The notes under the pieces were generated by a model, which was given only the letters and a program-made list of their open reading frames with translations, had not been told where the DNA came from and made no database searches. A stretch of 64,000 bases of DNA from Devosia geojensis (GTDB lineage Bacteria; Pseudomonadota; Alphaproteobacteria; Rhizobiales; Devosiaceae): the NCBI RefSeq assembly GCF_000969415.1, contig NZ_JZEX01000081.1:1-64000 (forward strand), read 5' to 3'. The first letter of the stretch is position 1. Each line of letters opens with the position of its first letter. Both the position numbers and the translations under genes were made by a program. Below are positions 1 to 64,000 of the stretch, piece after piece.

Positions 1-7
1 CCCCCGA

Positions 8-30
8 CCCCTCCCCTCAAGGGGGAGGGG
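8..30. terminator. GC-rich hairpin at left edge, terminator-like
   Basis: CCCCTCCCC (8-16) and GGGGAGGGG (22-30) pair perfectly around a 5-base loop. No T-run follows, so it could be the rho-independent end of a gene to the left of the window or an intergenic palindrome. Confidence 0.5.
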
Positions 31-624
31 AGACGGTGCCCAACCCATTGATCTCGCGCAGGAATAAATACTTATCCCCGCAGCTTGTGGCAGGCTCATA
101 CTCATTCCCACCTCCCGCACGACGCGGTGTCGACGAAACGCCGGCGGGAGGGTCCGGGTCAGCGGGGGTCGCCCCGCAGGGTCCCGAGCCGGAGCGAGCC
201 GGGCGGCTTACCTCCGCACCTGTTTTGCCGGGAGGCGGCTACGTAGCCATCCGCCCCCGCGCCCGTCACCCCCAGCTACGGGGGGAAATGCCCCAAGGGC
301 CTGGCGGGTCAAGGCAGGTCGGAAAGCCCCTGGCAGGAACCAACCGGCAAAGACCCACCATCCGGATGCGCGGGGCGGGCGAAAGCCTCCCGTTCTTTTA
401 TCGATAGGTTCGAGGCCAAGTCCGCCCCGCGCCGTTAGCCCGCCGCAAGCGGGAGACTTGAGGAGGAACCGTGAGGCCACAGTGGCCGGGCGGAGGTTCC
501 GCGCGCCCGCTTCCATACAAGAGGCGCAAATTCTTTCGTCTCAACCCTTTGCAGGACTCGAAAAGCGGCCCATAGTGAAAATGGCTTCTCGCCGTTCCCT
601 CCTCTTTCCGCCAGGCTGCGTGTC
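31..624. other. Non-coding stretch with strong secondary structure
   Basis: I see no convincing gene in these 594 bases: the open frames on both strands are low-complexity Arg/Gly/Pro translations of GC-rich DNA. Direct sequence features are an 11-bp long-range pairing GCGCGGGGCGG (368-378) with CCGCCCCGCGC (422-432) enclosing a GGC-GAAA-GCC tetraloop hairpin, and a GGAACC/GGTTCC pair (465-470, 495-500) enclosing GGCC-ACAGT-GGCC. It could be a structured RNA or the leader of the transporter gene downstream. I tested by eye for RNase P, tmRNA, SRP RNA and cobalamin riboswitch landmarks and did not find them. Confidence 0.4.
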
Positions 625-2019
625 GTGGTCCGCGTCACACCCCTCATATTGGCGGTCGCCCTGTTCATGGAACAGATGGATTCGACCGTCATCGCCACCG
701 CGCTGCCGGCCATTGCCGCCGATATCGGCACCGAGCCGGTGGCGCTGAAGCTCGCCCTCACCTCCTATTTCGTCGCGCTTGCCATCTTCATTCCGATCTC
801 GGGCTGGATGGCCGACCGGTTCGGGGCCAAGAACATCTTCCGCCTCGCCATCTTCGTCTTCATGCTGGGCTCGCTCGCCTGCGCGTTCTCCTATTCGCTC
901 GAGACCTTCGTCGTCTCGCGCTTCTTCCAGGGCATCGGCTCCTCGATGATGACGCCGGTCGGGCGCCTGCTGCTGGTGCGCTCGACGCCGCGCAACGAGC
1001 TGGTCTCGGCCATGGCGTGGCTCACCATTCCCGCCCTCATCGGCCCGATCACCGGACCGCTCCTCGGCGGGTTCCTGACGACGTTCCTCTCCTGGCACTG
1101 GATCTTCTGGATCAACATCCCGATCGGCATCCTCGGCATCCTGCTGGCGACGCGGTTCCTCCACGTCATCGATCAGCGCAACCCGCGCCCCATCGATATC
1201 GTCGGGTTCATTCTCGCCAGCGTCGCCTTCGCCGGCACGGTCTTCGGCCTTTCGGTCGTCAGCCTGCCTGCCCTGCCCCTCGTCTACGGCTACTTGACCC
1301 TCGCGGTCGGGGCGACCTCCGGCATCCTCTATTTCCTCCACGCCCGGCGGGTGAAATATCCACTGCTCGATCCGCAGCTCTTCCGCCATCCGCTCTTCCG
1401 CAGCGCCATCCTTTCCGGGTCCATCTTCCGCATCGGCGTCGGGGCCGTGCCGTTCCTGCTGCCGCTGATGCTGCAGCTCGGCTTCGGCCTTACCCCATTC
1501 GAATCCGGGCTGATCACGTTCGTGTCGGCGATCGGGGCCATCATGTCCAAGTTCATGGCCGAAAAGCTCTTTGCCCGCCTCGGCTTCCCCCGCCTCCTCG
1601 GCTTCACCGGGGTCGTCGGCGGCGCGCTGATCGCCGCGCATGGCCTCTTCGAGATCGACACGCCCCCTGCCCTCATCATGGTCGTGCTGCTGGTCAGCGG
1701 CCTCATGCGCTCCATCTTCTTTACCGGCACCAACGCCATCGGCTACGGCGACGTCGACAACGAAGAAGCGAGCCAGGCGACCGCCATCACCTCGGTCGGC
1801 CAGCAGCTGAGCGTTGCGCTCGGCGTCGCGATCGCCGGCGCCATCCTCGAGATCAGCAGCCTCGCCCGGGGCGCGCCCCTCGGCGTCGTCGATTTCCATA
1901 TCGCCTTCTTCGTCGTCGGCGGCATATCCGCCTTCGCCGGCCTCCTTTACCTGCGCATGCCGCCGGATGCCGGCAGCGACGTTTCCGGCCACAAGGCCCA
2001 GATCATTGCCAAGGAGTGA
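625..2019 (+). CDS. MFS transporter, DHA2-like drug/H+ antiporter family
   Basis: Predicted inner-membrane exporter of 464 residues, with hydrophobic segments throughout and almost no long soluble loop, as expected for major-facilitator drug antiporters. The first membrane helix carries MDSTVIATALP, the DHA-type motif, and the loop after helix 2 carries GWMADRFGAKN, a version of MFS motif A. Helices WHWIFWINIPIGILGI also fit the family. The start is GTG at 625, placed just before the first helix; no good Shine-Dalgarno is visible, so a slightly different start is possible. The gene is followed after 34 bases by a clear paralogue on the same strand, so the two probably form one transcript and arose by tandem duplication. 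Substrate cannot be told from sequence. Confidence 0.85.
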   Translation: MVRVTPLILAVALFMEQMDSTVIATALPAIAADIGTEPVALKLALTSYFVALAIFIPISGWMADRFGAKNIFRLAIFVFMLGSLACAFSYSLETFVVSRFFQGIGSSMMTPVGRLLLVRSTPRNELVSAMAWLTIPALIGPITGPLLGGFLTTFLSWHWIFWINIPIGILGILLATRFLHVIDQRNPRPIDIVGFILASVAFAGTVFGLSVVSLPALPLVYGYLTLAVGATSGILYFLHARRVKYPLLDPQLFRHPLFRSAILSGSIFRIGVGAVPFLLPLMLQLGFGLTPFESGLITFVSAIGAIMSKFMAEKLFARLGFPRLLGFTGVVGGALIAAHGLFEIDTPPALIMVVLLVSGLMRSIFFTGTNAIGYGDVDNEEASQATAITSVGQQLSVALGVAIAGAILEISSLARGAPLGVVDFHIAFFVVGGISAFAGLLYLRMPPDAGSDVSGHKAQIIAKE

Positions 2020-2053
2020 CCGGCGGTCCGCCGCCGATCTTTGAAAAGAACCC

Positions 2054-3442
2054 GTGCCACGACGCATCGTCCCGCTGATCCTCGCCTTCGCCCTCTTCAT
2101 GGAGAACATGGATTCGACGGTCATCGCGACCTCCCTCGCCGCCATCGCCGCCGATATCGGCACGGACCCGATCTCGCTCAAGCTCGCCCTGACCTCCTAT
2201 CTCGTGGCGCTGGCCATCTTCATTCCCATCTCGAGCTGGATGGCAGACCGGTTCGGCGCGCGCCTCGTCTTCCGCTGCGCCATGCTCGTCTTCATGGTCG
2301 GCTCGGTCTGCTGCGCCTTCTCCAACTCGCTCGCCGCCTTCGTCATCGCCCGGTTCGTCCAGGGCATGGGCGGGGCGATGATGGGGCCGGTCGCACGCCT
2401 GGTGCTGGTGCGGGCAACACCGCGCCACCAGCTCGTCGACGCCATGGCCTGGCTCACCATCCCGGCGCTCATCGGCCCCATCGTCGGCCCGCCCTTCGGC
2501 GGGTTCCTCACCACCTACTTCTCCTGGCACTGGATCTTCATCATCAACGTGCCGATCGGGATTATCGGCATGGCCCTCGCCGGCCTGGTCCTGCCGAAGG
2601 AAACGCGCAACGCCCCGCGCCGGATCGACGGCAAGGGCTTCGTGCTGGCCGGCCTCGCCTTCGCGCTCTTCGCCTTCGGTTGCTCGGTGCTCAGCCTGCC
2701 GGCCCTGCCGCCGATCTATGGCGCCGTCGCCGCCGTCGCGGGCATCGCCATCGGCCTCATCTATGCACGCCACGCCCTGCGCACGGAATATCCGCTGCTG
2801 GACCTGCGGCTGCTGGCCTTCCCCAATTTCCGCGTGGCCGTCGTCGCCGGCACCTTCTTCCGGCTGGGCCAGGGCGCGACGCCCTTCCTCTTCCCATTGA
2901 TGCTACAGCTCAACTTCGGCATGACGCCGTTCGAATCCGGCATGGTGACCTTCGCCGGCGCGATTGGCGCGCTTGCCGCCAAGTTCGTCGCCAATGGCGT
3001 CTTCGCGCGTTACGGGTTCAAGTATCCGCTGGTCATCTCAACCGGCATATCGACGCTCGGCATCCTCGCCATGGGGCTTTATCAGCCCGACACATGGATC
3101 CCGCTGATCCTGGCCATCCTCGTCTTCGTCGGCTTCTGGCAGTCGATCTTCTGGACGGGCTCCAATGCCTTCACCTTCGCCGACATCGAGGACAAGGACG
3201 CCGGCCAGGCCAACACCATCAGCCAGGTCTGGGGTCAGCTGATGTTCGCCATGGGCGTGGCGCTGGGCGGCGGGGCGCTCGAGCTGACGCACAGGCTGCG
3301 CGGCGGCGGGGCGCTCGAGCTCATCGATTTCCACATCGCCTTCTACGTCGTCGCGGCCGTATGCGCGATCTCGACGCTGATGTTCCTGCGCATCCCCAGG
3401 AACGCCGGCCACCAGCTCCTCGGCGGCCCGCACATGCATTGA
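2054..3442 (+). CDS. MFS transporter, DHA2-like, tandem paralogue
   Basis: A 462-residue polytopic membrane protein that matches the preceding gene along its whole length: same MDSTVIAT first-helix motif, same ALTSY segment, WMADRFGA motif-A loop, and the same ending around DFHIAFYVV. Predicted proton-coupled exporter of the DHA2 branch of the MFS. The start is GTG at 2054 because homology with the paralogue begins immediately after it; the upstream AAAAGA is only a weak ribosome site. Cotranscription with the first transporter is likely. The pair could act as independent exporters or as a heterodimer, but nothing in the sequence decides this. It ends just before a large palindromic repeat that could terminate the transcript. 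Confidence 0.85.
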   Translation: MPRRIVPLILAFALFMENMDSTVIATSLAAIAADIGTDPISLKLALTSYLVALAIFIPISSWMADRFGARLVFRCAMLVFMVGSVCCAFSNSLAAFVIARFVQGMGGAMMGPVARLVLVRATPRHQLVDAMAWLTIPALIGPIVGPPFGGFLTTYFSWHWIFIINVPIGIIGMALAGLVLPKETRNAPRRIDGKGFVLAGLAFALFAFGCSVLSLPALPPIYGAVAAVAGIAIGLIYARHALRTEYPLLDLRLLAFPNFRVAVVAGTFFRLGQGATPFLFPLMLQLNFGMTPFESGMVTFAGAIGALAAKFVANGVFARYGFKYPLVISTGISTLGILAMGLYQPDTWIPLILAILVFVGFWQSIFWTGSNAFTFADIEDKDAGQANTISQVWGQLMFAMGVALGGGALELTHRLRGGGALELIDFHIAFYVVAAVCAISTLMFLRIPRNAGHQLLGGPHMH

Positions 3443-3464
3443 GGACATTGACACAGGAAGCCCC

Positions 3465-3565
3465 CCACCCACCGGGTCATTCCCGCGAAAGCGGGAACCT
3501 CTGTTTGCAACGCCGGCAAGAGAAACGGAGGTCCCCGCTTTCGCGGGGATGACCCGGTGGATGGG
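3465..3565. repeat. Long imperfect palindrome, REP/MITE-like intergenic repeat
   Basis: Left arm 3465-3506 and right arm 3523-3565 are near-perfect inverted copies, each containing the unit GTCATTCCCGCGAAAGCGGG or its complement. The unit is of the 'CATTCCCGCGAAAGCGGGAA' kind that I know as a dispersed intergenic palindrome in many proteobacteria. It sits between convergent genes and could terminate transcription from both sides. Confidence 0.8.
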
Positions 3566-3611
3566 GCAGATACAGTGCTGAGCAGGTCGCCGCGTGCAAA
3601 CCTGACAGGCC

Positions 3612-4355
3612 CTAGCCGTCCGAGTTATCCCCGCCAGTTCCATCCGCGCTATCCTTGCCCTTGAAGCCTTTGGCGACGAGGTAGGTTTCTGCCGAGTCCT
3701 GCCGGCTGGCCGGAGGTTTGACGTGGAAGGTGGAACGGAAGTGGCGCTTGAGCATATGCAGCAATTCGTGCTCGGTGCCGCCCTGGAACACCTTGGCGAC
3801 GAACGCGCCGCCCGGCGCCAGCACGTCGACGGCGAAATAGGCGGCGAGTTCCACGAGCTGCATGATGCGGATGTGGTCGGTGGCGCGATGGCCGGTGGTC
3901 GGCCAGGCCATGTCGGACATCACGAGGTCCGCCTTGTGCCCGCCGAGCGCGTCCGTCAGCATCTGCGGCGCGTCGTCCTCGGTGAAGTCCTTCTTGAGGA
4001 GGATGACGCCGGGAATGGAATCCATCTCGAGGTAATCGATGCCGACGACGAGCGGATTGGCGTCGGTCGACCCGACGGCGGCCGCCGCCACCTGCGACCA
4101 GCCGCCCGGCGCCGCGCCGAGGTCCACCACCCGCATGCCGCGCCGGAAAAGCTTATGCTTTTCGTCGATCTCGATGATCTTGAACGCGGCGCGGGAGCGC
4201 ATGCCCGCCGCGCGGGCGCGCGCCACATAGGGGTCGTTGAGCTGCCGCTCCAGCCACTTGGTCGAGGAGACCTTGCGGCCTTTGGCGGTCTTGACCCGGA
4301 TCTTCAGGTCTTTTTCGGACTTGCGGCCGCCGCGGCCCAGCGCCTTATCGGCCAT
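3612..4355 (-). CDS. rlmE: 23S rRNA 2'-O-ribose methyltransferase RlmE (FtsJ)
   Basis: A 247-residue FtsJ-family enzyme that methylates the 2'-O of the conserved uridine in the 23S rRNA A-loop using SAM. The SAM site [11 protein letters not shown] lies near residues 78-88. The catalytic K-D-K set is visible: K59 in [10 protein letters not shown]148 in [10 protein letters not shown] and K188 in [10 protein letters not shown] basic N-terminal extension of about 35 residues and an acidic Asp/Gly-rich tail flank the domain; both are common in alphaproteobacterial copies. The ATG overlaps the end of the upstream ppx/gppA gene by 11 bases on the same strand, so the two are likely cotranscribed, an arrangement I know from related Rhizobiales. 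Confidence 0.95.
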
Positions 4356-5541
4356 TGGTCCGGCTCCGCAGGAAATGGCGCTTGGGGCGGATCTGCCCGC
4401 GGTCGGCGTCCATCAGCGAGATGAGGATGCCCTCGCGAAGCCCCCGGTCGGCGACGCGCACGCGCTCGGTCGGCCATTCGCGGCGGATCGCCTCGAAGAT
4501 GGCGCAGCCCGGCAGCACGAGGTCGGCGCGATCGCGCCCGATGCATGGGTGGGCCATGCGCCGTTCGAACGGCATGCCCAGCAGCGCGCGGATGAGCCCG
4601 TCCACCTCGCCCCGGCCAAGCCAGAGCCCGTCGACCTTCTGCCGCTCGTACCGCTCGAGTCCGAGGTGGAGCCCGGCGAGCGTCGTCACCGTTCCCGATG
4701 TGCCGATGAGATGGACCGAGTGGTTGGCGATCATCTGCTTCAATTTCTCGCGCCCGCGGAACTGGCGCAGGTGCCCCGAAACGAACGCCACCATAGCCTC
4801 GAACACCTCGGGCGTCACATCGACCCCTCCGAACTTCTCGGCGATGGAGACGACGCCGACCGGCAGCGATTGCCAGGAGCGGATGGAAGCGGGCATGCGG
4901 CCCTGGCTCTTGGGCCGCCCGCCGCGGAAATCGAGCCAGGCGAGTTCGGACGAGCCTCCGCCGATGTCGAACATCAAGGCGCCCTCGGCGCCTGCCTCGA
5001 TGAGGTCGGCGCAGCCGGTCACCGCCAGCTCGGCCTCGGTGCGCCGGTCGACAATCTCGAGCTCCAGCCCGAGTTCGCTCTTGACGCGCGTGAGGAACTC
5101 CGTCCCGTTCTCGGCGGAACGACAGGCTTCCGTGGCGATGAGGCGCATACGCGCCGGCTGGTGGTCGTTGAGCTTGACCGCGCAATGGCGAAGCGCCTCG
5201 AGGGTGCGGTCCATGGCGGCATCGCTGAGGCGGCCGGTGGTCGAGACCCCCTCGCCCAGCCGCACGATGCGGGTGAACCCGTCGAGCACGCGGAAGCCCT
5301 GCTCATGAGGGCGCGCGATGAGCAGACGGCAATTGTTGGTTCCCAGATCAAGTGCGGCATAGACCGGGCCGCGATGGCGCCGGGCTGGGCTGACGGCGTT
5401 GGCTGTCCGCCTCTCCGCCGGGTTCGGCCGGGATTGCCCCTGCCCGAAGCGCTGCCCCTGGTGAAGCTCGAGCCCACCCTGGGTGCGGAACGCCGTTTCG
5501 CCTCCCGGCGATTCGGCTGCGGACCGATTTTCATCGGTCAC
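4345..5541 (-). CDS. Ppx/GppA family exopolyphosphatase / pppGpp phosphatase
   Basis: A 398-residue ASKHA-fold phosphatase that removes terminal phosphates from polyphosphate or pppGpp. The first phosphate loop [14 protein letters not shown] begins near residue 63 and the second, [13 protein letters not shown], lies in mid-protein. [12 protein letters not shown] is the third conserved segment. The N-terminal 58 residues are hydrophilic and probably disordered. The protein lacks the long C-terminal HD-like half of E. coli Ppx, so it resembles the shorter GppA/Ppx2 type; sequence alone does not decide which substrate is preferred. It overlaps rlmE by 11 bases, suggesting a two-gene operon. Confidence 0.9.
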
Positions 5542-5785
5542 TTCTGGTATCTCCTGCCTGCACGGTCGCAGAACCGGAACCGGCGCGCCCGAACGCAGTC
5601 ATGTTGCGTGTTGGCACGAACGGTAGAGCAAGCGGGCCGTCAGCGCAAGAAAACGATTGTCCGCACAAAGGCCTCCGGCGACCCTTGCAATCACCAACCT
5701 CTTTGGCTATGTGAGACCGCGCGCCGGAAACACCCTTTCCGCACCACCAGCGCACCCGGGCGACCACACTGTCGCACCGTGCTGC

Positions 5786-5859
5786 TGGGGAATAGTTCAA
5801 TGGTAGAACAGCGGACTCTGACTCCGTTAATCTTGGTTCGAATCCAGGTTCCCCAGCCA
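5786..5859 (+). tRNA. tRNA-Gln (anticodon CTG), prophage attachment gene
   Basis: The sequence folds as a complete tRNA: acceptor arms TGGGGAA (5786-5792) and TTCCCCA (5849-5855), discriminator G, encoded CCA (5857-5859), anticodon stem GCGGA/TCCGT with loop CTCTGAC, giving anticodon CTG, and T-loop TTCGAAT. The 3' part from 5815 is repeated exactly at 45602, so the functional tRNA is a chromosome-phage hybrid restored by the integrating element. Confidence 0.97.
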
Positions 5860-5861
5860 CT
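5815..5861 (+). repeat. attL core, 47-bp direct repeat
   Basis: Identical over 47 bases to 45602-45648. The core starts in the anticodon stem-loop region of tRNA-Gln and ends two bases past the encoded CCA. Beyond it the two flanks stay related but not identical (AAAATCAATAAGTTA here, AAAATCAATACGTTA outside attR), so the ancestral shared segment may extend further. Confidence 0.95.
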
Positions 5862-6173
5862 AACATTTTCCAGCAAAATCAATAAGTTACTGACGATATG
5901 GCTAAGGGCGCTCGTCTTAAATCGTGTGCCATCAGCCTTCCCGTGAATCTCCCGGATTTCCAGGCCTTTCCATCAGCTGCCGGCAATTCCACGGCACATG
6001 GATGGCACACAGAGCGTGCGCTTTAACGGACAAAATGCTGAGCTGGCTGGGTGTCTCGAGTCCAACTTTACCCCGCATCCCAGGCAGATGCCCGATCCAT
6101 TTCGGTCGTTAGAAGATGTGTTGCAGAACTTTAAGAGCTTCCGCTCAATAATACGGCATTTGATGAGATTCGA
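5862..6173. promoter_or_regulatory. attL inner arm with candidate integrase arm-type sites
   Basis: No gene is seen in these 312 bases. They contain GGCACATGGATGGCACA (5993-6009), matching 16 of 17 bases of 45545-45561 inside attR, and an inverted TGTGCCATC (5925-5933). Repeats of one short motif at both inner ends of a tyrosine-integrase element are typical of arm-type binding sites; assignment as such is inference. Confidence 0.6.
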
Positions 6174-6977
6174 ATGGACGACGGGCAAACGCGTGATGAA
6201 GCGACCAGGGATCGGCACCCCTTACGTTCGCTGATTACCGGTGGGGCAGAAATCGCAGGTGGCGCTGTTGGTGGAGCATTAGGCTTTCTAGCCGCTGGTC
6301 CAGTGGGGGCTGCCGCCCTTGGAGCAGGCGGCACATTGGCTGCAATGGCCCTTAGCCACATAGGCGAGGAGATCGCCGGTCGTTTTTTGGGGCCGCGGGA
6401 GAAGGTGCGAGTGGGCGGAGTTCTTGCCCTGTCGGCATCCAAAATCAAAGAACGGGTTCAGGCCGGCGAGCAAATTCGGGATGACGGCTTTTTTGACGCC
6501 AAGCCTGACGGTCGTCCAGATGCAGAAGAGGTGGCAGAAAGCATTCTTCTGAAAGCTCAGAGAGAAGCAGAAGAGAAAAAGTTGCCGTATATGGCCAACC
6601 TGCTAACGAACGTGGCGTTCGACAAATCTATAAACGGTCAGCTTGCTCATCAGATAGTCAAGGCAGCGGAGGCGCTTACTTATAGGCAGCTCTGCTTACT
6701 TTCTTTATTCTCTGGTCTTGCGTATTACAATCTTAGGGATAGTGACTACCGAGGAGTGGGAGCGTTTCCGCCGAACCTTATGCAGGTTCTTTATGAATGT
6801 TACGATCTGTACAATAGAGGTTTGGTGAGTGTTGGCGGTGAAGTTGCATTTGGGCCCACAGACGTCAAACCGTCCGTTATGCGAACGCAGGGGCTCGGGG
6901 CATTCATATTCAACCTTATGGGACTGGCAAAAATCCCTCCAGCCGACCTTGCCGTAGTGGCCTCTGAGCTTCGCTGA
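6174..6977 (+). CDS. Hypothetical protein with glycine-rich membrane segment
   Basis: A 267-residue protein I cannot assign to a named family. Residues about 20-65 are Gly/Ala-rich and hydrophobic (GGAVGGALGFLAAGPVGAAA) and could insert in the membrane or form a glycine-zipper hairpin. A charged helical segment near residues 110-135 (ESILLKAQREAEEKKLPYMA) is followed by a segment ending YRQLCLLSLFSGLAYY. It is the first gene inside attL, the place where temperate phages often carry lysogenic-conversion or superinfection-exclusion genes, and its codon use appears more AT-rich than the late genes. A protective function is only a positional guess. The start ATG at 6174 could also be a downstream Met. 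Confidence 0.6.
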   Translation: MDDGQTRDEATRDRHPLRSLITGGAEIAGGAVGGALGFLAAGPVGAAALGAGGTLAAMALSHIGEEIAGRFLGPREKVRVGGVLALSASKIKERVQAGEQIRDDGFFDAKPDGRPDAEEVAESILLKAQREAEEKKLPYMANLLTNVAFDKSINGQLAHQIVKAAEALTYRQLCLLSLFSGLAYYNLRDSDYRGVGAFPPNLMQVLYECYDLYNRGLVSVGGEVAFGPTDVKPSVMRTQGLGAFIFNLMGLAKIPPADLAVVASELR

Positions 6978-7006
6978 CCGGCCTGCACAGACAACACGTC
7001 ACGTCA

Positions 7007-7022
7007 TTGCTGACGTCAGCAA
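7007..7022. promoter_or_regulatory. 16-bp perfect palindrome
   Basis: TTGCTGACGTCAGCAA is a perfect inverted repeat with no spacer, 30 bases after the preceding stop codon and about 290 bases before the regulator gene. With no loop it fits a dimeric protein-binding site better than a terminator. The rest of 7023-7314 shows no gene. Confidence 0.45.
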
Positions 7023-7314
7023 CTTGCAAAATTAATCCAAAAACTGCCTGTCCCCTTCCCACCCCAACATTGCCCGGCCCATTTGTGCGACCGACGCGCA
7101 GAACGTGATCCTGTCCAGCGAATTGGCAAGGCCGCACGGGCCCTTCCCTGGGGCGCTTCGGGCACTCGAAGCCCAGTCGGTGTCCTGAAATACCTGCCTC
7201 AGCATTTTGTTTCCTTATTTCACAAATCTCTGTGAGATAAGGATTTGCCCTCATGGCGAATCCCCGCACTCGCGCTTCTACTGACAACGCAGTCGTCTGC
7301 AGTTGGAGGTTCAC

Positions 7315-7953
7315 ATGACATTGCCTGAGTATGGAGCTCGCCTACCCGTGCTCAACAAGGACTTCACGATCTATATCCTGGATGAGAACGTCGATTTCTG
7401 CCAGGCACTTCACAACCTGATGAGAGCCGATGGTTTCGACTCGGCCTTCTTCGTCGAGCGAACACAGTTCTTCATCAACCTCGAGAGGCGACGGCCTCAC
7501 GTCGTGATCATGGATGCGCGCATCGGCAACCGAAGAACCATCGATGTTCTGCAACGCATCAACAAGGAGCAGACCTTCCAGGTTCCGGTGATCATCACGA
7601 CCCAGCCAGGACCCCTCCTCAATGACGATGACTTCGAACTTGGGATCGAGGCGGTTCTCGCCAAACCCGTCACCGCCAGCCATTTGCTGCGCACGGTAAA
7701 GACCATTCTCTATCGCCCCGATACGCTCTCTCAGGTCGGCATCCAGAAGCGGATCCGAAAGATGAAAGGCATCCACACCTTGACGCGGCGCGAGCGCGAG
7801 GTGTTGGAACTCATCGTACTGGGCAAGACAAACAAGCAAGCTGCCCAGCGCCTGGGCACATCACATCGGACGGTCGAGGTTCACCGGTCCCGCATCTTTC
7901 AGAAACTGGGCGCAGCAAACTCGACCGATCTCATGCGTATTATGCTGACTTGA
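7315..7953 (+). CDS. Two-component response regulator, receiver + LuxR-type HTH
   Basis: A 212-residue FixJ/NarL-like transcription regulator. The receiver domain spans about residues 15-125: acidic pocket D23/E24, probable phosphoacceptor D67 in VVIMDARIGN, conserved hydroxyl T95/T96 and lysine K117 in LAKPV. The LuxR-type helix-turn-helix covers about residues 148-210 (LTRREREVLELIVLGKTNKQ). The ATG at 7315 is preferred over an upstream in-frame TTG because GGAGG at 7305-7309 is correctly spaced from it. No histidine kinase is encoded nearby, so it is an orphan regulator carried by the prophage, perhaps tuned by a host kinase. The target genes are unknown; neighbours 8074-9120 are candidates. 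Confidence 0.9.
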   Translation: MTLPEYGARLPVLNKDFTIYILDENVDFCQALHNLMRADGFDSAFFVERTQFFINLERRRPHVVIMDARIGNRRTIDVLQRINKEQTFQVPVIITTQPGPLLNDDDFELGIEAVLAKPVTASHLLRTVKTILYRPDTLSQVGIQKRIRKMKGIHTLTRREREVLELIVLGKTNKQAAQRLGTSHRTVEVHRSRIFQKLGAANSTDLMRIMLT

Positions 7954-8073
7954 TTGATGTTTTGCATCGCTGCCCCTGCGATGCCTCTCTTTCGACTAAA
8001 ACTTGCCCTTCCCCAGTCAACTTTAAAGGTCAATAAATCCGCCTCAAGAACCTAATCAGACTGGAGCGCTGAG

Positions 8074-8271
8074 TTGGACGAGGAGGAAGAGGAAGAATTC
8101 ACTGCGTCCATCGACGGCGTAGTCGATCGCGACCTGGCAGTGCGCCGCATGACTGATCAACAGCTCCTCCACTACTACGACCGCCTTCATCATCCGGATC
8201 TAGTCGACGACGTGTGGATACCGATCCTCGAGGTCGAGATCCGTCGTAGGGGTTTGCGTTCACCTTCATAG
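8074..8271 (+). CDS. Small acidic hypothetical protein
   Basis: A 65-residue protein beginning at TTG (8074) with GGAG 8-9 bases upstream. The N-terminus is very acidic (DEEEEEEF), followed by a likely helical region QQLLHYYDRLHHPDL and a basic end. No family is recognised. It lies between the response regulator and the DUF1275 gene on the same strand. Coding status rests on the ribosome site and sensible composition only. Confidence 0.45.
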   Translation: MDEEEEEEFTASIDGVVDRDLAVRRMTDQQLLHYYDRLHHPDLVDDVWIPILEVEIRRRGLRSPS

Positions 8272-8397
8272 TGCGGGAGCCTTGCCGTCTTGTGCGTCAG
8301 CGGGCATTCAAACCCATCTCGGCGCCGCATCTCGACTGGCTATTGAAGCGAGCACAGCATTCGGCAAGAGTGCCCCTACATCTAGGGGCGATATGCG

Positions 8398-9120
8398 ATG
8401 CTGGTGCACGTCGGCGACGATCGAAGCGTGAAGATCGACATAGGCTTGGCGACATTCCTTGCCGCCGCGGCTGGGGCGATCAACGCGGCTGGCTTCCATG
8501 CCATGGGTTTCTTTTCGGCCAACATGACCGGGAACGTATCGTCCCTCTCCGATTTCGCTGCGCTCGGGCAGTGGACCCTGGCTTCGCTGCTTGCGGGATT
8601 GTTGGCCGCCTACATCGTTGGAGCATTCTGCTCCGCCCTGCTGATCGAGGTCGGCCGCCGGCGCAATGTTCACGGCATATACGCTTACAGCATCATCTCC
8701 GAGGGCGTCCTCCTGGCGGTGCTCGGCACAGCCGACCTGCTGCTCCCAGGGATTCACAGCGGCCCTATACTCATCGTCGGCCTGAGTTTTCTCATGGGAC
8801 TGCAGAACGCGACGACCACGCGGATCTCCAATGCGCGGGTGCGCACCACGCATGTCTCTGGCATGGCAACAGACATTGGCGTTGAGCTTGCTGTCCTGCT
8901 GGGCGGCGCGCGCGATAACGACGACCGCGGGGTCGTCCGGTCGAGGTTCGCGCTTCACCTGTCCACCTTGGGCGCGTTCCTCGTCGGAGGTATCGTTGGC
9001 GTTCTTGCCTATATCGCCATGGGCAGCGTTCTGCTGCTGATCATCGCGGCTGCGCTACTGGCCGTTTCGGTGCCAGAAGCCAGGCGGGCGCAGAAGCTGT
9101 CGCGCAAGACGATGTTCTAG
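8398..9120 (+). CDS. DUF1275 (YoaK-like) multi-pass membrane protein
   Basis: A 240-residue protein with about six hydrophobic segments, matching the DUF1275/YoaK family of unknown function. Family hallmarks are visible: an N-terminal AAAGAINAAGF segment, FFSANMTGN near residue 42, GLQNATTTRI, and RTTHVSGMATDIGVELA near residues 145-162. Members are inner-membrane proteins thought to be transporters or channel-like, without proven substrate. The ATG at 8398 follows AGGGGCG by six bases. It is an unusual cargo gene for a phage; gene order suggests it could be controlled by the upstream orphan response regulator, which is inference. Confidence 0.85.
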   Translation: MLVHVGDDRSVKIDIGLATFLAAAAGAINAAGFHAMGFFSANMTGNVSSLSDFAALGQWTLASLLAGLLAAYIVGAFCSALLIEVGRRRNVHGIYAYSIISEGVLLAVLGTADLLLPGIHSGPILIVGLSFLMGLQNATTTRISNARVRTTHVSGMATDIGVELAVLLGGARDNDDRGVVRSRFALHLSTLGAFLVGGIVGVLAYIAMGSVLLLIIAAALLAVSVPEARRAQKLSRKTMF

Positions 9121-9268
9121 GGTTATCGTCCCACCCCCGCGCTACCCCTCCCCGATAGCCTTACGGCCAAGTGGCTCGCTCTTCCAGGCTAGTGGAACGC
9201 TAGCCATGGCAAGCACTAACAACTAGTGCCCCTAGGGAACGGACGATGGTTCCGATCGGTTGGGAGGC

Positions 9269-9448
9269 ATGAGCTTAAAGCCGGATATGGAAGTGGCGAA
9301 ACTCATCGCGCGCTTTGCCACCCACCCCAACACGGCGGATCAACTCAGCCATTTGCCCGTATTCCAGGTAGCTTTAGGTTTGCCGCAGGGGTTTATCGAC
9401 CTGCTGAGTGCGCTCGATCGCGCAGAGATTGCCCAGACCCGTCGATAG
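9269..9448 (+). CDS. Small hypothetical protein
   Basis: About 59 residues (MSLKPDMEVAKLIARF...). The GGGAGG at 9262-9267 is too close to the ATG at 9269, so the true start might be TTG at 9260 or the ATG at 9287. The composition (amphipathic helices, no low-complexity Arg/Pro) is protein-like but no family is recognised. Confidence 0.35.
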   Translation: MSLKPDMEVAKLIARFATHPNTADQLSHLPVFQVALGLPQGFIDLLSALDRAEIAQTRR

Positions 9449-9789
9449 CTATACCTCGTGGCCCAACTTCACCGCCTCCACTTCTAGATGGTAATGACCT
9501 TCGATGGCCGGCGGATGTCCATCATCCCCACATCGGCCTTCGTCACCTGCTCAGGCCAGACACCCATCCACTCCCGCGTCCTGCACCTCGAGAACAGCCA
9601 GTCGTCGCCCGGTCGGCACTCCCTTAACGAGCTTGGCGAGTTGGAACCGGCGGGACATTCCTCCAAAAGGAGCGCACCAGCAACAGAATTGGTTCAACTT
9701 ACGATGGAATCCCAGCGGGATACCGCGGTTGACCTATGCAGCAGGTCGGCCCATAATTGTTCATTATGAATATTTTAAGCGGTGGTTTT
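9449..9789. other. Intergenic stretch, no gene seen
   Basis: About 340 bases between two small genes. Short open frames exist but show no ribosome site or protein-like composition. The AT-rich segment at 9755-9785 (GTTCATTATGAATATTTTA) may hold the promoter of the secreted protein that follows. Confidence 0.4.
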
Positions 9790-10212
9790 ATGAAAAAGGC
9801 ATCCAAGTTTCACAACCGCGCATTCCCTTTCTCGCTCCTGCCTTTTCTGCTGACCGCTCTCCCCGCGGCAGCGCAAGGATGTCTTGACCTAGACACCGCC
9901 CTAACAGCGCCAAAGACTCAAGAGTACTCCGTCCTCATCGCCGAAGCCGTTGGGGACGAGGTGCAACCGGCGGATGTGGACTTCTGGAAGTACATGGAGA
10001 GCGGAGACTGGAGCGCCGTCTACGCAGCAACTCCTATGTCCGACCCCGGCGTCTTCTTTTTTGAGAGCGCGAATGGGAACAAGGAATTTAAGGACGTATG
10101 GGGGGGCATGGCCGAGGAGTCCGACCGGCCGGATCTCCTGTCATGGGCAGAAGACCTCGGAGCTCCCAGCGATCTTGCCCAGTGTTTTGCCGACGTCCTG
10201 ATCGGGGAGTGA
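9790..10212 (+). CDS. Secreted hypothetical protein
   Basis: A 140-residue protein with a textbook Sec signal peptide: MKK start, hydrophobic core FPFSLLPFLLTALPA and probable signal-peptidase cleavage after AAAQG region (near residue 29). The mature part is acidic and has two cysteines (GCLDLD and AQCFAD) that could form a disulfide. ATG 9790 is chosen over an upstream in-frame ATG because it starts the signal peptide. Predicted location is periplasm or outside. No family is recognised. As a secreted product in the attL accessory zone it is a lysogenic-conversion candidate. Confidence 0.65.
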   Translation: MKKASKFHNRAFPFSLLPFLLTALPAAAQGCLDLDTALTAPKTQEYSVLIAEAVGDEVQPADVDFWKYMESGDWSAVYAATPMSDPGVFFFESANGNKEFKDVWGGMAEESDRPDLLSWAEDLGAPSDLAQCFADVLIGE

Positions 10213-10309
10213 CATCACCGCAGCAGTCGGCCTGATGCGCCGGCGTGAAACGACAACAAAGTTCCGGGGGACGGGGGCGTTTCCAAGACTGTAACCATGG
10301 AGAACTTCG

Positions 10310-10513
10310 TTGAATATCCCGAAAGCCATAGCCAGCGTCTTGATTGCTCTGTCTCTCGCGGCCTGCGCCAGCAGCAGTGGTTACGACGGCTGCCATGGAG
10401 TGGGTTGTCTGGTCGATGATCCCGATGACGCTTCCGACAATCCCGAGAACTGGCCCCTGTGTTCAGACGGTGCCCGGCATCCGGATTGCCGCGATGCACC
10501 CGAGGGCTTCTAA
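10310..10513 (+). CDS. Small putative lipoprotein
   Basis: A 67-residue protein starting at TTG 10310, eight bases after GGAG. The N-terminus MNIPKAIASVLIALSLAAC is a lipoprotein signal with lipobox LAAC, so Cys19 should be lipidated after signal-peptidase II cleavage. The short mature region has four more cysteines (YDGCHGVGC, PLCSDG, HPDCRD), suggesting disulfides in the periplasm or on the outer membrane. The family is not recognised. It ends 12 bases before a strong hairpin. Confidence 0.6.
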   Translation: MNIPKAIASVLIALSLAACASSSGYDGCHGVGCLVDDPDDASDNPENWPLCSDGARHPDCRDAPEGF

Positions 10514-10525
10514 CTGACATTTTCG

Positions 10526-10546
10526 CCGCCCGAGGTACTCGGGCGG
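10526..10546. terminator. Hairpin between convergent transcripts
   Basis: CCGCCCGAG (10526-10534) pairs with CTCGGGCGG (10538-10546) around GTA. It separates the plus-strand lipoprotein gene from the 3' end of the minus-strand late operon and can serve both; the TTTT at 10520-10523 lies on the side that would give a T-rich tail complement for the minus strand. Confidence 0.65.
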
Positions 10547-10585
10547 TGCCTCATGCAACCCGTAGCCAAGTTCGGACGACCTGAA

Positions 10586-10711
10586 CTACCCCTCGCCCTC
10601 CGTCGCTGGCGTAATGCCGAGTGCCGTAAAGGCGAAGCCGAGCAGCCTGAACGCCCGAGCCCGATCAGGCCCATCCGCTTCACGTCGCCGGTCACGAGTT
10701 CGATCATTCAT
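10586..10711 (-). CDS. 41-residue phage protein at end of lysis operon
   Basis: Not seen by length filters: ATG at 10711 overlaps the TGA of the preceding gene (TGATG), so translation is probably coupled. The protein is MNDRTRDRRREADG followed by RARAFRLLGFAFTALGITPA and an acidic end. The middle could be a short amphipathic or weakly hydrophobic helix. I recall similar short reading frames at the end of tail/lysis operons in Rhizobiales prophages but cannot name a family. It is the last gene of the long leftward late transcript. Confidence 0.5.
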   Translation of the reverse strand: MNDRTRDRRREADGPDRARAFRLLGFAFTALGITPATEGEG

Positions 10712-11049
10712 CAGCTAGTAGGACCGGAAGCGGCTTCCTGTTCGAGATGTTCGACTGCCTCCTTGATCACCTTAGGATCGGCATGCTCCAGCCCAACAAC
10801 GTCGTTCCGAGTTTCCCGCAGGGCGACGATGAGCTCGTCGAGCTTGGCGTGTATGGCGGCCGTATCTCGATAGCCCTGGATAAGCACCACCCCGGTGATA
10901 ACGATAGCGGCAACAGACAGAACGTATGTAACCACCTCGGTCAGCCCGAGCGGCACCAAGAGCGTACACAGTGCCAGAAGGACGAGAGTGACGTAGAAGC
11001 CAGGCGGCCGTGAAAGGTGGTCGGAGAGCTTGAAGAGCAGCATGTTCAT
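10711..11049 (-). CDS. Low-affinity iron permease family (PF04120-like) membrane protein
   Basis: A 112-residue protein with two hydrophobic helices (FYVTLVLLALCTLLVPL and VVTYVLSVAAIVITGVVLIQ) followed by RDTAAIHAKLDELIVA and a C-terminal helix ending DVVGLEHADPKVI. This pattern matches the short bacterial members of the low-affinity iron permease family; iron transport is not established for such members. The ATG at 11049 has GGAGA 7-11 bases upstream; the longer frame upstream of it lacks support. In this position, after endolysin and holin-like genes, it might have been recruited as a membrane lysis accessory, which is inference. Confidence 0.7.
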   Translation of the reverse strand: MNMLLFKLSDHLSRPPGFYVTLVLLALCTLLVPLGLTEVVTYVLSVAAIVITGVVLIQGYRDTAAIHAKLDELIVALRETRNDVVGLEHADPKVIKEAVEHLEQEAASGPTS

Positions 11050-11126
11050 TTTTGGTCTCCACGCGCCCCCGCGGGAGTGAATACGCACCGCGATCCCAAT
11101 TGGTTGCTTCGCAAAGTCAGGGGGTT

Positions 11127-11498
11127 TCAGAGGTCGGCAGCATCGGTAAATGGATAACTGCGCAGCGCGCTAGTCTGCCCCTGCCGCTCAATCCGTTGCA
11201 GGATCTCGCGCATGACCTTGATGTCTCCGCCCTGCTCCGAGACGGCATCCTTCAATTCGGAAAGAGCAGCGGAAACATCTTTGGTCGCCTGCTCATTCGC
11301 CGTCACCTGAAACGCGAGATTGTCGAGCCGGCGCAGCTCGGCCGTGGCGTTCACGCGGAACTCGAGCAGCGCCTTCACATCATTGGTCGTCTGCCCCCAC
11401 GTAATGCCCCAGCCGACGGCCATCGCCACAAAGCCGCAGGTGACGATGATGGTGTTGAGGTTCACCTCGTAGCGAACCTTGGGCGCGTGGATGTTCAT
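11127..11498 (-). CDS. Phage membrane protein with coiled coil, lysis cassette
   Basis: A 123-residue protein: one hydrophobic segment near residues 15-35 (TIIVTCGFVAMAVGWGITWG) and a long heptad-rich helix after it (VKALLEFRVNATAELRRLDN through EILQRIERQ). This is the topology of an inner-membrane spanin or of a small phage membrane anchor with periplasmic coiled coil. The ATG at 11498 follows GAGG; the longer open frame upstream is not needed. It is in the lysis gene block, so an Rz-like role is possible; no matching lipoprotein spanin is nested in or next to it. Confidence 0.6.
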   Translation of the reverse strand: MNIHAPKVRYEVNLNTIIVTCGFVAMAVGWGITWGQTTNDVKALLEFRVNATAELRRLDNLAFQVTANEQATKDVSAALSELKDAVSEQGGDIKVMREILQRIERQGQTSALRSYPFTDAADL

Positions 11499-11575
11499 GT
11501 TGGCCTCTTCGTCCGACACGTCAGTATTCCTCGCGCAAGACGCCGGGCCATCACGCAATGGCCCGGCGTGGATGG

Positions 11576-11962
11576 TCAACGCTGCGTCAGCCGTTCCCAC
11601 AGCGTGCGCGGGCGGGGCGCGGCCTCGGCAAGGGCCTCGATCTTACGGGTCGTGCCCGAGCCCTCTCCTGCCGCCGGCAGCGGCACCTTCCTGGCGTCCG
11701 TGGTCACGACCTGGGGCATGACGGTCGCCCGGTAGGACTTCCATTGCGTCCACAGATACCAGGCCAGACCGATGGCCGCCGAGATTGTGAGGTTGCCGCC
11801 CTGCCCCGAGAAGATGGCATGCACATCCGCCTGCATGGACGGTGGCATGGCCAGATAGATCGGCACGAGGGTCAGGGCCAGTCCGGCCAGTTCCTGAACC
11901 CGGCGCCAGAGCCACCCGAGAATAACGTTCTGCGCGACGGCGGTGATAATGCTGGTGACCAT
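11576..11962 (-). CDS. Putative holin-like membrane protein
   Basis: A 128-residue protein with two hydrophobic stretches, about residues 22-42 (VQELAGLALTLVPIYLAMPP) and 55-72 (NLTISAAIGLAWYLWTQW), then a charged, Pro-rich C-terminal tail with many arginines. Small size, two transmembrane helices and position 9 bases after the endolysin gene fit a class II holin that would release or activate the endolysin. There is no sequence family I can name, so function is from context. Confidence 0.6.
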   Translation of the reverse strand: MVTSIITAVAQNVILGWLWRRVQELAGLALTLVPIYLAMPPSMQADVHAIFSGQGGNLTISAAIGLAWYLWTQWKSYRATVMPQVVTTDARKVPLPAAGEGSGTTRKIEALAEAAPRPRTLWERLTQR

Positions 11963-11971
11963 GGATGCCTC

Positions 11972-12667
11972 CTAGAAGCGGAAACCGAAGATGAAACAGG
12001 CCGCCAAAGCGGCGGCCACGATGAGGAAGAAGATGAGGATGCCCGGAGCACCCCCTCCGGACGGCGCCGGTTCGGGCAGCGGTACGGTGGGGATGGGGCG
12101 CGGCTCGGTCGGCGCGGGAGAGCCGAGAGCCTGCCGGGCGCGCGCGAGCACCTCCCGGACCTTCGCCGGGGAAACGAGCGCCTTGTTCAGCCCATCGCCG
12201 GCATAGAAAGACTGCCCGGCAGCGAGGGTGCGGTGCTGCCCCTGGGTCGCCTCGAGCACCGGCAACGATGCCCATTCCATCGCCAGGCGCTTGGCAAACT
12301 CGACGTCGCCGATCTTGCCCGCAGTCCACCCCTCATATCCGCGGCGCTTGAGCAGGTGATAGGCGAGGCGATCCTGCAGGTTGGCGTCGAGTTTCTGCGA
12401 GCCGCGCAGCCCGAGTTCCGACATGAGCCCGCGCAATGTGGCGCGCGTGAACTGGTAGCGGCCGGCGGCGGATGAGCCGTGGTTCTTTGACCATCTCACC
12501 TGGTCGGCGATGACCTCGTCCAGCGTCAGGGTGGTGAGCGGCTTTGTGAGTTTGCCCTGCTTGTTGGCAAAGATGACGCCGTAGCCTTCGTGGCCGGATT
12601 TTCCGGTCTCCGTCTGGCCGATGAAGTCGAGCAGGATCGCCGCGCCGGCGGGCACGGTTTTGTCCAT
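11972..12667 (-). CDS. Lambda-R-like endolysin with C-terminal membrane anchor
   Basis: A 231-residue muralytic enzyme. The N-terminal 155 residues resemble lambda R lytic transglycosylase: E20 in FIGQTETGKSG at the place of the catalytic Glu, SSAAGRYQF near residues 65-73, and MEWASLPV near residue 135. A Pro-rich linker (about 178-205) then leads to a single hydrophobic helix GILIFFLIVAAALAACFIFG ending at the C-terminus. A C-terminal anchor is unusual: SAR endolysins have their membrane segment at the N-terminus. It may tether the enzyme to the inner membrane until holin action. It heads the lysis block and has its own ATG with GGAG upstream. Confidence 0.8.
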   Translation of the reverse strand: MDKTVPAGAAILLDFIGQTETGKSGHEGYGVIFANKQGKLTKPLTTLTLDEVIADQVRWSKNHGSSAAGRYQFTRATLRGLMSELGLRGSQKLDANLQDRLAYHLLKRRGYEGWTAGKIGDVEFAKRLAMEWASLPVLEATQGQHRTLAAGQSFYAGDGLNKALVSPAKVREVLARARQALGSPAPTEPRPIPTVPLPEPAPSGGGAPGILIFFLIVAAALAACFIFGFRF

Positions 12668-12769
12668 GGTGGTCTCCTATCGATGATGATGAAAAAAGCC
12701 GCCCGGCGGGCGGCGGCATTGAAAGGCTTAAGCCTTATCCGTTAGACCTACGGACATCTGCGTAGGGGC

Positions 12770-12919
12770 ATGAACGCGATGGGGCTTTGGCCGGAGGAGT
12801 TCAGGCAACGGATCGGCCGACGGCGCATCACCTTCCTCGAGATCTGGCTGATGATCGTCGCCCTCGCCCTGGCGGGCTGGTGGTTGATCGTCCGCCTGAT
12901 TTACGTGCTGTCGACTTAA
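12770..12919 (+). CDS. 49-residue single-pass membrane protein on opposite strand
   Basis: Too short for usual gene lists. ATG 12770 to TAA 12919 encodes MNAMGLWPEEFRQRIGRRR, a basic stretch, followed by one hydrophobic helix (TFLEIWLMIVALALAGWWLI) and VRLIYVLST. Positive-inside topology puts the N-terminus in the cytoplasm. It lies in the gap between the fibre genes and the endolysin, reading against both. GTAGGGG precedes the ATG. It could be a regulatory or exclusion peptide, or an antiholin-like membrane peptide; alternatively a chance frame, though the composition is very membrane-like. Confidence 0.45.
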   Translation: MNAMGLWPEEFRQRIGRRRITFLEIWLMIVALALAGWWLIVRLIYVLST

Positions 12920-13038
12920 GCCCTTCTGTTGAGCAGCAAACTGCCAGGGCGGCACTTCTTTTTGATGCTCATCAAGCCGGGCCGAGTGCTATGGTCCACC
13001 TGCCTCCAAAGGCGATGGGCAGGATGACCTCGGTCATA

Positions 13039-13141
13039 TCAGCGATTGCAGGCCCCCTCAATCGCTGAGCCAGGGAGGCCGCAACTCCCTGGCCGCCCGT
13101 CCTAGCGTGTCCGCTGCGCCCCCAACGCGCCCCGGACACCC
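13039..13141. terminator. Cluster of three hairpins between fibre and lysis genes
   Basis: Perfect inverted repeats TCAGCGATTG/CAATCGCTGA (13039-13048, 13059-13068), GCCAGGGAG/CTCCCTGGC (13069-13077, 13085-13093), and GTGTCCG/CGGACAC close to 13140. They follow the last fibre-associated gene on the minus strand and could end or attenuate the tail transcript before the lysis genes. The 220-base interval 12920-13143 holds no gene I can support. Confidence 0.5.
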
Positions 13142-13143
13142 GT

Positions 13144-13509
13144 CTACGCCTGCGCCGGCTGCCCGCCAGTCGCGCCGTAGCGCCAGAGATCGTCGAGCTG
13201 GAGATCGGGGATGCCGATCGCCTGCGCCGCCGAAAGGACCAGGGGATGGTCGCGCTCGAAGTACTTGGCCCGCTCGAACTTCGATGATGCATATGCCCAC
13301 AGCACCGGGTCGTAGTTGGGGCTCGCGGGATCGTTGAGCGAGGCGACCCAGCCGAGCACGTCCTGATCGTGGCCCGAGACGCGCAGCACGAACCAGAACT
13401 GATCGGGCTCAAGGTCGGGGAACTCGGCCCTGCGCGCCTCGGCCGCCGCCCTGGCGGCCTTCTCCGCCGCCGTAACGATGCGCGCGGGATCGATGACGAT
13501 AGTGCCCAT
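13144..13509 (-). CDS. Phage hypothetical protein, fibre-associated position
   Basis: A 121-residue protein rich in Ala/Glu at the N-terminus (AAEKAARAAAEARRAEFPDL, likely helical) followed by a more globular part with DQFWFVLRVSGHD and PVLWAYASSKFERAKYF. It follows the fibre gene and its neighbour with two- to three-base spacing, the usual place for tail-fibre assembly chaperones or fibre-tip accessory proteins. No family is recognised; the chaperone role is a positional guess. Confidence 0.65.
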   Translation of the reverse strand: MGTIVIDPARIVTAAEKAARAAAEARRAEFPDLEPDQFWFVLRVSGHDQDVLGWVASLNDPASPNYDPVLWAYASSKFERAKYFERDHPLVLSAAQAIGIPDLQLDDLWRYGATGGQPAQA

Positions 13510-13511
13510 GG

Positions 13512-13952
13512 CTATGCCTCCTCCTGCTCGGCCGGATCGGGTTCAGGCGGGTCGGGAATGAACTCACTGCTCACTTCCGGCTCCTGGTGCCAGCGATAGG
13601 TTGTGGTGATGACGTTGGTCCCGCCTTCAACCTTCTCGCTTTCGACCACCCGGTAGCTGTCCCACGGCAGGTCGACGGGACCGTCCGGCACCGCCTCGAG
13701 GGTATCGGGGAACGCCATGTAGGGCTCCGGGGTCGGGCCGTGCGGCAACCTGAGCGTCAGCTCGATCTCCCCGTCGATGCTCCTGTCGATGTCGCGGAGG
13801 AGGAAGGGGTGCAGGTCGGACGCGCCCGTGATCGAGTCGCCGGCGGCCAACGCGGAAAGGTCGAGGACATCGCCATTGATGGTGAGAACGTCGCCCGACT
13901 TGCCGACGACGAGCTGCGCGTCGGAGCGCTGCGGGGAAAGCATGATGCGCAT
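13512..13952 (-). CDS. Phage hypothetical protein downstream of tail fibre
   Basis: A 146-residue, mostly beta-like acidic protein. Its ATG lies immediately after the stop codon of the fibre gene (no spacer), so translational coupling is likely. The C-terminus is a Pro/Glu tail (PDPPEPDPAEQEEA). It contains the phrase SYRVVESEKVEGG and TYRWHQEPE near residues 100-125. No family is recognised. Context suggests a distal tail or fibre accessory component. Confidence 0.65.
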   Translation of the reverse strand: MRIMLSPQRSDAQLVVGKSGDVLTINGDVLDLSALAAGDSITGASDLHPFLLRDIDRSIDGEIELTLRLPHGPTPEPYMAFPDTLEAVPDGPVDLPWDSYRVVESEKVEGGTNVITTTYRWHQEPEVSSEFIPDPPEPDPAEQEEA

Positions 13953-15767
13953 CTAGAACCACCTTCCTATGGCGACGAGACGAATATGGGCAGTGCCGGT
14001 GACCGAGGCACTAGACACGACATAGATGCTGTCACCGGTTGAGTTGTCGGAGGTGCTGTTGGGGTGCACGTAGCAAAGGACCCCGCCGATCCGAGCCGAA
14101 CCTGTTATCACAGGATAAACACCGGTGGCGAAGGCCGCAGGGAAGGTCCAGGTTTGGGCAGCGGAGAAGAACAGGCTGCCGTTGCCGGTGTTGACGGCCA
14201 GGCCCGCAACATCCCACACCCTCCGGCAGATCATCATGCCATCGGCGAACTTGACGTATTCTCCGTTGGCATTGCTGCCGCGCTCGATGAGGGCGCCGGT
14301 CGGCACGCCGCTGGCCTGCGCCACGTTCCCGAGGATGTTCCCCTGGTCGAAGAACATGCGCGCGACACCGGCGAGGCTGCCGCCGCCGCGCTTGAACTGA
14401 TTGTCGGTATCGAGCCCGAAATAGGTTATGTGCCCGCTGGGGCGGTGATACTGCGCAACCGCGGCGCCCACGCCGTTGCCGTTGATGGCGATCTCGCCAC
14501 CACCGCCGCCTGCCAGTTGCGCGATGCTGCTGTCGCCGGTGCCGCCCGCGCTGAAGGTCTTGCGACCCGTCACGACCTGGGCGGTCCCGGCCCTTACGAT
14601 GTCCGAGGCGGCGATGCCACTGTCCGCAATGGCCTTGCCGGAGGGCCCGCTGAATATGGCCACATTGCTGGAGGTTGCGCCGCCCGGCCCGACGACATCG
14701 CCGGTGCCCATGCCGTCCTGGCCCTTGTCACCGGCGCGCATGAACGAGAGCACGCAGGCAGCGGTGTTGGCGATCGTGCCGGAACCCGAAAGGTACTGAA
14801 TGGCGATCTTGCGATAGCCGCTCGCCGTGGTGACGCCGGTGACGTTGTAGACGTAGAAGACGCTGGGGTTGTCCCGCAGGCGGATGTAGAGCTGGCCCTT
14901 GCTGCTCGGGCTCGTGCCCTCGTTCCAGGCGTCGAGGAAGCCGGTCTGCGTCACGCCGTCGGTATCAATGAGATCGATGAAGAGCTGGGTGGCGCTGGCG
15001 AGGGTGGCGTTGTTGAAGCGGAAGTTGCCGTTGCCTGGATCACTGTCGGCCGTCGAGGTCGAGCGATTGTAGGAAAGCCCGACATCGCCCCGCTGCGCGA
15101 CGACCGACCACCTGCCTGCGCCATAATCGGTCGCGAAGGTGCCCGAGGTGTGGGCGATCTCGCAGATGTAGGACGTACCAGCGACCCGCACGACATCCTT
15201 CAAGGCATAGGCTGTGCCGGCGGCCCAAGCTCCGCGCCAGACGCCGATGAGCCCCGACGGCCCTTGCGGGCCGGTGATGTCGATCGACGTGCCCCAGTCC
15301 CCCGAAGCGGAACTCTGCTTGATGTAGACCAGCGGATAGGTGATCGAGGACCCGTTGCCGTTGGTGGACAGGTAGACGAAGTTCGCGGGACGATCATTGT
15401 AGGCGGCGCGGCCGGCGAAGGTGCCGAACGCGTTGATGCCGACGCCGGTGCTGCCAATATCGCCGAGCATCTCGAGGTAGCGCCGCGTCTGCGCGGTCGA
15501 GCGCTCGATGATGCCGGCATAGCGGACCTCATAGGGTGCCCCGGCGACATTGGCGCCAGGCCATGGTACGGCCAGTTCCAGTTCCCCATTGCTCGTGATG
15601 CTGGCGATGCGCTGCGGCGGCACCAACGGCTGCGACGGCACGGTAAAGCGGTCGCCGGCGAGCAGCGTCCCGTCGCCCCAGAGCGTGTCGTTGCCGGTGA
15701 CGGTAGTCGCTCCGGACGATACCGAGGCGGTTCCTCTGTCGTAGAACGTCGGCAGGTGCACAAGCAT
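13953..15767 (-). CDS. Tail fibre / receptor-binding protein
   Basis: A 604-residue protein. The N-terminal part (MLVHLPTFYDRGTASVSSGA) is the adaptor-like start seen in fibre proteins, with a Gly/Ser/Thr-rich beta domain (TTVTGNDTLWGDGTLLAGDR). A carbohydrate-binding-like module with W-rich GVWRGAWAAGTAYALKDVVR near residues 155-180 (ChiA/carbohydrate-binding type repeat) and a GPQGPSG collagen-like element precede it. The C-terminal third is low-complexity Gly/Ser and probably forms the receptor-binding shaft and tip. The ATG at 15767 is chosen because the frame upstream overlaps the next gene without ribosome site. Adsorption specificity would be decided here. Confidence 0.8.
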   Translation of the reverse strand: MLVHLPTFYDRGTASVSSGATTVTGNDTLWGDGTLLAGDRFTVPSQPLVPPQRIASITSNGELELAVPWPGANVAGAPYEVRYAGIIERSTAQTRRYLEMLGDIGSTGVGINAFGTFAGRAAYNDRPANFVYLSTNGNGSSITYPLVYIKQSSASGDWGTSIDITGPQGPSGLIGVWRGAWAAGTAYALKDVVRVAGTSYICEIAHTSGTFATDYGAGRWSVVAQRGDVGLSYNRSTSTADSDPGNGNFRFNNATLASATQLFIDLIDTDGVTQTGFLDAWNEGTSPSSKGQLYIRLRDNPSVFYVYNVTGVTTASGYRKIAIQYLSGSGTIANTAACVLSFMRAGDKGQDGMGTGDVVGPGGATSSNVAIFSGPSGKAIADSGIAASDIVRAGTAQVVTGRKTFSAGGTGDSSIAQLAGGGGGEIAINGNGVGAAVAQYHRPSGHITYFGLDTDNQFKRGGGSLAGVARMFFDQGNILGNVAQASGVPTGALIERGSNANGEYVKFADGMMICRRVWDVAGLAVNTGNGSLFFSAAQTWTFPAAFATGVYPVITGSARIGGVLCYVHPNSTSDNSTGDSIYVVSSASVTGTAHIRLVAIGRWF

Positions 15768-15777
15768 GTCGAAACCT

Positions 15778-16542
15778 CTAGAGCGCGGTGTTGTAGCGGC
15801 CGGGGGTGATGATGAACTGGATCGACCAGATCGAACTGTGGTCGGAATTGATCGTCGTCGAGCAGGCGGTTGAGCTGCCCCGATGTGGCGGAACGAAGGG
15901 CTGCCCCTGGAAGCTGAACACCCGCTGGGCATCGATCTGCCCCTGGATCATACCGAGCGGGCTGGTGCCGTAGGACCAGCCGGTCTGCGTCGGGCCGCCC
16001 CATGGAGAATAAGGCACCGGCTGCTCGCTGCGCGATGACTGCATGCGGGTGAGCAACACGTTGGTGCCGGACAGGCCGACATGAATGGCGCGTCGGAAGC
16101 CGGAGCCGATCTCCAGCACGCAGGAGCCGCCCTGCAGGTGCACCTGGTTGGGGGCATACGCCTCTGTCGGCGAGCGCACCGGCGATCCAGCACTGAGGTC
16201 GGGCTGTTTCGACCAGGTGAGCGCGGCGCGCACGTCGATGTAGTTGCAGCCGGCTGGCACGGTGCCGATGACGATGGGCGTGTCGGCCAGTTCGCTCGGG
16301 ATGATCTTGACCAGGGTGAGGCAATAGCCGGCCTGGACGGGGCCGCCGAACGGGTCGGGGTTGGCCTCGGAGAAGCGCACGAAGCCGTAGATGAAGTCCT
16401 TCGGGAAGTCGGGGAAGGCGACGGTCCGCGTGGTGACGATCTGCTGGGCGGGAAAAAGGCTCACCGGCGGCACGTCAGTGCCGAATATCTTGCGCCCGGA
16501 GCGGCGCAGGACGATGTGCCCACCTTCGTTGACGACCGGCAT
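15778..16542 (-). CDS. Phage distal tail protein, unknown
   Basis: A 254-residue protein starting at ATG 16542 (MPVVNEGGHIVLRRSGRKIF). Composition is beta-rich with many Gly, Pro and aromatic residues, including FKDFIYGFVRFSE-like and SWSYGTSPLG-like segments, as in minor tail proteins. It lies one base from the preceding gene and ten bases before the fibre gene on the same strand. No family is recognised. It is probably part of the tail-tip or fibre network. Confidence 0.7.
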   Translation of the reverse strand: MPVVNEGGHIVLRRSGRKIFGTDVPPVSLFPAQQIVTTRTVAFPDFPKDFIYGFVRFSEANPDPFGGPVQAGYCLTLVKIIPSELADTPIVIGTVPAGCNYIDVRAALTWSKQPDLSAGSPVRSPTEAYAPNQVHLQGGSCVLEIGSGFRRAIHVGLSGTNVLLTRMQSSRSEQPVPYSPWGGPTQTGWSYGTSPLGMIQGQIDAQRVFSFQGQPFVPPHRGSSTACSTTINSDHSSIWSIQFIITPGRYNTAL

Positions 16543-16543
16543 T

Positions 16544-17335
16544 TCAGACCCCCACCGGCACGTAGGTGCCGCCAGGATAGCTGCCGGTGTAGAACGGGTC
16601 CTGGCGCACGTTGCCGCCGGTGGTGACCCGCGCCCCGCCATTGGCGAGGTCGACGGTGCGGGCAAGGTCGAAGTCGAAAGGGCTTTCCGAGGCGGTGCGG
16701 CGGCGCAGATAGCTTGCGCTCGAGCGCACTTTGCCACGACCCACCTGAAACTGGGTCGGGTTTCCCGAGAACAGCGGCTGGGCCGGATCGGCCGCTGGCG
16801 TGCGGAACACCATCACGTCGTAGGAGACGGCGATGGCGGGCAAGTCGACGGTGCTGGAGTACCCACACCAGGCGATGCCGACCTGGCTGCCGTTGGCATA
16901 GACCGAGGCGAAGCGCCGGCCGGCCGAGGACTCCTGCACGATGGTACCGCCGACGGCGATGGCGCCGTTGACCGCGACCATCACCAGCGGCGTGTAGCCC
17001 AGCCCATGCGTGAGCAGCGCCTGCGCGCCGGCAACCTGCTGGCCATAGGTCGTATAGCTGAGGCGCGTCGGATAGTTCACGAAGAGAGGCGGAGCCTGCC
17101 AGGTCACGGTCGCCGTCGGTACCGCCGGATGGGTGAGGTCCACCCGCGTCGGCCCGATCGCGATCTCGTACTGGAAGAAGTCCGAATGGAAGGCGATCTT
17201 GTCGAGATGCGCCATCGGGGACTTGGCCGGCGCGTTGCAGGGCGCGTCGAAGTCGAGCGGGTCGCCCCCACCAGCCGCCTCGGTATAGACGGCGACGACG
17301 CCCTGAGCGGCAAATCCCCTAAGCACTCGCATCAC
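16544..17335 (-). CDS. Phage tail-tip associated protein, unknown
   Basis: A 263-residue protein that overlaps the stop of the large tail-tip gene by four bases (ATGA type). It is beta-rich with short motifs SYTTYGQQVAGAQALLTHGL and VMVAVNGAIAVGGT. No family is recognised. The operon position between the J-like protein and the fibre genes suggests a structural part of the tail tip or a fibre adaptor. Confidence 0.7.
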   Translation of the reverse strand: MMRVLRGFAAQGVVAVYTEAAGGGDPLDFDAPCNAPAKSPMAHLDKIAFHSDFFQYEIAIGPTRVDLTHPAVPTATVTWQAPPLFVNYPTRLSYTTYGQQVAGAQALLTHGLGYTPLVMVAVNGAIAVGGTIVQESSAGRRFASVYANGSQVGIAWCGYSSTVDLPAIAVSYDVMVFRTPAADPAQPLFSGNPTQFQVGRGKVRSSASYLRRRTASESPFDFDLARTVDLANGGARVTTGGNVRQDPFYTGSYPGGTYVPVGV

Positions 17336-19725
17336 GCCGCTCCGAAGGAGAAGTTGCCGTTCAAGAAGTTGATCTGCACCGTATCGTTGGCCGAGCGCAT
17401 CACCCCGTCGTCACCGACAAGGGCGATGGGCTGGCCGGTAGAGGTGAAAAACACCGTCTGCCCGGCCATGAAGCCGATGCGGGGCGGTAGCAGCGGATTG
17501 TTCGGCAGGTCGATGAAGAAGGTCGCCATGCGCAGCGACCCGTCATTCGACATCAGCTGGATGGCGTATCGGGCCGAGAAGCCGACCGGTGCCGCTATTA
17601 CCTCCCAACGGACGTTGATCTCAGCCGAGCTGCCGCCAAGCGCGGCGCGCAGGGACTGGATGGCGAGTGCCAGAGCGCTGCTGCCTTCAGGATCGAGCGC
17701 GACCTCGATGATCTCATCAAAGCTCGCTTCGAGGTTGTCGACCTGCACCCGCAGTTCGCGGGCAAGGGTCTGCCGCAACGTGTAGTTCTCGCGATCGGCC
17801 TCCTCGAGGAGCGTGCCCAGCTGCTTGAAGCTCTCGATGGTCTGGCGCACGCGCGGTCCGAGGTCGCCGAGGATCTCGCCGGCGAGGTTGCCCAACTCGA
17901 TGTCGAGCGCGCCGATCCGCACGTTTGGCGTGGTGACCGGCAGATAATCTGACCATTCGGTGCGCCGCCCGGAGAACGGGGCATACTTGCCGCGCACGAA
18001 GTAGGCGGTGTTCGGCAGGAAAGTCGCGTTGAGGGTGACCGACGGATCGAGCGCCGCTGCGTCGTAAGGAAGTTCCCCGTCAAAGACGAGGGATCCATCG
18101 ACCGCGAGCAACACCTGCACGCGCACCGCCCGCACATCGATCAGGCCAGCCTCATAGCTGACCCGGATCGACGGCCGGCGCGGCTTGCCGTCACCATCGG
18201 CGAACGTGGCGGGCTCCACCTGCCAGCCGAACATCGGCTGTGCGGGCGGTCGGCCGACCGGCAGCGGCGCGATATCCCAGGGCAGTTCGAAATCCGCCTC
18301 CCAGCCATAGTCGGCCGGCTCGATCTCCTGGTTGGCGACGACCAGGTTGCCGTTGGGCAGATCGTCCATCGCCGTGATCAGAAAGCGCTTGCTCACATAG
18401 CCGTTGCGGGCGCTCGTCCACTGCTCGCAGTCGAGCGGCTCGTACTCCCACCAGGCCGGCGGCGCGGTGCGCACGTGCTTGCGGAAGCGGCGGGTTTCCT
18501 CGATCGCTGCCCGGCCCAGCGCCTGCACCTGCACCGGAAACGGCACCGCCTTGTATTCGGTGGAGAACGGCAAGCGGCGATTGTCGTCGAGCGCCTCGAG
18601 GTCGCTGCGGTAGCGGGGCGGCGCCTCCTTGTTCTCCCACGCCTCGGCCGGCTCGGGATAGGTTGCGACGATGCCGTTGTAGGTCGCCTCGAGGCCCGGG
18701 AACGGGTCGAGGTCCTGCGGCTCCGTGATCACCACGTCCTCGTCGGTGAACGCCACCACCGGCGCGTCGGGCTCGGCGACCAGCACCTTGTAGAGGCCGC
18801 CGATCTCGGCAATGCGCCCCTCGCAGGCCTTGAGCAGCTCGCCGATGACGACGTGCGGCTGCTCGTCGACCAGAACCTCGAGGCCGAAGCGGAAGCGCTT
18901 CTCAAAGCCGCCGCCGGCGACGGGCACCAGCACGTCGCACTTGTTCATCTGCTCCGCCCAGTTGGCGTAGGGCAGGCGGTTCTGCGTGATGCCCTGCGGC
19001 CCGTAGAGCCACTGCCCCTGGTAGAGGATGCCGAGCAGGATGTTGTAGATGCCGACGATCGGGTTGTCGGAATACGCCCACGTCTCGGGATCGTTCAGCC
19101 GGTGCGACCCCGAACCGCCGACCGTCGAATCCTTGCGCGGGTCATAAAGCCTAATCCCGCGAAACTCGTACAGGACCTCGGGAAAGCCGGTAAAGAGCTC
19201 GCGGTTCCACAGCGCCGTCACCACGACGTAGGGAACGCCATAGCCGTACATGTCGAAGGTGTAGGGGCGCTCGGGGTCGTTGCCGAACTGGGCGCGCATC
19301 AGCGGGTCCGGCTCGGTCTGACCGCCGAGATACTCGCGCACCCAGAGGTGATCCTTGCCGTCGTCATCACGGAACTCGAGCACCGGAAAGCCGAGCGTCG
19401 GATGCGGTGCACCGCCGAGCGTCGCCCGCCTGCCGTTTATGAGGCGACCGGCAACCTCGCTCACCGGGATATCGGCGAACGAGATGACCTGCGAGATATA
19501 GGCGTTAGGAACGTCGTCGACCTCGCCCCAGGAGCCGGCATATTCGAGCTGCCCGGCGGTCGCATAAAAGCCCATGATGAAGGCGAGCGGGTTGTCGCCG
19601 CCAGTCTGTATCTCGCCACGGAAGCCGGATTTCGGCTGTTTCTGGTCCTGCTGGAAGATCGACTGGACGAGCGTCGAGGCGACCGAAAGAACGATGCCGA
19701 CGATGAGCTGGAAGATGAAGTTCAT
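17332..19725 (-). CDS. Large tail-tip protein, lambda J / central fibre-like
   Basis: A 797-residue protein, the largest of the prophage. It begins with a hydrophobic helix (NFIFQLIVGIVLSVASTLVQ), seen in some Rhizobiales phage tail proteins of this position, followed by a domain with RGEIQTGGDNPLAFIMGFY. The middle contains the hub-like fold region (residues about 230-480) and fibronectin-like repeats (about 490-600). A predicted helical segment (VRQTIESFKQLGTLLEEADR) near residue 640 resembles the coiled coil preceding the J tip. Size, location after the tape measure and before fibre genes, and architecture support the host-specificity tail tip. It overlaps the following gene by four bases. 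Confidence 0.75.
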   Translation of the reverse strand: MNFIFQLIVGIVLSVASTLVQSIFQQDQKQPKSGFRGEIQTGGDNPLAFIMGFYATAGQLEYAGSWGEVDDVPNAYISQVISFADIPVSEVAGRLINGRRATLGGAPHPTLGFPVLEFRDDDGKDHLWVREYLGGQTEPDPLMRAQFGNDPERPYTFDMYGYGVPYVVVTALWNRELFTGFPEVLYEFRGIRLYDPRKDSTVGGSGSHRLNDPETWAYSDNPIVGIYNILLGILYQGQWLYGPQGITQNRLPYANWAEQMNKCDVLVPVAGGGFEKRFRFGLEVLVDEQPHVVIGELLKACEGRIAEIGGLYKVLVAEPDAPVVAFTDEDVVITEPQDLDPFPGLEATYNGIVATYPEPAEAWENKEAPPRYRSDLEALDDNRRLPFSTEYKAVPFPVQVQALGRAAIEETRRFRKHVRTAPPAWWEYEPLDCEQWTSARNGYVSKRFLITAMDDLPNGNLVVANQEIEPADYGWEADFELPWDIAPLPVGRPPAQPMFGWQVEPATFADGDGKPRRPSIRVSYEAGLIDVRAVRVQVLLAVDGSLVFDGELPYDAAALDPSVTLNATFLPNTAYFVRGKYAPFSGRRTEWSDYLPVTTPNVRIGALDIELGNLAGEILGDLGPRVRQTIESFKQLGTLLEEADRENYTLRQTLARELRVQVDNLEASFDEIIEVALDPEGSSALALAIQSLRAALGGSSAEINVRWEVIAAPVGFSARYAIQLMSNDGSLRMATFFIDLPNNPLLPPRIGFMAGQTVFFTSTGQPIALVGDDGVMRSANDTVQINFLNGNFSFGAA

Positions 19726-19728
19726 CGG

Positions 19729-20364
19729 TCAGTCACCGCCTTTCTCGCCCCACCAGATCGTCCTGCGCCAGAGCCCGGCGACGCCAGAGTAGCGGCGGAA
19801 CCGATCACCACCACGCAATCGCTGCGTTTCGTCGCTGCGCTTGGCCGGATTGGTCCGGGTCAGCTCGCGGGTGTGGGACACCAACCTCAGGATGCGCACC
19901 GACTGTCCGCCGACCGCCGCAGTGCGTTCCGGCGCGCCGTTGACCTGGCCGAGGAAGCGGATGCGCGGCGGCGCCACCAGCAGCATGCTCTCGGGCGAAA
20001 GCCACCCGCGATGGATCTGCACCTTGGCGTTCCGCAGGTCGTGCCCGCGCGCCATCAGTTGCACGGCCGGGTGCAGTGGATTGAGCTCGACCTGCACGTT
20101 GTTGACCTCGAGTCCGATCTTGAGCGGGATCTGGTCCATCTTCGCGATCGGCGCGCTGTCGCCGTAGTAGGTGTGCCCGACCGTCTGCCCGGTCTCGCCG
20201 TCGAGGACGTTGACAAGCACGTCCTCGCCAAAATCGGTGAAGCCGAACGGCACGGGTTCGCCGCCGGCGAGCGGCTTGGCGAACACCACCATAAAGTTGC
20301 GGGGAATGACGCGCGAGCGGTCGCGGATCGCGGCCTGCGTCGCGACGTCGAGAGACCGAGTCAT
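19729..20364 (-). CDS. Phage tail-tip component (hub-like), unknown family
   Basis: A 211-residue protein immediately upstream of the large tail-tip gene (three-base gap). Visible segments: IPRNFMVVFAKPLAGGEPVP near residue 20, KIGLEVNNVQVELNPLHPAV near residue 80, and a basic C-terminus ending RRYSGVAGLWRRTIWWGEK. The middle QIHRGWLSPESM is reminiscent of DUF2163-type hub proteins (a phrase like 'I.rGWL'), but similarity is too weak for an assignment. Probably a tail hub or tail-tip assembly protein. Confidence 0.65.
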   Translation of the reverse strand: MTRSLDVATQAAIRDRSRVIPRNFMVVFAKPLAGGEPVPFGFTDFGEDVLVNVLDGETGQTVGHTYYGDSAPIAKMDQIPLKIGLEVNNVQVELNPLHPAVQLMARGHDLRNAKVQIHRGWLSPESMLLVAPPRIRFLGQVNGAPERTAAVGGQSVRILRLVSHTRELTRTNPAKRSDETQRLRGGDRFRRYSGVAGLWRRTIWWGEKGGD

Positions 20365-20467
20365 CGACTATCGACTCCCGTTGGTCCCTGCGACATGGTT
20401 CTTCTTTCTCAGCGCGGGAATGAGCGCGATGAGAGCGAAGAGCGATCCAGGTAGGGGGACGAGATCG

Positions 20468-20974
20468 ATGCTTTCGACAGGCGACGAAACCTTGAGCGAG
20501 CAGGAGCGCGCGGCCAAGATCACAACGGACATGCTGTTGCAGATCACGTCAGTTTCCTTCGACAGGGCAGCCGCGTACACCAGCCTAGTTACGGTAGGCG
20601 GCTACGCGGGCGCATTTTCAATTTGGGCGTTTGTGAGCAACGAACTGCCCCGACTGGCGAGCGCCAGCGTTGCCTTGCTATTGGGCTTCTCGTTGCTGAT
20701 CTTCGTCTTGTACGAGATCTACAAGATGGTCTCGATCACTCGACAGTTGCTGCCTTTGTCGGGCCTGCTCAACCCGCCAAAACAACCGACGGAGTTTCTC
20801 AGAGCATTCGAGAACTTTGAGAGAAAAAGAAAACTCAAATCAGCAACCCGCGGGCAGATATGGACATGGATCATCGCGATGATCCTGTCGATCGGCAGCG
20901 CCCTCAGTGCCGTTGGCATCCTTTTTTATAATATGCTGGCGATCATCTTGGAGTGGCCCTTATGGCCGCACTAG
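20468..20974 (+). CDS. Plus-strand membrane protein inserted in tail module (moron-like)
   Basis: A 168-residue protein on the strand opposite to all surrounding tail genes. ATG 20468 follows AGGGGG (20453-20458) by nine bases, a strong ribosome site. Three or four hydrophobic helices are visible: TSLVTVGGYAGAFSIWAFVS, ASASVALLLGFSLLIFVLY, and IWTWIIAMILSIGSALSAVG. An N-terminal amphipathic helix and a soluble charged loop (FENFERKRKLKSA) lie between. Codon use is more AT-rich than the neighbours. Its stop overlaps the 3' end of the tail gene at 20971 by four bases. Independently transcribed cargo genes of this type often alter the lysogen, for example by excluding other phages; that function is inference. 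Confidence 0.75.
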   Translation: MLSTGDETLSEQERAAKITTDMLLQITSVSFDRAAAYTSLVTVGGYAGAFSIWAFVSNELPRLASASVALLLGFSLLIFVLYEIYKMVSITRQLLPLSGLLNPPKQPTEFLRAFENFERKRKLKSATRGQIWTWIIAMILSIGSALSAVGILFYNMLAIILEWPLWPH

Positions 20975-21627
20975 CCAGCGGCGAGCGTCTGGCGGACGCG
21001 GAAGGAGAGCCGGGCGTTGACGATGTCGATGGGCTGCAGCGCCAGGCTGCCCGGCAGGATCTTCACCTTCGCCGCCGGCCGGGCGAGCAGCACGGGCAGC
21101 CCGACCGTGATGCCGGGGCGAAGATGAGGGCGAACCTCGAACAGCGGCGTGACGCCAACCTGGTCGGCGGTCGCTCCGGTCACGCAGCGCAGCAGCGCGC
21201 GCCGTGAGGGGCTGCCATAGTCGAGCGCGAACATGTCGCCCCCGGTGAGCACGTAGCCCTCGGGCAACCCGTCGATCCGAACTTCCTTGCGATTGAGCGC
21301 GATGGTGTGCAGCTCGGGCGTGTGGCCGGCGATCAGCGACCCATCGGGGTCCGCCTGCGGGTAAGGCGCCATGGGATTGTAGAGGTAGAATGTCCCCTGC
21401 GATCCATCGAGCGCCTCGATCATCGCCTGCAGGGCGAGGCACCGGCCGTTCGGCATCGGGGCGGTCTCGACCGGCGCTTCCCAGAGCTTGGGTCCGAGAT
21501 CGTGGGTGAGGCCCTCGCCGGTTCCGAGCCCCGAGATCTCGTCCTGGTCCATCAGCACGAACGGCGCCGACAGGATCGGTATGAGATTGCCGAAGAGCTC
21601 GAGCGTGAAGGGTGTCGCCAGAGCCAT
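20971..21627 (-). CDS. Phage minor tail protein downstream of tape measure
   Basis: A 218-residue protein three bases after the tape measure gene. It opens with PFTLELFGNLIPILSAPFVL and later has GSQGTFYLYNPMAPYP and a C-terminal LSFRVRQTLAAG. The arrangement tape measure, about 215-residue protein, about 210-residue protein, large tip protein parallels the M-L-K-J or GTA gp12-gp13 block of other siphophages, so a distal-tail function is likely. The exact family is not recognised. Confidence 0.7.
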   Translation of the reverse strand: MALATPFTLELFGNLIPILSAPFVLMDQDEISGLGTGEGLTHDLGPKLWEAPVETAPMPNGRCLALQAMIEALDGSQGTFYLYNPMAPYPQADPDGSLIAGHTPELHTIALNRKEVRIDGLPEGYVLTGGDMFALDYGSPSRRALLRCVTGATADQVGVTPLFEVRPHLRPGITVGLPVLLARPAAKVKILPGSLALQPIDIVNARLSFRVRQTLAAG

Positions 21628-21630
21628 GGG

Positions 21631-23301
21631 TTACCCTCGCACCAGCGGATCGGCGTTGATATCGTTGACGCGCTGCGGCAACGTCCACCGGCTGAAGTCC
21701 TCGAGCGCCCGGCGGATTTCCTCAGCAACGCCGAGCTGCGCGCCCCGCGCGTCGATCTGGAAGATGGGAGCGCCCATGCCGCCCCTCCTTCCGCCGCTGC
21801 GTAGCTCATGGTTCGGGATGACCTTCGACCCGCGCGGCAGGTTGACAATCTCCGGCCCACGCTCGCCGACGACCGCGAGGCCGCCTGACGCGAAGTTCGT
21901 GCCATTGGCAAAGCCCGGCAGCCTGAACCCACCGAACAATCCACCGAGCAGGCCCTGGAAAGCCGCGTTGAGCGCCATCGTCGACAGCTGGTCCAGCAGG
22001 CCCGATACGGCATCGGCCGCATTGTTGGCACCGGTCAGAACGCCCTTGAAGATCTCGGTCAAGCCGCTGGCCAGGGTCGATGTCATCTGCTGCCCGGCAC
22101 GGGCGAGTTGCTCCATTGCCGGCTTGGTCTTCTCGAGCTCGGTCTTGACCTTGGCCACCCCGCTGCTGGCCGTGGCGGACGAGGTGCCGATCCCCTCGAT
22201 CTCGTCGGACAGGCGGCCAAACGCATCTGCCGTGGAATTGGCGGATTCGAAGATGCCGGCGAAGAAGTCGTCGCCGGGTCCGGCTGCACCGGACGCGAGA
22301 CCTTCCAGGATCTGATCCTTGGGTGACGGCCCGGACTTGCCAATACCCCAGAAAGCCTTCTTCCACTCGGCGGAACCGAACTCCGGCGGCGCCAACTCGT
22401 TGCCGAAGATGTCATGGGTGTTGGCCCAGGCCATGGCCTCGCGTAGTGCGTTGAACGCGCCGACCGCCGCCATCACCGCGTCGGCCACGATCCTCATGGC
22501 ATCGACAACTGCTGTCGCGATCTGCTGTGCCGAGGCCGCGAACTCGGGCGAGGCAAGCGTGTCGCCCAGCCGGTTGAGCGCCGGCAGCACCGCCGCCATC
22601 ACCTTGTTGACGATGCCATCGAACACGGCCTGCAGGCGGGTCAGGCTGTCGTTGAACTGTTCCGCCGCCTTGCCCGTGTTGGTGTCGATGGTGATTCCGA
22701 GCCGGTCGGCCTCGGCAGCCATTTCCGCAAGGCCCGTGCGCCCGGAATTGAGGAGAGGGATGAGGTTCGCACCTGCGCGCCCGAAGAGCGCTATTGCAAG
22801 GGCTGTCTTCTCGCTGCCGTCCTCCATGGCTGCAAAGCGCTCTGCGATGTCGGCGAACACCGCGTCGGAGCTCCGCAACCGCCCGGCCGCGTCCGTCACC
22901 TGAATGCCGAGCGCACGGAACGCCGTCGCCGCCTGCGGGCTGCGGCCCTGCGCCACTTCAGACAGATTGCGCGTCAAGCGCTGCAGCCCGCCCGACAACT
23001 GCTCGAGGCCGACATCGGAGAGCTTTGCCGCCCATTCGAGCTGCGAAAGCGCATCCGTGGCCACGCCGACCCGCTGCGCGGTCTTGCTCAATTCGTCGGC
23101 ATGGTCGATCGCGCCCTTGACCGCGACGGACAGGGCAGCGCCGGCCGCCGTGGCGGCAACCGCCACCGTACCAAGTCCCGCCTTGGCGAACTTTGCGAAG
23201 CCGCTAAGCCCGGTCTGCGCCTTCTTGAGTCCCTGCTCGAATTGTGCAGAGTTGAGCCCCAACGCCACATGCAGGGCACCGATGCGAGCATTAGCAGCCA
23301 T
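21631..23301 (-). CDS. Tail tape measure protein
   Basis: A 556-residue protein with the typical N-terminus of tape measures (NARIGALHVALGLNSAQFEQ then GLKKAQTGLSGFAKFAKAGL) and a hydrophobic AVAATAAGAALSVAVKGAI segment near residue 50. A long helical, alanine-rich body follows, with GALAQL-like repeats and a Gly-rich C-terminal region (FANGTNFASGGLAVVGERGP). The ATG at 23301 has AAGGAAG upstream. At about 0.15 nm per residue this would give a tail of roughly 80 nm, a relation known for siphophages. Its 5' end overlaps a plus-strand gene by 20 bases. Confidence 0.9.
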   Translation of the reverse strand: MAANARIGALHVALGLNSAQFEQGLKKAQTGLSGFAKFAKAGLGTVAVAATAAGAALSVAVKGAIDHADELSKTAQRVGVATDALSQLEWAAKLSDVGLEQLSGGLQRLTRNLSEVAQGRSPQAATAFRALGIQVTDAAGRLRSSDAVFADIAERFAAMEDGSEKTALAIALFGRAGANLIPLLNSGRTGLAEMAAEADRLGITIDTNTGKAAEQFNDSLTRLQAVFDGIVNKVMAAVLPALNRLGDTLASPEFAASAQQIATAVVDAMRIVADAVMAAVGAFNALREAMAWANTHDIFGNELAPPEFGSAEWKKAFWGIGKSGPSPKDQILEGLASGAAGPGDDFFAGIFESANSTADAFGRLSDEIEGIGTSSATASSGVAKVKTELEKTKPAMEQLARAGQQMTSTLASGLTEIFKGVLTGANNAADAVSGLLDQLSTMALNAAFQGLLGGLFGGFRLPGFANGTNFASGGLAVVGERGPEIVNLPRGSKVIPNHELRSGGRRGGMGAPIFQIDARGAQLGVAEEIRRALEDFSRWTLPQRVNDINADPLVRG

Positions 23302-23671
23302 AGCCGCTTCCTTTCTCGTGTTGATGGGGTCGGCCTCCGGGCAGGAAGGCGACATCTGTCAGGAGGGCACCAGCGAACTGGTTGAGATGATCGACTGGAC
23401 ATCTGGCACGATGATCCTCGTCAACCACAGCCCGAAGCCGATCGTGATGATCGAGGCCGAAGCGATGTTTGTTGATCCCCTCGGCACCGTCATCGGCGAC
23501 CGCGGCCACCCGATTGTTAGGGACATGACCTTGAAGCCGGGCCTGAAATTCACTCAGGACATCTATCTTCCGGGTTTCGAACGGCTCGATCAGGTCGATC
23601 GTGACCTGGTCGATTTCGCCCTTTGCACCACCGGCGTCGTCTACGCCGATGGCACCGTCGAAAAGTTCTGA
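23282..23671 (+). CDS. Secreted plus-strand protein overlapping the tape measure start
   Basis: A 129-residue protein. ATG 23282 opens a Sec signal peptide MRALAAIAASFLVLMGSASG with likely cleavage after residue 20-21. The mature part has two cysteines (DICQEG, FALCTT), and reads as a compact beta protein (GTMILVNHSPKPIVMIEAEA). The signal-peptide codons are antisense to the first codons of the tape measure gene (20-base overlap), and the 3' end abuts the tail chaperone gene four bases away. It is an independent cargo gene inside the late operon and predicted to act in the periplasm or outside. Confidence 0.65.
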   Translation: MRALAAIAASFLVLMGSASGQEGDICQEGTSELVEMIDWTSGTMILVNHSPKPIVMIEAEAMFVDPLGTVIGDRGHPIVRDMTLKPGLKFTQDIYLPGFERLDQVDRDLVDFALCTTGVVYADGTVEKF

Positions 23672-23674
23672 CCC

Positions 23675-23992
23675 TCACCAGCTGGCCAGGATCGCCGCCT
23701 GCGTTTCCCAGCTTTGCCGCTGGGGTCGCTTGTCCTCGCGATGGAAAAGGCTTTCGAGCTTGACGAACTGCCGCGCCTTCTCTGGCGCATAGGCATTGAG
23801 CCGGGCCATGGTCCAGGCCAGCTCCATGCGCTCGTCATGCTCGCGCACCAGCCGTCGGCGGGCGCCGGTCAGTCGAACCGAAAGCTCGCGCGGCGTCAAC
23901 CGCCAGAACGCTTCCGGCTCGAACCCGAGCGAGATGAACGCGACGTGGAGACCTTCCCAGTCCCAGCTGTCGTCGGAGGGTGCCGGCGATGC
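23675..23992 (-). CDS. Second tail assembly chaperone frame (GT-type), no own start codon
   Basis: Open frame of 105 codons from just after a TGA (23995-23993) to 23675. It reads ...DDSWDWEGLHVAFISLGF then EPEAFWRLTPRELSVRLTG, the pattern of short phage tail chaperones formerly called DUF2376, then a charged helical tail. No ATG, GTG or TTG exists before the TTG at 23899, which lies in the middle of this conserved block, so independent initiation would cut it in half. Relative to the upstream chaperone gene the frame is -1, and they overlap by 97 bases. The simplest reading is a -1 ribosomal frameshift making a fused protein as in lambda G/GT. I find no canonical slippery heptamer, so non-standard initiation or a mutation remain possible. 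Confidence 0.65.
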   Translation of the reverse strand, partial: ASPAPSDDSWDWEGLHVAFISLGFEPEAFWRLTPRELSVRLTGARRRLVREHDERMELAWTMARLNAYAPEKARQFVKLESLFHREDKRPQRQSWETQAAILASW

Positions 23993-24309
23993 TCACCCTC
24001 CTCGCTAGGGAACGCGGCATCTAGCGTTTCGCCCAAGGTCTCAATCACCCTGGCCAGGCCAACCTTGACCAACAGGTCTCCGGCCATGCGCAACTCGATG
24101 TGCGGGTGGTGGCGTTGAAGCGCCGCCCAGAGCATCGCTCGCACATATCCGGCGCGTACTCTTCCCGGCTCGCTGAAGAGGCCGGCCACCTCGGCAATGC
24201 CGATATCGAGCAGATTCTCCACCTCGATGATGGCGTTGATATCGAGGCAGAGCGTGTAGGTTTCGCCCTCGACCTCGAGGGCGACTTCGCCGCGCAGTGG
24301 GTTCACCAT
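23896..24309 (-). CDS. Tail assembly chaperone, GTA gp10-like
   Basis: A 137-residue protein starting at ATG 24309 (MVNPLRGEVALEVEGETYTL). The opening matches the GTA-gp10 / Phage_TAC_11 family: N-x-x-R-G-E-V-x-L-x-x-x-G then a helical body ending VIETLGETLDAAF near residue 100. The remaining 35 residues (Arg/Ser/Thr-rich) look like translation of the wrong frame of the overlapping gene, as in lambda gpG C-terminal tails. Predicted to coat the tape measure before tail tube assembly. It lies two bases after the tail tube gene. Confidence 0.85.
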   Translation of the reverse strand: MVNPLRGEVALEVEGETYTLCLDINAIIEVENLLDIGIAEVAGLFSEPGRVRAGYVRAMLWAALQRHHPHIELRMAGDLLVKVGLARVIETLGETLDAAFPSEEGEHRRHPPTTAGTGKVSTSRSSRSGSSRKRSGG

Positions 24310-24310
24310 G

Positions 24311-24997
24311 TTACGCCGCCACCACTTCCGCTGTCTCACCGCTCTCGGCAGTCGCGGCGCCGCCGGTGTTTGTCGCGGTCACCGCCACGCTGATGGCCGA
24401 GCCGACGTCGCCCACGACGACGGTGTAGGTGGAACCGGTTGCGCCGGGAATGTCGACGCCATCCTTCTTCCACTGGAAGGTGAAGTCGGCGAACGGAGCC
24501 CACACGCCCGGCCAGGCGGTCAGCACCCCGTCGACGATGGCTTCGCCCGAGATCGCCGGCAGTACGCCGTTGACCGGCGCCGTGGCCGTGTCGGTCGTCG
24601 TCGCCCCGGCGCGGCGGAAGGTGGCCGTGAACGTCATGCGATCGTCGATCGGCAGCGCCTGCGCGTAACCGCGGCGGACAACCGGAAAGGTCTTGCGCAC
24701 GCCGTTGGGCAGCGTGATGCGGCCGATGTTCCTCTTGCCGCGCGCGGCAATGATCATCTGGTCGGTCTGCGAACCCGGCACGTAGTTGCCCTCGATGGTC
24801 GCCTCGCCGGGCGTCGTCAGGCCGGGAATGTACTCGCGGGTGCGGTCGGGCGACTGGTAGTGGGTCACCTCCACCTCCTCGTCTTCGTCCTCGCCGGGAT
24901 CGACGTTGATCACTTCGCCCAGCGCCACGAACACGGTCGGGGTGACCTCTTCGGCCATCTCGAATACCGTGCCATAGCCGATGCGTGCATCAGTCAT
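24311..24997 (-). CDS. Major tail tube protein with C-terminal Ig-like domain
   Basis: A 228-residue protein, ATG 24997. The tube domain occupies about residues 1-140 (ARIGYGTVFEMAEEVTPTVF, HYQSPDRTREYIPGL, GEATIEGNYVPGSQTDQ), typical of lambda gpV-like tail tubes. Residues about 150-225 form a bacterial Ig-like module (FQWKKDGVDIPGATGSTYTV ... VTATNTGG), like the Ig domain decorating lambda gpV and many siphophage tails. Such domains are thought to bind surface carbohydrates weakly. Ribosome site GGAG lies before the ATG. Confidence 0.9.
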   Translation of the reverse strand: MTDARIGYGTVFEMAEEVTPTVFVALGEVINVDPGEDEDEEVEVTHYQSPDRTREYIPGLTTPGEATIEGNYVPGSQTDQMIIAARGKRNIGRITLPNGVRKTFPVVRRGYAQALPIDDRMTFTATFRRAGATTTDTATAPVNGVLPAISGEAIVDGVLTAWPGVWAPFADFTFQWKKDGVDIPGATGSTYTVVVGDVGSAISVAVTATNTGGAATAESGETAEVVAA

Positions 24998-25026
24998 TGC
25001 AGTTTCTCCAGTGCTGGAAAGGAAGG

Positions 25027-25422
25027 TCAGGCGGCCGCCGACCAGATGATGTAGTCGACGCTGGCGGTAAACCAGCGGATCGCCTCGACCTTGTCGGACC
25101 GGGTGCGATGCCCTTGCTTGAAGGCGCCCTGGAAGCGGACGCCCTCGAAAGTCCCCTTGAAGCCGCTGAGGCGGGCGTCGAGCGCAGCCGCTACCTGCCG
25201 CGCCTCGTCGGCCGTGCGCCCCCGGCAATCGAACTGCACGCGGTCGCTGGTGAGGCCATCGGCGCCCTGGTGGGTGTAGCCAGGCACCGACGAGATGAGA
25301 AACATGACGATTGCCGGGCTATCGAGCCCCTGCGGCAGCTCATCCCAGAACGCACGGTTTCCGATCAGCGCGGCGAGCGCCGGCGACGCGATGAGGAAAT
25401 TGGAGAGCACCAGCTGCATCAC
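25027..25422 (-). CDS. Tail completion / terminator protein, DUF3168 family
   Basis: A 131-residue protein with the DUF3168 layout: N-terminal LSNFLIASPALAALIGNRAF, then LDSPAIVMFLISSVPGYTHQ, a conserved DRVQFDCRGRTADEARQVAA and a basic end. The family is related to lambda gpU-type tail terminators that cap the tail tube and join it to the head. The start overlaps the upstream gene by four bases. Confidence 0.85.
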   Translation of the reverse strand: MMQLVLSNFLIASPALAALIGNRAFWDELPQGLDSPAIVMFLISSVPGYTHQGADGLTSDRVQFDCRGRTADEARQVAAALDARLSGFKGTFEGVRFQGAFKQGHRTRSDKVEAIRWFTASVDYIIWSAAA

Positions 25423-25955
25423 GATCCCCTCGCGGCCCTGCGTGCCGCCCGACGAGCCGCGCGCTGCGCTGCCTTCTCGATCTCGTCGCCGAGCTCGGCC
25501 TTGATGATGTCGAGCGCCTTGCCGGCCTCCTGGTCGAAGGCTGGACGCACGAACGGCTGGGGACCGTGATGCGCCGTGCCGAACTCCTGAAAGTGCGCGT
25601 GAAACTGCCGGTAGTCAGGTCCGACATAGACCTCGGCAAAGGTCTCGCTACCCGCGCGCCGGGCATCTCGCATAGCGGCCGCCGCTTCCGCCCTCGAGCC
25701 GCCCGCCTGAAGCACCTCCCGATACTCAGCCTTCCCCACCGGGTTCTTGAGCTGCGGCGAGACGGTGATCGACGTGTGCAGGTCCGGGGTACCCGTCTCC
25801 GGATCGTCCGGCGCCAGGCGCGCCGCAGTGTCGGCGATCGGCTGTCCGGCCTTCATCAACACGCGCCGCAGCACGTTGCGCGCCGTCGCCTTGGAGAGTT
25901 GCCCGAGGGCGGCGTCGAACTCGCTGAGGCCCTCGACCTTGTATGAGACCTTCAT
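25419..25955 (-). CDS. HK97 gp10-like head-tail joining protein
   Basis: A 178-residue protein of the HK97-gp10/DUF646 family. Visible features: VEGLSEFDAALGQL near the start, KAGQPIADTAARLAPDDPE (the conserved 'A..l.P'), a beta segment DLHTSITVSP, and the typical HAHFQEFGTAHHGPQPFVRP near residues 120-142. A 25-residue Arg/Ala-rich C-terminal helix is an extension. It is required for joining head and tail. The start overlaps the adaptor gene by four bases. Confidence 0.9.
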   Translation of the reverse strand: MKVSYKVEGLSEFDAALGQLSKATARNVLRRVLMKAGQPIADTAARLAPDDPETGTPDLHTSITVSPQLKNPVGKAEYREVLQAGGSRAEAAAAMRDARRAGSETFAEVYVGPDYRQFHAHFQEFGTAHHGPQPFVRPAFDQEAGKALDIIKAELGDEIEKAAQRAARRAARRAARGS

Positions 25956-26287
25956 CCGTCCACCCTCGCCGATGCGCGGATCAGCAGGCCCTCGTGCGCG
26001 CCGACCTCAGTCACCTCGATCATGTCATAGGTCTTGCCGTCGAAGCGCAGCCTATCCTTGGGATCGAGGTCGGCGATTTCCGGAAACCACGAGAGCTCGA
26101 AGATGTCGGTCACCTGGGCGCCGACCTGCCCCGAGGCGAGCCGTTCGTTGGCGGTCGCGCGTCGCCAGGAGGACCAGGCCGTCACCACGGGCGACCAGCC
26201 TTCGGTCGGGCGGTTCCACTGGTCATAGGTGATCACGTGCCGCTCGATGACGATGCGGCGGTTGCGGGCGCCCGGATCCTGCGGCAC
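25952..26287 (-). CDS. Head-tail adaptor (Phage_H_T_join family)
   Basis: A 111-residue protein: NRRIVIERHVITYDQWNRPT, WSSWRRATANERLASGQVGA and LRFDGKTYDMIEVTEVGAHE are the family landmarks (an SPP1 gp16-like stopper fold). It connects the portal/adaptor ring with the tail. It starts four bases after the stop of the connector gene and overlaps the next gene by four. Confidence 0.88.
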   Translation of the reverse strand: MPQDPGARNRRIVIERHVITYDQWNRPTEGWSPVVTAWSSWRRATANERLASGQVGAQVTDIFELSWFPEIADLDPKDRLRFDGKTYDMIEVTEVGAHEGLLIRASARVDG

Positions 26288-26290
26288 GAC

Positions 26291-26884
26291 CTATCTCCAC
26301 ACGCGGTAGGGCGCGAGCAGCGCCTCGACGGCGAACGGCATCTCATTGACGATGTTGCCAACGTTCACCGCCTGGCGGGTTACGAACCATTGACCGACGA
26401 GCAGCAGGATTGCCTGCTTGATCGGCGTGGGCACAGTCGGGATCAGGGCGGGGTCGCCGCCTTCCTCTGGCACGATCTCGCGTGGCGCGTAGCCGGCCAC
26501 GTATCTGACCCGCACTGCCTCCGGGTCATCGCCCACCTTCGGCCACGCCTCAGCGTAGATGCTGCCGTCGGCGACGAGCCTGTAGTCTGTGTCAGGCATC
26601 ACCTGCTCGATGCCGGCGGCGTCCTTGTAATGAATGGTCTCGATTGCGACGATCGGGCCGTAGGGCAGCGCATCGTTACCAAACGCGCAGTTCGTGAGCT
26701 CGAGCGTCTGCACGCCGATGCTCCGCCCGAGCCACCCGGCCGGCCCATCGATCCACGCCGTCGCCGCCGCGATATATCCCTCGACGAGCTCCTGCTCGAA
26801 ATCGGAATCGAGGCGCAGATGCGCCTTGGCGTCCGTCCACGTGACAAGGGGATCGGGCGGCGTGACGACGCGGACCTGCATCAT
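26291..26884 (-). CDS. Head-tail connector, HK97 gp6-like
   Basis: A 197-residue protein. VTWTDAKAHLRLDSDFEQEL near residue 14 is the hallmark N-terminal helix of gp6-like connector proteins (Phage_connect / DUF3199 type), followed by VEGYIAAATAWIDGPAGWLG and a beta-rich middle with DTDYRLVADGSIYAEAWP. VPTPIKQAILLLVGQWFVTR near residue 155 is the conserved C-terminal helix. Forms the dodecameric ring under the portal. It overlaps the small gene upstream by four bases. Confidence 0.9.
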   Translation of the reverse strand: MMQVRVVTPPDPLVTWTDAKAHLRLDSDFEQELVEGYIAAATAWIDGPAGWLGRSIGVQTLELTNCAFGNDALPYGPIVAIETIHYKDAAGIEQVMPDTDYRLVADGSIYAEAWPKVGDDPEAVRVRYVAGYAPREIVPEEGGDPALIPTVPTPIKQAILLLVGQWFVTRQAVNVGNIVNEMPFAVEALLAPYRVWR

Positions 26885-27141
26885 TCGGCCTTCTTGGCGC
26901 CGCCCTTGCGGCCGTTGCCGTCATGGTCCAGCGGGTCAGCCTTGTTCGCCGGCGGAGCTTCCATCTTGTTCTTCGGGCGCGGCTCGGCCTTGCCCTTCGG
27001 GGGCTGGTCCGAAACAGCGTGCGGGAGCCTTTCCAGGAGCTCCTTGCCGAAGGCGTCGGACACCTCGAACGGCTCGCCGGGGCGGAGCGTATCGGCCTTC
27101 ACCGACGAAATGCTGACCTGGTCGATTGCGTAGAGTTTCAT
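26881..27141 (-). CDS. Small phage protein between capsid and connector
   Basis: An 86-residue protein: a small N-terminal beta fold (MKLYAIDQVSISSVKADTLR, PGEPFEVSDAF) and a Lys/Pro/Asp-rich C-terminal half (KGKAEPRPKNKMEAPPANK). Small proteins of this form follow the capsid gene in many HK97-like prophages of Rhizobiales; function unknown, possibly capsid decoration or head completion. Confidence 0.7.
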   Translation of the reverse strand: MKLYAIDQVSISSVKADTLRPGEPFEVSDAFGKELLERLPHAVSDQPPKGKAEPRPKNKMEAPPANKADPLDHDGNGRKGGAKKAE

Positions 27142-27209
27142 GGCACTCTCTCCTTTCGGCTCATAGAGAGGGCGGCACGAGGCCGCCCTCCTTGATCAGC
27201 CGAAGCTCA

Positions 27210-28421
27210 TCACGGGCTGGTCGACGCCGTGATCGCGTCCGAGAAGTCGCCCTTGACGAAGGCTTCGGGGCGATAGACCGCCAGCACCGCGCGCTCTTCG
27301 CCACGGATGGTGACGAGGTTCTTGCGGAAGTTGTCGCTGTCCTCGGTCGAAATCTCGACGTTGGCTTCCTCGCGGTCGAAGAGCTGCGCACCGAGGCGGA
27401 AGGCGCCGGTGAGGAACTTGTCGACGGTCATCGCCGGCGTCTCAACCACCGGAAGACGCCACAGGCGCGGCGCGGCGCCGTCCTGCGGGTTGCCGATGAT
27501 GTGTCGGCCAGTCGTGTCCTTGACGAGCTCGATCGTCGCCCAGTCAACCGGGTTGAGCACGATGCCGGTCGACGGGAGCTCGGCGAGGAACGCCTGCAGC
27601 ATGGCGAGGCGCAGCACGTCGATCTTGGTGACCGGGCCCGGGAGCGTGGTCGGCGGGGTGAAAGCCGTCGCCTGGGTGTAGATGCCGTTAAGGTCGGTGC
27701 CGGTGCCAGAGCCGTTGAGGATCTGGTTGTCCTCGACAAAGGCGAGGCCATAGCGCAGACGGCCGTCGATATAGGACGCCAGCTGCGGCACGTCGTCGAG
27801 GATCTGCTTGGTGGCGAGCACAAAGTGGGCGATCGTCGCCACCGCCTCCGTCACCAGGTCGAACTTGATCTCCGACTGCGGCTTGGTTGCGCCGGACGTC
27901 TCGGACACCGTGGCCGCGTTATTGGTGAACCCCGTCTCCTGGACGTACTGGATGGCATTGGAGGCGGTCTGACCGGGCGTGATCAGATCGCGCATAGTCA
28001 GCGTGCGCTGCGCCGGAGTGATGATCTCCGGACGACGGTCGGGCACGATGAGGTCGCCGGCCGAGCCGTCGGCGTCCGTAGTCAGAGCGGAAATGATCGC
28101 CTTGACCGGGATCGAGACGCGGCCCTTCACGCCGGCCTTGATGAAGGCCTTCAGGTCCTCGTGCTCTACAATCATCTGGCCAACCGACTTGCGCTGCTGC
28201 GGCTCGACGGTGCGCTGCACCATCTTCTGCTCGAGCTCGGTCATCCGAGCCGCAATCTCGTTGTGCTTGATCAGCGCCTCGTCAGCGGCCTTCTTGGTCT
28301 CTTCGGTCACCTTGCCGAGGTTCTTGAGCTCGGTGTTGGTGGTTTCCGCCTGCTTCTTCACCTCGTCGGCGGCGGTCTTCAGCTCAATCGCGAGCTGCTT
28401 AATTTCGGCTTCTTCGGACAT
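27210..28421 (-). CDS. Major capsid protein, HK97 family
   Basis: A 403-residue HK97-fold capsid protein. Residues 1-75 are a coiled-coil delta domain (LAIELKTAADEVKKQAETTN) that acts as built-in scaffold and should be removed by the protease encoded upstream. The mature part includes the E-loop/A-domain region with TQATAFTPPTTLPGPVTKID and the P-domain helix, LAMLQAFLAELPSTGIVLNP, characteristic for the family. AG-rich linker residues near 120 would hold the cleavage site. It is 12 bases downstream of the protease gene. Confidence 0.95.
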   Translation of the reverse strand: MSEEAEIKQLAIELKTAADEVKKQAETTNTELKNLGKVTEETKKAADEALIKHNEIAARMTELEQKMVQRTVEPQQRKSVGQMIVEHEDLKAFIKAGVKGRVSIPVKAIISALTTDADGSAGDLIVPDRRPEIITPAQRTLTMRDLITPGQTASNAIQYVQETGFTNNAATVSETSGATKPQSEIKFDLVTEAVATIAHFVLATKQILDDVPQLASYIDGRLRYGLAFVEDNQILNGSGTGTDLNGIYTQATAFTPPTTLPGPVTKIDVLRLAMLQAFLAELPSTGIVLNPVDWATIELVKDTTGRHIIGNPQDGAAPRLWRLPVVETPAMTVDKFLTGAFRLGAQLFDREEANVEISTEDSDNFRKNLVTIRGEERAVLAVYRPEAFVKGDFSDAITASTSP

Positions 28422-28433
28422 CGGGATGCTCCT

Positions 28434-29123
28434 TTAAGTCCGGGGTTGAAGGAAGGCCGAGACTGCGTTGCGCAGGTTGGCCAGGTCGTTCGCCTTCACG
28501 CCCTCGGACTCGCTCCGAATGGCCTTCGCATAGCCGACAGAGGCGATCTGTACGGCCATGGCTTTGGGGACGCCTGCCTCGCGCAGGATGTCCTCGAATT
28601 CCTTGACGGGCATGGGCTCGCCATCGCGCAGCCGGCGGGCGAATTCCTCCATGCGTTCGGATTTGACGGCGGTGATCCGCGCCTTGTCGTTGGCCGGGAA
28701 CGTCACCGGGCTGATCTCCATGAGGTCGAGCTCGAGCAGCGTGCGGTTGTTGCCGTCCGGCTGGGCGCGCAGTTCGCGATAGCCGATGGAGAGGCCGCGG
28801 ATCGCCCCATTCTTCATGATGATGTGCGCCTCGTCGGCCTTCTGTACGCCCTTGAGCAACCGCCCGCGCCCGAACAGACCCTTGCTGTCCTCTTCGAGGC
28901 TTTCCCACACACCGATCGGGTAGTCGGGATTGTGCTGCCACAACATCAGCGGACTGGTCTTCGCCTTGGCATGTCGGGCCAGCGACTTGCTGAACGCGCC
29001 TGCCTCGACGACTTCGCCATAGCTGTCGACGTTGCCGAAGATGGAGCCATAGCCCTCAAAGGTGCCGTCATCCGAGAGGTTCTTCACCTCCAGGGCAAAA
29101 TCCTTGGTTTTCATGAGGATCAT
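28434..29123 (-). CDS. Prohead maturation protease, HK97/U35 family
   Basis: A 229-residue serine protease that clips capsid delta domains during head maturation. Family signatures: LSDDGTFEGYGSIFGNVDSY near residue 16, probable catalytic His in MLWQHNPDYPIG near residue 63, and Ser in IRGLSIGYRELRA near residue 110. The ATG at 29123 overlaps the portal stop codon (ATGA); a second ATG nine bases later is also possible. Confidence 0.93.
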   Translation of the reverse strand: MILMKTKDFALEVKNLSDDGTFEGYGSIFGNVDSYGEVVEAGAFSKSLARHAKAKTSPLMLWQHNPDYPIGVWESLEEDSKGLFGRGRLLKGVQKADEAHIIMKNGAIRGLSIGYRELRAQPDGNNRTLLELDLMEISPVTFPANDKARITAVKSERMEEFARRLRDGEPMPVKEFEDILREAGVPKAMAVQIASVGYAKAIRSESEGVKANDLANLRNAVSAFLQPRT

Positions 29124-30457
29124 TCCTTGCTTGGGTCGAACGGCGGGCCGCCGTTGTGCCCCATCCGAGTGCTCAGCCGTTGGTCGATGAGCGCGTCGAG
29201 ATCACGACCGAACAGAAGGTTCATCATCGCCGACCGCAATTGCTGCTCGCCCGACGATGCTTGTGCCTCCAGGCGATCCAGCGGGATGAGGTTGGACTGG
29301 ACGGTCAGGACGTCTCCACCCTCGGCAGGAGGCAGGTTCTCGCGGCGGCGCATTTCGTTGCGGGTCATCCAGCCGTTCTGGCCACCAGAGGCGTAGAGCG
29401 CCGCTCGTCCGGCACTGTCCGCCCGTAGCAGCCCCTCGAGGACGAACTCCGCATAGAGCGACATGCGTTCGCCGGGCTTGAGCAGTTGCTTCTTCACCGC
29501 CTGCTCGATCCGCACCAGGTACGGCCGCAGGCTGTAGGTCAGGAAGCCGGTATTCTGCTGCTCGAGGCCCGTGCCCCAGCTGGTCGAATTCTGGGAGTGG
29601 CCGACCATGAATGGCGGCACACGATAGATGCGGCAGACCTGCTCGACATTGAAGCCGCGCGTCTCGAGGAGCTGTGCGTCCTCCGGGTTCATGGTGAGTT
29701 GGACCCAGTCCCACCCCGTCGGCAGCGGCATCACCTTGCCGCTGGACTTCGACCCCATGAATTCGGCGAAGAGCTCCATCAGCTCCCGCCGCTGTTCAGT
29801 GGTCGATTTCCCGCCGGGCGCCTCCTTGGCGAAGCCGGCGATCTGCAGTCCACCCTCCATGAACTGGACGGCAGCTTCCTCGGCGGCGATCGATCCGCGC
29901 AGGGTCCGCCAGTTGTACTGGATCGGCGAGAGACCGACGTCACCGCCGAAGCCGAATCCCCGAACATGGAAGATTTTGCTGGCCGGCAGCATCTCCCTCC
30001 GGCCACGGTCGTTGACTGCGTAACGCAGGTTGCCGTTGGTATCGCGTGCGACCATCGTGGTCGGCGGCAGCGGTTCCAGCGCGACCAGGCGGTCGCCGAT
30101 GAATTTCTGCTCGGAGAACGCGTTGCCCCAGCCGCACAGGTGGGCAACCTGCCCCTCCCAGTATTCGGCCGCAGTCTGCCACGCATTGGGGCTGTCGTGC
30201 AGGAGACCGTAGAGCGGATGGTCAGATGCGAGCTCGCGCTTGTCCTGCGAAAGCTTGCGGTAGAGCGGCAACGGCAGCGTGCCGGTGGTTTCCGAGAGCA
30301 GCCGGATACAGGACCATGCCGTCGACAGCGCGAGCGAGCCATCGACCGTTGGACGAGCGGCGGCGCGGTTGACATAGGCCGCCAAGGTTTCCTTGCTGTC
30401 CCGACCCGAAATCTTCGGGTTCTGGGCCCAGCTGGCGATCCACCCAAACGGGTTCAT
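29120..30457 (-). CDS. Portal protein, HK97 family
   Basis: A 445-residue portal that forms the DNA entry vertex and docks the terminase. Landmarks: LALSTAWSCIRLLSETTGTL near residue 42, HDSPNAWQTAAEYWEGQVAH near residue 87, HVRGFGFGGDVGLSPIQYNW near residue 145, and RIYRVPPFMVGHSQNSTSWG near residue 275. The C-terminus ends STRMGHNGGPPFDPSKE. Overlaps terL by four bases on one side and the protease gene on the other, as expected for a packaging-head operon. Confidence 0.95.
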   Translation of the reverse strand: MNPFGWIASWAQNPKISGRDSKETLAAYVNRAAARPTVDGSLALSTAWSCIRLLSETTGTLPLPLYRKLSQDKRELASDHPLYGLLHDSPNAWQTAAEYWEGQVAHLCGWGNAFSEQKFIGDRLVALEPLPPTTMVARDTNGNLRYAVNDRGRREMLPASKIFHVRGFGFGGDVGLSPIQYNWRTLRGSIAAEEAAVQFMEGGLQIAGFAKEAPGGKSTTEQRRELMELFAEFMGSKSSGKVMPLPTGWDWVQLTMNPEDAQLLETRGFNVEQVCRIYRVPPFMVGHSQNSTSWGTGLEQQNTGFLTYSLRPYLVRIEQAVKKQLLKPGERMSLYAEFVLEGLLRADSAGRAALYASGGQNGWMTRNEMRRRENLPPAEGGDVLTVQSNLIPLDRLEAQASSGEQQLRSAMMNLLFGRDLDALIDQRLSTRMGHNGGPPFDPSKE

Positions 30458-32283
30458 GCCATCGCCCTCATGCTGGCGAGATAATCGCTGAGGTCCTCGC
30501 CGGCCTCAGTCGCCATACCCACCGCCGGTGCGATGGCGTTGATCAGCGCATCGATCCCGTCGATCTTGTTCGGGCTCATCTGGCTCTCCTTGATCGGAAG
30601 GAGCGTTTCGTCCCGGCGCCGACTGACGACGACATTCGAGGCCATCCAGTTCATCACCGGATTGCCGTCGTGCCGGAGCCGGTTGGGGCCGCCCTTGACG
30701 CGGGCCTCCAGCTCCTTGGCCGGATCGGTAACGGCAGCCGCCTTCTTGTGCAGGATCTCCGCCAAGGGCTCGTCTCCACTGCCATGGTTTTCGTTCAAGC
30801 GGCTGGCCATCGCCTGCGCCGCGGCGAACTGGTCGAAGGTGATGCGCCGGATGGCGTACTCCTCGATCCACTGCTCGACCTGCCGCTCGACCTCGTTGTG
30901 ATCGACCCAGTCGCCGGGCGTGAGGCGCAGGTGTCCCTGTTGATGCCAGCTGCGATAGGGAGCTGGCCCTCTACCCTCGGCGTGCAGTGGGTCCGCCAGC
31001 ACCGCCTCGGGGAGCCAGAACACGGGCTTGAAGATCAGCCTGTCATCGGCGTCGAAGGCGGCGAGCACCAGGGCGGTGATGTCGTCCTTGTCCGCGAGGT
31101 CACCGCCGATCCAGCAGTCGAGGTCCTTGAAGGCATCCCAGCTCAGTGCCGGGTCGGCACACTGCTTCCAGCGCGCCATATTGAGCCAGGCTGAATTGGC
31201 GTTGAGCCACCGGTTCAGGTTCTTGGTCAGGAAGTTGCCTTCGCTGCCCGGAGAGGCCTTCGCGTCCTTGGCCTCGTCGCGCAGGTATTTGAGGCTCGGC
31301 GTCACCCCTAGCATCGGGTTCGCCTTGATCCAGACCTTCTCGTCGAAGGGATCGTCGGCCGGCGTGATGACCTTGCCGTCATCATCCAGCACCTCGTCAT
31401 CGAGGGTGAAGATGATGCCGAAGAAGTGGTCGGCCTCGAATACCTCCTCGAGGACCTTGGTCAGGTAGGTGCGCTGCTCGTAGCAAACGCCGTTTGTGTT
31501 GAAGCCCGCCGTGGTGATGATCCACATCAGCGGGTTGGACCGGGCGCCGAACGCCGACTTGATGACGTCGAAGAGCCCGCGGTCCTTGTGGGCATGGAGC
31601 TCGTCGAGCACGCCCATATGCGGGTTGTGCCCGTCCTGCGTAGACCCCTTGGCGTTGATCGGCTGGACATACCCATAGTTGGCGGCGCAGGTGATTGATC
31701 GCGACCACGCAGTCACACCGAACGCGTCCTGCAGATCGTGGCTGCGACGCACCATCTTCTGCATCGGGCCGAAGACCTTCTTGGCCTGTTCTCCTGTGGT
31801 AGCGCCGACGATGACCTGGGGGCCTACTTCGTCCTCACAGGTCAGGCAGTACAATCCCACCCCCGCGGTCAGAGTCGACTTGGCGCCCTTACGCGCCATC
31901 TCGATGTAGACGTAGCTGAAGCGGCGCTTGCCATCCTCCCTTCTGCGCCACCCGAAGATCGTGGTGAGGATGAAGACCTGCGCCGGCTCGAGGAAAATCG
32001 TCGCCGTCTTCCATTGGCCCTCCACGTGGGGCAACTTCTCGATGAAATCGCACACATCGTCTGCGTGCCAGCAATCGAAGTAGAAGCCCCAGCGCTTGTC
32101 CAACGTAGACCGCTCGAGGTCACGGAGATGACGCCGGCACGCGAGTTTGACCCACTTGCACGCGACCACCCTGCCCGCAACGACGTCCCTAGCCCACTTC
32201 TCGGCAATGCCCGCATAGTCGCGGGCGCCGTGCCCCCTACTGCCTGCGGCCATTTCGGGCGAAGACATTCCCGGATTTGCCAC
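30454..32283 (-). CDS. Terminase large subunit (HK97-type, Terminase_1)
   Basis: A 609-residue packaging motor. The ATPase domain shows an A motif-like EMARKGAKSTLTAG near residue 131 and Walker B GVLDELHAHKDRG near residue 225. The RNase-H-like nuclease half begins with WIGGDLADKDDITALVLAAF near residue 392 and ends with an acidic region GIDALINAIAPAVGM. Cuts concatemeric DNA and pumps it into the prohead. The start region overlaps terS by up to 47 bases; ATG 32271 (MSSPEM) or 32253 are alternative starts. Confidence 0.95.
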   Translation of the reverse strand: MANPGMSSPEMAAGSRGHGARDYAGIAEKWARDVVAGRVVACKWVKLACRRHLRDLERSTLDKRWGFYFDCWHADDVCDFIEKLPHVEGQWKTATIFLEPAQVFILTTIFGWRRREDGKRRFSYVYIEMARKGAKSTLTAGVGLYCLTCEDEVGPQVIVGATTGEQAKKVFGPMQKMVRRSHDLQDAFGVTAWSRSITCAANYGYVQPINAKGSTQDGHNPHMGVLDELHAHKDRGLFDVIKSAFGARSNPLMWIITTAGFNTNGVCYEQRTYLTKVLEEVFEADHFFGIIFTLDDEVLDDDGKVITPADDPFDEKVWIKANPMLGVTPSLKYLRDEAKDAKASPGSEGNFLTKNLNRWLNANSAWLNMARWKQCADPALSWDAFKDLDCWIGGDLADKDDITALVLAAFDADDRLIFKPVFWLPEAVLADPLHAEGRGPAPYRSWHQQGHLRLTPGDWVDHNEVERQVEQWIEEYAIRRITFDQFAAAQAMASRLNENHGSGDEPLAEILHKKAAAVTDPAKELEARVKGGPNRLRHDGNPVMNWMASNVVVSRRRDETLLPIKESQMSPNKIDGIDALINAIAPAVGMATEAGEDLSDYLASMRAMA

Positions 32284-32638
32284 CCTCGGGCACTACGCCG
32301 ACGCGGCTGCGCGCCCCTCCAATGCCCAGCACTTCCTGCATCTTTCGGACCTCAGTGAAGGCCGCAATGGGCGGCGTCTCGCCGGCTCGGATCGCTTTCA
32401 CGATGGCGCCCTGCAGCGAGCAGTAGTTTGCGAACAGGCTGCTGTCCGATTCCGTCGCGAGCTTCACGCGTCCGATGTCGTCGAGCCAGACTTCCTCTGC
32501 CTCGCTCGTCAGCCAGTCCGGCTGTTTGGGCGTGGACATCGGCTCGATGATCTCGACCCTGTGACCATCCCTGACCGGCTGATAGGTGCCCTTGGCCTTC
32601 TTCTCGGAAGGTAATTGGGCTTTGGGGCCACGCTGCAT
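32237..32638 (-). CDS. Terminase small subunit, P27 family
   Basis: A 133-residue protein starting MQRGPKAQLPSEKKAKGTYQ at ATG 32638. The basic N-terminus and the segment QPDWLTSEAEEVWLDDIGRV match the P27/phage terminase small subunit family, which recognises the packaging site. Later TPPIAAFTEVRKMQEVLGIG resembles the conserved C-terminal helix. It overlaps terL and lies just inside the HNH gene block. The ORF extends upstream of this ATG but without a ribosome site. Confidence 0.85.
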   Translation of the reverse strand: MQRGPKAQLPSEKKAKGTYQPVRDGHRVEIIEPMSTPKQPDWLTSEAEEVWLDDIGRVKLATESDSSLFANYCSLQGAIVKAIRAGETPPIAAFTEVRKMQEVLGIGGARSRVGVVPEGGKSGNVFARNGRRQ

Positions 32639-32774
32639 GGAGATTTTCCTGAATTCCGACTTTAATCCGCACGCGCAGATTTTTGCTTGGGCCACCGGTG
32701 CAGAAGCGAAGGGTTCTAGACTTTTCACCCACCCTTCCTGCACAAATGCCCTACAGGCTGTTGGGAGGGAGTTG

Positions 32775-33227
32775 GTGACAGTCTACTTTCACCTGAACTC
32801 GACGCCACTTGGCGTTGGATCGATAGTGGAGCCCGGAAACTGGGGACGAATCATTCGGCTCTATGGGCTCAGTCATGGGCGGTTCGCAATCGAGGCTGCG
32901 ATGGAAGATGTGCGCGCTAACGAGTTCGCGCACCTCCCCTCGCGCCTCGAAGCCGCGTTCTTCTTCGATGATGTCCACGAGGCAAAGCACTACGCCGATG
33001 CTGACAACTCCAGACGGTTGATGCTGCTCTACCAAGTGGAACTAGTGGACAACCGAGCAACTCTTCATCGGACAGATTGGCGCAACAACGTCCCTGATGG
33101 CCACCTTTCTCTGGATTGGATCCGTCGATACTGGCTCGGAGAAATGCTGCCGCCGATCAACGGGCGTGAATGCCGTGAACTTCTAGCAACCACACCTCTG
33201 CGCATAGTTGGCGCCGTTCCCCGCTAG
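32775..33227 (+). CDS. Plus-strand hypothetical protein in packaging module (moron-like)
   Basis: A 150-residue protein reading against the terminase and HNH genes. GTG 32775 has a near-ideal ribosome site GGGAGGGA (32763-32770). Visible blocks: TPLGVGSIVEPGNWGRIIRL, RLEAAFFFDDVHEAKHYAD, LYQVELVDNRATLHRTDW and SLDWIRRYWLGEMLPPINGR. The order and phrases such as GNWGRII and the final TTPLRIVG remind me of DUF2441-type proteins, but this is not a firm assignment. Its stop codon overlaps the HNH gene end by four bases. Independent promoter and strand suggest a late-acquired cargo gene of unknown role. Confidence 0.6.
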   Translation: MTVYFHLNSTPLGVGSIVEPGNWGRIIRLYGLSHGRFAIEAAMEDVRANEFAHLPSRLEAAFFFDDVHEAKHYADADNSRRLMLLYQVELVDNRATLHRTDWRNNVPDGHLSLDWIRRYWLGEMLPPINGRECRELLATTPLRIVGAVPR

Positions 33228-33559
33228 AGGAGCCGTCCTTCCTCGCGCTGCTTCACGCTCGAGTGACAGCGCCATGGAGCTTCGTCGCAGACGGACTGGA
33301 GCTCACCTTCCCAGAACTTCACCGGGTCGCCACGATGGGGCTCGACGTGGTCTGCGACCGTTGCCGCCGTCACCCTGCCAGCCTTCAAGCAGATGGCGCA
33401 GAGCGGCTCGGCGGCGAGTTGGGCCTTGGCCCTCTTTCGCCAGCGAGAAGTCCAGTACCAGTGACGCCACTCCTGCAGGTTGCGCTTGCGATCATACGAG
33501 GTGCGGCGGGCTCTAGCCTTATGCAGCATGGCCTGGCTGGCGGGTGGTTTGCTTGGCAT
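33224..33559 (-). CDS. HNH endonuclease next to terminase
   Basis: A 111-residue HNH nuclease. Zinc/catalytic elements: LCAICLKAGRVTAATVADH (CxxC and the HNH D-H), EPHRGDPVKFWEGELQSV, and WRCHSSVKQ with the final His. A six-residue insertion (DEAPWR) splits the usual LCxxCH block, but the Cys and His are kept. In HK97-like phages the HNH protein next to terS/terL is needed for DNA cleavage during packaging, and this gene is in the classical position. Basic N-terminus (KARARRTSYDRKRN) probably contacts DNA. Confidence 0.88.
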   Translation of the reverse strand: MPSKPPASQAMLHKARARRTSYDRKRNLQEWRHWYWTSRWRKRAKAQLAAEPLCAICLKAGRVTAATVADHVEPHRGDPVKFWEGELQSVCDEAPWRCHSSVKQREEGRLL

Positions 33560-33654
33560 GCGTTTCTACTGGCTTGCCTTAGTCCCGGCGTCACGTTGCC
33601 ATTGACTCCCGGGGCAGCTACTTCACACCCCTTTGAGCGGCAAAGGGGAGGAGA

Positions 33655-33870
33655 ATGAGAAACCGGATCACCATTCGGATAGAAGATGATGTTGCAGAAG
33701 CACTGGAGCGCTTCATTTCCGAAGGACCAAGTGATTTCCGAACTAAGCAGGATGCCTACCGGTTCGTGGTTCGTGAATGGCTCGTCACGAAGGGCTATTT
33801 GATGCTCGACTTCCCACGATGTCACGGTAGAGATGGTGTCAGCGAACGGAACGACCGCTCACAGCTCTAA
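33655..33870 (+). CDS. Small protein with ribbon-helix-helix-like N-terminus
   Basis: A 71-residue protein with strong ribosome site GGGGAGGA directly before ATG 33655. MRNRITIRIEDDVAEALERF is the strand-helix start of MetJ/Arc-type DNA-binding proteins, with SDFRTKQDAYRFVVREWLV as the second helix. It may be an antitoxin-like or transcription regulator without partner toxin nearby. The C-terminus (HGRDGVSERNDRSQL) is hydrophilic. Confidence 0.6.
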   Translation: MRNRITIRIEDDVAEALERFISEGPSDFRTKQDAYRFVVREWLVTKGYLMLDFPRCHGRDGVSERNDRSQL

Positions 33871-33933
33871 ACGCGTGCACAAAAGAGGCCGCCACAAGGG
33901 GCGACCTTCGAGACTGCTGCAATAAGCGGGAGC

Positions 33934-34146
33934 TTACTGAACGAGCGACAAGTTGACGGCGGACTCGCGTCCGTCACGACCCGTTTCAACTTCGTAGGTC
34001 AGCTTGTCGTTCTCATAGAGGCCGTCAATACCGGCCCGCTGAACGGCAGAGATGTGGACGAAGTGGTCCTTGCCGCCCGTTTCCGGGGTGACAAAGCCGA
34101 AGCCTTTGGTGGTGTTGAAGAACTTTACGGTGCCTTTGATGGCCAT
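33934..34146 (-). CDS. Cold-shock domain protein (CspA family)
   Basis: A 70-residue single cold-shock domain. RNP1 and RNP2 motifs are intact: KGFGFVTPE and DHFVHISAV. It binds single-stranded RNA/DNA and acts as an RNA chaperone or antiterminator. AAAGGAAAA precedes the ATG and a 5' region of 130-300 bases without a gene precedes it, as in cspA mRNAs with long leaders. Codon use and motif conservation look chromosomal, so it may be a captured host gene. Location between late packaging genes and the early operon allows a role in late-gene antitermination, which is inference. Confidence 0.95.
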   Translation of the reverse strand: MAIKGTVKFFNTTKGFGFVTPETGGKDHFVHISAVQRAGIDGLYENDKLTYEVETGRDGRESAVNLSLVQ

Positions 34147-34588
34147 TTGACTTTTCCTTTGGCTCGGACGCTGCGCGAACGAGCGTTAGTGCCAGCGGAA
34201 TGCTGGGCTTCAGACGTTCGCAGAGCAGATTTCGAGAGCCAGGGACCAGTTCGAACTGGCAGAAGGCAGCCGACTTAGGCTGAAAACGTATGGCGCGCCT
34301 TATCGCAGGGAATATTGTTCCCAGCAAGGCACGAACTCAGGACGTAATACACTCGTCGATTTCGGGGCGCCTTCGTACACAAAGATGATGCTACCCGAAC
34401 GGCCGCTTTTTTGGATGACGCACTCCCGTCTGTGCTGTCGGACTCATGGGAGAGTGAGTGGCATACTTGGCGGATCATTGTATGCAGGCAGCTACCATGT
34501 CCCATGTGACATGAGCAGTAGAGCTTGCCTTCTGGTCAAAGACCAGCAATAAAAATCCTTGGTCGATTTGACCAAGGGGGACTCAACT
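34147..34588. promoter_or_regulatory. Leader/promoter region of csp gene and divergent small gene
   Basis: About 440 bases without a convincing gene between the minus-strand csp gene and the plus-strand small secreted protein. It presumably contains divergent promoters and the long 5' leader typical of cold-shock mRNAs. The direct repeat GGTCAAAGACCAGCAA / GGTCGATTTGACCAAG near 34533-34576 gives inverted GGTCAAA/TTTGACC segments that could bind a regulator or form a hairpin. Confidence 0.4.
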
Positions 34589-34735
34589 ATGAAACTTCTG
34601 TTTGCTGTCATCATCGCCATTTCGGCGATGAGTACTTCTGTATATGCCGGCAACTGCAATGTGCCGTCGGACCGCGCCGCCGATGGCTCGCGCTGTGGTG
34701 ACCGCGCCGCTTCAGAGCGTCCCGGCGGAAATTGA
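34589..34735 (+). CDS. Small secreted protein, 48 residues
   Basis: ATG 34589 with AAGGGGG seven bases upstream. Signal peptide MKLLFAVIIAISAMSTSVYA with cleavage after residue 20, leaving a 28-residue mature peptide GNCNVPSDRAADGSRCGDRA... with two cysteines. It ends two bases before a strong terminator hairpin. A short exported Cys-containing peptide in a prophage is of unknown use; similar short secreted proteins occur in Rhizobiales genomes. Confidence 0.6.
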   Translation: MKLLFAVIIAISAMSTSVYAGNCNVPSDRAADGSRCGDRAASERPGGN

Positions 34736-34736
34736 T

Positions 34737-34772
34737 ATATTGGTGAGGCCGCTGTAGCGGCCTCACCAATAT
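34737..34772. terminator. Perfect 16-bp stem hairpin, bidirectional
   Basis: ATATTGGTGAGGCCGC (34737-34752) pairs without mismatch with GCGGCCTCACCAATAT (34757-34772) around TGTA. It separates the 3' ends of the plus-strand secreted peptide gene and the minus-strand gene at 34784, so it can end transcription from both sides. Confidence 0.85.
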
Positions 34773-34783
34773 CAGCTACCCGA

Positions 34784-35107
34784 TCAATGATCCCACACGT
34801 CCTTGAGCTTCAGGATAGCAGCAGCAATTTCGCGCTCGAGGTTGTAGAGCTCGGCCATCGCTGTCGCCATGCCGTTCTCTATATCGTCGCTTTTGAATGA
34901 CGAAGACCGGCAGGCCTCCTCCAGGGAGCGCTGCTCTTCCCGAATGGCCTCAAGGGTCTGTTCTGCCGATTGAAGAGCTTCCTCATCAGGATCGCCGGCC
35001 ACATCGGCCTTACTGGCTGCGCGTATGAAATCCGCAGTGTCGGCACTCCAAGATCCGATGGACTGGAGCGTCAGGTCGAAGCGTTGTCGCAGTTCGTCTT
35101 CGGTCAT
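34784..35107 (-). CDS. Hypothetical helical protein
   Basis: A 107-residue protein starting MTEDELRQRFDLTLQSIG at ATG 35107 with AGGGGA upstream. It is acidic and helical, with heptad-like stretches (EALQSAEQTLEAIREEQRSL and AELYNLEREIAAAILKLKDV). No family is recognised. It is in the small-gene zone between early and late phage modules. Confidence 0.55.
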   Translation of the reverse strand: MTEDELRQRFDLTLQSIGSWSADTADFIRAASKADVAGDPDEEALQSAEQTLEAIREEQRSLEEACRSSSFKSDDIENGMATAMAELYNLEREIAAAILKLKDVWDH

Positions 35108-35208
35108 TCCCCTGCCTTCTGCTAGCAGAACGGGAACGGATGCCGATAGGTTACGGTTGCTGAACTGCCTTGCAAACCACACGAGCTCCAGTGCAGGTAC
35201 TCAGGGGC

Positions 35209-35436
35209 CTATTTGCGCATGAGCTTCGGATGCCGAGCGGCATCGAAAAAGGCCTTACCATCCTTCTCCGATGCCCCTGGGTTTCCGAACGCTTTGGGCG
35301 ACGGGATATCCCCACCAGTACTCAGCGCAGCGTTCACCGCCCTGCGTTCGCGGCGATGTTCTAACACCTTGAACGGCTTGTCGCTCTCGGCCACTGTGAT
35401 CCCGGTGATCGGGGTATGACGATAGGAGCGGGACAC
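35209..35436 (-). CDS. Small conserved hypothetical protein
   Basis: A 75-residue protein, MSRSYRHTPITGITVAES at the start and DGKAFFDAARHPKLMRK at the end. I recall close relatives with the same start and end in conjugative elements and phages of Rhizobiales ('MSRSYRHTPI...KAWFDAARHP..MRK'); function unknown. It is basic and probably unstructured in the middle. Confidence 0.6.
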   Translation of the reverse strand: MSRSYRHTPITGITVAESDKPFKVLEHRRERRAVNAALSTGGDIPSPKAFGNPGASEKDGKAFFDAARHPKLMRK

Positions 35437-35515
35437 GACACTGAACCTCTACCTGTCTCGCAGCCCAGCCTCGCCAGCCTCATACCGCCTGCGATTGCTG
35501 AACTGCATGTTCTTG

Positions 35516-35608
35516 CTACGGGGGAAGTGCGCCCTGCCGCTTGTGAGGCTTACAGAGCAGGCAACCCGCCCGCGTGGATTTCGGACCCTTGCGCTTGTAG
35601 TGCATCAT
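35516..35608 (-). CDS. Tiny CxxC-H protein, 30 residues
   Basis: Too short for normal gene calls. ATGATG at 35608 preceded by GGAG encodes MMHYKRKGPKSTRAGCLLCK then PHKRQGALPP. The RAGCLLCKPHK core (two Cys, one His, Lys-rich) is a knuckle I recall from very small proteins widespread in bacteria, of unknown function, perhaps zinc- or RNA-binding. A competing frame (ATG 35659, ribosome site GAGGAGG) overlaps it and gives a 36-residue peptide; I prefer the CxxC frame for its family-like look. Confidence 0.5.
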   Translation of the reverse strand: MMHYKRKGPKSTRAGCLLCKPHKRQGALPP

Positions 35609-35851
35609 GATCTCCGGAGTGTTCCGGTGCGCCCCTATGGCACACGATCATGATGAACATGGAGTCCTCCTCAGAGGGGGCGAAATGAAGAAAGCCCGCC
35701 GAGGCGAGCCCACCGGCGCAGACTGCCAACGCAGCGAATTGGTACGCCGATTGGCCCGCCATCGCAACAACCCGACGGCTAATCCTAGCCTGGGGCGCAC
35801 TGTGCCGAACATATCAGGAACTTACCGATAATGGACTAGAACGTCAAGCGC

Positions 35852-36541
35852 TTAGCCCTTGTTTCGTTTGGGATTCCTGATCTCGCCCGTAAAAATCATC
35901 TTCTCGGCGCAGCCGTCATTCCAATCTCGTTTCCGACTGCTCCCCTGCGTTACACCTGAGTACCCGAAATGCTCCGCCACCACGTCGATCGCGTCCTTAA
36001 GGAGCCGAACGATTAGGGCGCGCCCTGCCCCACTGTCACGCAGGTCACGCGTGACAGCGACGTCACGGATGGACATGTCGTGACAGACCACCTGCTCGAT
36101 AAGTCGGGAGCGGTCCATGCCGAGGACTTTCACCATGTCGCGATACTCCCGACGTGCCTGCTCGCCAATCTCCAGGACAGTGCTCTCTGCCGGACCTGAG
36201 GTGTCGACCTTCACCGCGGCATAGTCCACGGCGCGGGAGCCGCCGAGCTGGGCCCGCTCATAGATCGACCGATAGCGAGCAGCCGCATGCATCTGTGCTT
36301 CGGTCCGATTTCGAACGCGAGCAAAGCCGCCGATGAGGGTCTGCATGTTGATCGCAGCCTCGATCTTGCCCGGCTCAAAGCCGCGCCGGTCGCCATGCTC
36401 TGCAGCGCGCCGCAGCTCGTCCAGGTAAGTAGCGGGCGTGCGCAGCGGATTATCGACGAGACGGCGCGCGATGATCGAGCCCTTTGGTATTTGGGCGACC
36501 TTCGAAGGCGCGCTGGCTTTCTTCGGGTATCCCAATATCAC
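35852..36541 (-). CDS. Phage early protein, DUF6456-like region
   Basis: A 229-residue protein. The C-terminal 120 residues (MHAAARYRSIYERAQLGGSR ... LIEQVVCHDMSIRDVAVTR ... LLKDAIDVVAEHFGYS) resemble the helical domain called DUF6456 found in Rhizobiales phage and chromosomal regulators, probably DNA-binding. The N-terminus is basic and has KKASAPSKVAQIPKGSII. It overlaps the next gene by four bases and is the last gene of the early operon, the position of late-gene regulators or antiterminators in other temperate phages. That function is inference. Confidence 0.6.
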   Translation of the reverse strand: MILGYPKKASAPSKVAQIPKGSIIARRLVDNPLRTPATYLDELRRAAEHGDRRGFEPGKIEAAINMQTLIGGFARVRNRTEAQMHAAARYRSIYERAQLGGSRAVDYAAVKVDTSGPAESTVLEIGEQARREYRDMVKVLGMDRSRLIEQVVCHDMSIRDVAVTRDLRDSGAGRALIVRLLKDAIDVVAEHFGYSGVTQGSSRKRDWNDGCAEKMIFTGEIRNPKRNKG

Positions 36542-37092
36542 GCCTCCTTGCCGAGCAGACGAGAACGGATGGTCGAGTGCCGATCCTCGGGCTTGATCGC
36601 CTTGCGCTCGAAGATCTGGGTAGGACTAGGCTTGCGATGGCGCGCCGGGTCGTTCCAGCGCCGGACCTCCTCCCAGGCCTCCCTGACATAGTCGGTCAGA
36701 GGATCCAGCACTTCCGAGGCCGCGATGTCAGCGCCAGGGGTGAAGCACCAGGCGCGCTCGATGGAGGGTACGCAATCGGTCGAGACCACCGGGCGGACCT
36801 GATCCATCAATTCATCGGCGGTAAGGTGCGTTTGCACGACAAATGCATGTGCGTAGCGTGTCTGCATCGCCGCCTTGTAGCGCAGCCCGTTCAATCGGTG
36901 CCGAATTGCACCGATTTCCTTCTGGCAGTGCTCGGTATCGAACTTGAACAGCACCATGATGATGTGGACGGTGCGCTTCTGGCGGCTGTCGGAGCGGCGC
37001 TGAAGTTTTGCCAACAAAGTAGGTGTGCTGGCCGCTGGGGCGGTCGCGTTGTGAAAGTTCATGGGGAGATGATCCTTCGCGAACTGGCTCAT
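36538..37092 (-). CDS. Phage early hypothetical protein
   Basis: A 184-residue protein. The ATG at 37092 overlaps the stop of the preceding gene (ATGA), which decides the start although the open frame runs much further upstream. Visible blocks: RTVHIIMVLFKFDTEHCQKE, RYAHAFVVQTHLTADELMDQ and a C-terminal basic stretch with RHRKPSPTQIFERKAIKPED. No family is recognised. It belongs to the tightly overlapping early operon. Confidence 0.6.
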   Translation of the reverse strand: MSQFAKDHLPMNFHNATAPAASTPTLLAKLQRRSDSRQKRTVHIIMVLFKFDTEHCQKEIGAIRHRLNGLRYKAAMQTRYAHAFVVQTHLTADELMDQVRPVVSTDCVPSIERAWCFTPGADIAASEVLDPLTDYVREAWEEVRRWNDPARHRKPSPTQIFERKAIKPEDRHSTIRSRLLGKEA

Positions 37093-37346
37093 GCTGCACC
37101 TGGTCCATTGCCGCGCGCGCTGAGGCGGTTGATTTCGTTCTGCACGGCCCAGGTGAAGGCCGAGACCTGACGTTCGATCTCGGCGGGGGCGAACCCCCGT
37201 CGACGCATCATCCATTCGAGAGTGGCGCAGGTGTCTCGCCAGTAGGTCGAGCGAGCCTTGTCCGTTCGCCGCCGAAGATAGATCTCGGCAACGTGACGAG
37301 CCTTTCCTACATTGCGCTCCTGAGGGAAGCAGATGAGCTCGGCCAT
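37089..37346 (-). CDS. DUF6074-like small phage protein
   Basis: An 85-residue protein. The opening AELICFPQERNVGKARHVAE and the later RSTYWRDTCATLEWMMRRRG and EIERQVSAFTWAVQNEI match the layout of DUF6074 ('..PFP..R..G..R..A......A..Y....'), a small helical family of Rhizobiales phages with unknown function. It starts on the last base of the replication gene's stop codon and overlaps the next gene by four bases. Confidence 0.65.
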   Translation of the reverse strand: MAELICFPQERNVGKARHVAEIYLRRRTDKARSTYWRDTCATLEWMMRRRGFAPAEIERQVSAFTWAVQNEINRLSARGNGPGAA

Positions 37347-37954
37347 CAGCGCCCCCCCTCTTCGAGGGCAACAGCTGCAGCGCCTGCACTAGCCGCTGCG
37401 TTCCGGCGCACAGGGGATATGGTATATCTAGATGTGTCCTTGAGGCCGGACGCTATTTCGGCGTTTTTCGCGACTTCAGTCCTTGAGGTCGGACGCAAAC
37501 GAGAATTTCCGGCGGTTAGGTCTTGTTGCGTCCTTGGGATCGGACTTGGTGTCCTTGAGATCGGACTAGGTTTTATTTTTTCTGGCCGCCAATGCGCGAA
37601 GTCCTTGGTAGCCTTGTGACCCGTGCGATCGTCCGGCAATTCCGTCAGAAGCCATTCGGTGGCTCGCCTACCGTTGGTGCTAAAGCCGCCGGGTGTAGCC
37701 GGCTCGATGAAACCGAGCGCTCGCAGTTTCTTAAACGCCCGGTTGGCTGTATCGGGCCCGACATTGATAGCCTTCGCAGCTTCGCGACAGCCGAGGCCAA
37801 TCATTCCATTGTTGTGCCCGTTGAAGCGCTCCCTCAGTTCCAGGTAGAGAGCGCGAGCTACGGGATCGAGCTCTCGCCAGGCGGGCGACTGCGTCACCCA
37901 CCGGAACAGTTGGACAAATGGCGGAGATTTCGAGCGACGACTTCTCCGACTCAT
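37346..37954 (-). CDS. Replication initiator-like protein with internal origin
   Basis: A 202-residue protein. The N-terminal half is a winged-helix region: SPAWRELDPVARALYLELRE, then NNGMIGLGCREAAKAINVGP with helix-turn-helix NRAFKKLRALGFIEPATPG. The C-terminal half is basic and Ser/Pro/Arg-rich (SPISRTPSPIPRTQQDLTAG) because it is encoded by iterons. This is the lambda O design: an initiator whose own gene carries the binding repeats and an AT-rich element. Start ATG 37954 overlaps the preceding stop (ATGA). No helicase loader (P) or helicase gene follows, so host DnaB loading might be direct, or one of the unknown neighbours does it. Confidence 0.75.
   Translation of the reverse strand: MSRRSRRSKSPPFVQLFRWVTQSPAWRELDPVARALYLELRERFNGHNNGMIGLGCREAAKAINVGPDTANRAFKKLRALGFIEPATPGGFSTNGRRATEWLLTELPDDRTGHKATKDFAHWRPEKIKPSPISRTPSPIPRTQQDLTAGNSRLRPTSRTEVAKNAEIASGLKDTSRYTISPVRRNAAASAGAAAVALEEGGR
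37436..37582. other. Candidate phage replication origin (four iterons + AT-rich stretch)
   Basis: Four 16-bp copies of GTCCTTGRGRYCGGAC: 37436-37451, 37479-37494, 37530-37545, 37551-37566, each with outer inverted GTCC/GGAC. Starts are 43, 51 and 21 bases apart, near whole helical turns. An A/T run (TTTTATTTTT, 37571-37582) follows at once. The whole set lies inside the initiator-like gene. This is the plan of lambdoid origins; assignment is by analogy. Confidence 0.75.
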
Positions 37955-38136
37955 TCTCGCCCCTCCCGTATGCGCTTTGCCTCGGCCATCGCTTTGACGG
38001 CATCGTTGAAGCCGAGGCCATAGCGTTCGCGTAGGAGGGCCGTTTGGGAGAGGAGGCGCACCTCCTCCCAATTGTCGGCGAGCCAGTTGGCCGCTGTCTT
38101 GATCGTGTCGAGTGACGGCGAGGCAATGCCTGTCAT
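37951..38136 (-). CDS. Small early phage protein
   Basis: A 61-residue protein, ATG 38136. MTGIASPSLDTIKTAANWLA is followed by LLSQTALLRERYGLGFNDAVKAMAEA-like helical sequence (LLSQTALLRERYGLGFNDAV). Four-base overlaps on both sides (ATGA) put it firmly in the early operon. No family is recognised. Confidence 0.55.
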   Translation of the reverse strand: MTGIASPSLDTIKTAANWLADNWEEVRLLSQTALLRERYGLGFNDAVKAMAEAKRIREGRE

Positions 38137-38366
38137 GCTTTGCCCCCGCCCGCTTGCTTCCAAGCTTCCTGGAGTGCTTCGATGATCTCCGGCAGCATCG
38201 TCAGCCGGACGTTGACGCCCGATTTGCCGGGCCGCATATCGCCGCCGTCGCGCGGATCGTAATAGACACGCACGGCGCACAGCCGATGACCCTGATATTC
38301 GGTCAAGCTGATCCGCAATTCCTCGTTGGCGTTCTTCGGGATCGTTGCGATGATCTGATCCGTCAT
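38133..38366 (-). CDS. PC4/p15-like ssDNA-binding transcription coactivator
   Basis: A 77-residue protein of the PC4 (p15) family. NEELRISLTEYQGHRLCAVR and PGKSGVNVRLTMLPEIIEAL are the diagnostic strand and helix of the single PC4 domain, which binds single-stranded DNA as a dimer and influences transcription. The Gly-Lys-x-Gly (GKSG) turn is intact. Start ATG 38366 is chosen by homology and by overlap with the upstream HTH gene; overlaps the next gene by four bases. In a replication operon it could protect ssDNA or assist early/late transcription. Confidence 0.88.
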   Translation of the reverse strand: MTDQIIATIPKNANEELRISLTEYQGHRLCAVRVYYDPRDGGDMRPGKSGVNVRLTMLPEIIEALQEAWKQAGGGKA

Positions 38367-38560
38367 GCAGCGTCCCCTTCGAACAGCTCCTCGAGCTTCT
38401 TGCGGGAGGCGACCCAACGGCCGCCGACCTTCTTCGCCGGCAGTTCCCCGTTTTCCAGCATGTGGAAAGTCTGGCGGCGGGTCCGGTTGAGGGCCGCAGC
38501 AATTGCTGTGGCGCCCCAGATCAGATCGAGCCTTTCGGGAACGGAACGATCAGATTCCAT
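38363..38560 (-). CDS. Excisionase/MerR-like winged-helix DNA-binding protein
   Basis: A 65-residue protein: MESDRSVPERLDLIWGATAI, then AAALNRTRRQTFHMLENGELP and AKKVGGRWVASRKKLEELFE. This is the winged-helix pattern of MerR/AlpA/Xis-type small regulators (helix GATAIAAALN, recognition helix RRQTFHMLENG, wing VGGRWVASR). It could be the excisionase or a cro-like regulator. Start ATG 38560; an upstream ATG at 38575 is also possible. It is the only Xis-like candidate in the prophage. Confidence 0.7.
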   Translation of the reverse strand: MESDRSVPERLDLIWGATAIAAALNRTRRQTFHMLENGELPAKKVGGRWVASRKKLEELFEGDAA

Positions 38561-38990
38561 CGTCGGGCTCTCCATGATCGGTGGGATCGTACTCGGCGTC
38601 GGTATCGCCACCCGCTGCCCAGCCGAGCTGGCTCAACTGGTTCGTGCGTACGTGAAAGCCAGACAGGTGCCCACCCAACCAGCTCTCCGGATCGCCCGAC
38701 ATCCGAAGCATCCCCGGAGGGCTTTTGGCCTCGGGTGTCGCCAGAGAGGGCTCACAATCCGCATTGTCCTCCTCGCGGTCGTCATCCAGGGATTGGGGAG
38801 CGCGCCCGAACTGCTGAGGTCCCAGCGCGGGCCAACCGAGAGAGGGCTCCAGATCGCCAGCCTCCTCAAGGTCTGGGTCTCCATCGAACTTGTCGAGCAG
38901 ACCGATCAGACGTTCAATCTCGGCTTCGATGGATCTGCGATCCGGGCGCGGGCAATTGGCAGCCCCCATTTTTGTGAGGTCGTTGTCCAT
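38550..38990 (-). CDS. Acidic phage early hypothetical protein
   Basis: A 146-residue, strongly acidic protein with a helical N-terminus (RRSIEAEIERLIGLLDKFDG) and long disordered Asp/Glu/Pro stretches (EEDNADCEPSLATPEAKSPP, GDTDAEYDPTDHGEPDDG). No family is recognised. Acidic phage early proteins sometimes mimic DNA or titrate host nucleases, but that is only a possibility. It follows two other small genes in the same operon. Confidence 0.5.
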   Translation of the reverse strand: MDNDLTKMGAANCPRPDRRSIEAEIERLIGLLDKFDGDPDLEEAGDLEPSLGWPALGPQQFGRAPQSLDDDREEDNADCEPSLATPEAKSPPGMLRMSGDPESWLGGHLSGFHVRTNQLSQLGWAAGGDTDAEYDPTDHGEPDDGI

Positions 38991-38992
38991 GC

Positions 38993-39307
38993 CTAAGCGC
39001 CCTCCCCTTCGAAGAGATAGGCGCGGGCATGCAACAACTCGGCGCGCTCACAAATGTTGCCGATGGCGAAGAGGATGTCCTCGATCGCGCTGTCGGCGAA
39101 ATTGAGGGTGCGGATACCGTTCTCTTTGTCGTGCCTAATGGCTCGATTGGTGCTGAGGGCTCGCTCGAGGGAGACCTCCAGGATGGAAGCCATCCGGGCC
39201 AGCTCCCACACATCTCCGAAATAGCGGGTACGCTCATCCCGGTTGTCGCCGGGCAACGCCGGCATTGTGATCGACGGACGTGCCGTGCTATTGGTTTGAG
39301 TGATCAT
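38993..39307 (-). CDS. Small helical phage early protein
   Basis: A 104-residue protein, ATG 39307 preceded by AAAGGAAAA. Helical segments: FGDVWELARMASILEVSLER near residue 30 and SAIEDILFAIGNICERAELL near residue 75. No family is recognised. Its start overlaps the end of the RHH gene upstream by 20 bases, so it is part of the same leftward operon driven from the switch region. Confidence 0.55.
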   Translation of the reverse strand: MITQTNSTARPSITMPALPGDNRDERTRYFGDVWELARMASILEVSLERALSTNRAIRHDKENGIRTLNFADSAIEDILFAIGNICERAELLHARAYLFEGEGA

Positions 39308-39506
39308 TGTCTTTTCCTTTGGAGGGGAGGACGTGTTCATGGCTCGGCGGAGTTGCAGCTCCGGCCGGGCCTTTTGCTTTCATGGCCCCGCGAATTGCGC
39401 GGACAATCTCGGAGTTTTGGGACGACGCGTTTTCAAGAGCTTCAGCTCGAATAAATGCCCGCGCATCAGGTGGAAGTCGAATTTTCAATTGGACCAACTC
39501 AGAAGG
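39288..39506 (-). CDS. Arc-type ribbon-helix-helix DNA-binding protein (leftward side of switch)
   Basis: A 72-residue RHH protein: MPSELVQLKIRLPPDARAFI, RAEALENASSQNSEIVRAIR, with the beta strand LVQLKIRLP and the helix pair typical of Arc/MetJ dimers. It starts at ATG 39506 (alternatives 39527 and 39545 are in frame). It reads away from three operator-like repeats and a divergent RHH gene, so it is the first gene of the leftward early operon and probably a repressor or Cro-like switch protein. Confidence 0.75.
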   Translation of the reverse strand, partial: PSELVQLKIRLPPDARAFIRAEALENASSQNSEIVRAIRGAMKAKGPAGAATPPSHEHVLPSKGKDNDHSNQ

Positions 39507-39530
39507 CATAAATGGCTCCTTAACCATAGC

Positions 39531-39587
39531 ACCTAATAGGTTCATATGTACCTACTAGGTTCATATAGCGTCAAGGACCTAATTGGT
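39531..39587. promoter_or_regulatory. Divergent operator region with three CCTANTAGG-type sites
   Basis: ACCTAATAGGT (39531-39541), ACCTACTAGGT (39550-39560) and ACCTAATTGGT (39577-39587). The first two are part of a 19-bp direct repeat ending TTCATAT. Each core is a near-palindrome, as bound by RHH dimers, and the sites lie between two divergent RHH genes. This is the presumed lysis-lysogeny control region. Confidence 0.8.
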
Positions 39588-39618
39588 TTATCCACGCTCG
39601 AAATACGGAGAGCACCCC

Positions 39619-40140
39619 ATGGCGCAACCCAAGCAGACAGATCCCCAGTTCAAGCTTCGTTTGACGCCCGACCTGAAGGCCCAGATCGAGGGCGCGGCGC
39701 AGCAAAACAACCGCTCGATGAACGCCGAGATCGTTGCGCGGCTTGAAAGTAGCTTCCAGCAGGACACTGCAGCGCTCCGAGAAGCCACCCTAGTCGCTGA
39801 GTCTCTGCGGAAAAATCTCACTGAGAAAATCGAGAACTACGACAAACTGTTATCGTCTCTTACGAAGAGAACTCAAATTCTAGATAAGAGGGAAGCAGCG
39901 TTGGATGAACGGGAATTTGAGCTATCGATGGAGATAGACAATAAGCTCGCGGAGCGGGAGCATGAGCTTGAGAAGGAATATGAAGCACTCATGGAGAGAG
40001 CCCGACAGCGGTGGGAGCAGGCCGATGAGTATGCTGGATTTACGATCGCAAGAGAGCGCCAGTTTATCGAAACGATTAAAGCTCTTACAGGAAAGGAGCC
40101 GCCACCAGCTGAACCTGTGCCACCAACACGTAAGAAATAA
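39619..40140 (+). CDS. Arc-type RHH protein with long coiled coil (rightward side of switch)
   Basis: A 173-residue protein. Residues 1-45 are an RHH domain (QFKLRLTPDLKAQIEGAAQQ, NNRSMNAEIVARLESSFQ). About 85 residues of continuous helical coiled coil follow (LTEKIENYDKLLSSLTKRTQ ... EREHELEKEYEALMERARQR), then a short basic/proline tail. The coiled coil could oligomerise the repressor across multiple operators. It starts at ATG 39619 (MAQPKQTD) with GGAG upstream and reads away from the operator cluster, opposite to the other RHH gene. Candidate lysogeny repressor. Confidence 0.8.
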   Translation: MAQPKQTDPQFKLRLTPDLKAQIEGAAQQNNRSMNAEIVARLESSFQQDTAALREATLVAESLRKNLTEKIENYDKLLSSLTKRTQILDKREAALDEREFELSMEIDNKLAEREHELEKEYEALMERARQRWEQADEYAGFTIARERQFIETIKALTGKEPPPAEPVPPTRKK

Positions 40141-40492
40141 TAGGTAAGCGATTTGCGGACAACTAGCCGGTATGGCGACGGTTGTTTTCGTGGCGAATTC
40201 TATGTCGAGTGGGGTACTCAGCGCCGCTGATCCATGGACCGAGAGCGGCGACAACACTGCTGTCCGTCTTCCCGTTTGCTTTCAATCGCGACATTCTGTC
40301 GGGATTGAAGATCGCCCCGCTGACTCAGGAAGGTCGGCATAAAGCCTGACATGCCGGTCGCGCTCCTCCTTGGAGCGGTCTGCCCGGTGCAGGTTCTCCG
40401 CGATTTTGCCAGAGCAGGCGCATCAGACAAGCCGCTGGACTCTTATTTGGCATTTTGCTCAATTGCCGCCTCATGCATCAGAGGGGGCTTGG
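40141..40492. other. Intergenic stretch, no gene seen
   Basis: About 350 bases with only short, Arg/Cys-rich frames on both strands. The last part (40430-40492) probably contains the promoter for the YccF gene; a GAGGGGG ribosome site ends it. Nothing else recognised. Confidence 0.4.
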
Positions 40493-40969
40493 ATGCGATT
40501 TGCTGGAAACGTTATCTGGTTTGTCTTGGGCGGAGCGGTCACCGGGCTGATCTGGCTCATAGGCGCGGCAGTCTTCGCCGTAACGATCATCGGACTGCCG
40601 CTGACCCGCGCGGCGGTCGAAATGGCCAAGATGTCCGCGTTCCCATTCGGGAAGGAGGTCGTTCACATCCGGGAGCTCGATGCTCGTGAGTTGGATGCGA
40701 CAACGGCTGTAACAGGAGCTGTCGGCTTCATCTTCAACGTGCTGTGGGCTCTGACCTTTGGCCTGCTGCTGTTCGTTGCCTACCTGATCTCAGGTATACT
40801 GTGCTGTTTGACAATCATCGGCATTCCGTTCGGCCTGCAGGCATTCAAGCTTGCCGGTCTCTCCTTATGGCCCGTCGGTCGTCGTGTTGTACCAATTGAG
40901 CTCGCCCAAGCCGCTCGAGAGGCAAACGCTCAGGATCGCCTGGCGGCGTATCGACGGCGCCCGGCATGA
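40493..40969 (+). CDS. YccF-family inner membrane protein
   Basis: A 158-residue protein of the YccF/DUF307 family: RFAGNVIWFVLGGAVTGLIW near the start, a first TM pair, WALTFGLLLFVAYLISGILC as the second, and the conserved TIIGIPFGLQAFKLAGLSLW PVGRR segments (split at residues about 105-130). Function is unknown; membrane protein of many proteobacteria. The ATG at 40493 is supported by GAGGGGG; the open frame upstream is not needed. It overlaps the next gene by four bases, suggesting a two-gene operon. Confidence 0.85.
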   Translation: MRFAGNVIWFVLGGAVTGLIWLIGAAVFAVTIIGLPLTRAAVEMAKMSAFPFGKEVVHIRELDARELDATTAVTGAVGFIFNVLWALTFGLLLFVAYLISGILCCLTIIGIPFGLQAFKLAGLSLWPVGRRVVPIELAQAAREANAQDRLAAYRRRPA

Positions 40970-41196
40970 CCCCTGATCGCTTCAACGAGTGCCTCGAGCA
41001 CATCCATTGGTCCACGGAGACGCTAGCCGAAATACTTGGGTGCGATGAAAGCCTAGCGGAGGCGTACTCGCTCGGTCTGACAGAGGTGCCGATGAAGCTC
41101 GGTGTCTGGCTGGAGGTGCTGGCTCAGACCCATGAGGCAGCGGAAAGCGGGCGCCCGACAGGGCTCAAGGGAAAGCGGTATTCGGTCGGGAACTAG
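40966..41196 (+). CDS. Small Cro/C1-type helix-turn-helix protein
   Basis: A 76-residue protein: MTPDRFNECLEHIHWSTETL, AEILGCDESLAEAYSLGLTE, VPMKLGVWLEVLAQTHEA. The layout (weak HTH with W-S and E-V-P-M turn) matches a family of short alphaproteobacterial proteins ('MTPERFRECLAALGWS...') that I know as HTH-like but of unknown function. ATGA overlap with yccF implies translational coupling. It could regulate the pair. Confidence 0.6.
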   Translation: MTPDRFNECLEHIHWSTETLAEILGCDESLAEAYSLGLTEVPMKLGVWLEVLAQTHEAAESGRPTGLKGKRYSVGN

Positions 41197-41335
41197 CGCT
41201 ACAATACCGCCGCGTTGCCGGATCATCGGCGATAACACGATCTACCCGGCAATGGAGATCGAGGTGGACCTGGTGCACATCATGGGCAAGGTCAGCGCCT
41301 ATGTGGGGCGAAAATGAATTCTGCGGAGGAGACGC

Positions 41336-41629
41336 ATGGTCGATAGCAAAGGTATCGCCCGCAACGTGGGTGGAGAGGAGTTCACTCGTTACATTGCCTC
41401 GAAGGTAAACGGACGCATAGAATGCCCGATCTGCAAGAACAACATCTTTCAGGTGGGAGGAGCAGATGAAGGCCATTCCCACGCATACATTTCCCTAAAC
41501 ATGTCGGACCCAGAGATTTTTGGGGCGGGAGTCGCTTGGACAGTCCTGGTGATTTGCAAAAATTGCTGGCATGTAATGCCATTCCTTCGGCAGCCGATCA
41601 CAGATTGGCTGGACGCAAACGATGAATAA
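41336..41629 (+). CDS. Zinc-ribbon protein, first of a pair
   Basis: A 97-residue protein: GEEFTRYIASKVNGRIECPI C-P-I-C pair near residue 33 and ICKNCWHVMPFL near residue 75 give two CxxC knuckles that can bind one Zn ion. The rest is soluble with a GADEGHSHAYISLNM loop. No named family is recognised. It overlaps by eight bases with the membrane protein gene that follows, so the two are probably translated together. Unknown cargo operon of the prophage. Confidence 0.6.
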   Translation: MVDSKGIARNVGGEEFTRYIASKVNGRIECPICKNNIFQVGGADEGHSHAYISLNMSDPEIFGAGVAWTVLVICKNCWHVMPFLRQPITDWLDANDE

Positions 41630-42143
41630 CGTGATCTCCATCAATAGCTCACACCTCGGGAGCCAAGACGGCAGTGATGACGGCACCCCCTTGCATTCGG
41701 GCGGCGGAGGGGGCACATCAGACGATATGAGCATCGTGGACGCCAAAATTGCAGCCGCCGAGGCCCGCACAGACACGAAGTTTGTGCAGGTGCTGTCGAG
41801 GCTTGACAACTTGGACAGCGATATCGCGAGGAACACACGCGGAATTATACCCACAATCATACTCACGGGCATCAGTGTGGTGGCTCTGGTGGTTGCGGTA
41901 TTTGCGTGGGGTAACGGCATGTTCTCAACTGGCATGAGCGCCCAGTCGATTGCGGATCAGGCCGCGAGAGGTGTTGAGCAGCGCTTATCCACCGAGTTGC
42001 AAGCGAGCGCACAAAGGTACGATGTTCTGGAGCAGAGGCTAGACACAATGTCGGCTGAAAACTCCGCAAATTGGGATCGGATCCTTGAAGCTTTGAGCCA
42101 ATCGGATAACGAAAGTGACCCGTCGCGTCCGCAGTCCCCGTGA
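41622..42143 (+). CDS. Single-pass membrane protein with coiled coils, second of a pair
   Basis: A 173-residue protein. Residues 1-35 are Gly/Ser-rich, 36-75 helical (DAKIAAAEARTDTKFVQVLS), about 78-100 a transmembrane helix (IIPTIILTGISVVALVVAVF), and 105-160 a second helix-rich region with Ala/Gln/Glu heptads. It resembles small viral or phage membrane sensors; family unknown. It starts eight bases before the end of the zinc-ribbon gene. Confidence 0.6.
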   Translation: MNNVISINSSHLGSQDGSDDGTPLHSGGGGGTSDDMSIVDAKIAAAEARTDTKFVQVLSRLDNLDSDIARNTRGIIPTIILTGISVVALVVAVFAWGNGMFSTGMSAQSIADQAARGVEQRLSTELQASAQRYDVLEQRLDTMSAENSANWDRILEALSQSDNESDPSRPQSP

Positions 42144-42276
42144 GTGTCACTACTGCCTGAACGTCAGCCGACCCCGTTCCATGTCCCATATCGTGGTGTA
42201 GGGGGTACTCAGCACGAACCCCCCTGCCCTGGCTGAAAGATCTCGAACCGGAAGCCGAGGTGCCACATCGCCTCGG

Positions 42277-42915
42277 CTACTTATCCTCCCACTCGATGTA
42301 GAGCTCGCCGCCGAGGGCGTCGACTGCATCATAAAAGTTCGGGTTCCTCGTACCGTAGCGCCTAATGGAGCTCTGGGTTAAAAATCTGCGCGCTCCGACC
42401 ACTCGGTAGAGTTCGTTCAAAGACACCCCTATCTCCTCACATCTTTGCTGAATATCCCGCACTATTGGGAGATCAGGCGTCTTTCTTCGGTCGGTGACGC
42501 GCAGCATCCTATGTTTTCGCCGCAGTGTCGCGATAGCTTGCTCCGTGCGGCCTGCAAACTGCGATGCAATTTGTGCATCTGTATGATCAGCCATGAGTAG
42601 CCGGATACGCTGGAGATCTGCCCCTTTCCAAACCCGCCTTGGCTTCGCACATCCCAACACAGATGCTCGGAGCATAATGGTGTCCCGAGTTTTGTCAGGC
42701 AGCAACTTGATCAGCAAATCGATGTCTGGGTAGTGATCTCGTATAAGTTGATCTTCTCCTTCGTGCCATCTCCTGGAAGGTGCAATACCGAGCGACGATG
42801 CCCGGCGCTTAATGGCAGCGACCGAGCGGTCCAGATGCAGCTTGCAAATCTCTACGTTTGGATAGAACCTTTGAAGCACTCGATCTTCGTCAGGCTGCCA
42901 CCGCCTTATTTTCAT
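42277..42915 (-). CDS. Myb/SANT-like repeat protein with shared C-terminal domain (copy A)
   Basis: A 212-residue protein. Three Myb/SANT-like helical repeats fill residues 1-135: RRWQPDEDRVLQRFYPNVEI, RRWHEGEDQLIRDHYPDIDL, RRVWKGADLQRIRLLMADHT, each followed by a helix with a spaced K/R-x-A motif (AAIKRRASSLGI and equivalents). A C-terminal domain (about 140-210) has IVRDIQQRCEEIGVSLNELY and NPNFYDAVDALGGELYIEW, an HTH-like fold that is shared with the neighbouring gene. Overlaps that gene by 26 bases. Possible regulators or DNA-remodelling proteins; function unknown. Confidence 0.65.
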   Translation of the reverse strand: MKIRRWQPDEDRVLQRFYPNVEICKLHLDRSVAAIKRRASSLGIAPSRRWHEGEDQLIRDHYPDIDLLIKLLPDKTRDTIMLRASVLGCAKPRRVWKGADLQRIRLLMADHTDAQIASQFAGRTEQAIATLRRKHRMLRVTDRRKTPDLPIVRDIQQRCEEIGVSLNELYRVVGARRFLTQSSIRRYGTRNPNFYDAVDALGGELYIEWEDK

Positions 42916-43546
42916 ATCCCCTCCTTTTCGGCGGCCGGCGGCGAAGATTTGGATTCGGCGTACCCGTCCATTTCGATCGCAGGTTTCCCCCTAGAAACGC
43001 GACAGCTCGGAAATGCGCCGTGTGGTCAAGACGGCCATGCTTCCACTTCCTTTTGGAAAAGTAGCCTTTACGCTTCGCCTCCTGATCCAGTTCGATCATC
43101 GAGACGTTGCGCTCTCGGGCCCGTTCGAGGATTTGATCCAGTACTCGGTTGCCCGTGGGTTTGAGCGGTCTCGGCGCTCGATAGATGCCGCGCGAGTTGG
43201 CTGCCTTGGCAATTGCCGCCCAGGTACGATCTGGAAAAGCCGCTATGATTTCTTCCCGCGTGCCCCGCGGATAGACCTTTCGAAGGCGAAGAATTTCGTT
43301 ATCAGTCCAAGGGCGGCCGCGAGCCTTTGTAAGTCCCATCCGACCGGCCTTGCTGTAGGTTGCCGGCCTAGAACGGGCCCAGGGCTCCGCAAAAATCATA
43401 TGGTAGTGCGGATGGAGGTTCTCCACCCGCCCCGTTTCGGGCGGTCGCCAAAGAGGATGGCCGTTCGGCGTCACACCACGTAGCTGCATCAGCCGCCGCA
43501 TCCGCTCGGCCGTGGCAGCCCCTCTTGCATGCCAGGATAGCTTCAT
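42890..43546 (-). CDS. Myb/SANT-like protein with shared C-terminal domain (copy B)
   Basis: A 218-residue protein paralogous to the next gene. An Arg-rich N-terminus (KLSWHARGAATAERMRRLMQ) leads to one Myb/SANT-like repeat, RPWTDNEILRLRKVYPRGTR EEIIAAFPDRTWAAIAKAAN (residues about 80-115). The C-terminal domain, VLDQILERARERNVSMIELD and HTAHFRAVAFLGGNLRSKW, aligns with the domain of the first copy (GVSLNELY / LGGELYIEW). ATG 43546 is preceded by GGAGAG. It reads away from the RelE/Xre promoter region, so the intergenic 43547-43697 drives both. Confidence 0.65.
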   Translation of the reverse strand: MKLSWHARGAATAERMRRLMQLRGVTPNGHPLWRPPETGRVENLHPHYHMIFAEPWARSRPATYSKAGRMGLTKARGRPWTDNEILRLRKVYPRGTREEIIAAFPDRTWAAIAKAANSRGIYRAPRPLKPTGNRVLDQILERARERNVSMIELDQEAKRKGYFSKRKWKHGRLDHTAHFRAVAFLGGNLRSKWTGTPNPNLRRRPPKRRGYENKAVAA

Positions 43547-43672
43547 GATGCTCTCCTTCTACCGCTCGCATTGATGGGAAGTGATTCCCGGCATTGGAGA
43601 CTAGAGTGCCGCGGGTGTTTTCCCCCGGTGAATGTCCCCGTCTCGAAATGACATCTGTAGGGTTGAACTTAC

Positions 43673-43687
43673 TAACCCGATGGGTTA
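43673..43687. promoter_or_regulatory. Operator-like palindrome before the toxin-antitoxin genes
   Basis: TAACCC-GAT-GGGTTA is an inverted repeat (six-base arms) 10 bases before the RelE start, in the position expected for autoregulation by the Xre antitoxin and its toxin complex. Confidence 0.7.
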
Positions 43688-43697
43688 CATATCCACC

Positions 43698-44039
43698 ATG
43701 CAGACCGTTGCCGAGACCCCGACGTTCATTAAGCAAGCGGCGGGGCTTTTCTCAGAAGACGAGAAGGCAGCGCTGATCGACTACCTCGCGTCCAATCCGC
43801 TTGCCGGCGATGAAATCCCTGGCGCAGGCGGCGTCCGCAAGGTGCGGTTTGCGGTGCGTGGGAAAGGCAAGCGCGGCGGCGCCAGGGTGATTTACTACTG
43901 GTACAGCGACGATGCGCCGATCTACGCCCTGCTCGTTTACGGCAAGAACCAGAAGACCGATCTGACGCCAGATGAAGCGGCGGCGGTCGGAGCCTTCGCC
44001 AAGGCCATCAAGGCCGCGTACAGGAGCAAGTCACGATGA
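43698..44039 (+). CDS. RelE/HigB-type toxin
   Basis: A 113-residue toxin of the RelE superfamily (PF06296-like). The fold is visible: ETPTFIKQAAGLFSEDEKAA, EIPGAGGVRKVRFAVRGKGK RGGARVIYYWYSDDAPIYAL with strands and KNQKTDLTPDEAAAVGAFAK as the C-terminal helix. The basic residues K and R in strand three and the final Lys are typical of mRNA interferases. Start ATG 43698 lies after the operator palindrome; the antitoxin gene overlaps the end by four bases (ATGA). Predicted ribosome-dependent or free mRNA cleavage. Confidence 0.85.
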   Translation: MQTVAETPTFIKQAAGLFSEDEKAALIDYLASNPLAGDEIPGAGGVRKVRFAVRGKGKRGGARVIYYWYSDDAPIYALLVYGKNQKTDLTPDEAAAVGAFAKAIKAAYRSKSR

Positions 44040-44341
44040 CCAAGTTTGGTGACGATCTCATCGCCTCTATGACCGAGGCGCTCGCCCATGCACGGGGCGA
44101 GAACGTGCCCGGCATCGTTGTTCACGAGATCGATGTCGACAATATCGATCCGAAGGAAATCCGCCTTCACCTGGGGCTCACGCAGGAGCGGATGGCACAG
44201 GTGATGGGCACCAGTCTTTCCGGCTATCGGAAGTGGGAACAGCAGCAGCGCACACCTAGCGGTGCGGCGCGGACCCTGCTCCGCGTCATGGCCAAAGAAC
44301 CCGAAGCGGTTCTTCGAGCGCTCGCGGACGAGGCGGCCTAA
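44036..44341 (+). CDS. Xre-type antitoxin (HigA/NadS-like)
   Basis: A 101-residue protein. An N-terminal region with DDLIASMTEALAHARGENVP precedes an Xre helix-turn-helix, DPKEIRLHLGLTQERMAQVM GTSLSGYRKWEQQQRTPSGA (about residues 37-78). The order toxin first, antitoxin second, and this HTH form match HigBA-like modules in which the antitoxin represses its own promoter. It ends three bases before the integrase start, so both could share the transcript. Confidence 0.85.
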   Translation: MTKFGDDLIASMTEALAHARGENVPGIVVHEIDVDNIDPKEIRLHLGLTQERMAQVMGTSLSGYRKWEQQQRTPSGAARTLLRVMAKEPEAVLRALADEAA

Positions 44342-44344
44342 ACC

Positions 44345-45553
44345 GTGTCCGTTCGGAAACGCCGCTGGACGAACGCCAAGGGCGAGACCAAGGAGGTCTG
44401 GCAGGTCGACTATGTCGACACTAACGGCGACCGACGCAGGCAATCCTTCGCCAAGAAGAAGGATGCCGATGCCTTTCATGCCAGGGCTACCGTCGAGGTC
44501 AGCCAGGGCGTTCACGTCCCTGATAGTGCGACCATTACAATAGAGGAAGCAGGCAAGCTCTGGATCAAATCGGGCACCGCGGCCGGCCTCGAGCGGACCA
44601 GTCTCGATCAACGGCGACAGCACCTGGAGCTTCACATCAAGCCATTCATCGGGAAGACGAAGCTTTCCAAGGTGACGGTGCCTTTCGTCCGCTCGTTTCA
44701 GGACATGCTTCGTGAAGCCGGTCGCTCGGCCGCCATGATCAAACGGGTGGCCGTTAGCCTCGGCAGCATCCTCTCGGATGCTCAGGGGCGCGGCTTGGTT
44801 GTGCGGAACGCCGTTCACGAAATGTCGCGGGCCCGCTCTGGCCAAAAGAAGGCGGAGCGCCGGCAAAAGGCGAAGCTGCGCGTTGGCGTCGACATCCCCA
44901 CAAATACAGAGATCCGAGCCATCATCGGAGCTGCAGCCGGGCGTTACCGACCGCTCCTCATCACCGCGGTCTTCACTGGCCTGCGCGCCTCGGAATTGCG
45001 AGGTCTCCGATGGGAAGACGTTGATCTGGGTAAAGCACAACTCCACGTCCGACAGCGCGCCGACAAGTACCAGGACATGGGCATGCCCAAGTCGGACGCC
45101 GGACAGCGCACGATCCCCCTCCCTCCGATGGTGGTAAGCACGCTCAGAGAATGGAAGCTCGCCGGCCCGAAGAGCGATCTCGGTCTCGTTTTCGCCAATC
45201 AGGCGGGAAGGATCGAATACCATCAGAACATGCTCCAGCGCGGGCTTTGGCCGACGCTGCTCAACGCCCACGTGGCCGTGGCCACCGGCAAGAAAGACGA
45301 AGAAGGCAATCTGGTACTGGCGCCCAAGTACACCGGCTTTCACGCCCTGCGACACTGGTACGCGTCGTGGTGCATCAACCGCAAAGTCGATGGCGGCCTC
45401 GAACTGACACCAAAGCAGGTGCAGGAACGCATGGGGCATTCAAGCATTCAGGTCACGTTCGATACCTACGGGCACCTCTTTCCTTCCGTCGACGAAACGC
45501 GGGAACTCGAGGCTGCCCAGTTGGCGCTACTTGGCGGAACTGCTGGCACATAG
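44345..45553 (+). CDS. Tyrosine site-specific integrase
   Basis: A 402-residue phage integrase. Start GTG 44345 lies three bases after the antitoxin stop. Arm-binding/core-binding segments cover residues 1-160 (WTNAKGETKEVWQVDYVDTN; LDQRRQHLELHIKPFIGKTK). The catalytic domain has R214 (GLRASELRGL), K249 (KSDAGQRTIP), H333-x-x-R336 (HALRHWYAS), H365 (MGHSS) and nucleophile Y375 (FDTYGHLFP). It reads toward attR, 49 bases from the core. Recombines attP with the tRNA-Gln attB. Close relatives are XerD-like prophage integrases of Rhizobiales. Confidence 0.95.
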   Translation: MSVRKRRWTNAKGETKEVWQVDYVDTNGDRRRQSFAKKKDADAFHARATVEVSQGVHVPDSATITIEEAGKLWIKSGTAAGLERTSLDQRRQHLELHIKPFIGKTKLSKVTVPFVRSFQDMLREAGRSAAMIKRVAVSLGSILSDAQGRGLVVRNAVHEMSRARSGQKKAERRQKAKLRVGVDIPTNTEIRAIIGAAAGRYRPLLITAVFTGLRASELRGLRWEDVDLGKAQLHVRQRADKYQDMGMPKSDAGQRTIPLPPMVVSTLREWKLAGPKSDLGLVFANQAGRIEYHQNMLQRGLWPTLLNAHVAVATGKKDEEGNLVLAPKYTGFHALRHWYASWCINRKVDGGLELTPKQVQERMGHSSIQVTFDTYGHLFPSVDETRELEAAQLALLGGTAGT

Positions 45554-45561
45554 ATGGCACA
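45545..45561. promoter_or_regulatory. Candidate integrase arm-type site at attR
   Basis: GGCACATAGATGGCACA differs from 5993-6009 in one base only. It overlaps the 3' end of int and lies 40 bases from the att core. Assignment as an arm-type site is inferred from the same motif at both ends. Confidence 0.6.
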
Positions 45562-45601
45562 TGAACGCGGAGAATCCCAGAAAATCTAGCAGAATTAACG
45601 C

Positions 45602-45648
45602 ACTCTGACTCCGTTAATCTTGGTTCGAATCCAGGTTCCCCAGCCACT
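45602..45648 (+). repeat. attR core, 47-bp direct repeat
   Basis: Identical to 5815-5861 and including the tRNA 3' end and CCA, but without the 5' half of the gene, so this is a tRNA remnant, not a tRNA. It marks the right end of the prophage. Confidence 0.95.
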
Positions 45649-45783
45649 CTTCTCCAATAAAATCAATACGTTAGCGCATGTATCAGGCTTGCCGCCTGAT
45701 CACGCCAGGGATCGCGGCTTGCCTTCTGGCGGGTTTGTGGCACGCTTCGGGTGTCGAGGCGTCCCTTTCCGGAGGAGGAGAGA

Positions 45784-46038
45784 ATGGGTTTTGACGGCGT
45801 GGGGTGGCTGGCGGCCATCATCATAGGCGGCATCGCCGGTTGGCTGGCCAAGCAGTTCATGAACACCAATACCGGCCTGCTCATGAACATCCTGCTCGGT
45901 ATCGTCGGTGCGATTCTCGCCAGTCTCGTTCTGGGCCTCTTCGGCATCTCCTTCGGGGGCTGGATCGGTTATCTGATCGCCGGCTTCATCGGCGCGTGCA
46001 TCATCATCGCGATCGGGCGAGCGGTCACCAGCCGGTAG
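45784..46038 (+). CDS. GlsB/YeaQ/YmgE family stress membrane protein
   Basis: An 84-residue protein with three hydrophobic helices: GWLAAIIIGGIAGWLAKQFM, LMNILLGIVGAILASLVLGL, GGWIGYLIAGFIGACIIIAI. The Gly-rich pattern is the transglycosylase-associated (YeaQ) family, inner-membrane proteins of unknown function linked to stress. GGAGGAGGAG precedes ATG 45784; the frame upstream is not needed. First chromosomal gene after attR. Confidence 0.9.
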   Translation: MGFDGVGWLAAIIIGGIAGWLAKQFMNTNTGLLMNILLGIVGAILASLVLGLFGISFGGWIGYLIAGFIGACIIIAIGRAVTSR

Positions 46039-46050
46039 ACGGCGTGTCCG

Positions 46051-47565
46051 CTATACGGGGATGGCGTAGCTCGACGGGCCGTTGCTGAGGCGGATGGCCT
46101 CGGCGGTCAGTTGCGCGGCCCTGGCGGCCTGTTCGTTGGAGATGCCGCTGACGCTCATGCGCAAGGCGTTGTTGTGGCCGGGGCGGATATAGAACGGCTC
46201 GCCCGAGATGAGCAGCACGCCGAGCGTGGCTGCGCGCTCGACGACCTCGGTCGCAGCAACCCCATATGGCAGGGAAATCCAGACGTTGAGACCGTCACTG
46301 CCTGAAACCTGGGCGCCGGACGCAACGAGTTCGGATCGCATGGTCGCAACGATCGTATCGCGGCGGATTCTGTAGCTCTCGCGGGCGACATGCAGCGCAT
46401 CATCGAGCCGGTCGTCGACGAGGGCGCCCGCCAGCACCCGCTGGGAGTGATGGGACGTCCAGCCGTCGAGCAGGCTCTTGGCCTCGCCCAGCGCATTGGC
46501 CAGCCGGGGCCGTGCGATCCCGAGGGCGACCCGCATGTCGGGCGCGATCGATTTGGCGAAGGTGCGGATGTAGACCGTGCGGTCGCCGACGGCCGTATCC
46601 AACAGGGATCCCGGCCGGGTGAGCGCGAGATCGGCGAACTGGTCGTCCTCGATCGCCAGCACATGCTGGTGGCGCTGCAGCACCTCTGCGAGCGCGAGCT
46701 TGCGCTCGACTGTCCAGGACACGCCGCACGGATTGAGCGCCCGCGGCGTGAAAAGCGCCGCGATGGCTCCCGCTTCGAGAGCGCGCTCGAGCGAGTGCGG
46801 CAGCACGCCATGCTCGTCGAGCGCCATGCCGACGAGGCGGAAGCCCAGATATTCGAACGCGTCGAAGACGGTCTGGTAGCCGGGCTCCTCGACCGCAACG
46901 ATCCGTTGCCGGTCCGGCATCAGCCGCCCGGCGATCGAGAGCGCCATCACCATCAGCTGCTGGGCCGAATTGCCCACCACCATCTCCTCGACCGCAATGC
47001 CATCGCGCGCGAGGCGCGACGCGACGGCTGCCCGCAGCGCCGGAATGGGAGCGGGACCCGAATATTGCAGGTCGTCGGCCACGACCTCGCTTGCGGCCGC
47101 TTTCGTCGCAGCGCGCACGATATCGGTCAGGATGAGGGACGTGTCGGGTTTGCCGCGCGTGCAATCGAGCGCGTCGGGATAAGCGGCGAGCAGGCGGTTG
47201 GCCGAAGCCAGCACGTTGCGGCGGCGCCAGGGCGGGCGGTGGTGGGGTGGCGATATCCCCCATCCGGACCTGGCCGGGCTGCCCGCATCGCTTTCGGCTC
47301 CGTTCGCGCCGCGCCCGGTGACATAGGTTCCGCGCCCGACCTCGCCATTGATCTGCCCTTTGACGCGCAGGGCGTTGTAGGCCGCGACGACCGTCGAGGC
47401 GCTGACGTTGAGCTCGCGTGACAGCGCCCGCACCGTCGGGAGCCTGGTACCGGCGGGCAGCGCGCCGTCGGCGATGGCCTCATCGATGGCAGCAGCGATC
47501 GCTTCATGGCGTGTCGCCAGCAACGACGCACGCTCGTAGCGCTCCTTCAGGGACAGGCTTGTCAA
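46051..47565 (-). CDS. MocR-type transcription regulator (GntR HTH + aminotransferase fold)
   Basis: A 504-residue protein. Residues 1-75 are a GntR winged helix (LPAGTRLPTVRALSRELNVS ASTVVAAYNALRVKGQI) and residues 100-500 an aspartate-aminotransferase fold I domain: LQYSGPAPIPALRAAVASRL, VVGNSAQQLMVMALSIAGRL, AIEDDQFADLALT, and the PLP lysine region TFAKSIAPDMRVALGIARP (K in FAKS). MocR/PdxR proteins bind PLP or a substrate-PLP adduct and regulate nearby genes. It starts 20 bases after DUF6807 on the same strand, so it is the third gene of the leftward operon. Probably senses an amino or keto product of the pathway, or PLP itself. Confidence 0.92.
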   Translation of the reverse strand: MTSLSLKERYERASLLATRHEAIAAAIDEAIADGALPAGTRLPTVRALSRELNVSASTVVAAYNALRVKGQINGEVGRGTYVTGRGANGAESDAGSPARSGWGISPPHHRPPWRRRNVLASANRLLAAYPDALDCTRGKPDTSLILTDIVRAATKAAASEVVADDLQYSGPAPIPALRAAVASRLARDGIAVEEMVVGNSAQQLMVMALSIAGRLMPDRQRIVAVEEPGYQTVFDAFEYLGFRLVGMALDEHGVLPHSLERALEAGAIAALFTPRALNPCGVSWTVERKLALAEVLQRHQHVLAIEDDQFADLALTRPGSLLDTAVGDRTVYIRTFAKSIAPDMRVALGIARPRLANALGEAKSLLDGWTSHHSQRVLAGALVDDRLDDALHVARESYRIRRDTIVATMRSELVASGAQVSGSDGLNVWISLPYGVAATEVVERAATLGVLLISGEPFYIRPGHNNALRMSVSGISNEQAARAAQLTAEAIRLSNGPSSYAIPV

Positions 47566-47585
47566 ATGTTAACCTGCTGACTCTG

Positions 47586-48428
47586 TTACAACTGCTCTGC
47601 CGTCGCCATCTCGGCGAAGTCTTTCCAGACGCGCTGGATATCGTCCGGAACAATTGGCCCGGTGAACGTCAGCACGCGGAACCGATAGGTCTCTGCGGAA
47701 CCGGACTCGATCTTCCAGCTCTCTGCTATCACGCGGCTCGGGGAAATCCCAAATTCGTTGTCCACCCGCCATGTGGTGGGATGGGCAGGATTGGAGGGAT
47801 GGTCCATGATCGCCATGCCGGCCCCGTCCGAGCGGCCGTCTATCGGCATCCAGACGGACTGCCAGTCGGCACGCTGCTTCTCTCCGTCCTTGTCGGCAAG
47901 CCCGTTGCTGTTGAGGGCGCGTGCGCCCTTCTCGGGGGTCCAGGGCATGCGCAGGAACAGCCCGCCGGCCATGAACTGACCGATGACGACATCCTCCAGC
48001 GCATTGAGCGTCCAGGTCAGATCGAAGACATAGAGCTCGTTTTCCACCGCCAGGGACCAGCCCTGCACCTCATCGATGAGCGGCGTTCCGTCCGGGTGAG
48101 TCCAGCGGTTGGCGATCGTCCAGCGGGCCGTGTTGCCCGATGCGACCGGCTCGCCCAGCAGGCGCGGCGCGAAATCGCCGTCCTGCGGCTCGTCGCGCCA
48201 GAAGCCGACGCCGTTGACGAGGTTGAACCCCGTGTAGAGCCCGCGCTGCCAGGGGTGGTGCCCGGGCCGGTCCTCGGTGAGGATGCCGTTTCCGTCGGGC
48301 GCGACGATCGGATGAATCGTCGGCCGCGCCGCCGCGGGGATGCGGTGGACCAGCACCTCCTGGCCGTTGCCGCGGGCGATGACCAGGTTTTCCCGGTCCT
48401 GGCTGACCGTTATCGTGATTTCGGACAT
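47586..48428 (-). CDS. PmoA-like / DUF6807 family protein
   Basis: A 280-residue protein of the family annotated as methane oxygenase PmoA-like (PF14100, DUF6807). Despite the name this is a soluble beta-sandwich family with galactose-mutarotase-like features, common in sugar-acid and polyol catabolic loci. Visible segments: VHRIPAAARPTIHPIVAPDG, RPGHHPWQRGLYTGFNLVNG, HPDGTPLIDEVQGWSLAVEN, WTPEKGARALNSNGLADKDG and MAIMDHPSNPAHPTTWRVDN. Histidines in HHPWQRG and MDHPSNP are typical. Follows the SDR gene with a 75-base gap. Confidence 0.85.
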   Translation of the reverse strand: MSEITITVSQDRENLVIARGNGQEVLVHRIPAAARPTIHPIVAPDGNGILTEDRPGHHPWQRGLYTGFNLVNGVGFWRDEPQDGDFAPRLLGEPVASGNTARWTIANRWTHPDGTPLIDEVQGWSLAVENELYVFDLTWTLNALEDVVIGQFMAGGLFLRMPWTPEKGARALNSNGLADKDGEKQRADWQSVWMPIDGRSDGAGMAIMDHPSNPAHPTTWRVDNEFGISPSRVIAESWKIESGSAETYRFRVLTFTGPIVPDDIQRVWKDFAEMATAEQL

Positions 48429-48503
48429 GTCGTTTCTCTGGCGGGCTTCCGGATTGGCGAGGCGCGCGGAGCCTCGGGCCCCACGCGCCTCGAAGGGCTT
48501 CCT

Positions 48504-49295
48504 TTAGTCACGCAGCCCCGTGATGCCGCCGTCGATGTTGAAGTCCGCCCCGGTGACGTAGGAGGCCTCGTCGCTCGCCAGCCACAGGATGGCATAAGCT
48601 TGCTCGACTGGCTCCGCCTGACGGTTGAGCAACGTGTGCGGCGCGCCGGCGGCGCGCATCTCTGCCTCGATTTCCGCATAGGGCCGGCCGGTGGCCTTGA
48701 CCCGGTTGTTGATGTGGAAATTGGTCAGCGTCGGCCCGGGCGAGATGGCGTTGACGCGGATGTTCTGGTGTGCGTGGTCGCACGCCATCGAACGGGTCAG
48801 GGCCAGCACGCCGGCCTTGGTGGCGTCGTAGAGCCCCATGCCCTTTCGCCCCACGGTTGCGTTGGCGGACGAGACGGTGACGATGCTGCCGCCGCCGTTC
48901 TCGATCATCTTCGGGATCGCGTATTTGCAGCAATGCGCCACGGCGAGCAAGTTGGCGCCGAGGATGAAGTTCCAGTCATCCATAGTGGCCTCGGGAATGG
49001 TTCCACGCACCCGGACGGCCGCCACATTGGCCAGCACATCGAGCTTGCCGAACCGGGAGACTGTCGCGTCGACTGCCGCCTTCGCCTGCTCCTCCTGGTC
49101 GAGGCGGGCGATGGTGTAGGCGACGGATTGCCCGGACGGGTCGATCGCCTTCGAAACGCGCTGACTGGCCTCCTCATTGAGGTCGACGATCATCACCTTA
49201 GCGCCTTCGCGCACGAACAGGCGGACGGTCTCCTCACCAATGCCGCCGGCGCCTCCTGTAACGATGGCGACCTTGCCTGCTAACCGATCTCCCAT
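48504..49295 (-). CDS. Short-chain dehydrogenase/reductase
   Basis: A 263-residue classical SDR. NAD(P) binding TGGAGGIGEE near residue 13, an Asp at the end of strand two (IVDLNEEAS, NAD preference), NVAAVRV (N-x-A-x) and catalytic Y/K in GLYDATKAGV near residue 155 with Ser in TVSSANATV. The end DFNIDGGITGLRD is typical. It is the first gene of the leftward unit and shares a divergent promoter region with the transporter. Probably oxidises a hydroxyl of the imported substrate. Confidence 0.92.
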   Translation of the reverse strand: MGDRLAGKVAIVTGGAGGIGEETVRLFVREGAKVMIVDLNEEASQRVSKAIDPSGQSVAYTIARLDQEEQAKAAVDATVSRFGKLDVLANVAAVRVRGTIPEATMDDWNFILGANLLAVAHCCKYAIPKMIENGGGSIVTVSSANATVGRKGMGLYDATKAGVLALTRSMACDHAHQNIRVNAISPGPTLTNFHINNRVKATGRPYAEIEAEMRAAGAPHTLLNRQAEPVEQAYAILWLASDEASYVTGADFNIDGGITGLRD

Positions 49296-49661
49296 GGTGG
49301 TGCTCCTCCCAATACCGGCTCATATCCGGACATAACAATATCAGAACAATTCTGAATGCATTGTCAGTATAATGTGGAGCTTCCGACTGTCAAATCGGAA
49401 ACTTGAGAAACTATTTTCTCTATAAATATCAGCACTATAATCCGAAAAATGCTCGAAATTCCGGCGAAGACGATCTGTGAACGGTTGACTTCCCCGTCTC
49501 CCGCACAATAGCTTCAAGCGTCGGGTGTGCTGACAATTGTTACAGTACAAAGCCAAAAGGCCGAGCCATCCGAACCGCTGGAGTGGGCGTCACCGTCTCC
49601 AGTGGAGGAGAGGAACGTGACGCGACAGGCACTCAGCGAGGTGCCTAAAGGGAGGAGAAGG
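49296..49661. promoter_or_regulatory. Divergent promoter region of the catabolic locus
   Basis: About 365 bases between SDR and the solute-binding protein gene, AT-rich in the middle. TCAGAA-CAA-TTCTGA (49341-49355) is a perfect-armed inverted repeat, and TGACAATTGTTACA (49531-49544) contains the palindrome ACAATTGT. A related TGTCAAATGTTAAC lies just before the MocR gene (47566-47580 region), so the second motif may be the MocR site. There is no convincing gene inside. Confidence 0.6.
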
Positions 49662-51650
49662 ATGACTCAGGACGAGACGTTCCTGCGCCGGTCGGGCATG
49701 ACCCGCCGCCAGTTCAATCTCATGTTCTCGGGCGCCGTCGCGGGTTCGGTCGTGTTGCCGACTCTCGTCAAGCCCGCCTACGCCCAGCCGACCCAATTCA
49801 ACGAAGCGCCCATGCTGGCCGAGCGCGTCGCAGCCGGCGAACTTCCACCGGTCGCCGAACGCTTGCCGCCCAATCCGGTCGTTGTCACGCCGACCAACGA
49901 GATCGGCACTTATGGCGGGCGCATGTTCGGCGCCGGGCGGGCGCCGGAGACGGCCAACGATCTGCAGATCGGCCAGGTGGCAGGCCTGTTCCGCTATTCG
50001 AACGACCTGAACGAAATCTATCCGGAACTGGCGGAAGGCTACCAGTTCAACGATGATTTCACCGAGTGCACGATCACCCTGCGCCCGGGGATCAAGTGGT
50101 CGGACGGAGAGCCGTTCACCGTCGATGACATCGTCTTCTATTTCGAGGACTGGCAGTACGACAGCGACCTGCTCCCAGTGCCGTCAGCCACGCTGATGGC
50201 GGGCGGCGAACTCTTCAGCCTGGAAAAGCTCGACGACCACACCATCAAGTTCGGCTTTGCCGTGCCGCATCCGGCGTTCAGCATCATACACTTCTCCGGC
50301 GGGCCGTCGGAGCCCTTCCGTCCGGCGCATTACCTTCGCCAGTTCCATCCGAAGTACAATCCGGATGCGGCTGCCGAAGCGACGGCGGCGGGGTTCAACT
50401 CCTGGCAGACCCGCTTCACCAACCGCGCGAACAGCGCCGGCGGCTCCTTCCACAACGGCGCCAGCAATATCGACATGCCGGTGCTCTCGCCCTGGATTCC
50501 GACCTCGGTCGACAGCCAGAGGCAGCAGTACGAGCGCAATCCGTATTTCTTCAAAGTTGATACGGAGGGCAACCAGCTTCCCTATGTCGACTACATGACG
50601 GTCGAATATGCCAGCAACGCCGAGGTCATGAACCTCAAGGCGGTCTCCGGCGAACTATCCGTCGCCGGCATGGATATTCAGCTTTCCAACTTCCCCATCA
50701 TCCGTAGGGGAGAGGAAACGGGGAACTACAAGACGAAGCTCGTCTACAGCGAGCGCGGCTCAGACGTCTGCCTGGCGTTCAACCAGATCCACCCCGATCC
50801 GGTGCTGTCCAAGTTGTTCACCGACGTGCGCTTCCGCCAAGCCATGTCGCTCGGCATCAATCGCACGGAGATCAACGAACTGGTCTTTCTGGGCCAGGGT
50901 ACAATCCGGCAGGCGACGGTCAACGAGTCGGCGAGCTTTTTCGAGCCGCGATGGGCGGAGCACTACGTTGCGTACGATCCGGACGCAGCCAATGCCCTGC
51001 TCGACGAAATCGGGCTCAGCGAGCGCAACGCCGACGGCGTCCGCCTGCGTGAAGATGGCGTTCCCCTCACCTTCCAGTTGGAATTCCTGCCGCATGAGGG
51101 CCCCAAGACCGAGGTCTGCGAATTGGTCGTCAAGCACTGGCAGGCGCTGGGCATACAGGTGCAAGCCGCAGCGCGAGAGCGCAGCTACCTGATCGAACGG
51201 CTCGATGCCCAGCAGCAGGATGCCACCGCCTGGCATGCCGATCGCCTTCTCGAACGGCCAGCCTACGCCTACGGCCTCATCGGCAAGATGGGCCCCGGCG
51301 GCGACTCCATCGTCCGGTACGGCAAGCTCTGGCAGGACTGGTTCAATTCCGGCGGCGAACGCGGGACCGAGCCGCCCCAGGAGGCAAAGGACCTGCGGGC
51401 AGCCTATGTGGCCTGGCAGGAGACCGAGTTCGGTTCCGACGCGTACATGGCGGCGGCCAAGCAGGTCTACGACCTGACCACCGAAACGCTCTGGGTCATC
51501 GGCACCGTCGGCCAGTCCCCGCAGCCGGTCATCGTGCGCAACGACATGGGCAACGTCTTCAGGGACGGTGACGAGACCCGGTTCTGGTGGGGCGCCGCCA
51601 ACTGGTTCTGGCACACCCTCAGCCCCGAGCAGTGGTACATCAAGGCCTGA
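49662..51650 (+). CDS. ABC transporter solute-binding protein, peptide/opine type (SBP family 5)
   Basis: A 662-residue periplasmic protein with a Tat signal: TRRQFNLMFSGAVAG near residue 13 with cleavage after PAYA. The body shows the family 5 plan: TNEIGTYGGRMFGAGR, LRPGIKWSDGEPFTVDDIVF, NTEV-like MNLKAVSGELSV and FRQAMSLGINRTEINELVF. Length 620 mature residues is larger than the usual 530, as in the branch associated with plant oligosaccharide or opine-type import. ATG 49662 is preceded by GGGAGGAG. Downstream genes supply permeases and ATPases. Confidence 0.92.
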   Translation: MTQDETFLRRSGMTRRQFNLMFSGAVAGSVVLPTLVKPAYAQPTQFNEAPMLAERVAAGELPPVAERLPPNPVVVTPTNEIGTYGGRMFGAGRAPETANDLQIGQVAGLFRYSNDLNEIYPELAEGYQFNDDFTECTITLRPGIKWSDGEPFTVDDIVFYFEDWQYDSDLLPVPSATLMAGGELFSLEKLDDHTIKFGFAVPHPAFSIIHFSGGPSEPFRPAHYLRQFHPKYNPDAAAEATAAGFNSWQTRFTNRANSAGGSFHNGASNIDMPVLSPWIPTSVDSQRQQYERNPYFFKVDTEGNQLPYVDYMTVEYASNAEVMNLKAVSGELSVAGMDIQLSNFPIIRRGEETGNYKTKLVYSERGSDVCLAFNQIHPDPVLSKLFTDVRFRQAMSLGINRTEINELVFLGQGTIRQATVNESASFFEPRWAEHYVAYDPDAANALLDEIGLSERNADGVRLREDGVPLTFQLEFLPHEGPKTEVCELVVKHWQALGIQVQAAARERSYLIERLDAQQQDATAWHADRLLERPAYAYGLIGKMGPGGDSIVRYGKLWQDWFNSGGERGTEPPQEAKDLRAAYVAWQETEFGSDAYMAAAKQVYDLTTETLWVIGTVGQSPQPVIVRNDMGNVFRDGDETRFWWGAANWFWHTLSPEQWYIKA

Positions 51651-51719
51651 CGGCCAACCACGCAAGCATCCGCGCCGTCCTGGCGCGGATGTCCACCCAA
51701 GTCCTGCGGGAGGTGCTCA

Positions 51720-52703
51720 GTGGGCCGGTACATCATCCAGCGCATCGTGCTGACCATTCCGACGATCTTTGCCATCTCGATCGTCTCGTTCGTCATCATC
51801 CAGCTGCCGCCGGGGGACTTCCTCACGGCCTATATCACCACGCTGGAATCGGGCGGCCAGGTCGTCGACCAGGCGCAGATCGACGCCCTGCGCAACCAGT
51901 ACGGGTTGGGCGAGCCGGTCCATATCCAGTACCTGAAATGGATCTCGCGCACCCTCGTCGGGGATTTCGGCTATTCGTTCCAGTGGCAGCGCCCCGTCTC
52001 CGAGCTGATCGGGGAGCGCATGCTGATGACGATCATCCTGTCCGTCGCCTCGCTGCTGCTCGTGTGGGCGATCTCCCTGCCGATCGGCATCTATTCGGCC
52101 GTCAAGCAGTACTCGCCGGGCGATTACTTCTTCACCTTCATCAGCTTCATCGGCCTTGGCATACCGAACTTCCTGCTGGCGCTGGTGCTGATGTGGTGGG
52201 CCTACTCCTATCTCGGCATGTCGGTCGGCGGGTTGTTCTCCCAGCAATATGCCGATGCGCCGTGGAGCCTGGCGCGCGTGCTCGACCTGCTTGCGCATCT
52301 CTGGATCCCGGCCATCGTTCTTGCCGTCGGCGGCATAGCGGGCCTCATCCGCATCATGCGCGCCAACCTCCTCGACGAGCTGCCGCGCCTCTACGTCACC
52401 ACCGCCCGCGCCAAGGGCATGAAGGAAGGCCGGCTCGTGCTCAAATACCCCGTGCGCGTGGCGCTCAATCCCTTCGTCAGCACCATCGGCTGGACCCTGC
52501 CGGGACTCGTCTCGGGCTCGATCATCGTCTCGGTGGTGCTCAACCTGCCCACCACCGGACCGATGCTGCTGACCGCCCTGCAATCGCAGGACATGTACCT
52601 GGCCGGCGCCATCCTGCTGCTCCTGAGCGTGCTGACCGTCATCGGCACACTGATTTCCGACATCCTGCTTGCGTGGCTCGATCCGCGCATCCGGTTCAAC
52701 TGA
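51720..52703 (+). CDS. ABC transporter permease, DppB/OppB type
   Basis: A 327-residue inner-membrane protein with six helices. The start GRYIIQRIVLTIPTIFAISI VSFVIIQLPPGDFL and the periplasmic loop with QYGLGEPVHIQYLKWISRTL are family landmarks. The EAA loop around LPRLYVTTARAKGMKEGRLV docks the ATPases. It starts 69 bases after the binding-protein gene. Part of a dipeptide/oligopeptide-type importer. Confidence 0.95.
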   Translation: MGRYIIQRIVLTIPTIFAISIVSFVIIQLPPGDFLTAYITTLESGGQVVDQAQIDALRNQYGLGEPVHIQYLKWISRTLVGDFGYSFQWQRPVSELIGERMLMTIILSVASLLLVWAISLPIGIYSAVKQYSPGDYFFTFISFIGLGIPNFLLALVLMWWAYSYLGMSVGGLFSQQYADAPWSLARVLDLLAHLWIPAIVLAVGGIAGLIRIMRANLLDELPRLYVTTARAKGMKEGRLVLKYPVRVALNPFVSTIGWTLPGLVSGSIIVSVVLNLPTTGPMLLTALQSQDMYLAGAILLLLSVLTVIGTLISDILLAWLDPRIRFN

Positions 52704-52716
52704 GAAAGGAACAGCG

Positions 52717-53904
52717 ATGCTTCGCCGTATCCTTGGTCGAGGACAGCCCGTCGCGGCCGGCGTTCCCGCCGCAACCGCCGAGCCGACGCAACCGCTCGAG
52801 ACGGAAACCGAAAAGCACGACTATGCCGTCGCCTCCGAATGGGAGCTGATGTGGTACAAGTTCAAGCGCCACCGGCTCGCGCTGATCTGCGGCGTCGTCG
52901 TCCTCCTGCTCTATGTCGTCGCCGCCTTCGTCGAGTTCATCGCTCCCTACAATCCGGAAGCGCAGAACCCCGCCGCGGCCTACCAGGCGCCCACGCGCGT
53001 CCACTTCGTCGACGCCGAGGGCAACTTCCACCTGCAGCCCTTCGTCTACGGTACGACGAGCCAGCGCAACCCCGACACCTTCGAGCTCGAATTCGTCGAG
53101 GACACCTCGGTCATCCACCCGCTCCAGCTCTTCGTGCGCGGAGATTCCTACCGCATGTGGGGCTTGTTCGACGCCAACCTTCACCTCTTCGGGGTCGAGG
53201 ATCCCAACGTACGCCTCTACCTCCTCGGCGCCGACCGGCAGGGGCGCGACATGTTCAGCCGCATCGTCCACGGCACGCGCATATCGATGTCGATCGGGCT
53301 CGTCGGCGTGGTCATGAGCTTCGTCATCGGCATCGTCGTCGGGGGCATCTCGGGCTATTTCGGCGGCACGGTCGACCTCGTCGTCCAGCGCATCATCGAG
53401 TTCATCCGCTCGATGCCGACGATCCCACTCTGGCTCGGCCTCGCGGCGGCGCTGCCGGCCGACTGGTCGATATTGCAGATCTACTTCGCCATCACCGTGA
53501 TCCTGTCGCTGATCGGCTGGACGGGGCTGGCGCAAGTCGTGCGAGGACGCGCCCTCGCCCTTCGCGAAGAAGACTTCATCATGGCCGCGCGCCTCAGTGG
53601 CACCAGCCGCACCAGGATCATCGTGCGGCACATGGTGCCCTCCTTCATGAGCCATATCATCGCCGCGCTGACGCTTGCGGTGCCGGAGATGATCATCGCC
53701 GAGACGGCGCTGAGCTTCCTCGGCCTTGGGCTGCGCTATCCGGCCATCAGCTGGGGCGTGCTGCTGCAGGAAGCGCAGAATCTTCGTTCCATCGCGCTTG
53801 CCCCGTGGCTGCTGGCGCCCGGCGCCATGGTGGTGATCGCGGTGCTCGCCCTCAACTTCTTCGGCGACGGTCTGCGCGACGCGGCCGACCCGTACAAGCG
53901 CTAG
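52717..53904 (+). CDS. ABC transporter permease, DppC/OppC type, extended loop
   Basis: A 395-residue permease. After the first helix (LALICGVVVLLLYVVAAFVE) a periplasmic insertion of about 100 residues (from APYNPEAQNPAAAYQAPTRV to the RQGRDMFSRIVHGTRISMS segment) makes it longer than the usual 280-300 residues, as in the branch that pairs with large family-5 binding proteins. The EAA-like loop is LREEDFIMAARLSGTSRTRI. ATG 52717 has GAAAGGAACAG upstream; overlaps nothing. Confidence 0.93.
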   Translation: MLRRILGRGQPVAAGVPAATAEPTQPLETETEKHDYAVASEWELMWYKFKRHRLALICGVVVLLLYVVAAFVEFIAPYNPEAQNPAAAYQAPTRVHFVDAEGNFHLQPFVYGTTSQRNPDTFELEFVEDTSVIHPLQLFVRGDSYRMWGLFDANLHLFGVEDPNVRLYLLGADRQGRDMFSRIVHGTRISMSIGLVGVVMSFVIGIVVGGISGYFGGTVDLVVQRIIEFIRSMPTIPLWLGLAAALPADWSILQIYFAITVILSLIGWTGLAQVVRGRALALREEDFIMAARLSGTSRTRIIVRHMVPSFMSHIIAALTLAVPEMIIAETALSFLGLGLRYPAISWGVLLQEAQNLRSIALAPWLLAPGAMVVIAVLALNFFGDGLRDAADPYKR

Positions 53905-53914
53905 GGAGGCAGGG

Positions 53915-54969
<1,055 letters not shown>

Positions 54970-54973
<4 letters not shown>

Positions 54974-56025
54974 GCGTCGCAGAGCAGAACGCCGCCCGAT
55001 CGTCCGACACCGCGCGCGCCAGGCACCGCCTGCTCGACGTGCGCAAGCTGACCAAGCACTACCCCATCACCGAGGGCCTGCTGCGGCGCGAGGTGGCCCG
55101 CGTGCGCGCCGTCGACGACGTGACCTTTCACGTCGATACCGGCGAGACATTGGGGCTCGTCGGCGAAAGCGGTTGCGGCAAGACCTCGACCGGCCGCTGC
55201 CTGCTGCGCGCCATCGATCCGACCTCGGGCGAAATGGTCTTCGACTACGGCGACGGGCGCGTGGTCGATATCGCCAAGCTGGAAGGCCGGGCGCTGAAGG
55301 ACCTGCGCAAGGACATGCAGATGGTGTTCCAGGACCCGTTCTCGTCCCTGAACCCGCGCTGGACCCTTCTCGACCTCGTCGGCGAGCCGCTCGTCGCCTT
55401 CCGCGTCGCCAAGGGGCGCGAGCTCGAGGACCGCGTCGCCGAGCTGCTGCGCCGCGTCGGGCTGCGGCCCGAATACCTGCGGCGCTATCCGCACGCCTTC
55501 TCGGGCGGCGAGCGCCAGCGCATCAGCATCGCGCGGGCCCTGGCGCTCAATCCGCGCCTCGTCGTTGCCGACGAGCCGGTCTCGGCGCTCGACGTGTCGG
55601 TGCGCGCCCAGACGCTCAATCTCCTGGAAGACCTGCAGCAGGAACTCGGGCTGACCTACATCTTCATCTCGCACGACCTCAGCGTCGTGCAGCACATCTG
55701 CGACCGGGTCGTCGTCATGTATGTCGGTCAGGTGGTCGAGGTCGCCGACACCTCCAGCCTCTTCTTCACGCCGAAGCACCCCTACACCGAGGCGCTGCTC
55801 TCGGCGGTGCCCAAGCCCGATCCCGATCTCGCCTCCAGCCGTATCGTGCTGAAGGGCGAGGTCGCCGATCCCAGCAACGTGCCCAAGGGCTGCGCGTTTC
55901 ATCCACGCTGCCCTTACGCCGTCGATCACTGCCGGCAGGTCGAGCCCAAGCTCGAGACGCTCGGCGACGGCCGGCAGGTCCGTTGCCACAGGGCGCATGA
56001 GCTCAGCCTTTCGGGAGTAGAATAG
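54970..56025 (+). CDS. ABC transporter ATPase, DppF/OppF type
   Basis: A 351-residue ATPase, second of the heterodimer. Walker [17 protein letters not shown] near residue 64, signature [15 protein letters not shown] near residue 175, Walker [16 protein letters not shown]. The C-terminal [20 protein letters not shown] repeats the cysteine-rich oligopeptide extension. ATG 54970 overlaps the previous gene (ATGA). Completes the importer. Confidence 0.95.
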
Positions 56026-56104
56026 CGTGATATTCCCCGGATCAGTGCGGCGGGGCGCCGGCGCGCGTCCGGTTCGTTCGTAAGTACCACGGAGCTACAG
56101 GCCT

Positions 56105-56980
56105 ATGCGCCGACAGGATATCGTTGAAAAGTTGAAAGCGCAGATCGCGGCCGGACGCCCGGTCGTCGGGGCCGGCGCGGGCACGGGGCTCTCGGCCAAA
56201 TGCGTCGAGGCGGGCGGGGCCGACATCATCGTCATCTACAACTCCGGCCGCTTCCGCATGGCCGGCCGGGGATCGCTGGCGGGCATGATGCCATATGGCG
56301 ATGCCAACCAGATCGTCGTCGAGATGGCGGCGGAGGTGTTGCCGGTGGTGCGCCGCACGCCGGTCCTCGCAGGCGTCTGCGGCACCGACCCCTTCCGGCT
56401 GATGCGCGTTTTCCTGCGCCAGATCAAGGAGATGGGCTTTGCCGGCGTGCAGAACTTCCCGAGCGTCGGGCTGATCGACGGCGTCTTCCGGGCCAACCTG
56501 GAAGAGACCGATATGGGCTATGGCAAGGAGGTCGAGATGATCGCCATAGCTCACGAGCTCGACCTGCTGACGACCCCCTATGTGTTCAACCCGCGCGAGG
56601 CCGAGGACATGGCGCGGGCGGGCGCGGACATCCTGGTGCCGCATGTGGGGCTGACCACCAAGGGCACGATCGGTGCGCAGACCGCCATAACGCTCGACGA
56701 CGCGGTGCGCGTCGTGCAGGACATGCACGACGCGGCCAAGGCCGTGAACCCGGACATCATCGTCCTCTGCCATGGCGGCCCGATCGCCGAACCCGAGGAC
56801 GCGCAATACGTTCTGAGCCGCACATTCGGCATCAATGGCTTCTTCGGTGCATCGAGCGCGGAGCGCCTGCCCACCGAAATCGCCATCACCGAGAACATGA
56901 AGCGTTTCAAATCGATCTCCTTCGCCGATGTCAGGGACACACGGCAGGACGAGACAGTGGACCATGGGAGGAACGGATGA
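56105..56980 (+). CDS. PF09370 TIM-barrel protein (PEP hydrolase-like, Tm-1 C-terminal half)
   Basis: A 291-residue protein of the phosphoenolpyruvate hydrolase-like TIM-barrel family. Landmarks: [20 protein letters not shown] near residue 20, [20 protein letters not shown] near residue 41, [32 protein letters not shown] and [19 protein letters not shown]. It is the barrel found as the C-terminal half of the tomato Tm-1 protein. The function in bacteria is not established; catabolic context suggests aldol or retro-aldol or phosphate chemistry. It overlaps the cupin gene by four bases. Confidence 0.9.
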
Positions 56981-57387
56981 GCCTGGTGAAACCCGACAGC
57001 GTGCCGACGCAGACCTTCGACTGGGGGATGATCAAGTGGTTCATCACCCCGGGAGCGACGCCGGGCGCCGGCATGACGTTCGGCGAGGTGATCCTGCTGC
57101 CGGGCGAAGGACATACACGCCACAACCACCCGGAAGCCGAGGAGATCCTTTACGTGCTCTCCGGGACCGGCCTGCAGATGGTCGACGACAAGCCGCCCTA
57201 CCCCGTAGGTCCGGGCGACACGATCTACGTGCCCACCGGCATCTATCATTCGACCGTCAACGACGGCTGGGAGCCGCTGCGCCTCATCGCCGTCTACAAT
57301 CCCGGCGGCCCCGAACGCGACCTCGAGGCCCTGCTGGACTTCCGCGAGGTGCCGGCCGGCACCAGGGCCCGGCTGATCCGGGGTTGA
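56977..57387 (+). CDS. Cupin-domain protein
   Basis: A 136-residue single-domain cupin. Metal-binding motif 1 is [20 protein letters not shown] near residue 46 (two His, Glu) and motif 2 is [20 protein letters not shown] near residue 80 (last His). Small cupins of this kind serve as sugar isomerases/epimerases or regulators of sugar-acid pathways. It starts on the last codon of the upstream gene (ATGA) and ends three bases before the UPF0261 gene. Confidence 0.9.
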
Positions 57388-57390
57388 GCC

Positions 57391-58635
57391 ATGGCGCGGG
57401 TCGTGCTCCTCGGCACCCTCGACACCAAGGAGGCCGAATACCGGTTCTTGCGTGAGAAGATCCTCGCGGCCGGCCATGACGTTGTCGTCATCGACGCCGG
57501 CATCACTCCGTATGTCTCGGGCATCGCCGACTACGACAGCACATTCGTGGCGCGCGCCGCCGGCCATGACGTTGCAGCGCTCGCCAGCGCCGGGGACCGC
57601 GGGGCGGCGGTAAACGCCATGGCCGAGGGAGCGGCGGCCGTGGTGCTGGACCTCCTTTCCGGGCAGGGCTTCGACGGCATCTGTGCGCTCGGAGGATCCG
57701 GGGGCTCGGCGCTCGCCACCCACGCCATGCGGACCCTGCCGATTGGGGTGCCCAAGCTAATGGTCTCGACGGTCGCTTCGGGCGATATCGGGCCCTATGT
57801 CGGCACGTGCGACCTGACGATGATGCATTCGGTCGTCGACATCGCCGGCCTCAACCGCATCAGCGCGCGCATTCTCGAAAACGCGGCGGGCGCCATCTCC
57901 GGCATGGCCGCGGCCTATGCCGCGCGCGACCGGCAGGCGAGCCACCGTCCGGTGGTCGCGGCCACCATGTTCGGGGTCACGACCAAGGGTGTCATGGCGG
58001 CAAAGGAGTGGCTCGAAGAGCGCGGCTACGAAGTTCTGGTCTTTCACGCGGTCGGCACGGGCGGACGGGCGATGGAAGCGCTCGCGGCCGATGGCTATCT
58101 CGACGGCATCCTCGACCTGACGACGACCGAACTCGCCGACGAACTCGTCGGCGGCATCTTCTCGGCCGGCCCCGACCGTCTGCGCGTCGCCGCGCGTCAC
58201 GCGGTGCCGCAAGTGGTTTCGGTCGGCGCGCTCGACATGGTCAATTTCGGGCCGCGCGACACCATACCCGCGAAGTTCGCCGGGCGCCGGCTCCATAAGC
58301 ATAACGCCAGCATCACCCTCATGCGCACGACCCCCGCCGAATGCGCCGCCCTTGGCGGGATCATCGGCGAGCGGCTGGCGAGCGGGATATCCCCGACGCG
58401 GGTCTTCCTCCCCTTGCGCGGGATATCGGCGGTCGCGGTTCCCGGCGGCATTTTTCATGACGCCGAGGCGGATACCGCCCTCTTCACGTCCCTCCGTTCA
58501 GCCCTCCCGACCCATATCGAGATCACGCAGCTGGATACCGACATCAACGACCCGGCCTTCGCGACCGCCGCCGCCGCGGCGCTCGACGAGCTCATCACGA
58601 AGGCCGGGCGCCCAAGAAGGGCGAGCGCCGGCTAA
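57391..58635 (+). CDS. UPF0261 protein (Tm-1 N-terminal half)
   Basis: A 414-residue protein of the UPF0261 family. Start VVLLGTLDTKEAEYRFLREK, then GGSGGSALATHAMRTLPIGV (nucleotide-binding-like), KLMVSTVASGDIGPYVGTCD, and DMVNFGPRDTIPAKFAGRR near residue 285; these are strongly conserved family segments. The family is the N-terminal half of plant Tm-1, and structures of such domains are reported to bind nucleotides. Cellular function is unknown. Three-base gap to the cupin gene implies cotranscription with the PF09370 gene. Confidence 0.92.
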   Translation: MARVVLLGTLDTKEAEYRFLREKILAAGHDVVVIDAGITPYVSGIADYDSTFVARAAGHDVAALASAGDRGAAVNAMAEGAAAVVLDLLSGQGFDGICALGGSGGSALATHAMRTLPIGVPKLMVSTVASGDIGPYVGTCDLTMMHSVVDIAGLNRISARILENAAGAISGMAAAYAARDRQASHRPVVAATMFGVTTKGVMAAKEWLEERGYEVLVFHAVGTGGRAMEALAADGYLDGILDLTTTELADELVGGIFSAGPDRLRVAARHAVPQVVSVGALDMVNFGPRDTIPAKFAGRRLHKHNASITLMRTTPAECAALGGIIGERLASGISPTRVFLPLRGISAVAVPGGIFHDAEADTALFTSLRSALPTHIEITQLDTDINDPAFATAAAAALDELITKAGRPRRASAG

Positions 58636-58773
58636 GCGCAGCTCCGCTCCGCCGCCGGCGACCGGGGCGAATGCCGGTCTCGACGCCTCAATAGATCGTC
58701 CCGCGTTTCCCCACACAGCGTTTGCGATTGCCATGCCGCATGCCGGGTACCCTGCTCTTGCACCGATATTGCA

Positions 58774-58800
58774 CTTATGTCATATGACTTATGTCATAAG
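58774..58800. promoter_or_regulatory. FadR-type operator overlap before the second SDR
   Basis: CTTATGTCATA occurs twice as a direct repeat (58774-58784, 58788-58798). Within it GTCATATGAC (58779-58788) is a perfect palindrome and CTTATG-T-CATAAG (58788-58800) is an inverted repeat. Such sites are bound by FadR-type GntR regulators; one is encoded two genes downstream. Confidence 0.7.
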
Positions 58801-58815
58801 TTGCGAGCAGGGTTG

Positions 58816-59637
58816 ATGTCGAATATCTTCAGCGTCGAGGGCAAGGTCGTTGTCGTTACCGGTGGGCTTGGGCAGCTGGGGCGCGAGTTCGCGTCCTCGC
58901 TCGCCAACGCGGGCGCCAAGGCCGCCATCTATAGCCGCCGGCCAATCGAGGACGCCGAGCTGGACCGGCTTTTCCCGGGCCTCGGGCGGGACCGGCTGCG
59001 CGTCTATGTGGCGAGCGTGACCGACAAGGAGGCCCTGGAGGCCGCGACCGACCAGCTCGTTGCCGACTGGGGCGTGCCGCATGCGCTGGTCAACAATGCC
59101 GGCATCGACTCCAAACCCGACGGCGCGGCCGACCAGAACGGCCCCTTCGAGACCTACCCGCAGAAGTACTGGGACGAGATCATCGACGTGAACCTCACCG
59201 GCGTGATGCTCTGCACACAGGTCATCGGCTCGCGCATGGCCGAGCTCAAGCGCGGCAGCATCATCAATGTCGGCTCGATCTATGGCATCGTCTCGCCCAA
59301 CCAGGCGCTCTATGCCTATCGCGAGGCGCGCGACGGCGTGCCCTTCTTCAAGGCCGTTTCCTACGCCGCCTCGAAGTCCGGCCTCGTCAACCTGACCCGC
59401 TATGTGGCGACCTACTGGGCGCCCAAGAACGTGCGCTGCAACCTCATTTCCTTCGGCGGCGTCAAGACCGGCAGCTTCGACAAGGAATTCGTCGAGAACT
59501 TCCTCGCCCGCGTGCCGCTCGGACGCCAGGCCGAGAAGGGCGAATACAACGGCGTCATCCAGTTCCTGGCCTCCGACGCCTCAAGCTACATGACCGGCTC
59601 CAACGTCGTCGTCGACGGGGGCTTTACCGCGTGGTGA
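58816..59637 (+). CDS. Short-chain dehydrogenase, long active-site region
   Basis: A 273-residue SDR. Rossmann start VVVVTGGLGQLGREF near residue 12; NNAGIDSKPDGAADQNGPFE near residue 94; the catalytic Ser in NVGSIYGIVSPN and Y/K in SYAASKSGLVNL near residue 180. There is an eleven-residue stretch AYREARDGVPFFKAV between the Ser block and the Tyr, longer than in most SDRs. Ends YMTGSNVVVDGGFTAW. The start ATG 58816 follows an AT-rich promoter/operator region; a frame upstream to 58777 lacks a ribosome site. Confidence 0.9.
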   Translation: MSNIFSVEGKVVVVTGGLGQLGREFASSLANAGAKAAIYSRRPIEDAELDRLFPGLGRDRLRVYVASVTDKEALEAATDQLVADWGVPHALVNNAGIDSKPDGAADQNGPFETYPQKYWDEIIDVNLTGVMLCTQVIGSRMAELKRGSIINVGSIYGIVSPNQALYAYREARDGVPFFKAVSYAASKSGLVNLTRYVATYWAPKNVRCNLISFGGVKTGSFDKEFVENFLARVPLGRQAEKGEYNGVIQFLASDASSYMTGSNVVVDGGFTAW

Positions 59638-60365
59638 CCCCTGGCGCTCCCGACCGCGGCAAGCTCTCCGACCTCGTGGTTTCGGCCATCGAAGCCGAGA
59701 TTCTTGCCGGCGAGCTCAAGGTCGGCGAGCGCCTCGTCTCCGAAGCGGACCTGGCGCGCCGGTTCAACATCTCGACGCGGTCGGTGCGCGAGGCCATGCA
59801 GATCCTCGAGACCAAGGGGCTCGTCCGCCGCCGGCACGGCGAGCGCGCCGAGGTGGTGCGCGACGATGTCGGACAGTTCCTCGATTCCCTGACGGCCACC
59901 GTCCGCTCGCTCTTCGCGCAGGATCCGGGCTACCTCGTCCAGCTCATGGACGTGCGCAGGATGATCGAGCTCGAGGTCGCCGGCAGGCTCGCGGGCGGCG
60001 AGGGAAAGCTTTCGCCGCAGATCGAGGCGGCGCTTACCGATCTCGCCGCCGCCAAGGACTTTTCCCAGTATGCCGAGGCCGACGCCGATTTTCACCGGGC
60101 ACTGGTGCAGTCGCTGGGCAACGAGATCCTCTCGACCCTCTATGGCAGCCTCTATGGCCTGATCTCCGAGATCATCCGCCTCACCAGCCGGGTGCCCTCC
60201 AAGACGCAGGCGGAAGGCGTCGCCGAGCACCAGCACATCTTCAAAGCCATCCAGTCGGGCCAAGTCGAGGAGAGCCGCCGGCTCATGCGCGAGCATATCG
60301 ACAACAGCACGACCTATCTCCAACAGGCGGTCGACGCCGGAAAAGTGCGGGAGCAGAAACCCTGA
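59634..60365 (+). CDS. GntR/FadR-family transcription regulator
   Basis: About 243 residues. N-terminal GntR winged helix: LVVSAIEAEILAGELKVGER, LVSEADLARRFNISTRSVRE AMQILETKGLVRRR. C-terminal FCD domain has DADFHRALVQSLGNEIL with metal-binding D-x-x-x-H, and a final AEHQHIFKAIQSGQ. GTG 59634 overlaps the SDR stop codon; GTG 59631 is equally possible. Probably represses the SDR promoter through the CTTATGTCATA sites until a pathway intermediate binds. Confidence 0.92.
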   Translation: MTPGAPDRGKLSDLVVSAIEAEILAGELKVGERLVSEADLARRFNISTRSVREAMQILETKGLVRRRHGERAEVVRDDVGQFLDSLTATVRSLFAQDPGYLVQLMDVRRMIELEVAGRLAGGEGKLSPQIEAALTDLAAAKDFSQYAEADADFHRALVQSLGNEILSTLYGSLYGLISEIIRLTSRVPSKTQAEGVAEHQHIFKAIQSGQVEESRRLMREHIDNSTTYLQQAVDAGKVREQKP

Positions 60366-61039
60366 TGGGCTACGACTACAACAACACCGACTGGGATGCG
60401 ATCAAGCGCCTCTCCAAGTGGTATTCCGGAGACATCCATGACGTGCTCGACGGGCGCGGACCCTATGGGTACCTCAAGGGCATCAGCCAGTTCGGCGTGC
60501 TGCAGCCCGGCCAGGTGATCTGCGGCCCGGTCTCGACCGTGCGCTACGAGCCGAGCACCCGTGTCGGCCAGCCGCAGGACGTCTACCATGGCGCCATCGA
60601 TGCGGTGGTCAAAGGCGGCATCCTCGTCGTCGATTCCTCCTGTGCCGAAGGCTCGGGAAGCGGCGAACTGATGTGCACCGGCGCCAAGACCAAGGGCGCG
60701 GCGGCGACCGTCGTCAACGGTACCGTGCGCGACCTCGCCGAAGTGCGCAAGCTCAACTATCCGCTCTTTGCTAAGGGCATGAGCCCGGTCGGCGTGTCCG
60801 GCCGTATGGAGCCGGCCCACTACCAGGTCGAGCTCGATATCGACGGGGTGAAGGTTCGTCCCGGCGACGTGCTCTTTGCCGACATCACCGGATGCGTCGT
60901 CATCCCCGCCGGGCTCGTTCGCGAGATCGCAGACGCGGCCGACGCCAACGGCATTGCCGAAGTGCGTTGCCGCGAGCGCATTCTTGCCGGCGAGAACCTG
61001 CGCGATATCTGGCCGGTCGGCTCTGCCGGCCCGGTCTGA
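60365..61039 (+). CDS. RraA-like protein / HMG-CHA aldolase-type
   Basis: A 224-residue protein of the RraA fold. GDIHDVLDGRGPYGYLKGIS near residue 21, DAVVKGGILVVDSSCAEGSG near residue 84, GAAATVVNGTVRDLAEVRKL near residue 118 and VRPGDVLFADITGCVVIPAG near residue 173 follow the aldolase/RraA pattern. The canonical aldolase has a G-x-R-D motif (here GTVRD) that binds the metal. Some members are 4-hydroxy-4-methyl-2-oxoglutarate aldolases, others regulators of RNase E. Overlaps the previous stop (TGATG), so it belongs to the SDR operon. Confidence 0.9.
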   Translation: MGYDYNNTDWDAIKRLSKWYSGDIHDVLDGRGPYGYLKGISQFGVLQPGQVICGPVSTVRYEPSTRVGQPQDVYHGAIDAVVKGGILVVDSSCAEGSGSGELMCTGAKTKGAAATVVNGTVRDLAEVRKLNYPLFAKGMSPVGVSGRMEPAHYQVELDIDGVKVRPGDVLFADITGCVVIPAGLVREIADAADANGIAEVRCRERILAGENLRDIWPVGSAGPV

Positions 61040-61049
61040 CGAACATCGA

Positions 61050-61069
61050 CCGGCCCCCAACGGGGCCGG
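61050..61069. terminator. Rho-independent-like terminator
   Basis: CCGGCCCC (61050-61057) pairs with GGGGCCGG (61062-61069) around CAAC-type loop, followed by CTTCTC. It separates the convergent RraA and IclR genes. Confidence 0.75.
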
Positions 61070-61115
61070 CTTCTCATGTTTGCCGCGCTTTCAGAAGGAG
61101 GGGCCGGTGGCAGGA

Positions 61116-61904
61116 TCAGCGCTGGAAGCCGAGCCTCTGCGAGATGAGGTTGGCGTGGTAGATCACGACCTTGTTGAGCTCGTCGACTTCGCTCATCGGC
61201 AATTGCCATGCCGGCGCACTGACGCTGATGGCCGCGAATACCGCCCCGGTCTGGTTGCGGATCGGCGCGCCGAGGCACCGCAGGCCCGGCTGGTGCTCGC
61301 CATTGTCTATGGCAAAGCCACGCTCGCGGGTCGCATGCAGCTCCTCGCGCAGCGCCCCCGGCTCGGTGATCGTCGTCTCGGTGAAGCGCTCGAGGCCGGC
61401 CTCGATGACGCGGGTGACGGTTTCCTCGGGCTGGAAGGCGAGGATCGCCTTGCCGACGCTCGTGCAGTAGGCGGGCGAGTTCTCGACGAGCCTGTCGGAG
61501 CTTCCCTCGACCTCGGTACGCTGGATGACGACGGCGCGCAGCCCGTCGAAGACGGCCAGGTGCACCGCCCTGCCCGTCAGGCGCTGCAGGGAATCGACGA
61601 TGGTGCGCCCTTCCCGGTTCAGCTCGAGATTGGCGAGGACGATATTGCCGAGCTCGAAGAGGCGCAGGCCCAACCGGTAGGAATCGCGCTCCCGATCCTG
61701 CTCCACGAACCCGACTTCGCGCATGGCCGCCAGCAGCCGGTGCGTCGTCGAGCGCGGATAGCCGGTGCGCGCGCAGATATCGGCAAGGCTCAGCGCACGG
61801 TGCGTGGTCGAGAAACAGTCGAGGATACGGGCGACCTTGGTCAGGGACTTGAGCCCCTCGTCGGACCGGCCCGGCTTCGTTTGCGGCGCAGAGATCTCGT
61901 TCAT
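61116..61904 (-). CDS. IclR-family transcription regulator
   Basis: A 262-residue regulator. N-terminal winged helix: LTKVARILDCFSTTHRALSL ADICARTGYPRSTTHRLLAA; C-terminal effector domain with GKAILAFQPEETVTRVIEAG, REELHATRERGFAIDNGEHQ and ISVSAPAWQLPMSEVDELNK. IclR proteins of such loci sense a sugar-acid or aromatic metabolite. It is divergent from nothing and convergent to the RraA gene; upstream lies the dhaL end, same strand. Confidence 0.92.
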   Translation of the reverse strand: MNEISAPQTKPGRSDEGLKSLTKVARILDCFSTTHRALSLADICARTGYPRSTTHRLLAAMREVGFVEQDRERDSYRLGLRLFELGNIVLANLELNREGRTIVDSLQRLTGRAVHLAVFDGLRAVVIQRTEVEGSSDRLVENSPAYCTSVGKAILAFQPEETVTRVIEAGLERFTETTITEPGALREELHATRERGFAIDNGEHQPGLRCLGAPIRNQTGAVFAAISVSAPAWQLPMSEVDELNKVVIYHANLISQRLGFQR

Positions 61905-61984
61905 CGCGTCTTCTTCGGCTCGCCCTTGCGCGGCGTTTCGCCGCCGACTCCCGTTGATCTTTCTAGATTATCGCACGTGCCTTG

Positions 61985-62617
61985 TCAGGACGGGGGCCCC
62001 GCCTGATGCGCACCCTTCGTCACGGCCCTCACCAACTCGGCCAGCGCCAGCATGCCCGGATCGTCAAGCCCGACGCTCCTGTCGGCGAACATGCGGGCGC
62101 GCCCCATGGTGCAGGGTCGGTCGCGGAATTCGGCGAGGACATCGTCCATGGCCGCCACGGCGGCTTTGGCAAGAGCCTCAGGATTGGACTTGCGGTCGAG
62201 CGCCCTGGCCAACGCATCGAGCCCGTCGATGATGGTCTTGGCGCCGAGCTCGGCCTTGCCGCGCATCATGGCGGCGTCCCGCACCTTGCCGATGATCGGC
62301 CCGAGCCGGTCCCAGCCGATCTCGGCCTGCCCCGCCGTCTCCTTGCCCGCCGTCATCATCGCGGTGATGACGAGGGTGCCGAGGCTCGAGCCCGTCGAGG
62401 CCGCGCCGGCTTTGGCAAGCGCCATGAACGCCGCGCCGAGGTCCGGCTGGGCTTCGATGTCGACCGCCGCGAAGGTGGCGATGAGGCGCGCGAGCATCGA
62501 GCCGGTGTCGCCATCGCCGAGCTTAGCGTCGGCGGCGTTGAGTTCGTCAGTGAGGGTTTCCATGCGCGCATTCGCCCGTTTGAGGGCAACCGCAAGATCG
62601 TGGGCGGTGAAGGCCAT
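61985..62617 (-). CDS. dhaL: Dihydroxyacetone kinase subunit DhaL-type
   Basis: A 210-residue DAK2-domain protein, the ATP-binding half of a two-part ketose/tetrose kinase. LTDELNAADAKLGDGDTGSM near residue 20 holds the Asp triad that binds Mg-ADP. Other conserved parts: AKAGAASTGSSLGTLVITAM near residue 68 and GAKTIIDGLDALARALDRKS near residue 123. It starts six bases after dhaK on the same strand. No PTS-type DhaM is present, so the kinase probably uses ATP directly (bacterial ATP-dependent type). Confidence 0.92.
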   Translation of the reverse strand: MAFTAHDLAVALKRANARMETLTDELNAADAKLGDGDTGSMLARLIATFAAVDIEAQPDLGAAFMALAKAGAASTGSSLGTLVITAMMTAGKETAGQAEIGWDRLGPIIGKVRDAAMMRGKAELGAKTIIDGLDALARALDRKSNPEALAKAAVAAMDDVLAEFRDRPCTMGRARMFADRSVGLDDPGMLALAELVRAVTKGAHQAGPPS

Positions 62618-62623
62618 GATGTT

Positions 62624-63619
62624 TTACCCCACCTGCCAGAAGGGACATTGGGCGGGAGCGGCGAGCAGCGGTTCGATCTCCTCGTCGAGATAGCAGAGGC
62701 TGATCGAGGCGCCGCCCATTTCCATCGAGGTCACATAGGGCCCGGTGAGGCGCTGACCGATGGCGATCCCCGCCTCGTCCAGCACCTTGGCGACGCGCCG
62801 GTAGATGATGAAGAGCTCTTCGAAGGGCGTGGCGCCAAGGCTATTGACGAGAACCGCCACACGGCGCGCGTCCTGCGGGCGCTCGGCCAGCAGCAGGCCC
62901 ATCATCTCGTCGACCAGCTCGTCGACCGGCCGGATCGGCTTGCGCCAGATGCCGGGCTCGCCATGGATGCCCATACCCATCTCGATCTCGTCGTCGGCGA
63001 TGGTGAAGTTGGGACCGGCGGCACCGGGAATCTGGCAGGACGAAAGCGCGATGCCGATGGTGCGGGTGCGATCGACCGCCTTCTGCGCGGCAGCCGCCAC
63101 CGCGTCGAGGTCGCCGCCGGCCGCGGCCTTCGCGCCGGCGGCCTTGTAGGCGAAGATGAGGCCGGCGACGCCGCGGCGCTTGGCCGTCTCGTTCGGGCCG
63201 GCACTGGCGATGTCGTCGGTGCCGAGAACGGTGCGGGTCTCGATGCCTTCCATGGCCGCGAACTCGCCCGCCATTTCGAAGTTCATCTTGTCGCCGCCAT
63301 AGTTGCCGAAGAGGCAGAGAACCCCTGCCCCGCCATTGGCTGCCGCGATCGCGTCCTGGCAGGAATTGATCGTCGGGCCCTCGAAGACGTTGCCGATGGC
63401 GCAGGCGTCGAGCAGGCCCTCGCCAACGTAGCCGGTAAAGAGCGGCAGGTGGCCCGAGCCGCCCCCAGAGACGACTCCGACCTTGCCCAAGGGCATGGTG
63501 CGGCTGCGCGCGATGGCGCGCCGGTCGTTGCCGACGTGGACGAGCTCGGGATGGGCGGCGCACAGCCCATCGAGCATCTCGTCGACATAGTTGGCGGGAT
63601 CGTTGATGAGCTTCTTCAA
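62624..63619 (-). CDS. dhaK: Dihydroxyacetone kinase subunit DhaK-type
   Basis: A 331-residue DAK1-domain protein that binds the keto substrate as a hemiaminal with a histidine. GVVSGGGSGHLPLFTGYVGE near residue 50 is the typical GGGSGH motif; the substrate histidine is probably in IEMGMGIHGEPGIWRKPI near residue 222. FGNYGGDKMNFEMAGEFAA is also conserved. In catabolic loci DhaKL pairs phosphorylate dihydroxyacetone, D-erythrulose or similar. Forms an operon with dhaL. Confidence 0.93.
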   Translation of the reverse strand: MKKLINDPANYVDEMLDGLCAAHPELVHVGNDRRAIARSRTMPLGKVGVVSGGGSGHLPLFTGYVGEGLLDACAIGNVFEGPTINSCQDAIAAANGGAGVLCLFGNYGGDKMNFEMAGEFAAMEGIETRTVLGTDDIASAGPNETAKRRGVAGLIFAYKAAGAKAAAGGDLDAVAAAAQKAVDRTRTIGIALSSCQIPGAAGPNFTIADDEIEMGMGIHGEPGIWRKPIRPVDELVDEMMGLLLAERPQDARRVAVLVNSLGATPFEELFIIYRRVAKVLDEAGIAIGQRLTGPYVTSMEMGGASISLCYLDEEIEPLLAAPAQCPFWQVG

Positions 63620-63673
63620 AATCGCCTCCCCAAAGAGTGCGGCCGGCAGCCGGTGCCGTCGGCCGGCATCCTA

Positions 63674-64000
63674 TCAGGCCGCCGAACGGCCGCGTACGGT
63701 CACCAGTTCGAGCACGGGGCCGAGCGCGGCGTCGATCTTCTTCTTCTGCTCGTCGGTGACCTTTTCCATGGGCGCGCGCGGATGGAAGAAAGCCAGGCCC
63801 TGGCGCGACTGCACGTACTTGACGCAGGCGGGCAGGTTGTCGTGCCGCATGGCGTTCCAGAGCGCGTTGAGGCGGAAGTGGATGTCCTTGGCGGTCTCGT
63901 GGTCGCCGGCTTGAACGGCGTCGTAGAGCTTGACGGTCACGCCGGGAACGGCGCAGGTCAGTGCGCTGATCGCGCCGTGGGCGCCGAGCGAGAAGGCGGA
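63674..64000 (-). CDS. DapA/NAL-superfamily aldolase, 3' part only
   Basis: The gene runs off the right edge; about 109 residues of the C-terminus are visible. SAFSLGAHGAISALTCAVPG precedes VTVKLYDAVQAGDHETAKDI and PACVKYVQSRQGLAFFHPRA, matching the end of dihydrodipicolinate synthase/N-acetylneuraminate lyase-type aldolases (G-x-x-G-A-I-S region, K-helix). It precedes dhaK on the minus strand and would split a keto-acid into pyruvate and an aldehyde. Start outside the window. Confidence 0.85.
   Translation of the reverse strand, partial: SAFSLGAHGAISALTCAVPGVTVKLYDAVQAGDHETAKDIHFRLNALWNAMRHDNLPACVKYVQSRQGLAFFHPRAPMEKVTDEQKKKIDAALGPVLELVTVRGRSAA

Follow-up and report, generated by a model that had tools for sequence, protein, structure and literature searches.

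We propose that the immunity region of a prophage in Devosia geojensis is a switch resembling the OR region of phage lambda, in which two ribbon-helix-helix (RHH) proteins, here called LEFT and RIGHT, replace CI and Cro. We consider this reading likely, with the reservation that all of the evidence is computational, with data on neither binding nor expression. What the computation shows is the architecture, the sites, the association of residues with bases and the synteny. A first-pass annotation had suggested a lysis-lysogeny switch made of two RHH proteins; the comparative evidence supports that suggestion with amendments, binding and control being inferred.

The window analysed here is a stretch of 64,000 nucleotides (contig NZ_JZEX01000081.1, positions 1 to 64,000). 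Two divergent Arc-family RHH genes lie at 39.5 kb, in a prophage flanked by copies of a 47-bp tRNA-Gln repeat at 5815 and 45602. RIGHT is oriented toward the integrase, and LEFT is the first gene of a leftward operon, behind which come an excisionase-like HTH_17 gene, a weakly replication-like gene and then the head genes:

5815..5861, plus strand: att repeat, copy 1, at the 3' end of the tRNA-Gln gene (tRNA 5786-5859)
29120..30457, minus strand: portal protein (phrog_12, E 8.5e-105)
30454..32283, minus strand: terminase large subunit (phrog_9, E 2.4e-156)
37346..38071, minus strand: replication-initiator-like early-operon gene, a weak match (phrog O-like, E 0.045)
38363..38611, minus strand: HTH_17/AlpA-like protein, excisionase candidate (HTH_17 E 8e-4, below the Pfam cut-off; phrog excisionase E 0.011)
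38993..39307, minus strand: small gene after LEFT, no family
39288..39509, minus strand: LEFT, short Arc-family RHH protein, 73 aa (Pfam Arc 21.7 bits, E 1.8e-4)
39619..40140, plus strand: RIGHT, Arc-family RHH protein, 173 aa (Pfam Arc 44.7 bits, E 1.2e-11)
43680..44039, plus strand: RelE-family toxin (PF06296, 32.7 bits, above the cut-off)
44036..44341, plus strand: XRE (HTH_3) protein, probable antitoxin (sole HTH_3 match on the contig at a threshold of E 0.01)
44345..45553, plus strand: tyrosine integrase (phrog_1 E 6.6e-57; Pfam Phage_integrase E 7.8e-16)
45602..45648, plus strand: att repeat, copy 2, 47 bp

Other genes on this side of the prophage include one for a YccF inner-membrane domain protein (40493-40969, plus strand; PF03733, 115 bits) behind RIGHT in the lysogeny region, which might conceivably be a superinfection factor. 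Two overlapping genes at 42277-43546 (minus strand), Myb/SANT-like by eye, match phrog_323 ‘transcriptional regulator, D5-like’, and an adjacent pair similar to them is found in one relative (L094).

Both RHH proteins are members of the Arc family by profile match, each exceeding the curated cut-off of Pfam Arc (PF03869, 20.4 bits), and on this point the first-pass annotation, which had described two divergent Arc-like RHH proteins, held. The length of LEFT is corrected to 73 aa (39288-39509) from 85 aa; its start is most likely the ATG at 39509, since AAGGAG precedes it and the N-termini of the nearest relatives match. Neither a tblastn search of LEFT against phages (no match at E 0.01) nor a search of IMG/VR with LEFT found a relative. 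In the AlphaFold model of RIGHT (pLDDT of at least 90 at 119 of 173 residues), the RHH is followed by a single predicted helix of 124 residues (residues 34-157), in keeping with the long coiled coil claimed for this protein in the first pass; that the coiled coil could bridge operators remains conjecture. The top Foldseek matches of the model were AmrZ and Arc, with probability 1.00 but E values of only 0.035 and above, and several antitoxins ranked below them. The RHH strand was left unassigned by DSSP in this monomer model.

Between the two genes lie three 11-bp odd-centred palindromes, starting at 39531, 39550 and 39577, together with a predicted promoter for LEFT:

39531..39541: operator O1, ACCTAATAGGT, at the predicted LEFT transcript start; layout conserved, no binding data
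39545..39550, minus strand: weak candidate -10, TACATA, with an 18-bp spacer and 3/6 to consensus (inferred)
39550..39560: operator O2, ACCTACTAGGT, within the spacer that separates -35 and -10 in the predicted LEFT promoter; no binding data
39569..39574, minus strand: predicted -35 of the LEFT promoter, TTGACG; TTGAC is conserved between O2 and O3
39577..39587: operator O3, ACCTAATTGGT, asymmetric variant adjoining the LEFT -35, on the RIGHT side; no binding data

O1 and O2 are 19 bp apart, within a direct repeat. With one mismatch allowed, the operator pattern has nine matches in the window, six of which are O1-O3 on both strands, and none of 100 shuffles of the window reached nine; the earlier description of three sites, two of them in a 19-bp direct repeat, held. 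We found no second operator region, as only three single one-mismatch matches occur elsewhere in the window (chance mean 1.58). One of these three, an ACC-N5-GGT resembling O3, lies inside the start of the integrase gene (44387-44397, minus strand), at chance level. A strict sigma-70 promoter scan found no promoter. LexA control was considered and rejected: GTTC-N7-GTTC occurs once in the window, at 35807, with 1.8 expected by chance.

The arrangement recurs well beyond this prophage. Among 201 genomes, its own included, LEFT relatives were found in 15 and RIGHT relatives in 24, many of them facing each other. Further loci were added from the order, from named genomes (the best 80 of 242 confirmed) and from IMG/VR (10 loci plus the best 80 of 473 confirmed). 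At 169 of the 223 fetched loci with an Arc-type RHH there is a divergent RHH partner, a count that omits loci superseded by longer copies as well as the phage records L067 and L068; it should be noted that the 223 loci are redundant and were collected through RHH similarity. The first-pass annotation had called a two-RHH switch unusual, and as a statement of frequency this failed, divergent pairs being common among the fetched relatives.

Once regions containing N or longer than 260 bp had been dropped and identical ones merged, 172 pairs gave 141 intergenic regions. Palindromes with a 1-bp centre had a mean score of 6.44 in these regions, compared with 2.46 in shuffles. Gaps of 0, 2 and 4 gave means near the shuffle level (2.6-2.7), and a gap of 3, which is the 1-bp centre with the arms one base further out, gave 5.77. 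Repeated 1-bp-centre palindromes beat all 40 dinucleotide shuffles in 101 of the 141 regions (40 do not), and exactly three sites are present in 93 (48 differ). A score of at least 6 was reached by 97/141 RHH intergenic regions as against 5/846 random windows of the same loci and 1/30 divergent non-RHH intergenic regions. A comparison of operator conservation in related prophages had been proposed in the first pass; by these counts, repeated palindromes do recur across relatives.

From these loci, representatives were chosen at less than 70% RIGHT identity, 105 of 135 being kept, with six rows dropped (duplicates of longer loci; one locus gave two). Spacing, O3 and the -35 were counted in the 64 loci that have three sites and a shuffle fraction of up to 0.03, a limit that excludes, for example, L183 of the ACCTA class. 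The O1-O2 spacing is 15-35 bp, with one outlier at 60. For O2-O3 there are two clusters of spacings, 22-27 bp and 34-37 bp, with one locus at 42 bp, and the clusters are separated by roughly one turn of the helix. In 54 of the 64 loci the stretch between O2 and O3 contains a leftward-reading TTGAC, compared with a mean of 1.0 and a maximum of 4 over 200 rounds of shuffled spacers. It is naturally taken as the LEFT -35, which would place O2 in the promoter spacer and O1 at the transcript start; the -10 elements are weak. In the ACCT class (11/64 loci, some closely related), position 8 is A in all 22 O1 and O2 sites and T in all 11 O3 sites (11/11 versus 0/22, Fisher P 5e-9). Since this position differs consistently, we regard O3 as a distinct site. 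OR3 is likewise a distinct site in lambda.

If these palindromes are operators, their half-sites might be expected to follow the residues predicted to touch DNA, and such an association is shown, the contact itself being inferred. The contact positions come from the structure of Arc, and we take them to be the first and third residues of the strand motif that leads up to the invariant Arg; in P22 Arc the strand motif residues are Q, N and R. Our code table covers 74 of the 105 representatives, namely those whose palindromes beat all 40 shuffles. QxKxR goes with half-site ACC in 28/28 cases, QxR with CCC in 10/11, QxN with A[GT]C in 6/6, PxG with T[TA]C in 6/6, KxV or KxI (KxV/IxR) with GGC in 9/9 and RxM with GCC in 2/2, and 12 further combinations of residues and bases occur once each. 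Residue 2 and base 1 share 1.55 bits of information, against at most 0.59 in 3000 permutations. In addition, the LEFT and RIGHT proteins of a locus agree in the second contact residue in 47/105 representatives (permuted fraction: mean 0.152, largest 0.267) and in both contact residues in 42/105 (mean 0.137, largest 0.238). The P22 operator core, AGAAGCACTCT, has the AG of the first two bases of the QN class and a different third base, and P22 Arc itself carries Q and N. These classes of contact residues partly reflect descent, and relatedness was only partly removed: clustering at 60% RHH identity leaves only eight clusters, with QK-ACC holding in all three that contain it.

RHH proteins beside repeated sites also occur in other contexts, and two of these can be largely set aside. 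The first is a locus for partition or replicon maintenance, with RHH proteins on iterated centromere sites (ParG/omega type). In its favour, repeated sites adjoin the RHH genes and two PHROG families matching RIGHT are labelled ‘partition protein ATPase’, a label also found on Mnt in phage records. Against it, there is no ParA-type ATPase among the scanned neighbours in the window, the element is integrated between att repeats, and the sites overlie a predicted promoter. The second is a type II toxin-antitoxin module, in which an RHH antitoxin would bind sites for its own regulation. Antitoxins are common among RHH proteins, and several appear in the Foldseek list for RIGHT. However, the two RHH genes face each other, and the window genes adjoining either of them match no toxin family: the gene after LEFT (38993..39307) has no Pfam match at E 0.001 and no PHROG match at E 0.0001, and the gene after RIGHT is YccF. 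Across the representatives (104 genes after LEFT and 98 after RIGHT scanned from 105; the rest had no ORF, and one very long ORF was omitted), a toxin-antitoxin toxin family is matched after RIGHT in only 1/98, and in the window the likely toxin-antitoxin pair is RelE/XRE, about 3.5 kb away. Because partner genes are lacking among the window genes scanned, we reject both explanations as very unlikely.

A more serious alternative is that the RHH pair is an accessory module like immI of phage P22, controlling a subset of genes as Mnt and Arc control ant, and that lysogeny is maintained by another repressor, such as the XRE protein at 44036. P22 immI is itself a secondary, dispensable region beside a separate primary region, immC (PMC11016777), and an XRE protein is present here. 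Moreover, many relatives have a gene of an antirepressor family behind LEFT: of the 104 genes scanned at this place in the wide set, 32 match antirepressor phrog_130, and 18, 17 and 15 match Pfam ANT, Phage_pRha and Bro-N, possibly overlapping. Because of this, many of the pairs in the wide set may indeed be immI-like accessories. For the window, however, we consider this explanation unlikely, for three reasons.

First, no Ant, KilA, BRO or Rha antirepressor was found among the window genes scanned, which did not include every small frame, and few such genes were counted among near relatives. At the 20 near-relative loci we scanned 102 LEFT-side genes (L096 contributing none) and 79 RIGHT-side genes of the relatives, with RHH genes excluded and one window gene added to each set; the home-made gene caller used misses some small genes. 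Of the antirepressor families tallied, ANT, pRha and ORF6N each match one of the 102 LEFT-side genes.

Second, the pair sits between the integrase and the excisionase/replication side. Relatives of the HTH_17 gene at 38363-38611 lie on the LEFT side in 7/20 loci, and relatives of the replication-initiator-like gene (37346..38071) were found in 3/20. Integrase relatives of the window type lie on the RIGHT side in 8/20, and another integrase type, typed by eye and family tally, lies there on the opposite strand in 4/20. By family, HTH_17 matches nine and integrase two of the 102 LEFT-side genes; among the 80 RIGHT-side genes scanned, the window's included, integrase matches 15 and HTH_3 two. An integrase directly behind LEFT, opposite to the usual side, was seen in 8/104 of the wide set.

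Third, the XRE gene stands directly behind a RelE-family toxin gene, which it overlaps by four bases, an arrangement that makes the protein most simply an antitoxin. RelE-XRE order and overlap of this kind are those of HigBA-type pairs. We infer that the protein has no role in immunity, even though its gene is located between the RHH switch and the integrase. The RelE/XRE candidate pair as a whole (43680-44341) lies directly upstream of the integrase, about 3.5 kb from the RHH pair.

The first-pass annotation had seen no CI- or Cro-like HTH repressor in the prophage and had named a CI-like repressor elsewhere, controlling the early operon, as an observation that would refute the switch. The former claim held in part, in that no S24-type repressor is found on the prophage contig but one XRE (HTH_3) and one HTH_17 protein are present. 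As to the latter, the search of the contig for a CI-like repressor yielded no S24 protein and a lone HTH_3 match (44153-44263) in what resembles the antitoxin of a RelE pair; the two S24 matches of this genome at E 0.01 lie on other contigs (C29 and C168, not C191). Among 21 genomes with a pair, no Peptidase S24 protein lies within 10 kb of it, the nearest being about 14 kb away (G032), although some contigs are short, with several pairs close to an end. A search for HTH_3, which covered 14 of these 21 genomes, placed such a protein within 20 kb of a pair in at least two at E up to 8e-5: the window's own genome and G013, where the protein is about 1.2 kb from the RHH pair. In G043, a CI-like HTH_3/S24 protein lies about 31 kb from the pair.

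A further conserved element was found within LEFT itself:

39341..39371, minus strand: conserved bulged RNA hairpin in the last codons of LEFT, with covariation in 14 loci

The hairpin has a stem with one bulged base and a loop of 4-6 nt, and the set consists of the window and 13 of the 20 relatives. Across these 14 loci, 94% of cells pair, with changes on both sides in 8/12 pairs, and the covariation score is 0.489, whereas shuffles give 0.151 and no slid version exceeds 0.093. Some caution is needed here: the paired columns were chosen after the sequences had been inspected, one pair fails in 6/14 loci, and the number of further pair types is not unusual (reached by 120/500 shuffles). The C-terminal tail of LEFT (KGPA..A.SPSH) is similar in most near relatives. 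The covariance model matches the window with 64.3 bits at 39334-39375, the window sequence being itself part of the model.

Among 121 genomes, the model has 17 matches of at least 45 bits, of which 11 are its own sequences, in Arc-type LEFT genes. Five of the six new ones (G019, G022, G040, G065 and G072) lie in a second type of small gene, and the sixth (G006) lies in a 44-aa frame without a second-type gene. In the five second-type loci (L261, L262, L267, L274 and L275, respectively) the hairpin is in the leftward gene, and in four of the five the gene faces a similar protein. By eye, the order of strand, helix, turn and helix gives the second type an RHH-like look, but Pfam does not recognise it as RHH (best RHH_1, E 0.15); its AlphaFold model is of low confidence (mean pLDDT 68.3), with the strand region modelled as helix, and 7/8 of the proteins match phrog_4738 ‘transcriptional repressor’. 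When the model was run on 89 of 168 loci (L069-L078 and L099-L256; named genomes and IMG/VR), matches of at least 33 bits were found in seven, two in Arc-type genes (L078 and L146) and five in other small early frames. One locus, from an Oricola MAG (L148), has two matches about 370 bp apart (5304-5346 and 4934-4968, minus strand).

No known RNA family accounts for the hairpin, as Rfam has no match there and only one chance-level match elsewhere, and a scan for an intrinsic terminator there was negative; the hairpin also lacks a T run. In lying where the Cro-like gene of an early transcript ends, the hairpin is reminiscent of the put sites of HK022 and the nut sites of lambda (PMC9378689). A role of the hairpin in antitermination is possible, but it is no more than a guess by analogy with those sites.

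Based on this analysis, we can present a proposal for how the lambda-OR-like switch would work, in which binding, the assignment of proteins to sites, the direction of control, the route of induction and coiled-coil bridging are all inferred. RIGHT, in the place of CI on the integrase side, would be made in the lysogen and occupy O1 and O2. These two sites lie over the start and the -35/-10 spacer of the predicted LEFT promoter, and RIGHT bound there would silence LEFT together with the excisionase-like gene and the early genes that follow. LEFT would be a Cro-like early repressor, predicted to read the same half-site as RIGHT; from O3, adjoining the RIGHT gene, it would shut off RIGHT at the onset of lytic growth. 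As O3 differs at one base in each counted ACCT-class locus, one protein could prefer the sites in the reverse order of the other. Each operator shows the spacing seen in Arc/Mnt operators (two trinucleotides 5 bp apart) and so probably holds two dimers. Phages appear to change immunity type by altering two beta-strand residues of the repressors along with the operators.

A bolder reading, which we would neither press nor dismiss, is that the two-RHH unit is a separate and widespread class of primary immunity, with three shared operators, a two-residue code and, in one host group, a modular hairpin. Under this reading, immunity types would be predictable from sequence by way of the code, and the retention of the hairpin where a second type of repressor pair replaces the Arc pair would fit a cis-acting signal for antitermination or processing of the early transcript. 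RHH specificity has been studied on few proteins. The loci collected here provide about a hundred natural matched sets of two repressors and repeated operators (101/141 regions beat all shuffles), which makes a recognition code for a beta-sheet reader directly testable. The code predicts which phages have common immunity and could supply orthogonal repressor/operator sets for circuit design, and the switch raises the question of what induces a lysogen whose repressor is not RecA-cleavable.

Several known phages bear on the proposal. In the open-access literature that we searched, outside which most subscription papers lie, we found no account of a primary switch of two RHH proteins with shared operators. 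A similar layout is seen in Acetobacter phage phiAX1, where a divergent pair of genes, each annotated as an Arc type repressor, is accompanied by three exact 13-bp palindromes, TACCA-N3-TGGTA, with GTCAA before the third; the phage differs in having a KilA-N gene second behind LEFT. phiAX1 was sequenced together with five other phages in work on induction by mitomycin C; PHAST called it incomplete, and the discussion there is of XRE proteins of phiAP1 and apparently not of the Arc-type pair of phiAX1 (PMC8566455). In E. coli phage TL-2011b, an Arc-like gene and a gene facing it are accompanied by Ant and by three CCCAC-type sites, two of them with two mismatches. Pf prophages carry Arc/Mnt-domain genes of unknown role (PMC7549136), and the coliphages named mEpimmI, despite that name, have a CI-like HTH/S24 repressor (PMC11893012).

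The first-pass annotation had cited P22 Arc as a precedent, which held but was understated, as P22 immI is already a divergent RHH pair. Like the window, immI combines an Arc-family pair (mnt/arc) with odd-centred operators, and a TTGACA in the mnt/arc gap is the -35 of the arc promoter. Mnt, the longer repressor, has a C-terminal coiled coil. However, the P22 record has one Arc operator and one Mnt operator, unlike in sequence, overlapping promoters, and ant; its gap has no repeated operator set (best score 4, one site), whereas in the window a single operator occurs three times, with no ant among the genes scanned and no CI found. With lambda OR, the window shares divergent repressors, three related operators of which one differs, a CI-like gene on the integrase side and a Cro-like gene heading the early operon. 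It differs from OR in having RHH folds instead of HTH and no second operator cluster found in the window, and as the repressors have no S24 domain, RecA-driven self-cleavage is not expected. Of lambda-type immunity, the three operators and the matched contact residues are present in the window, and their sharing is inferred without binding data. Because defining features of each system were tested and proved absent, we conclude that the locus belongs to neither the lambda nor the P22 immI system.
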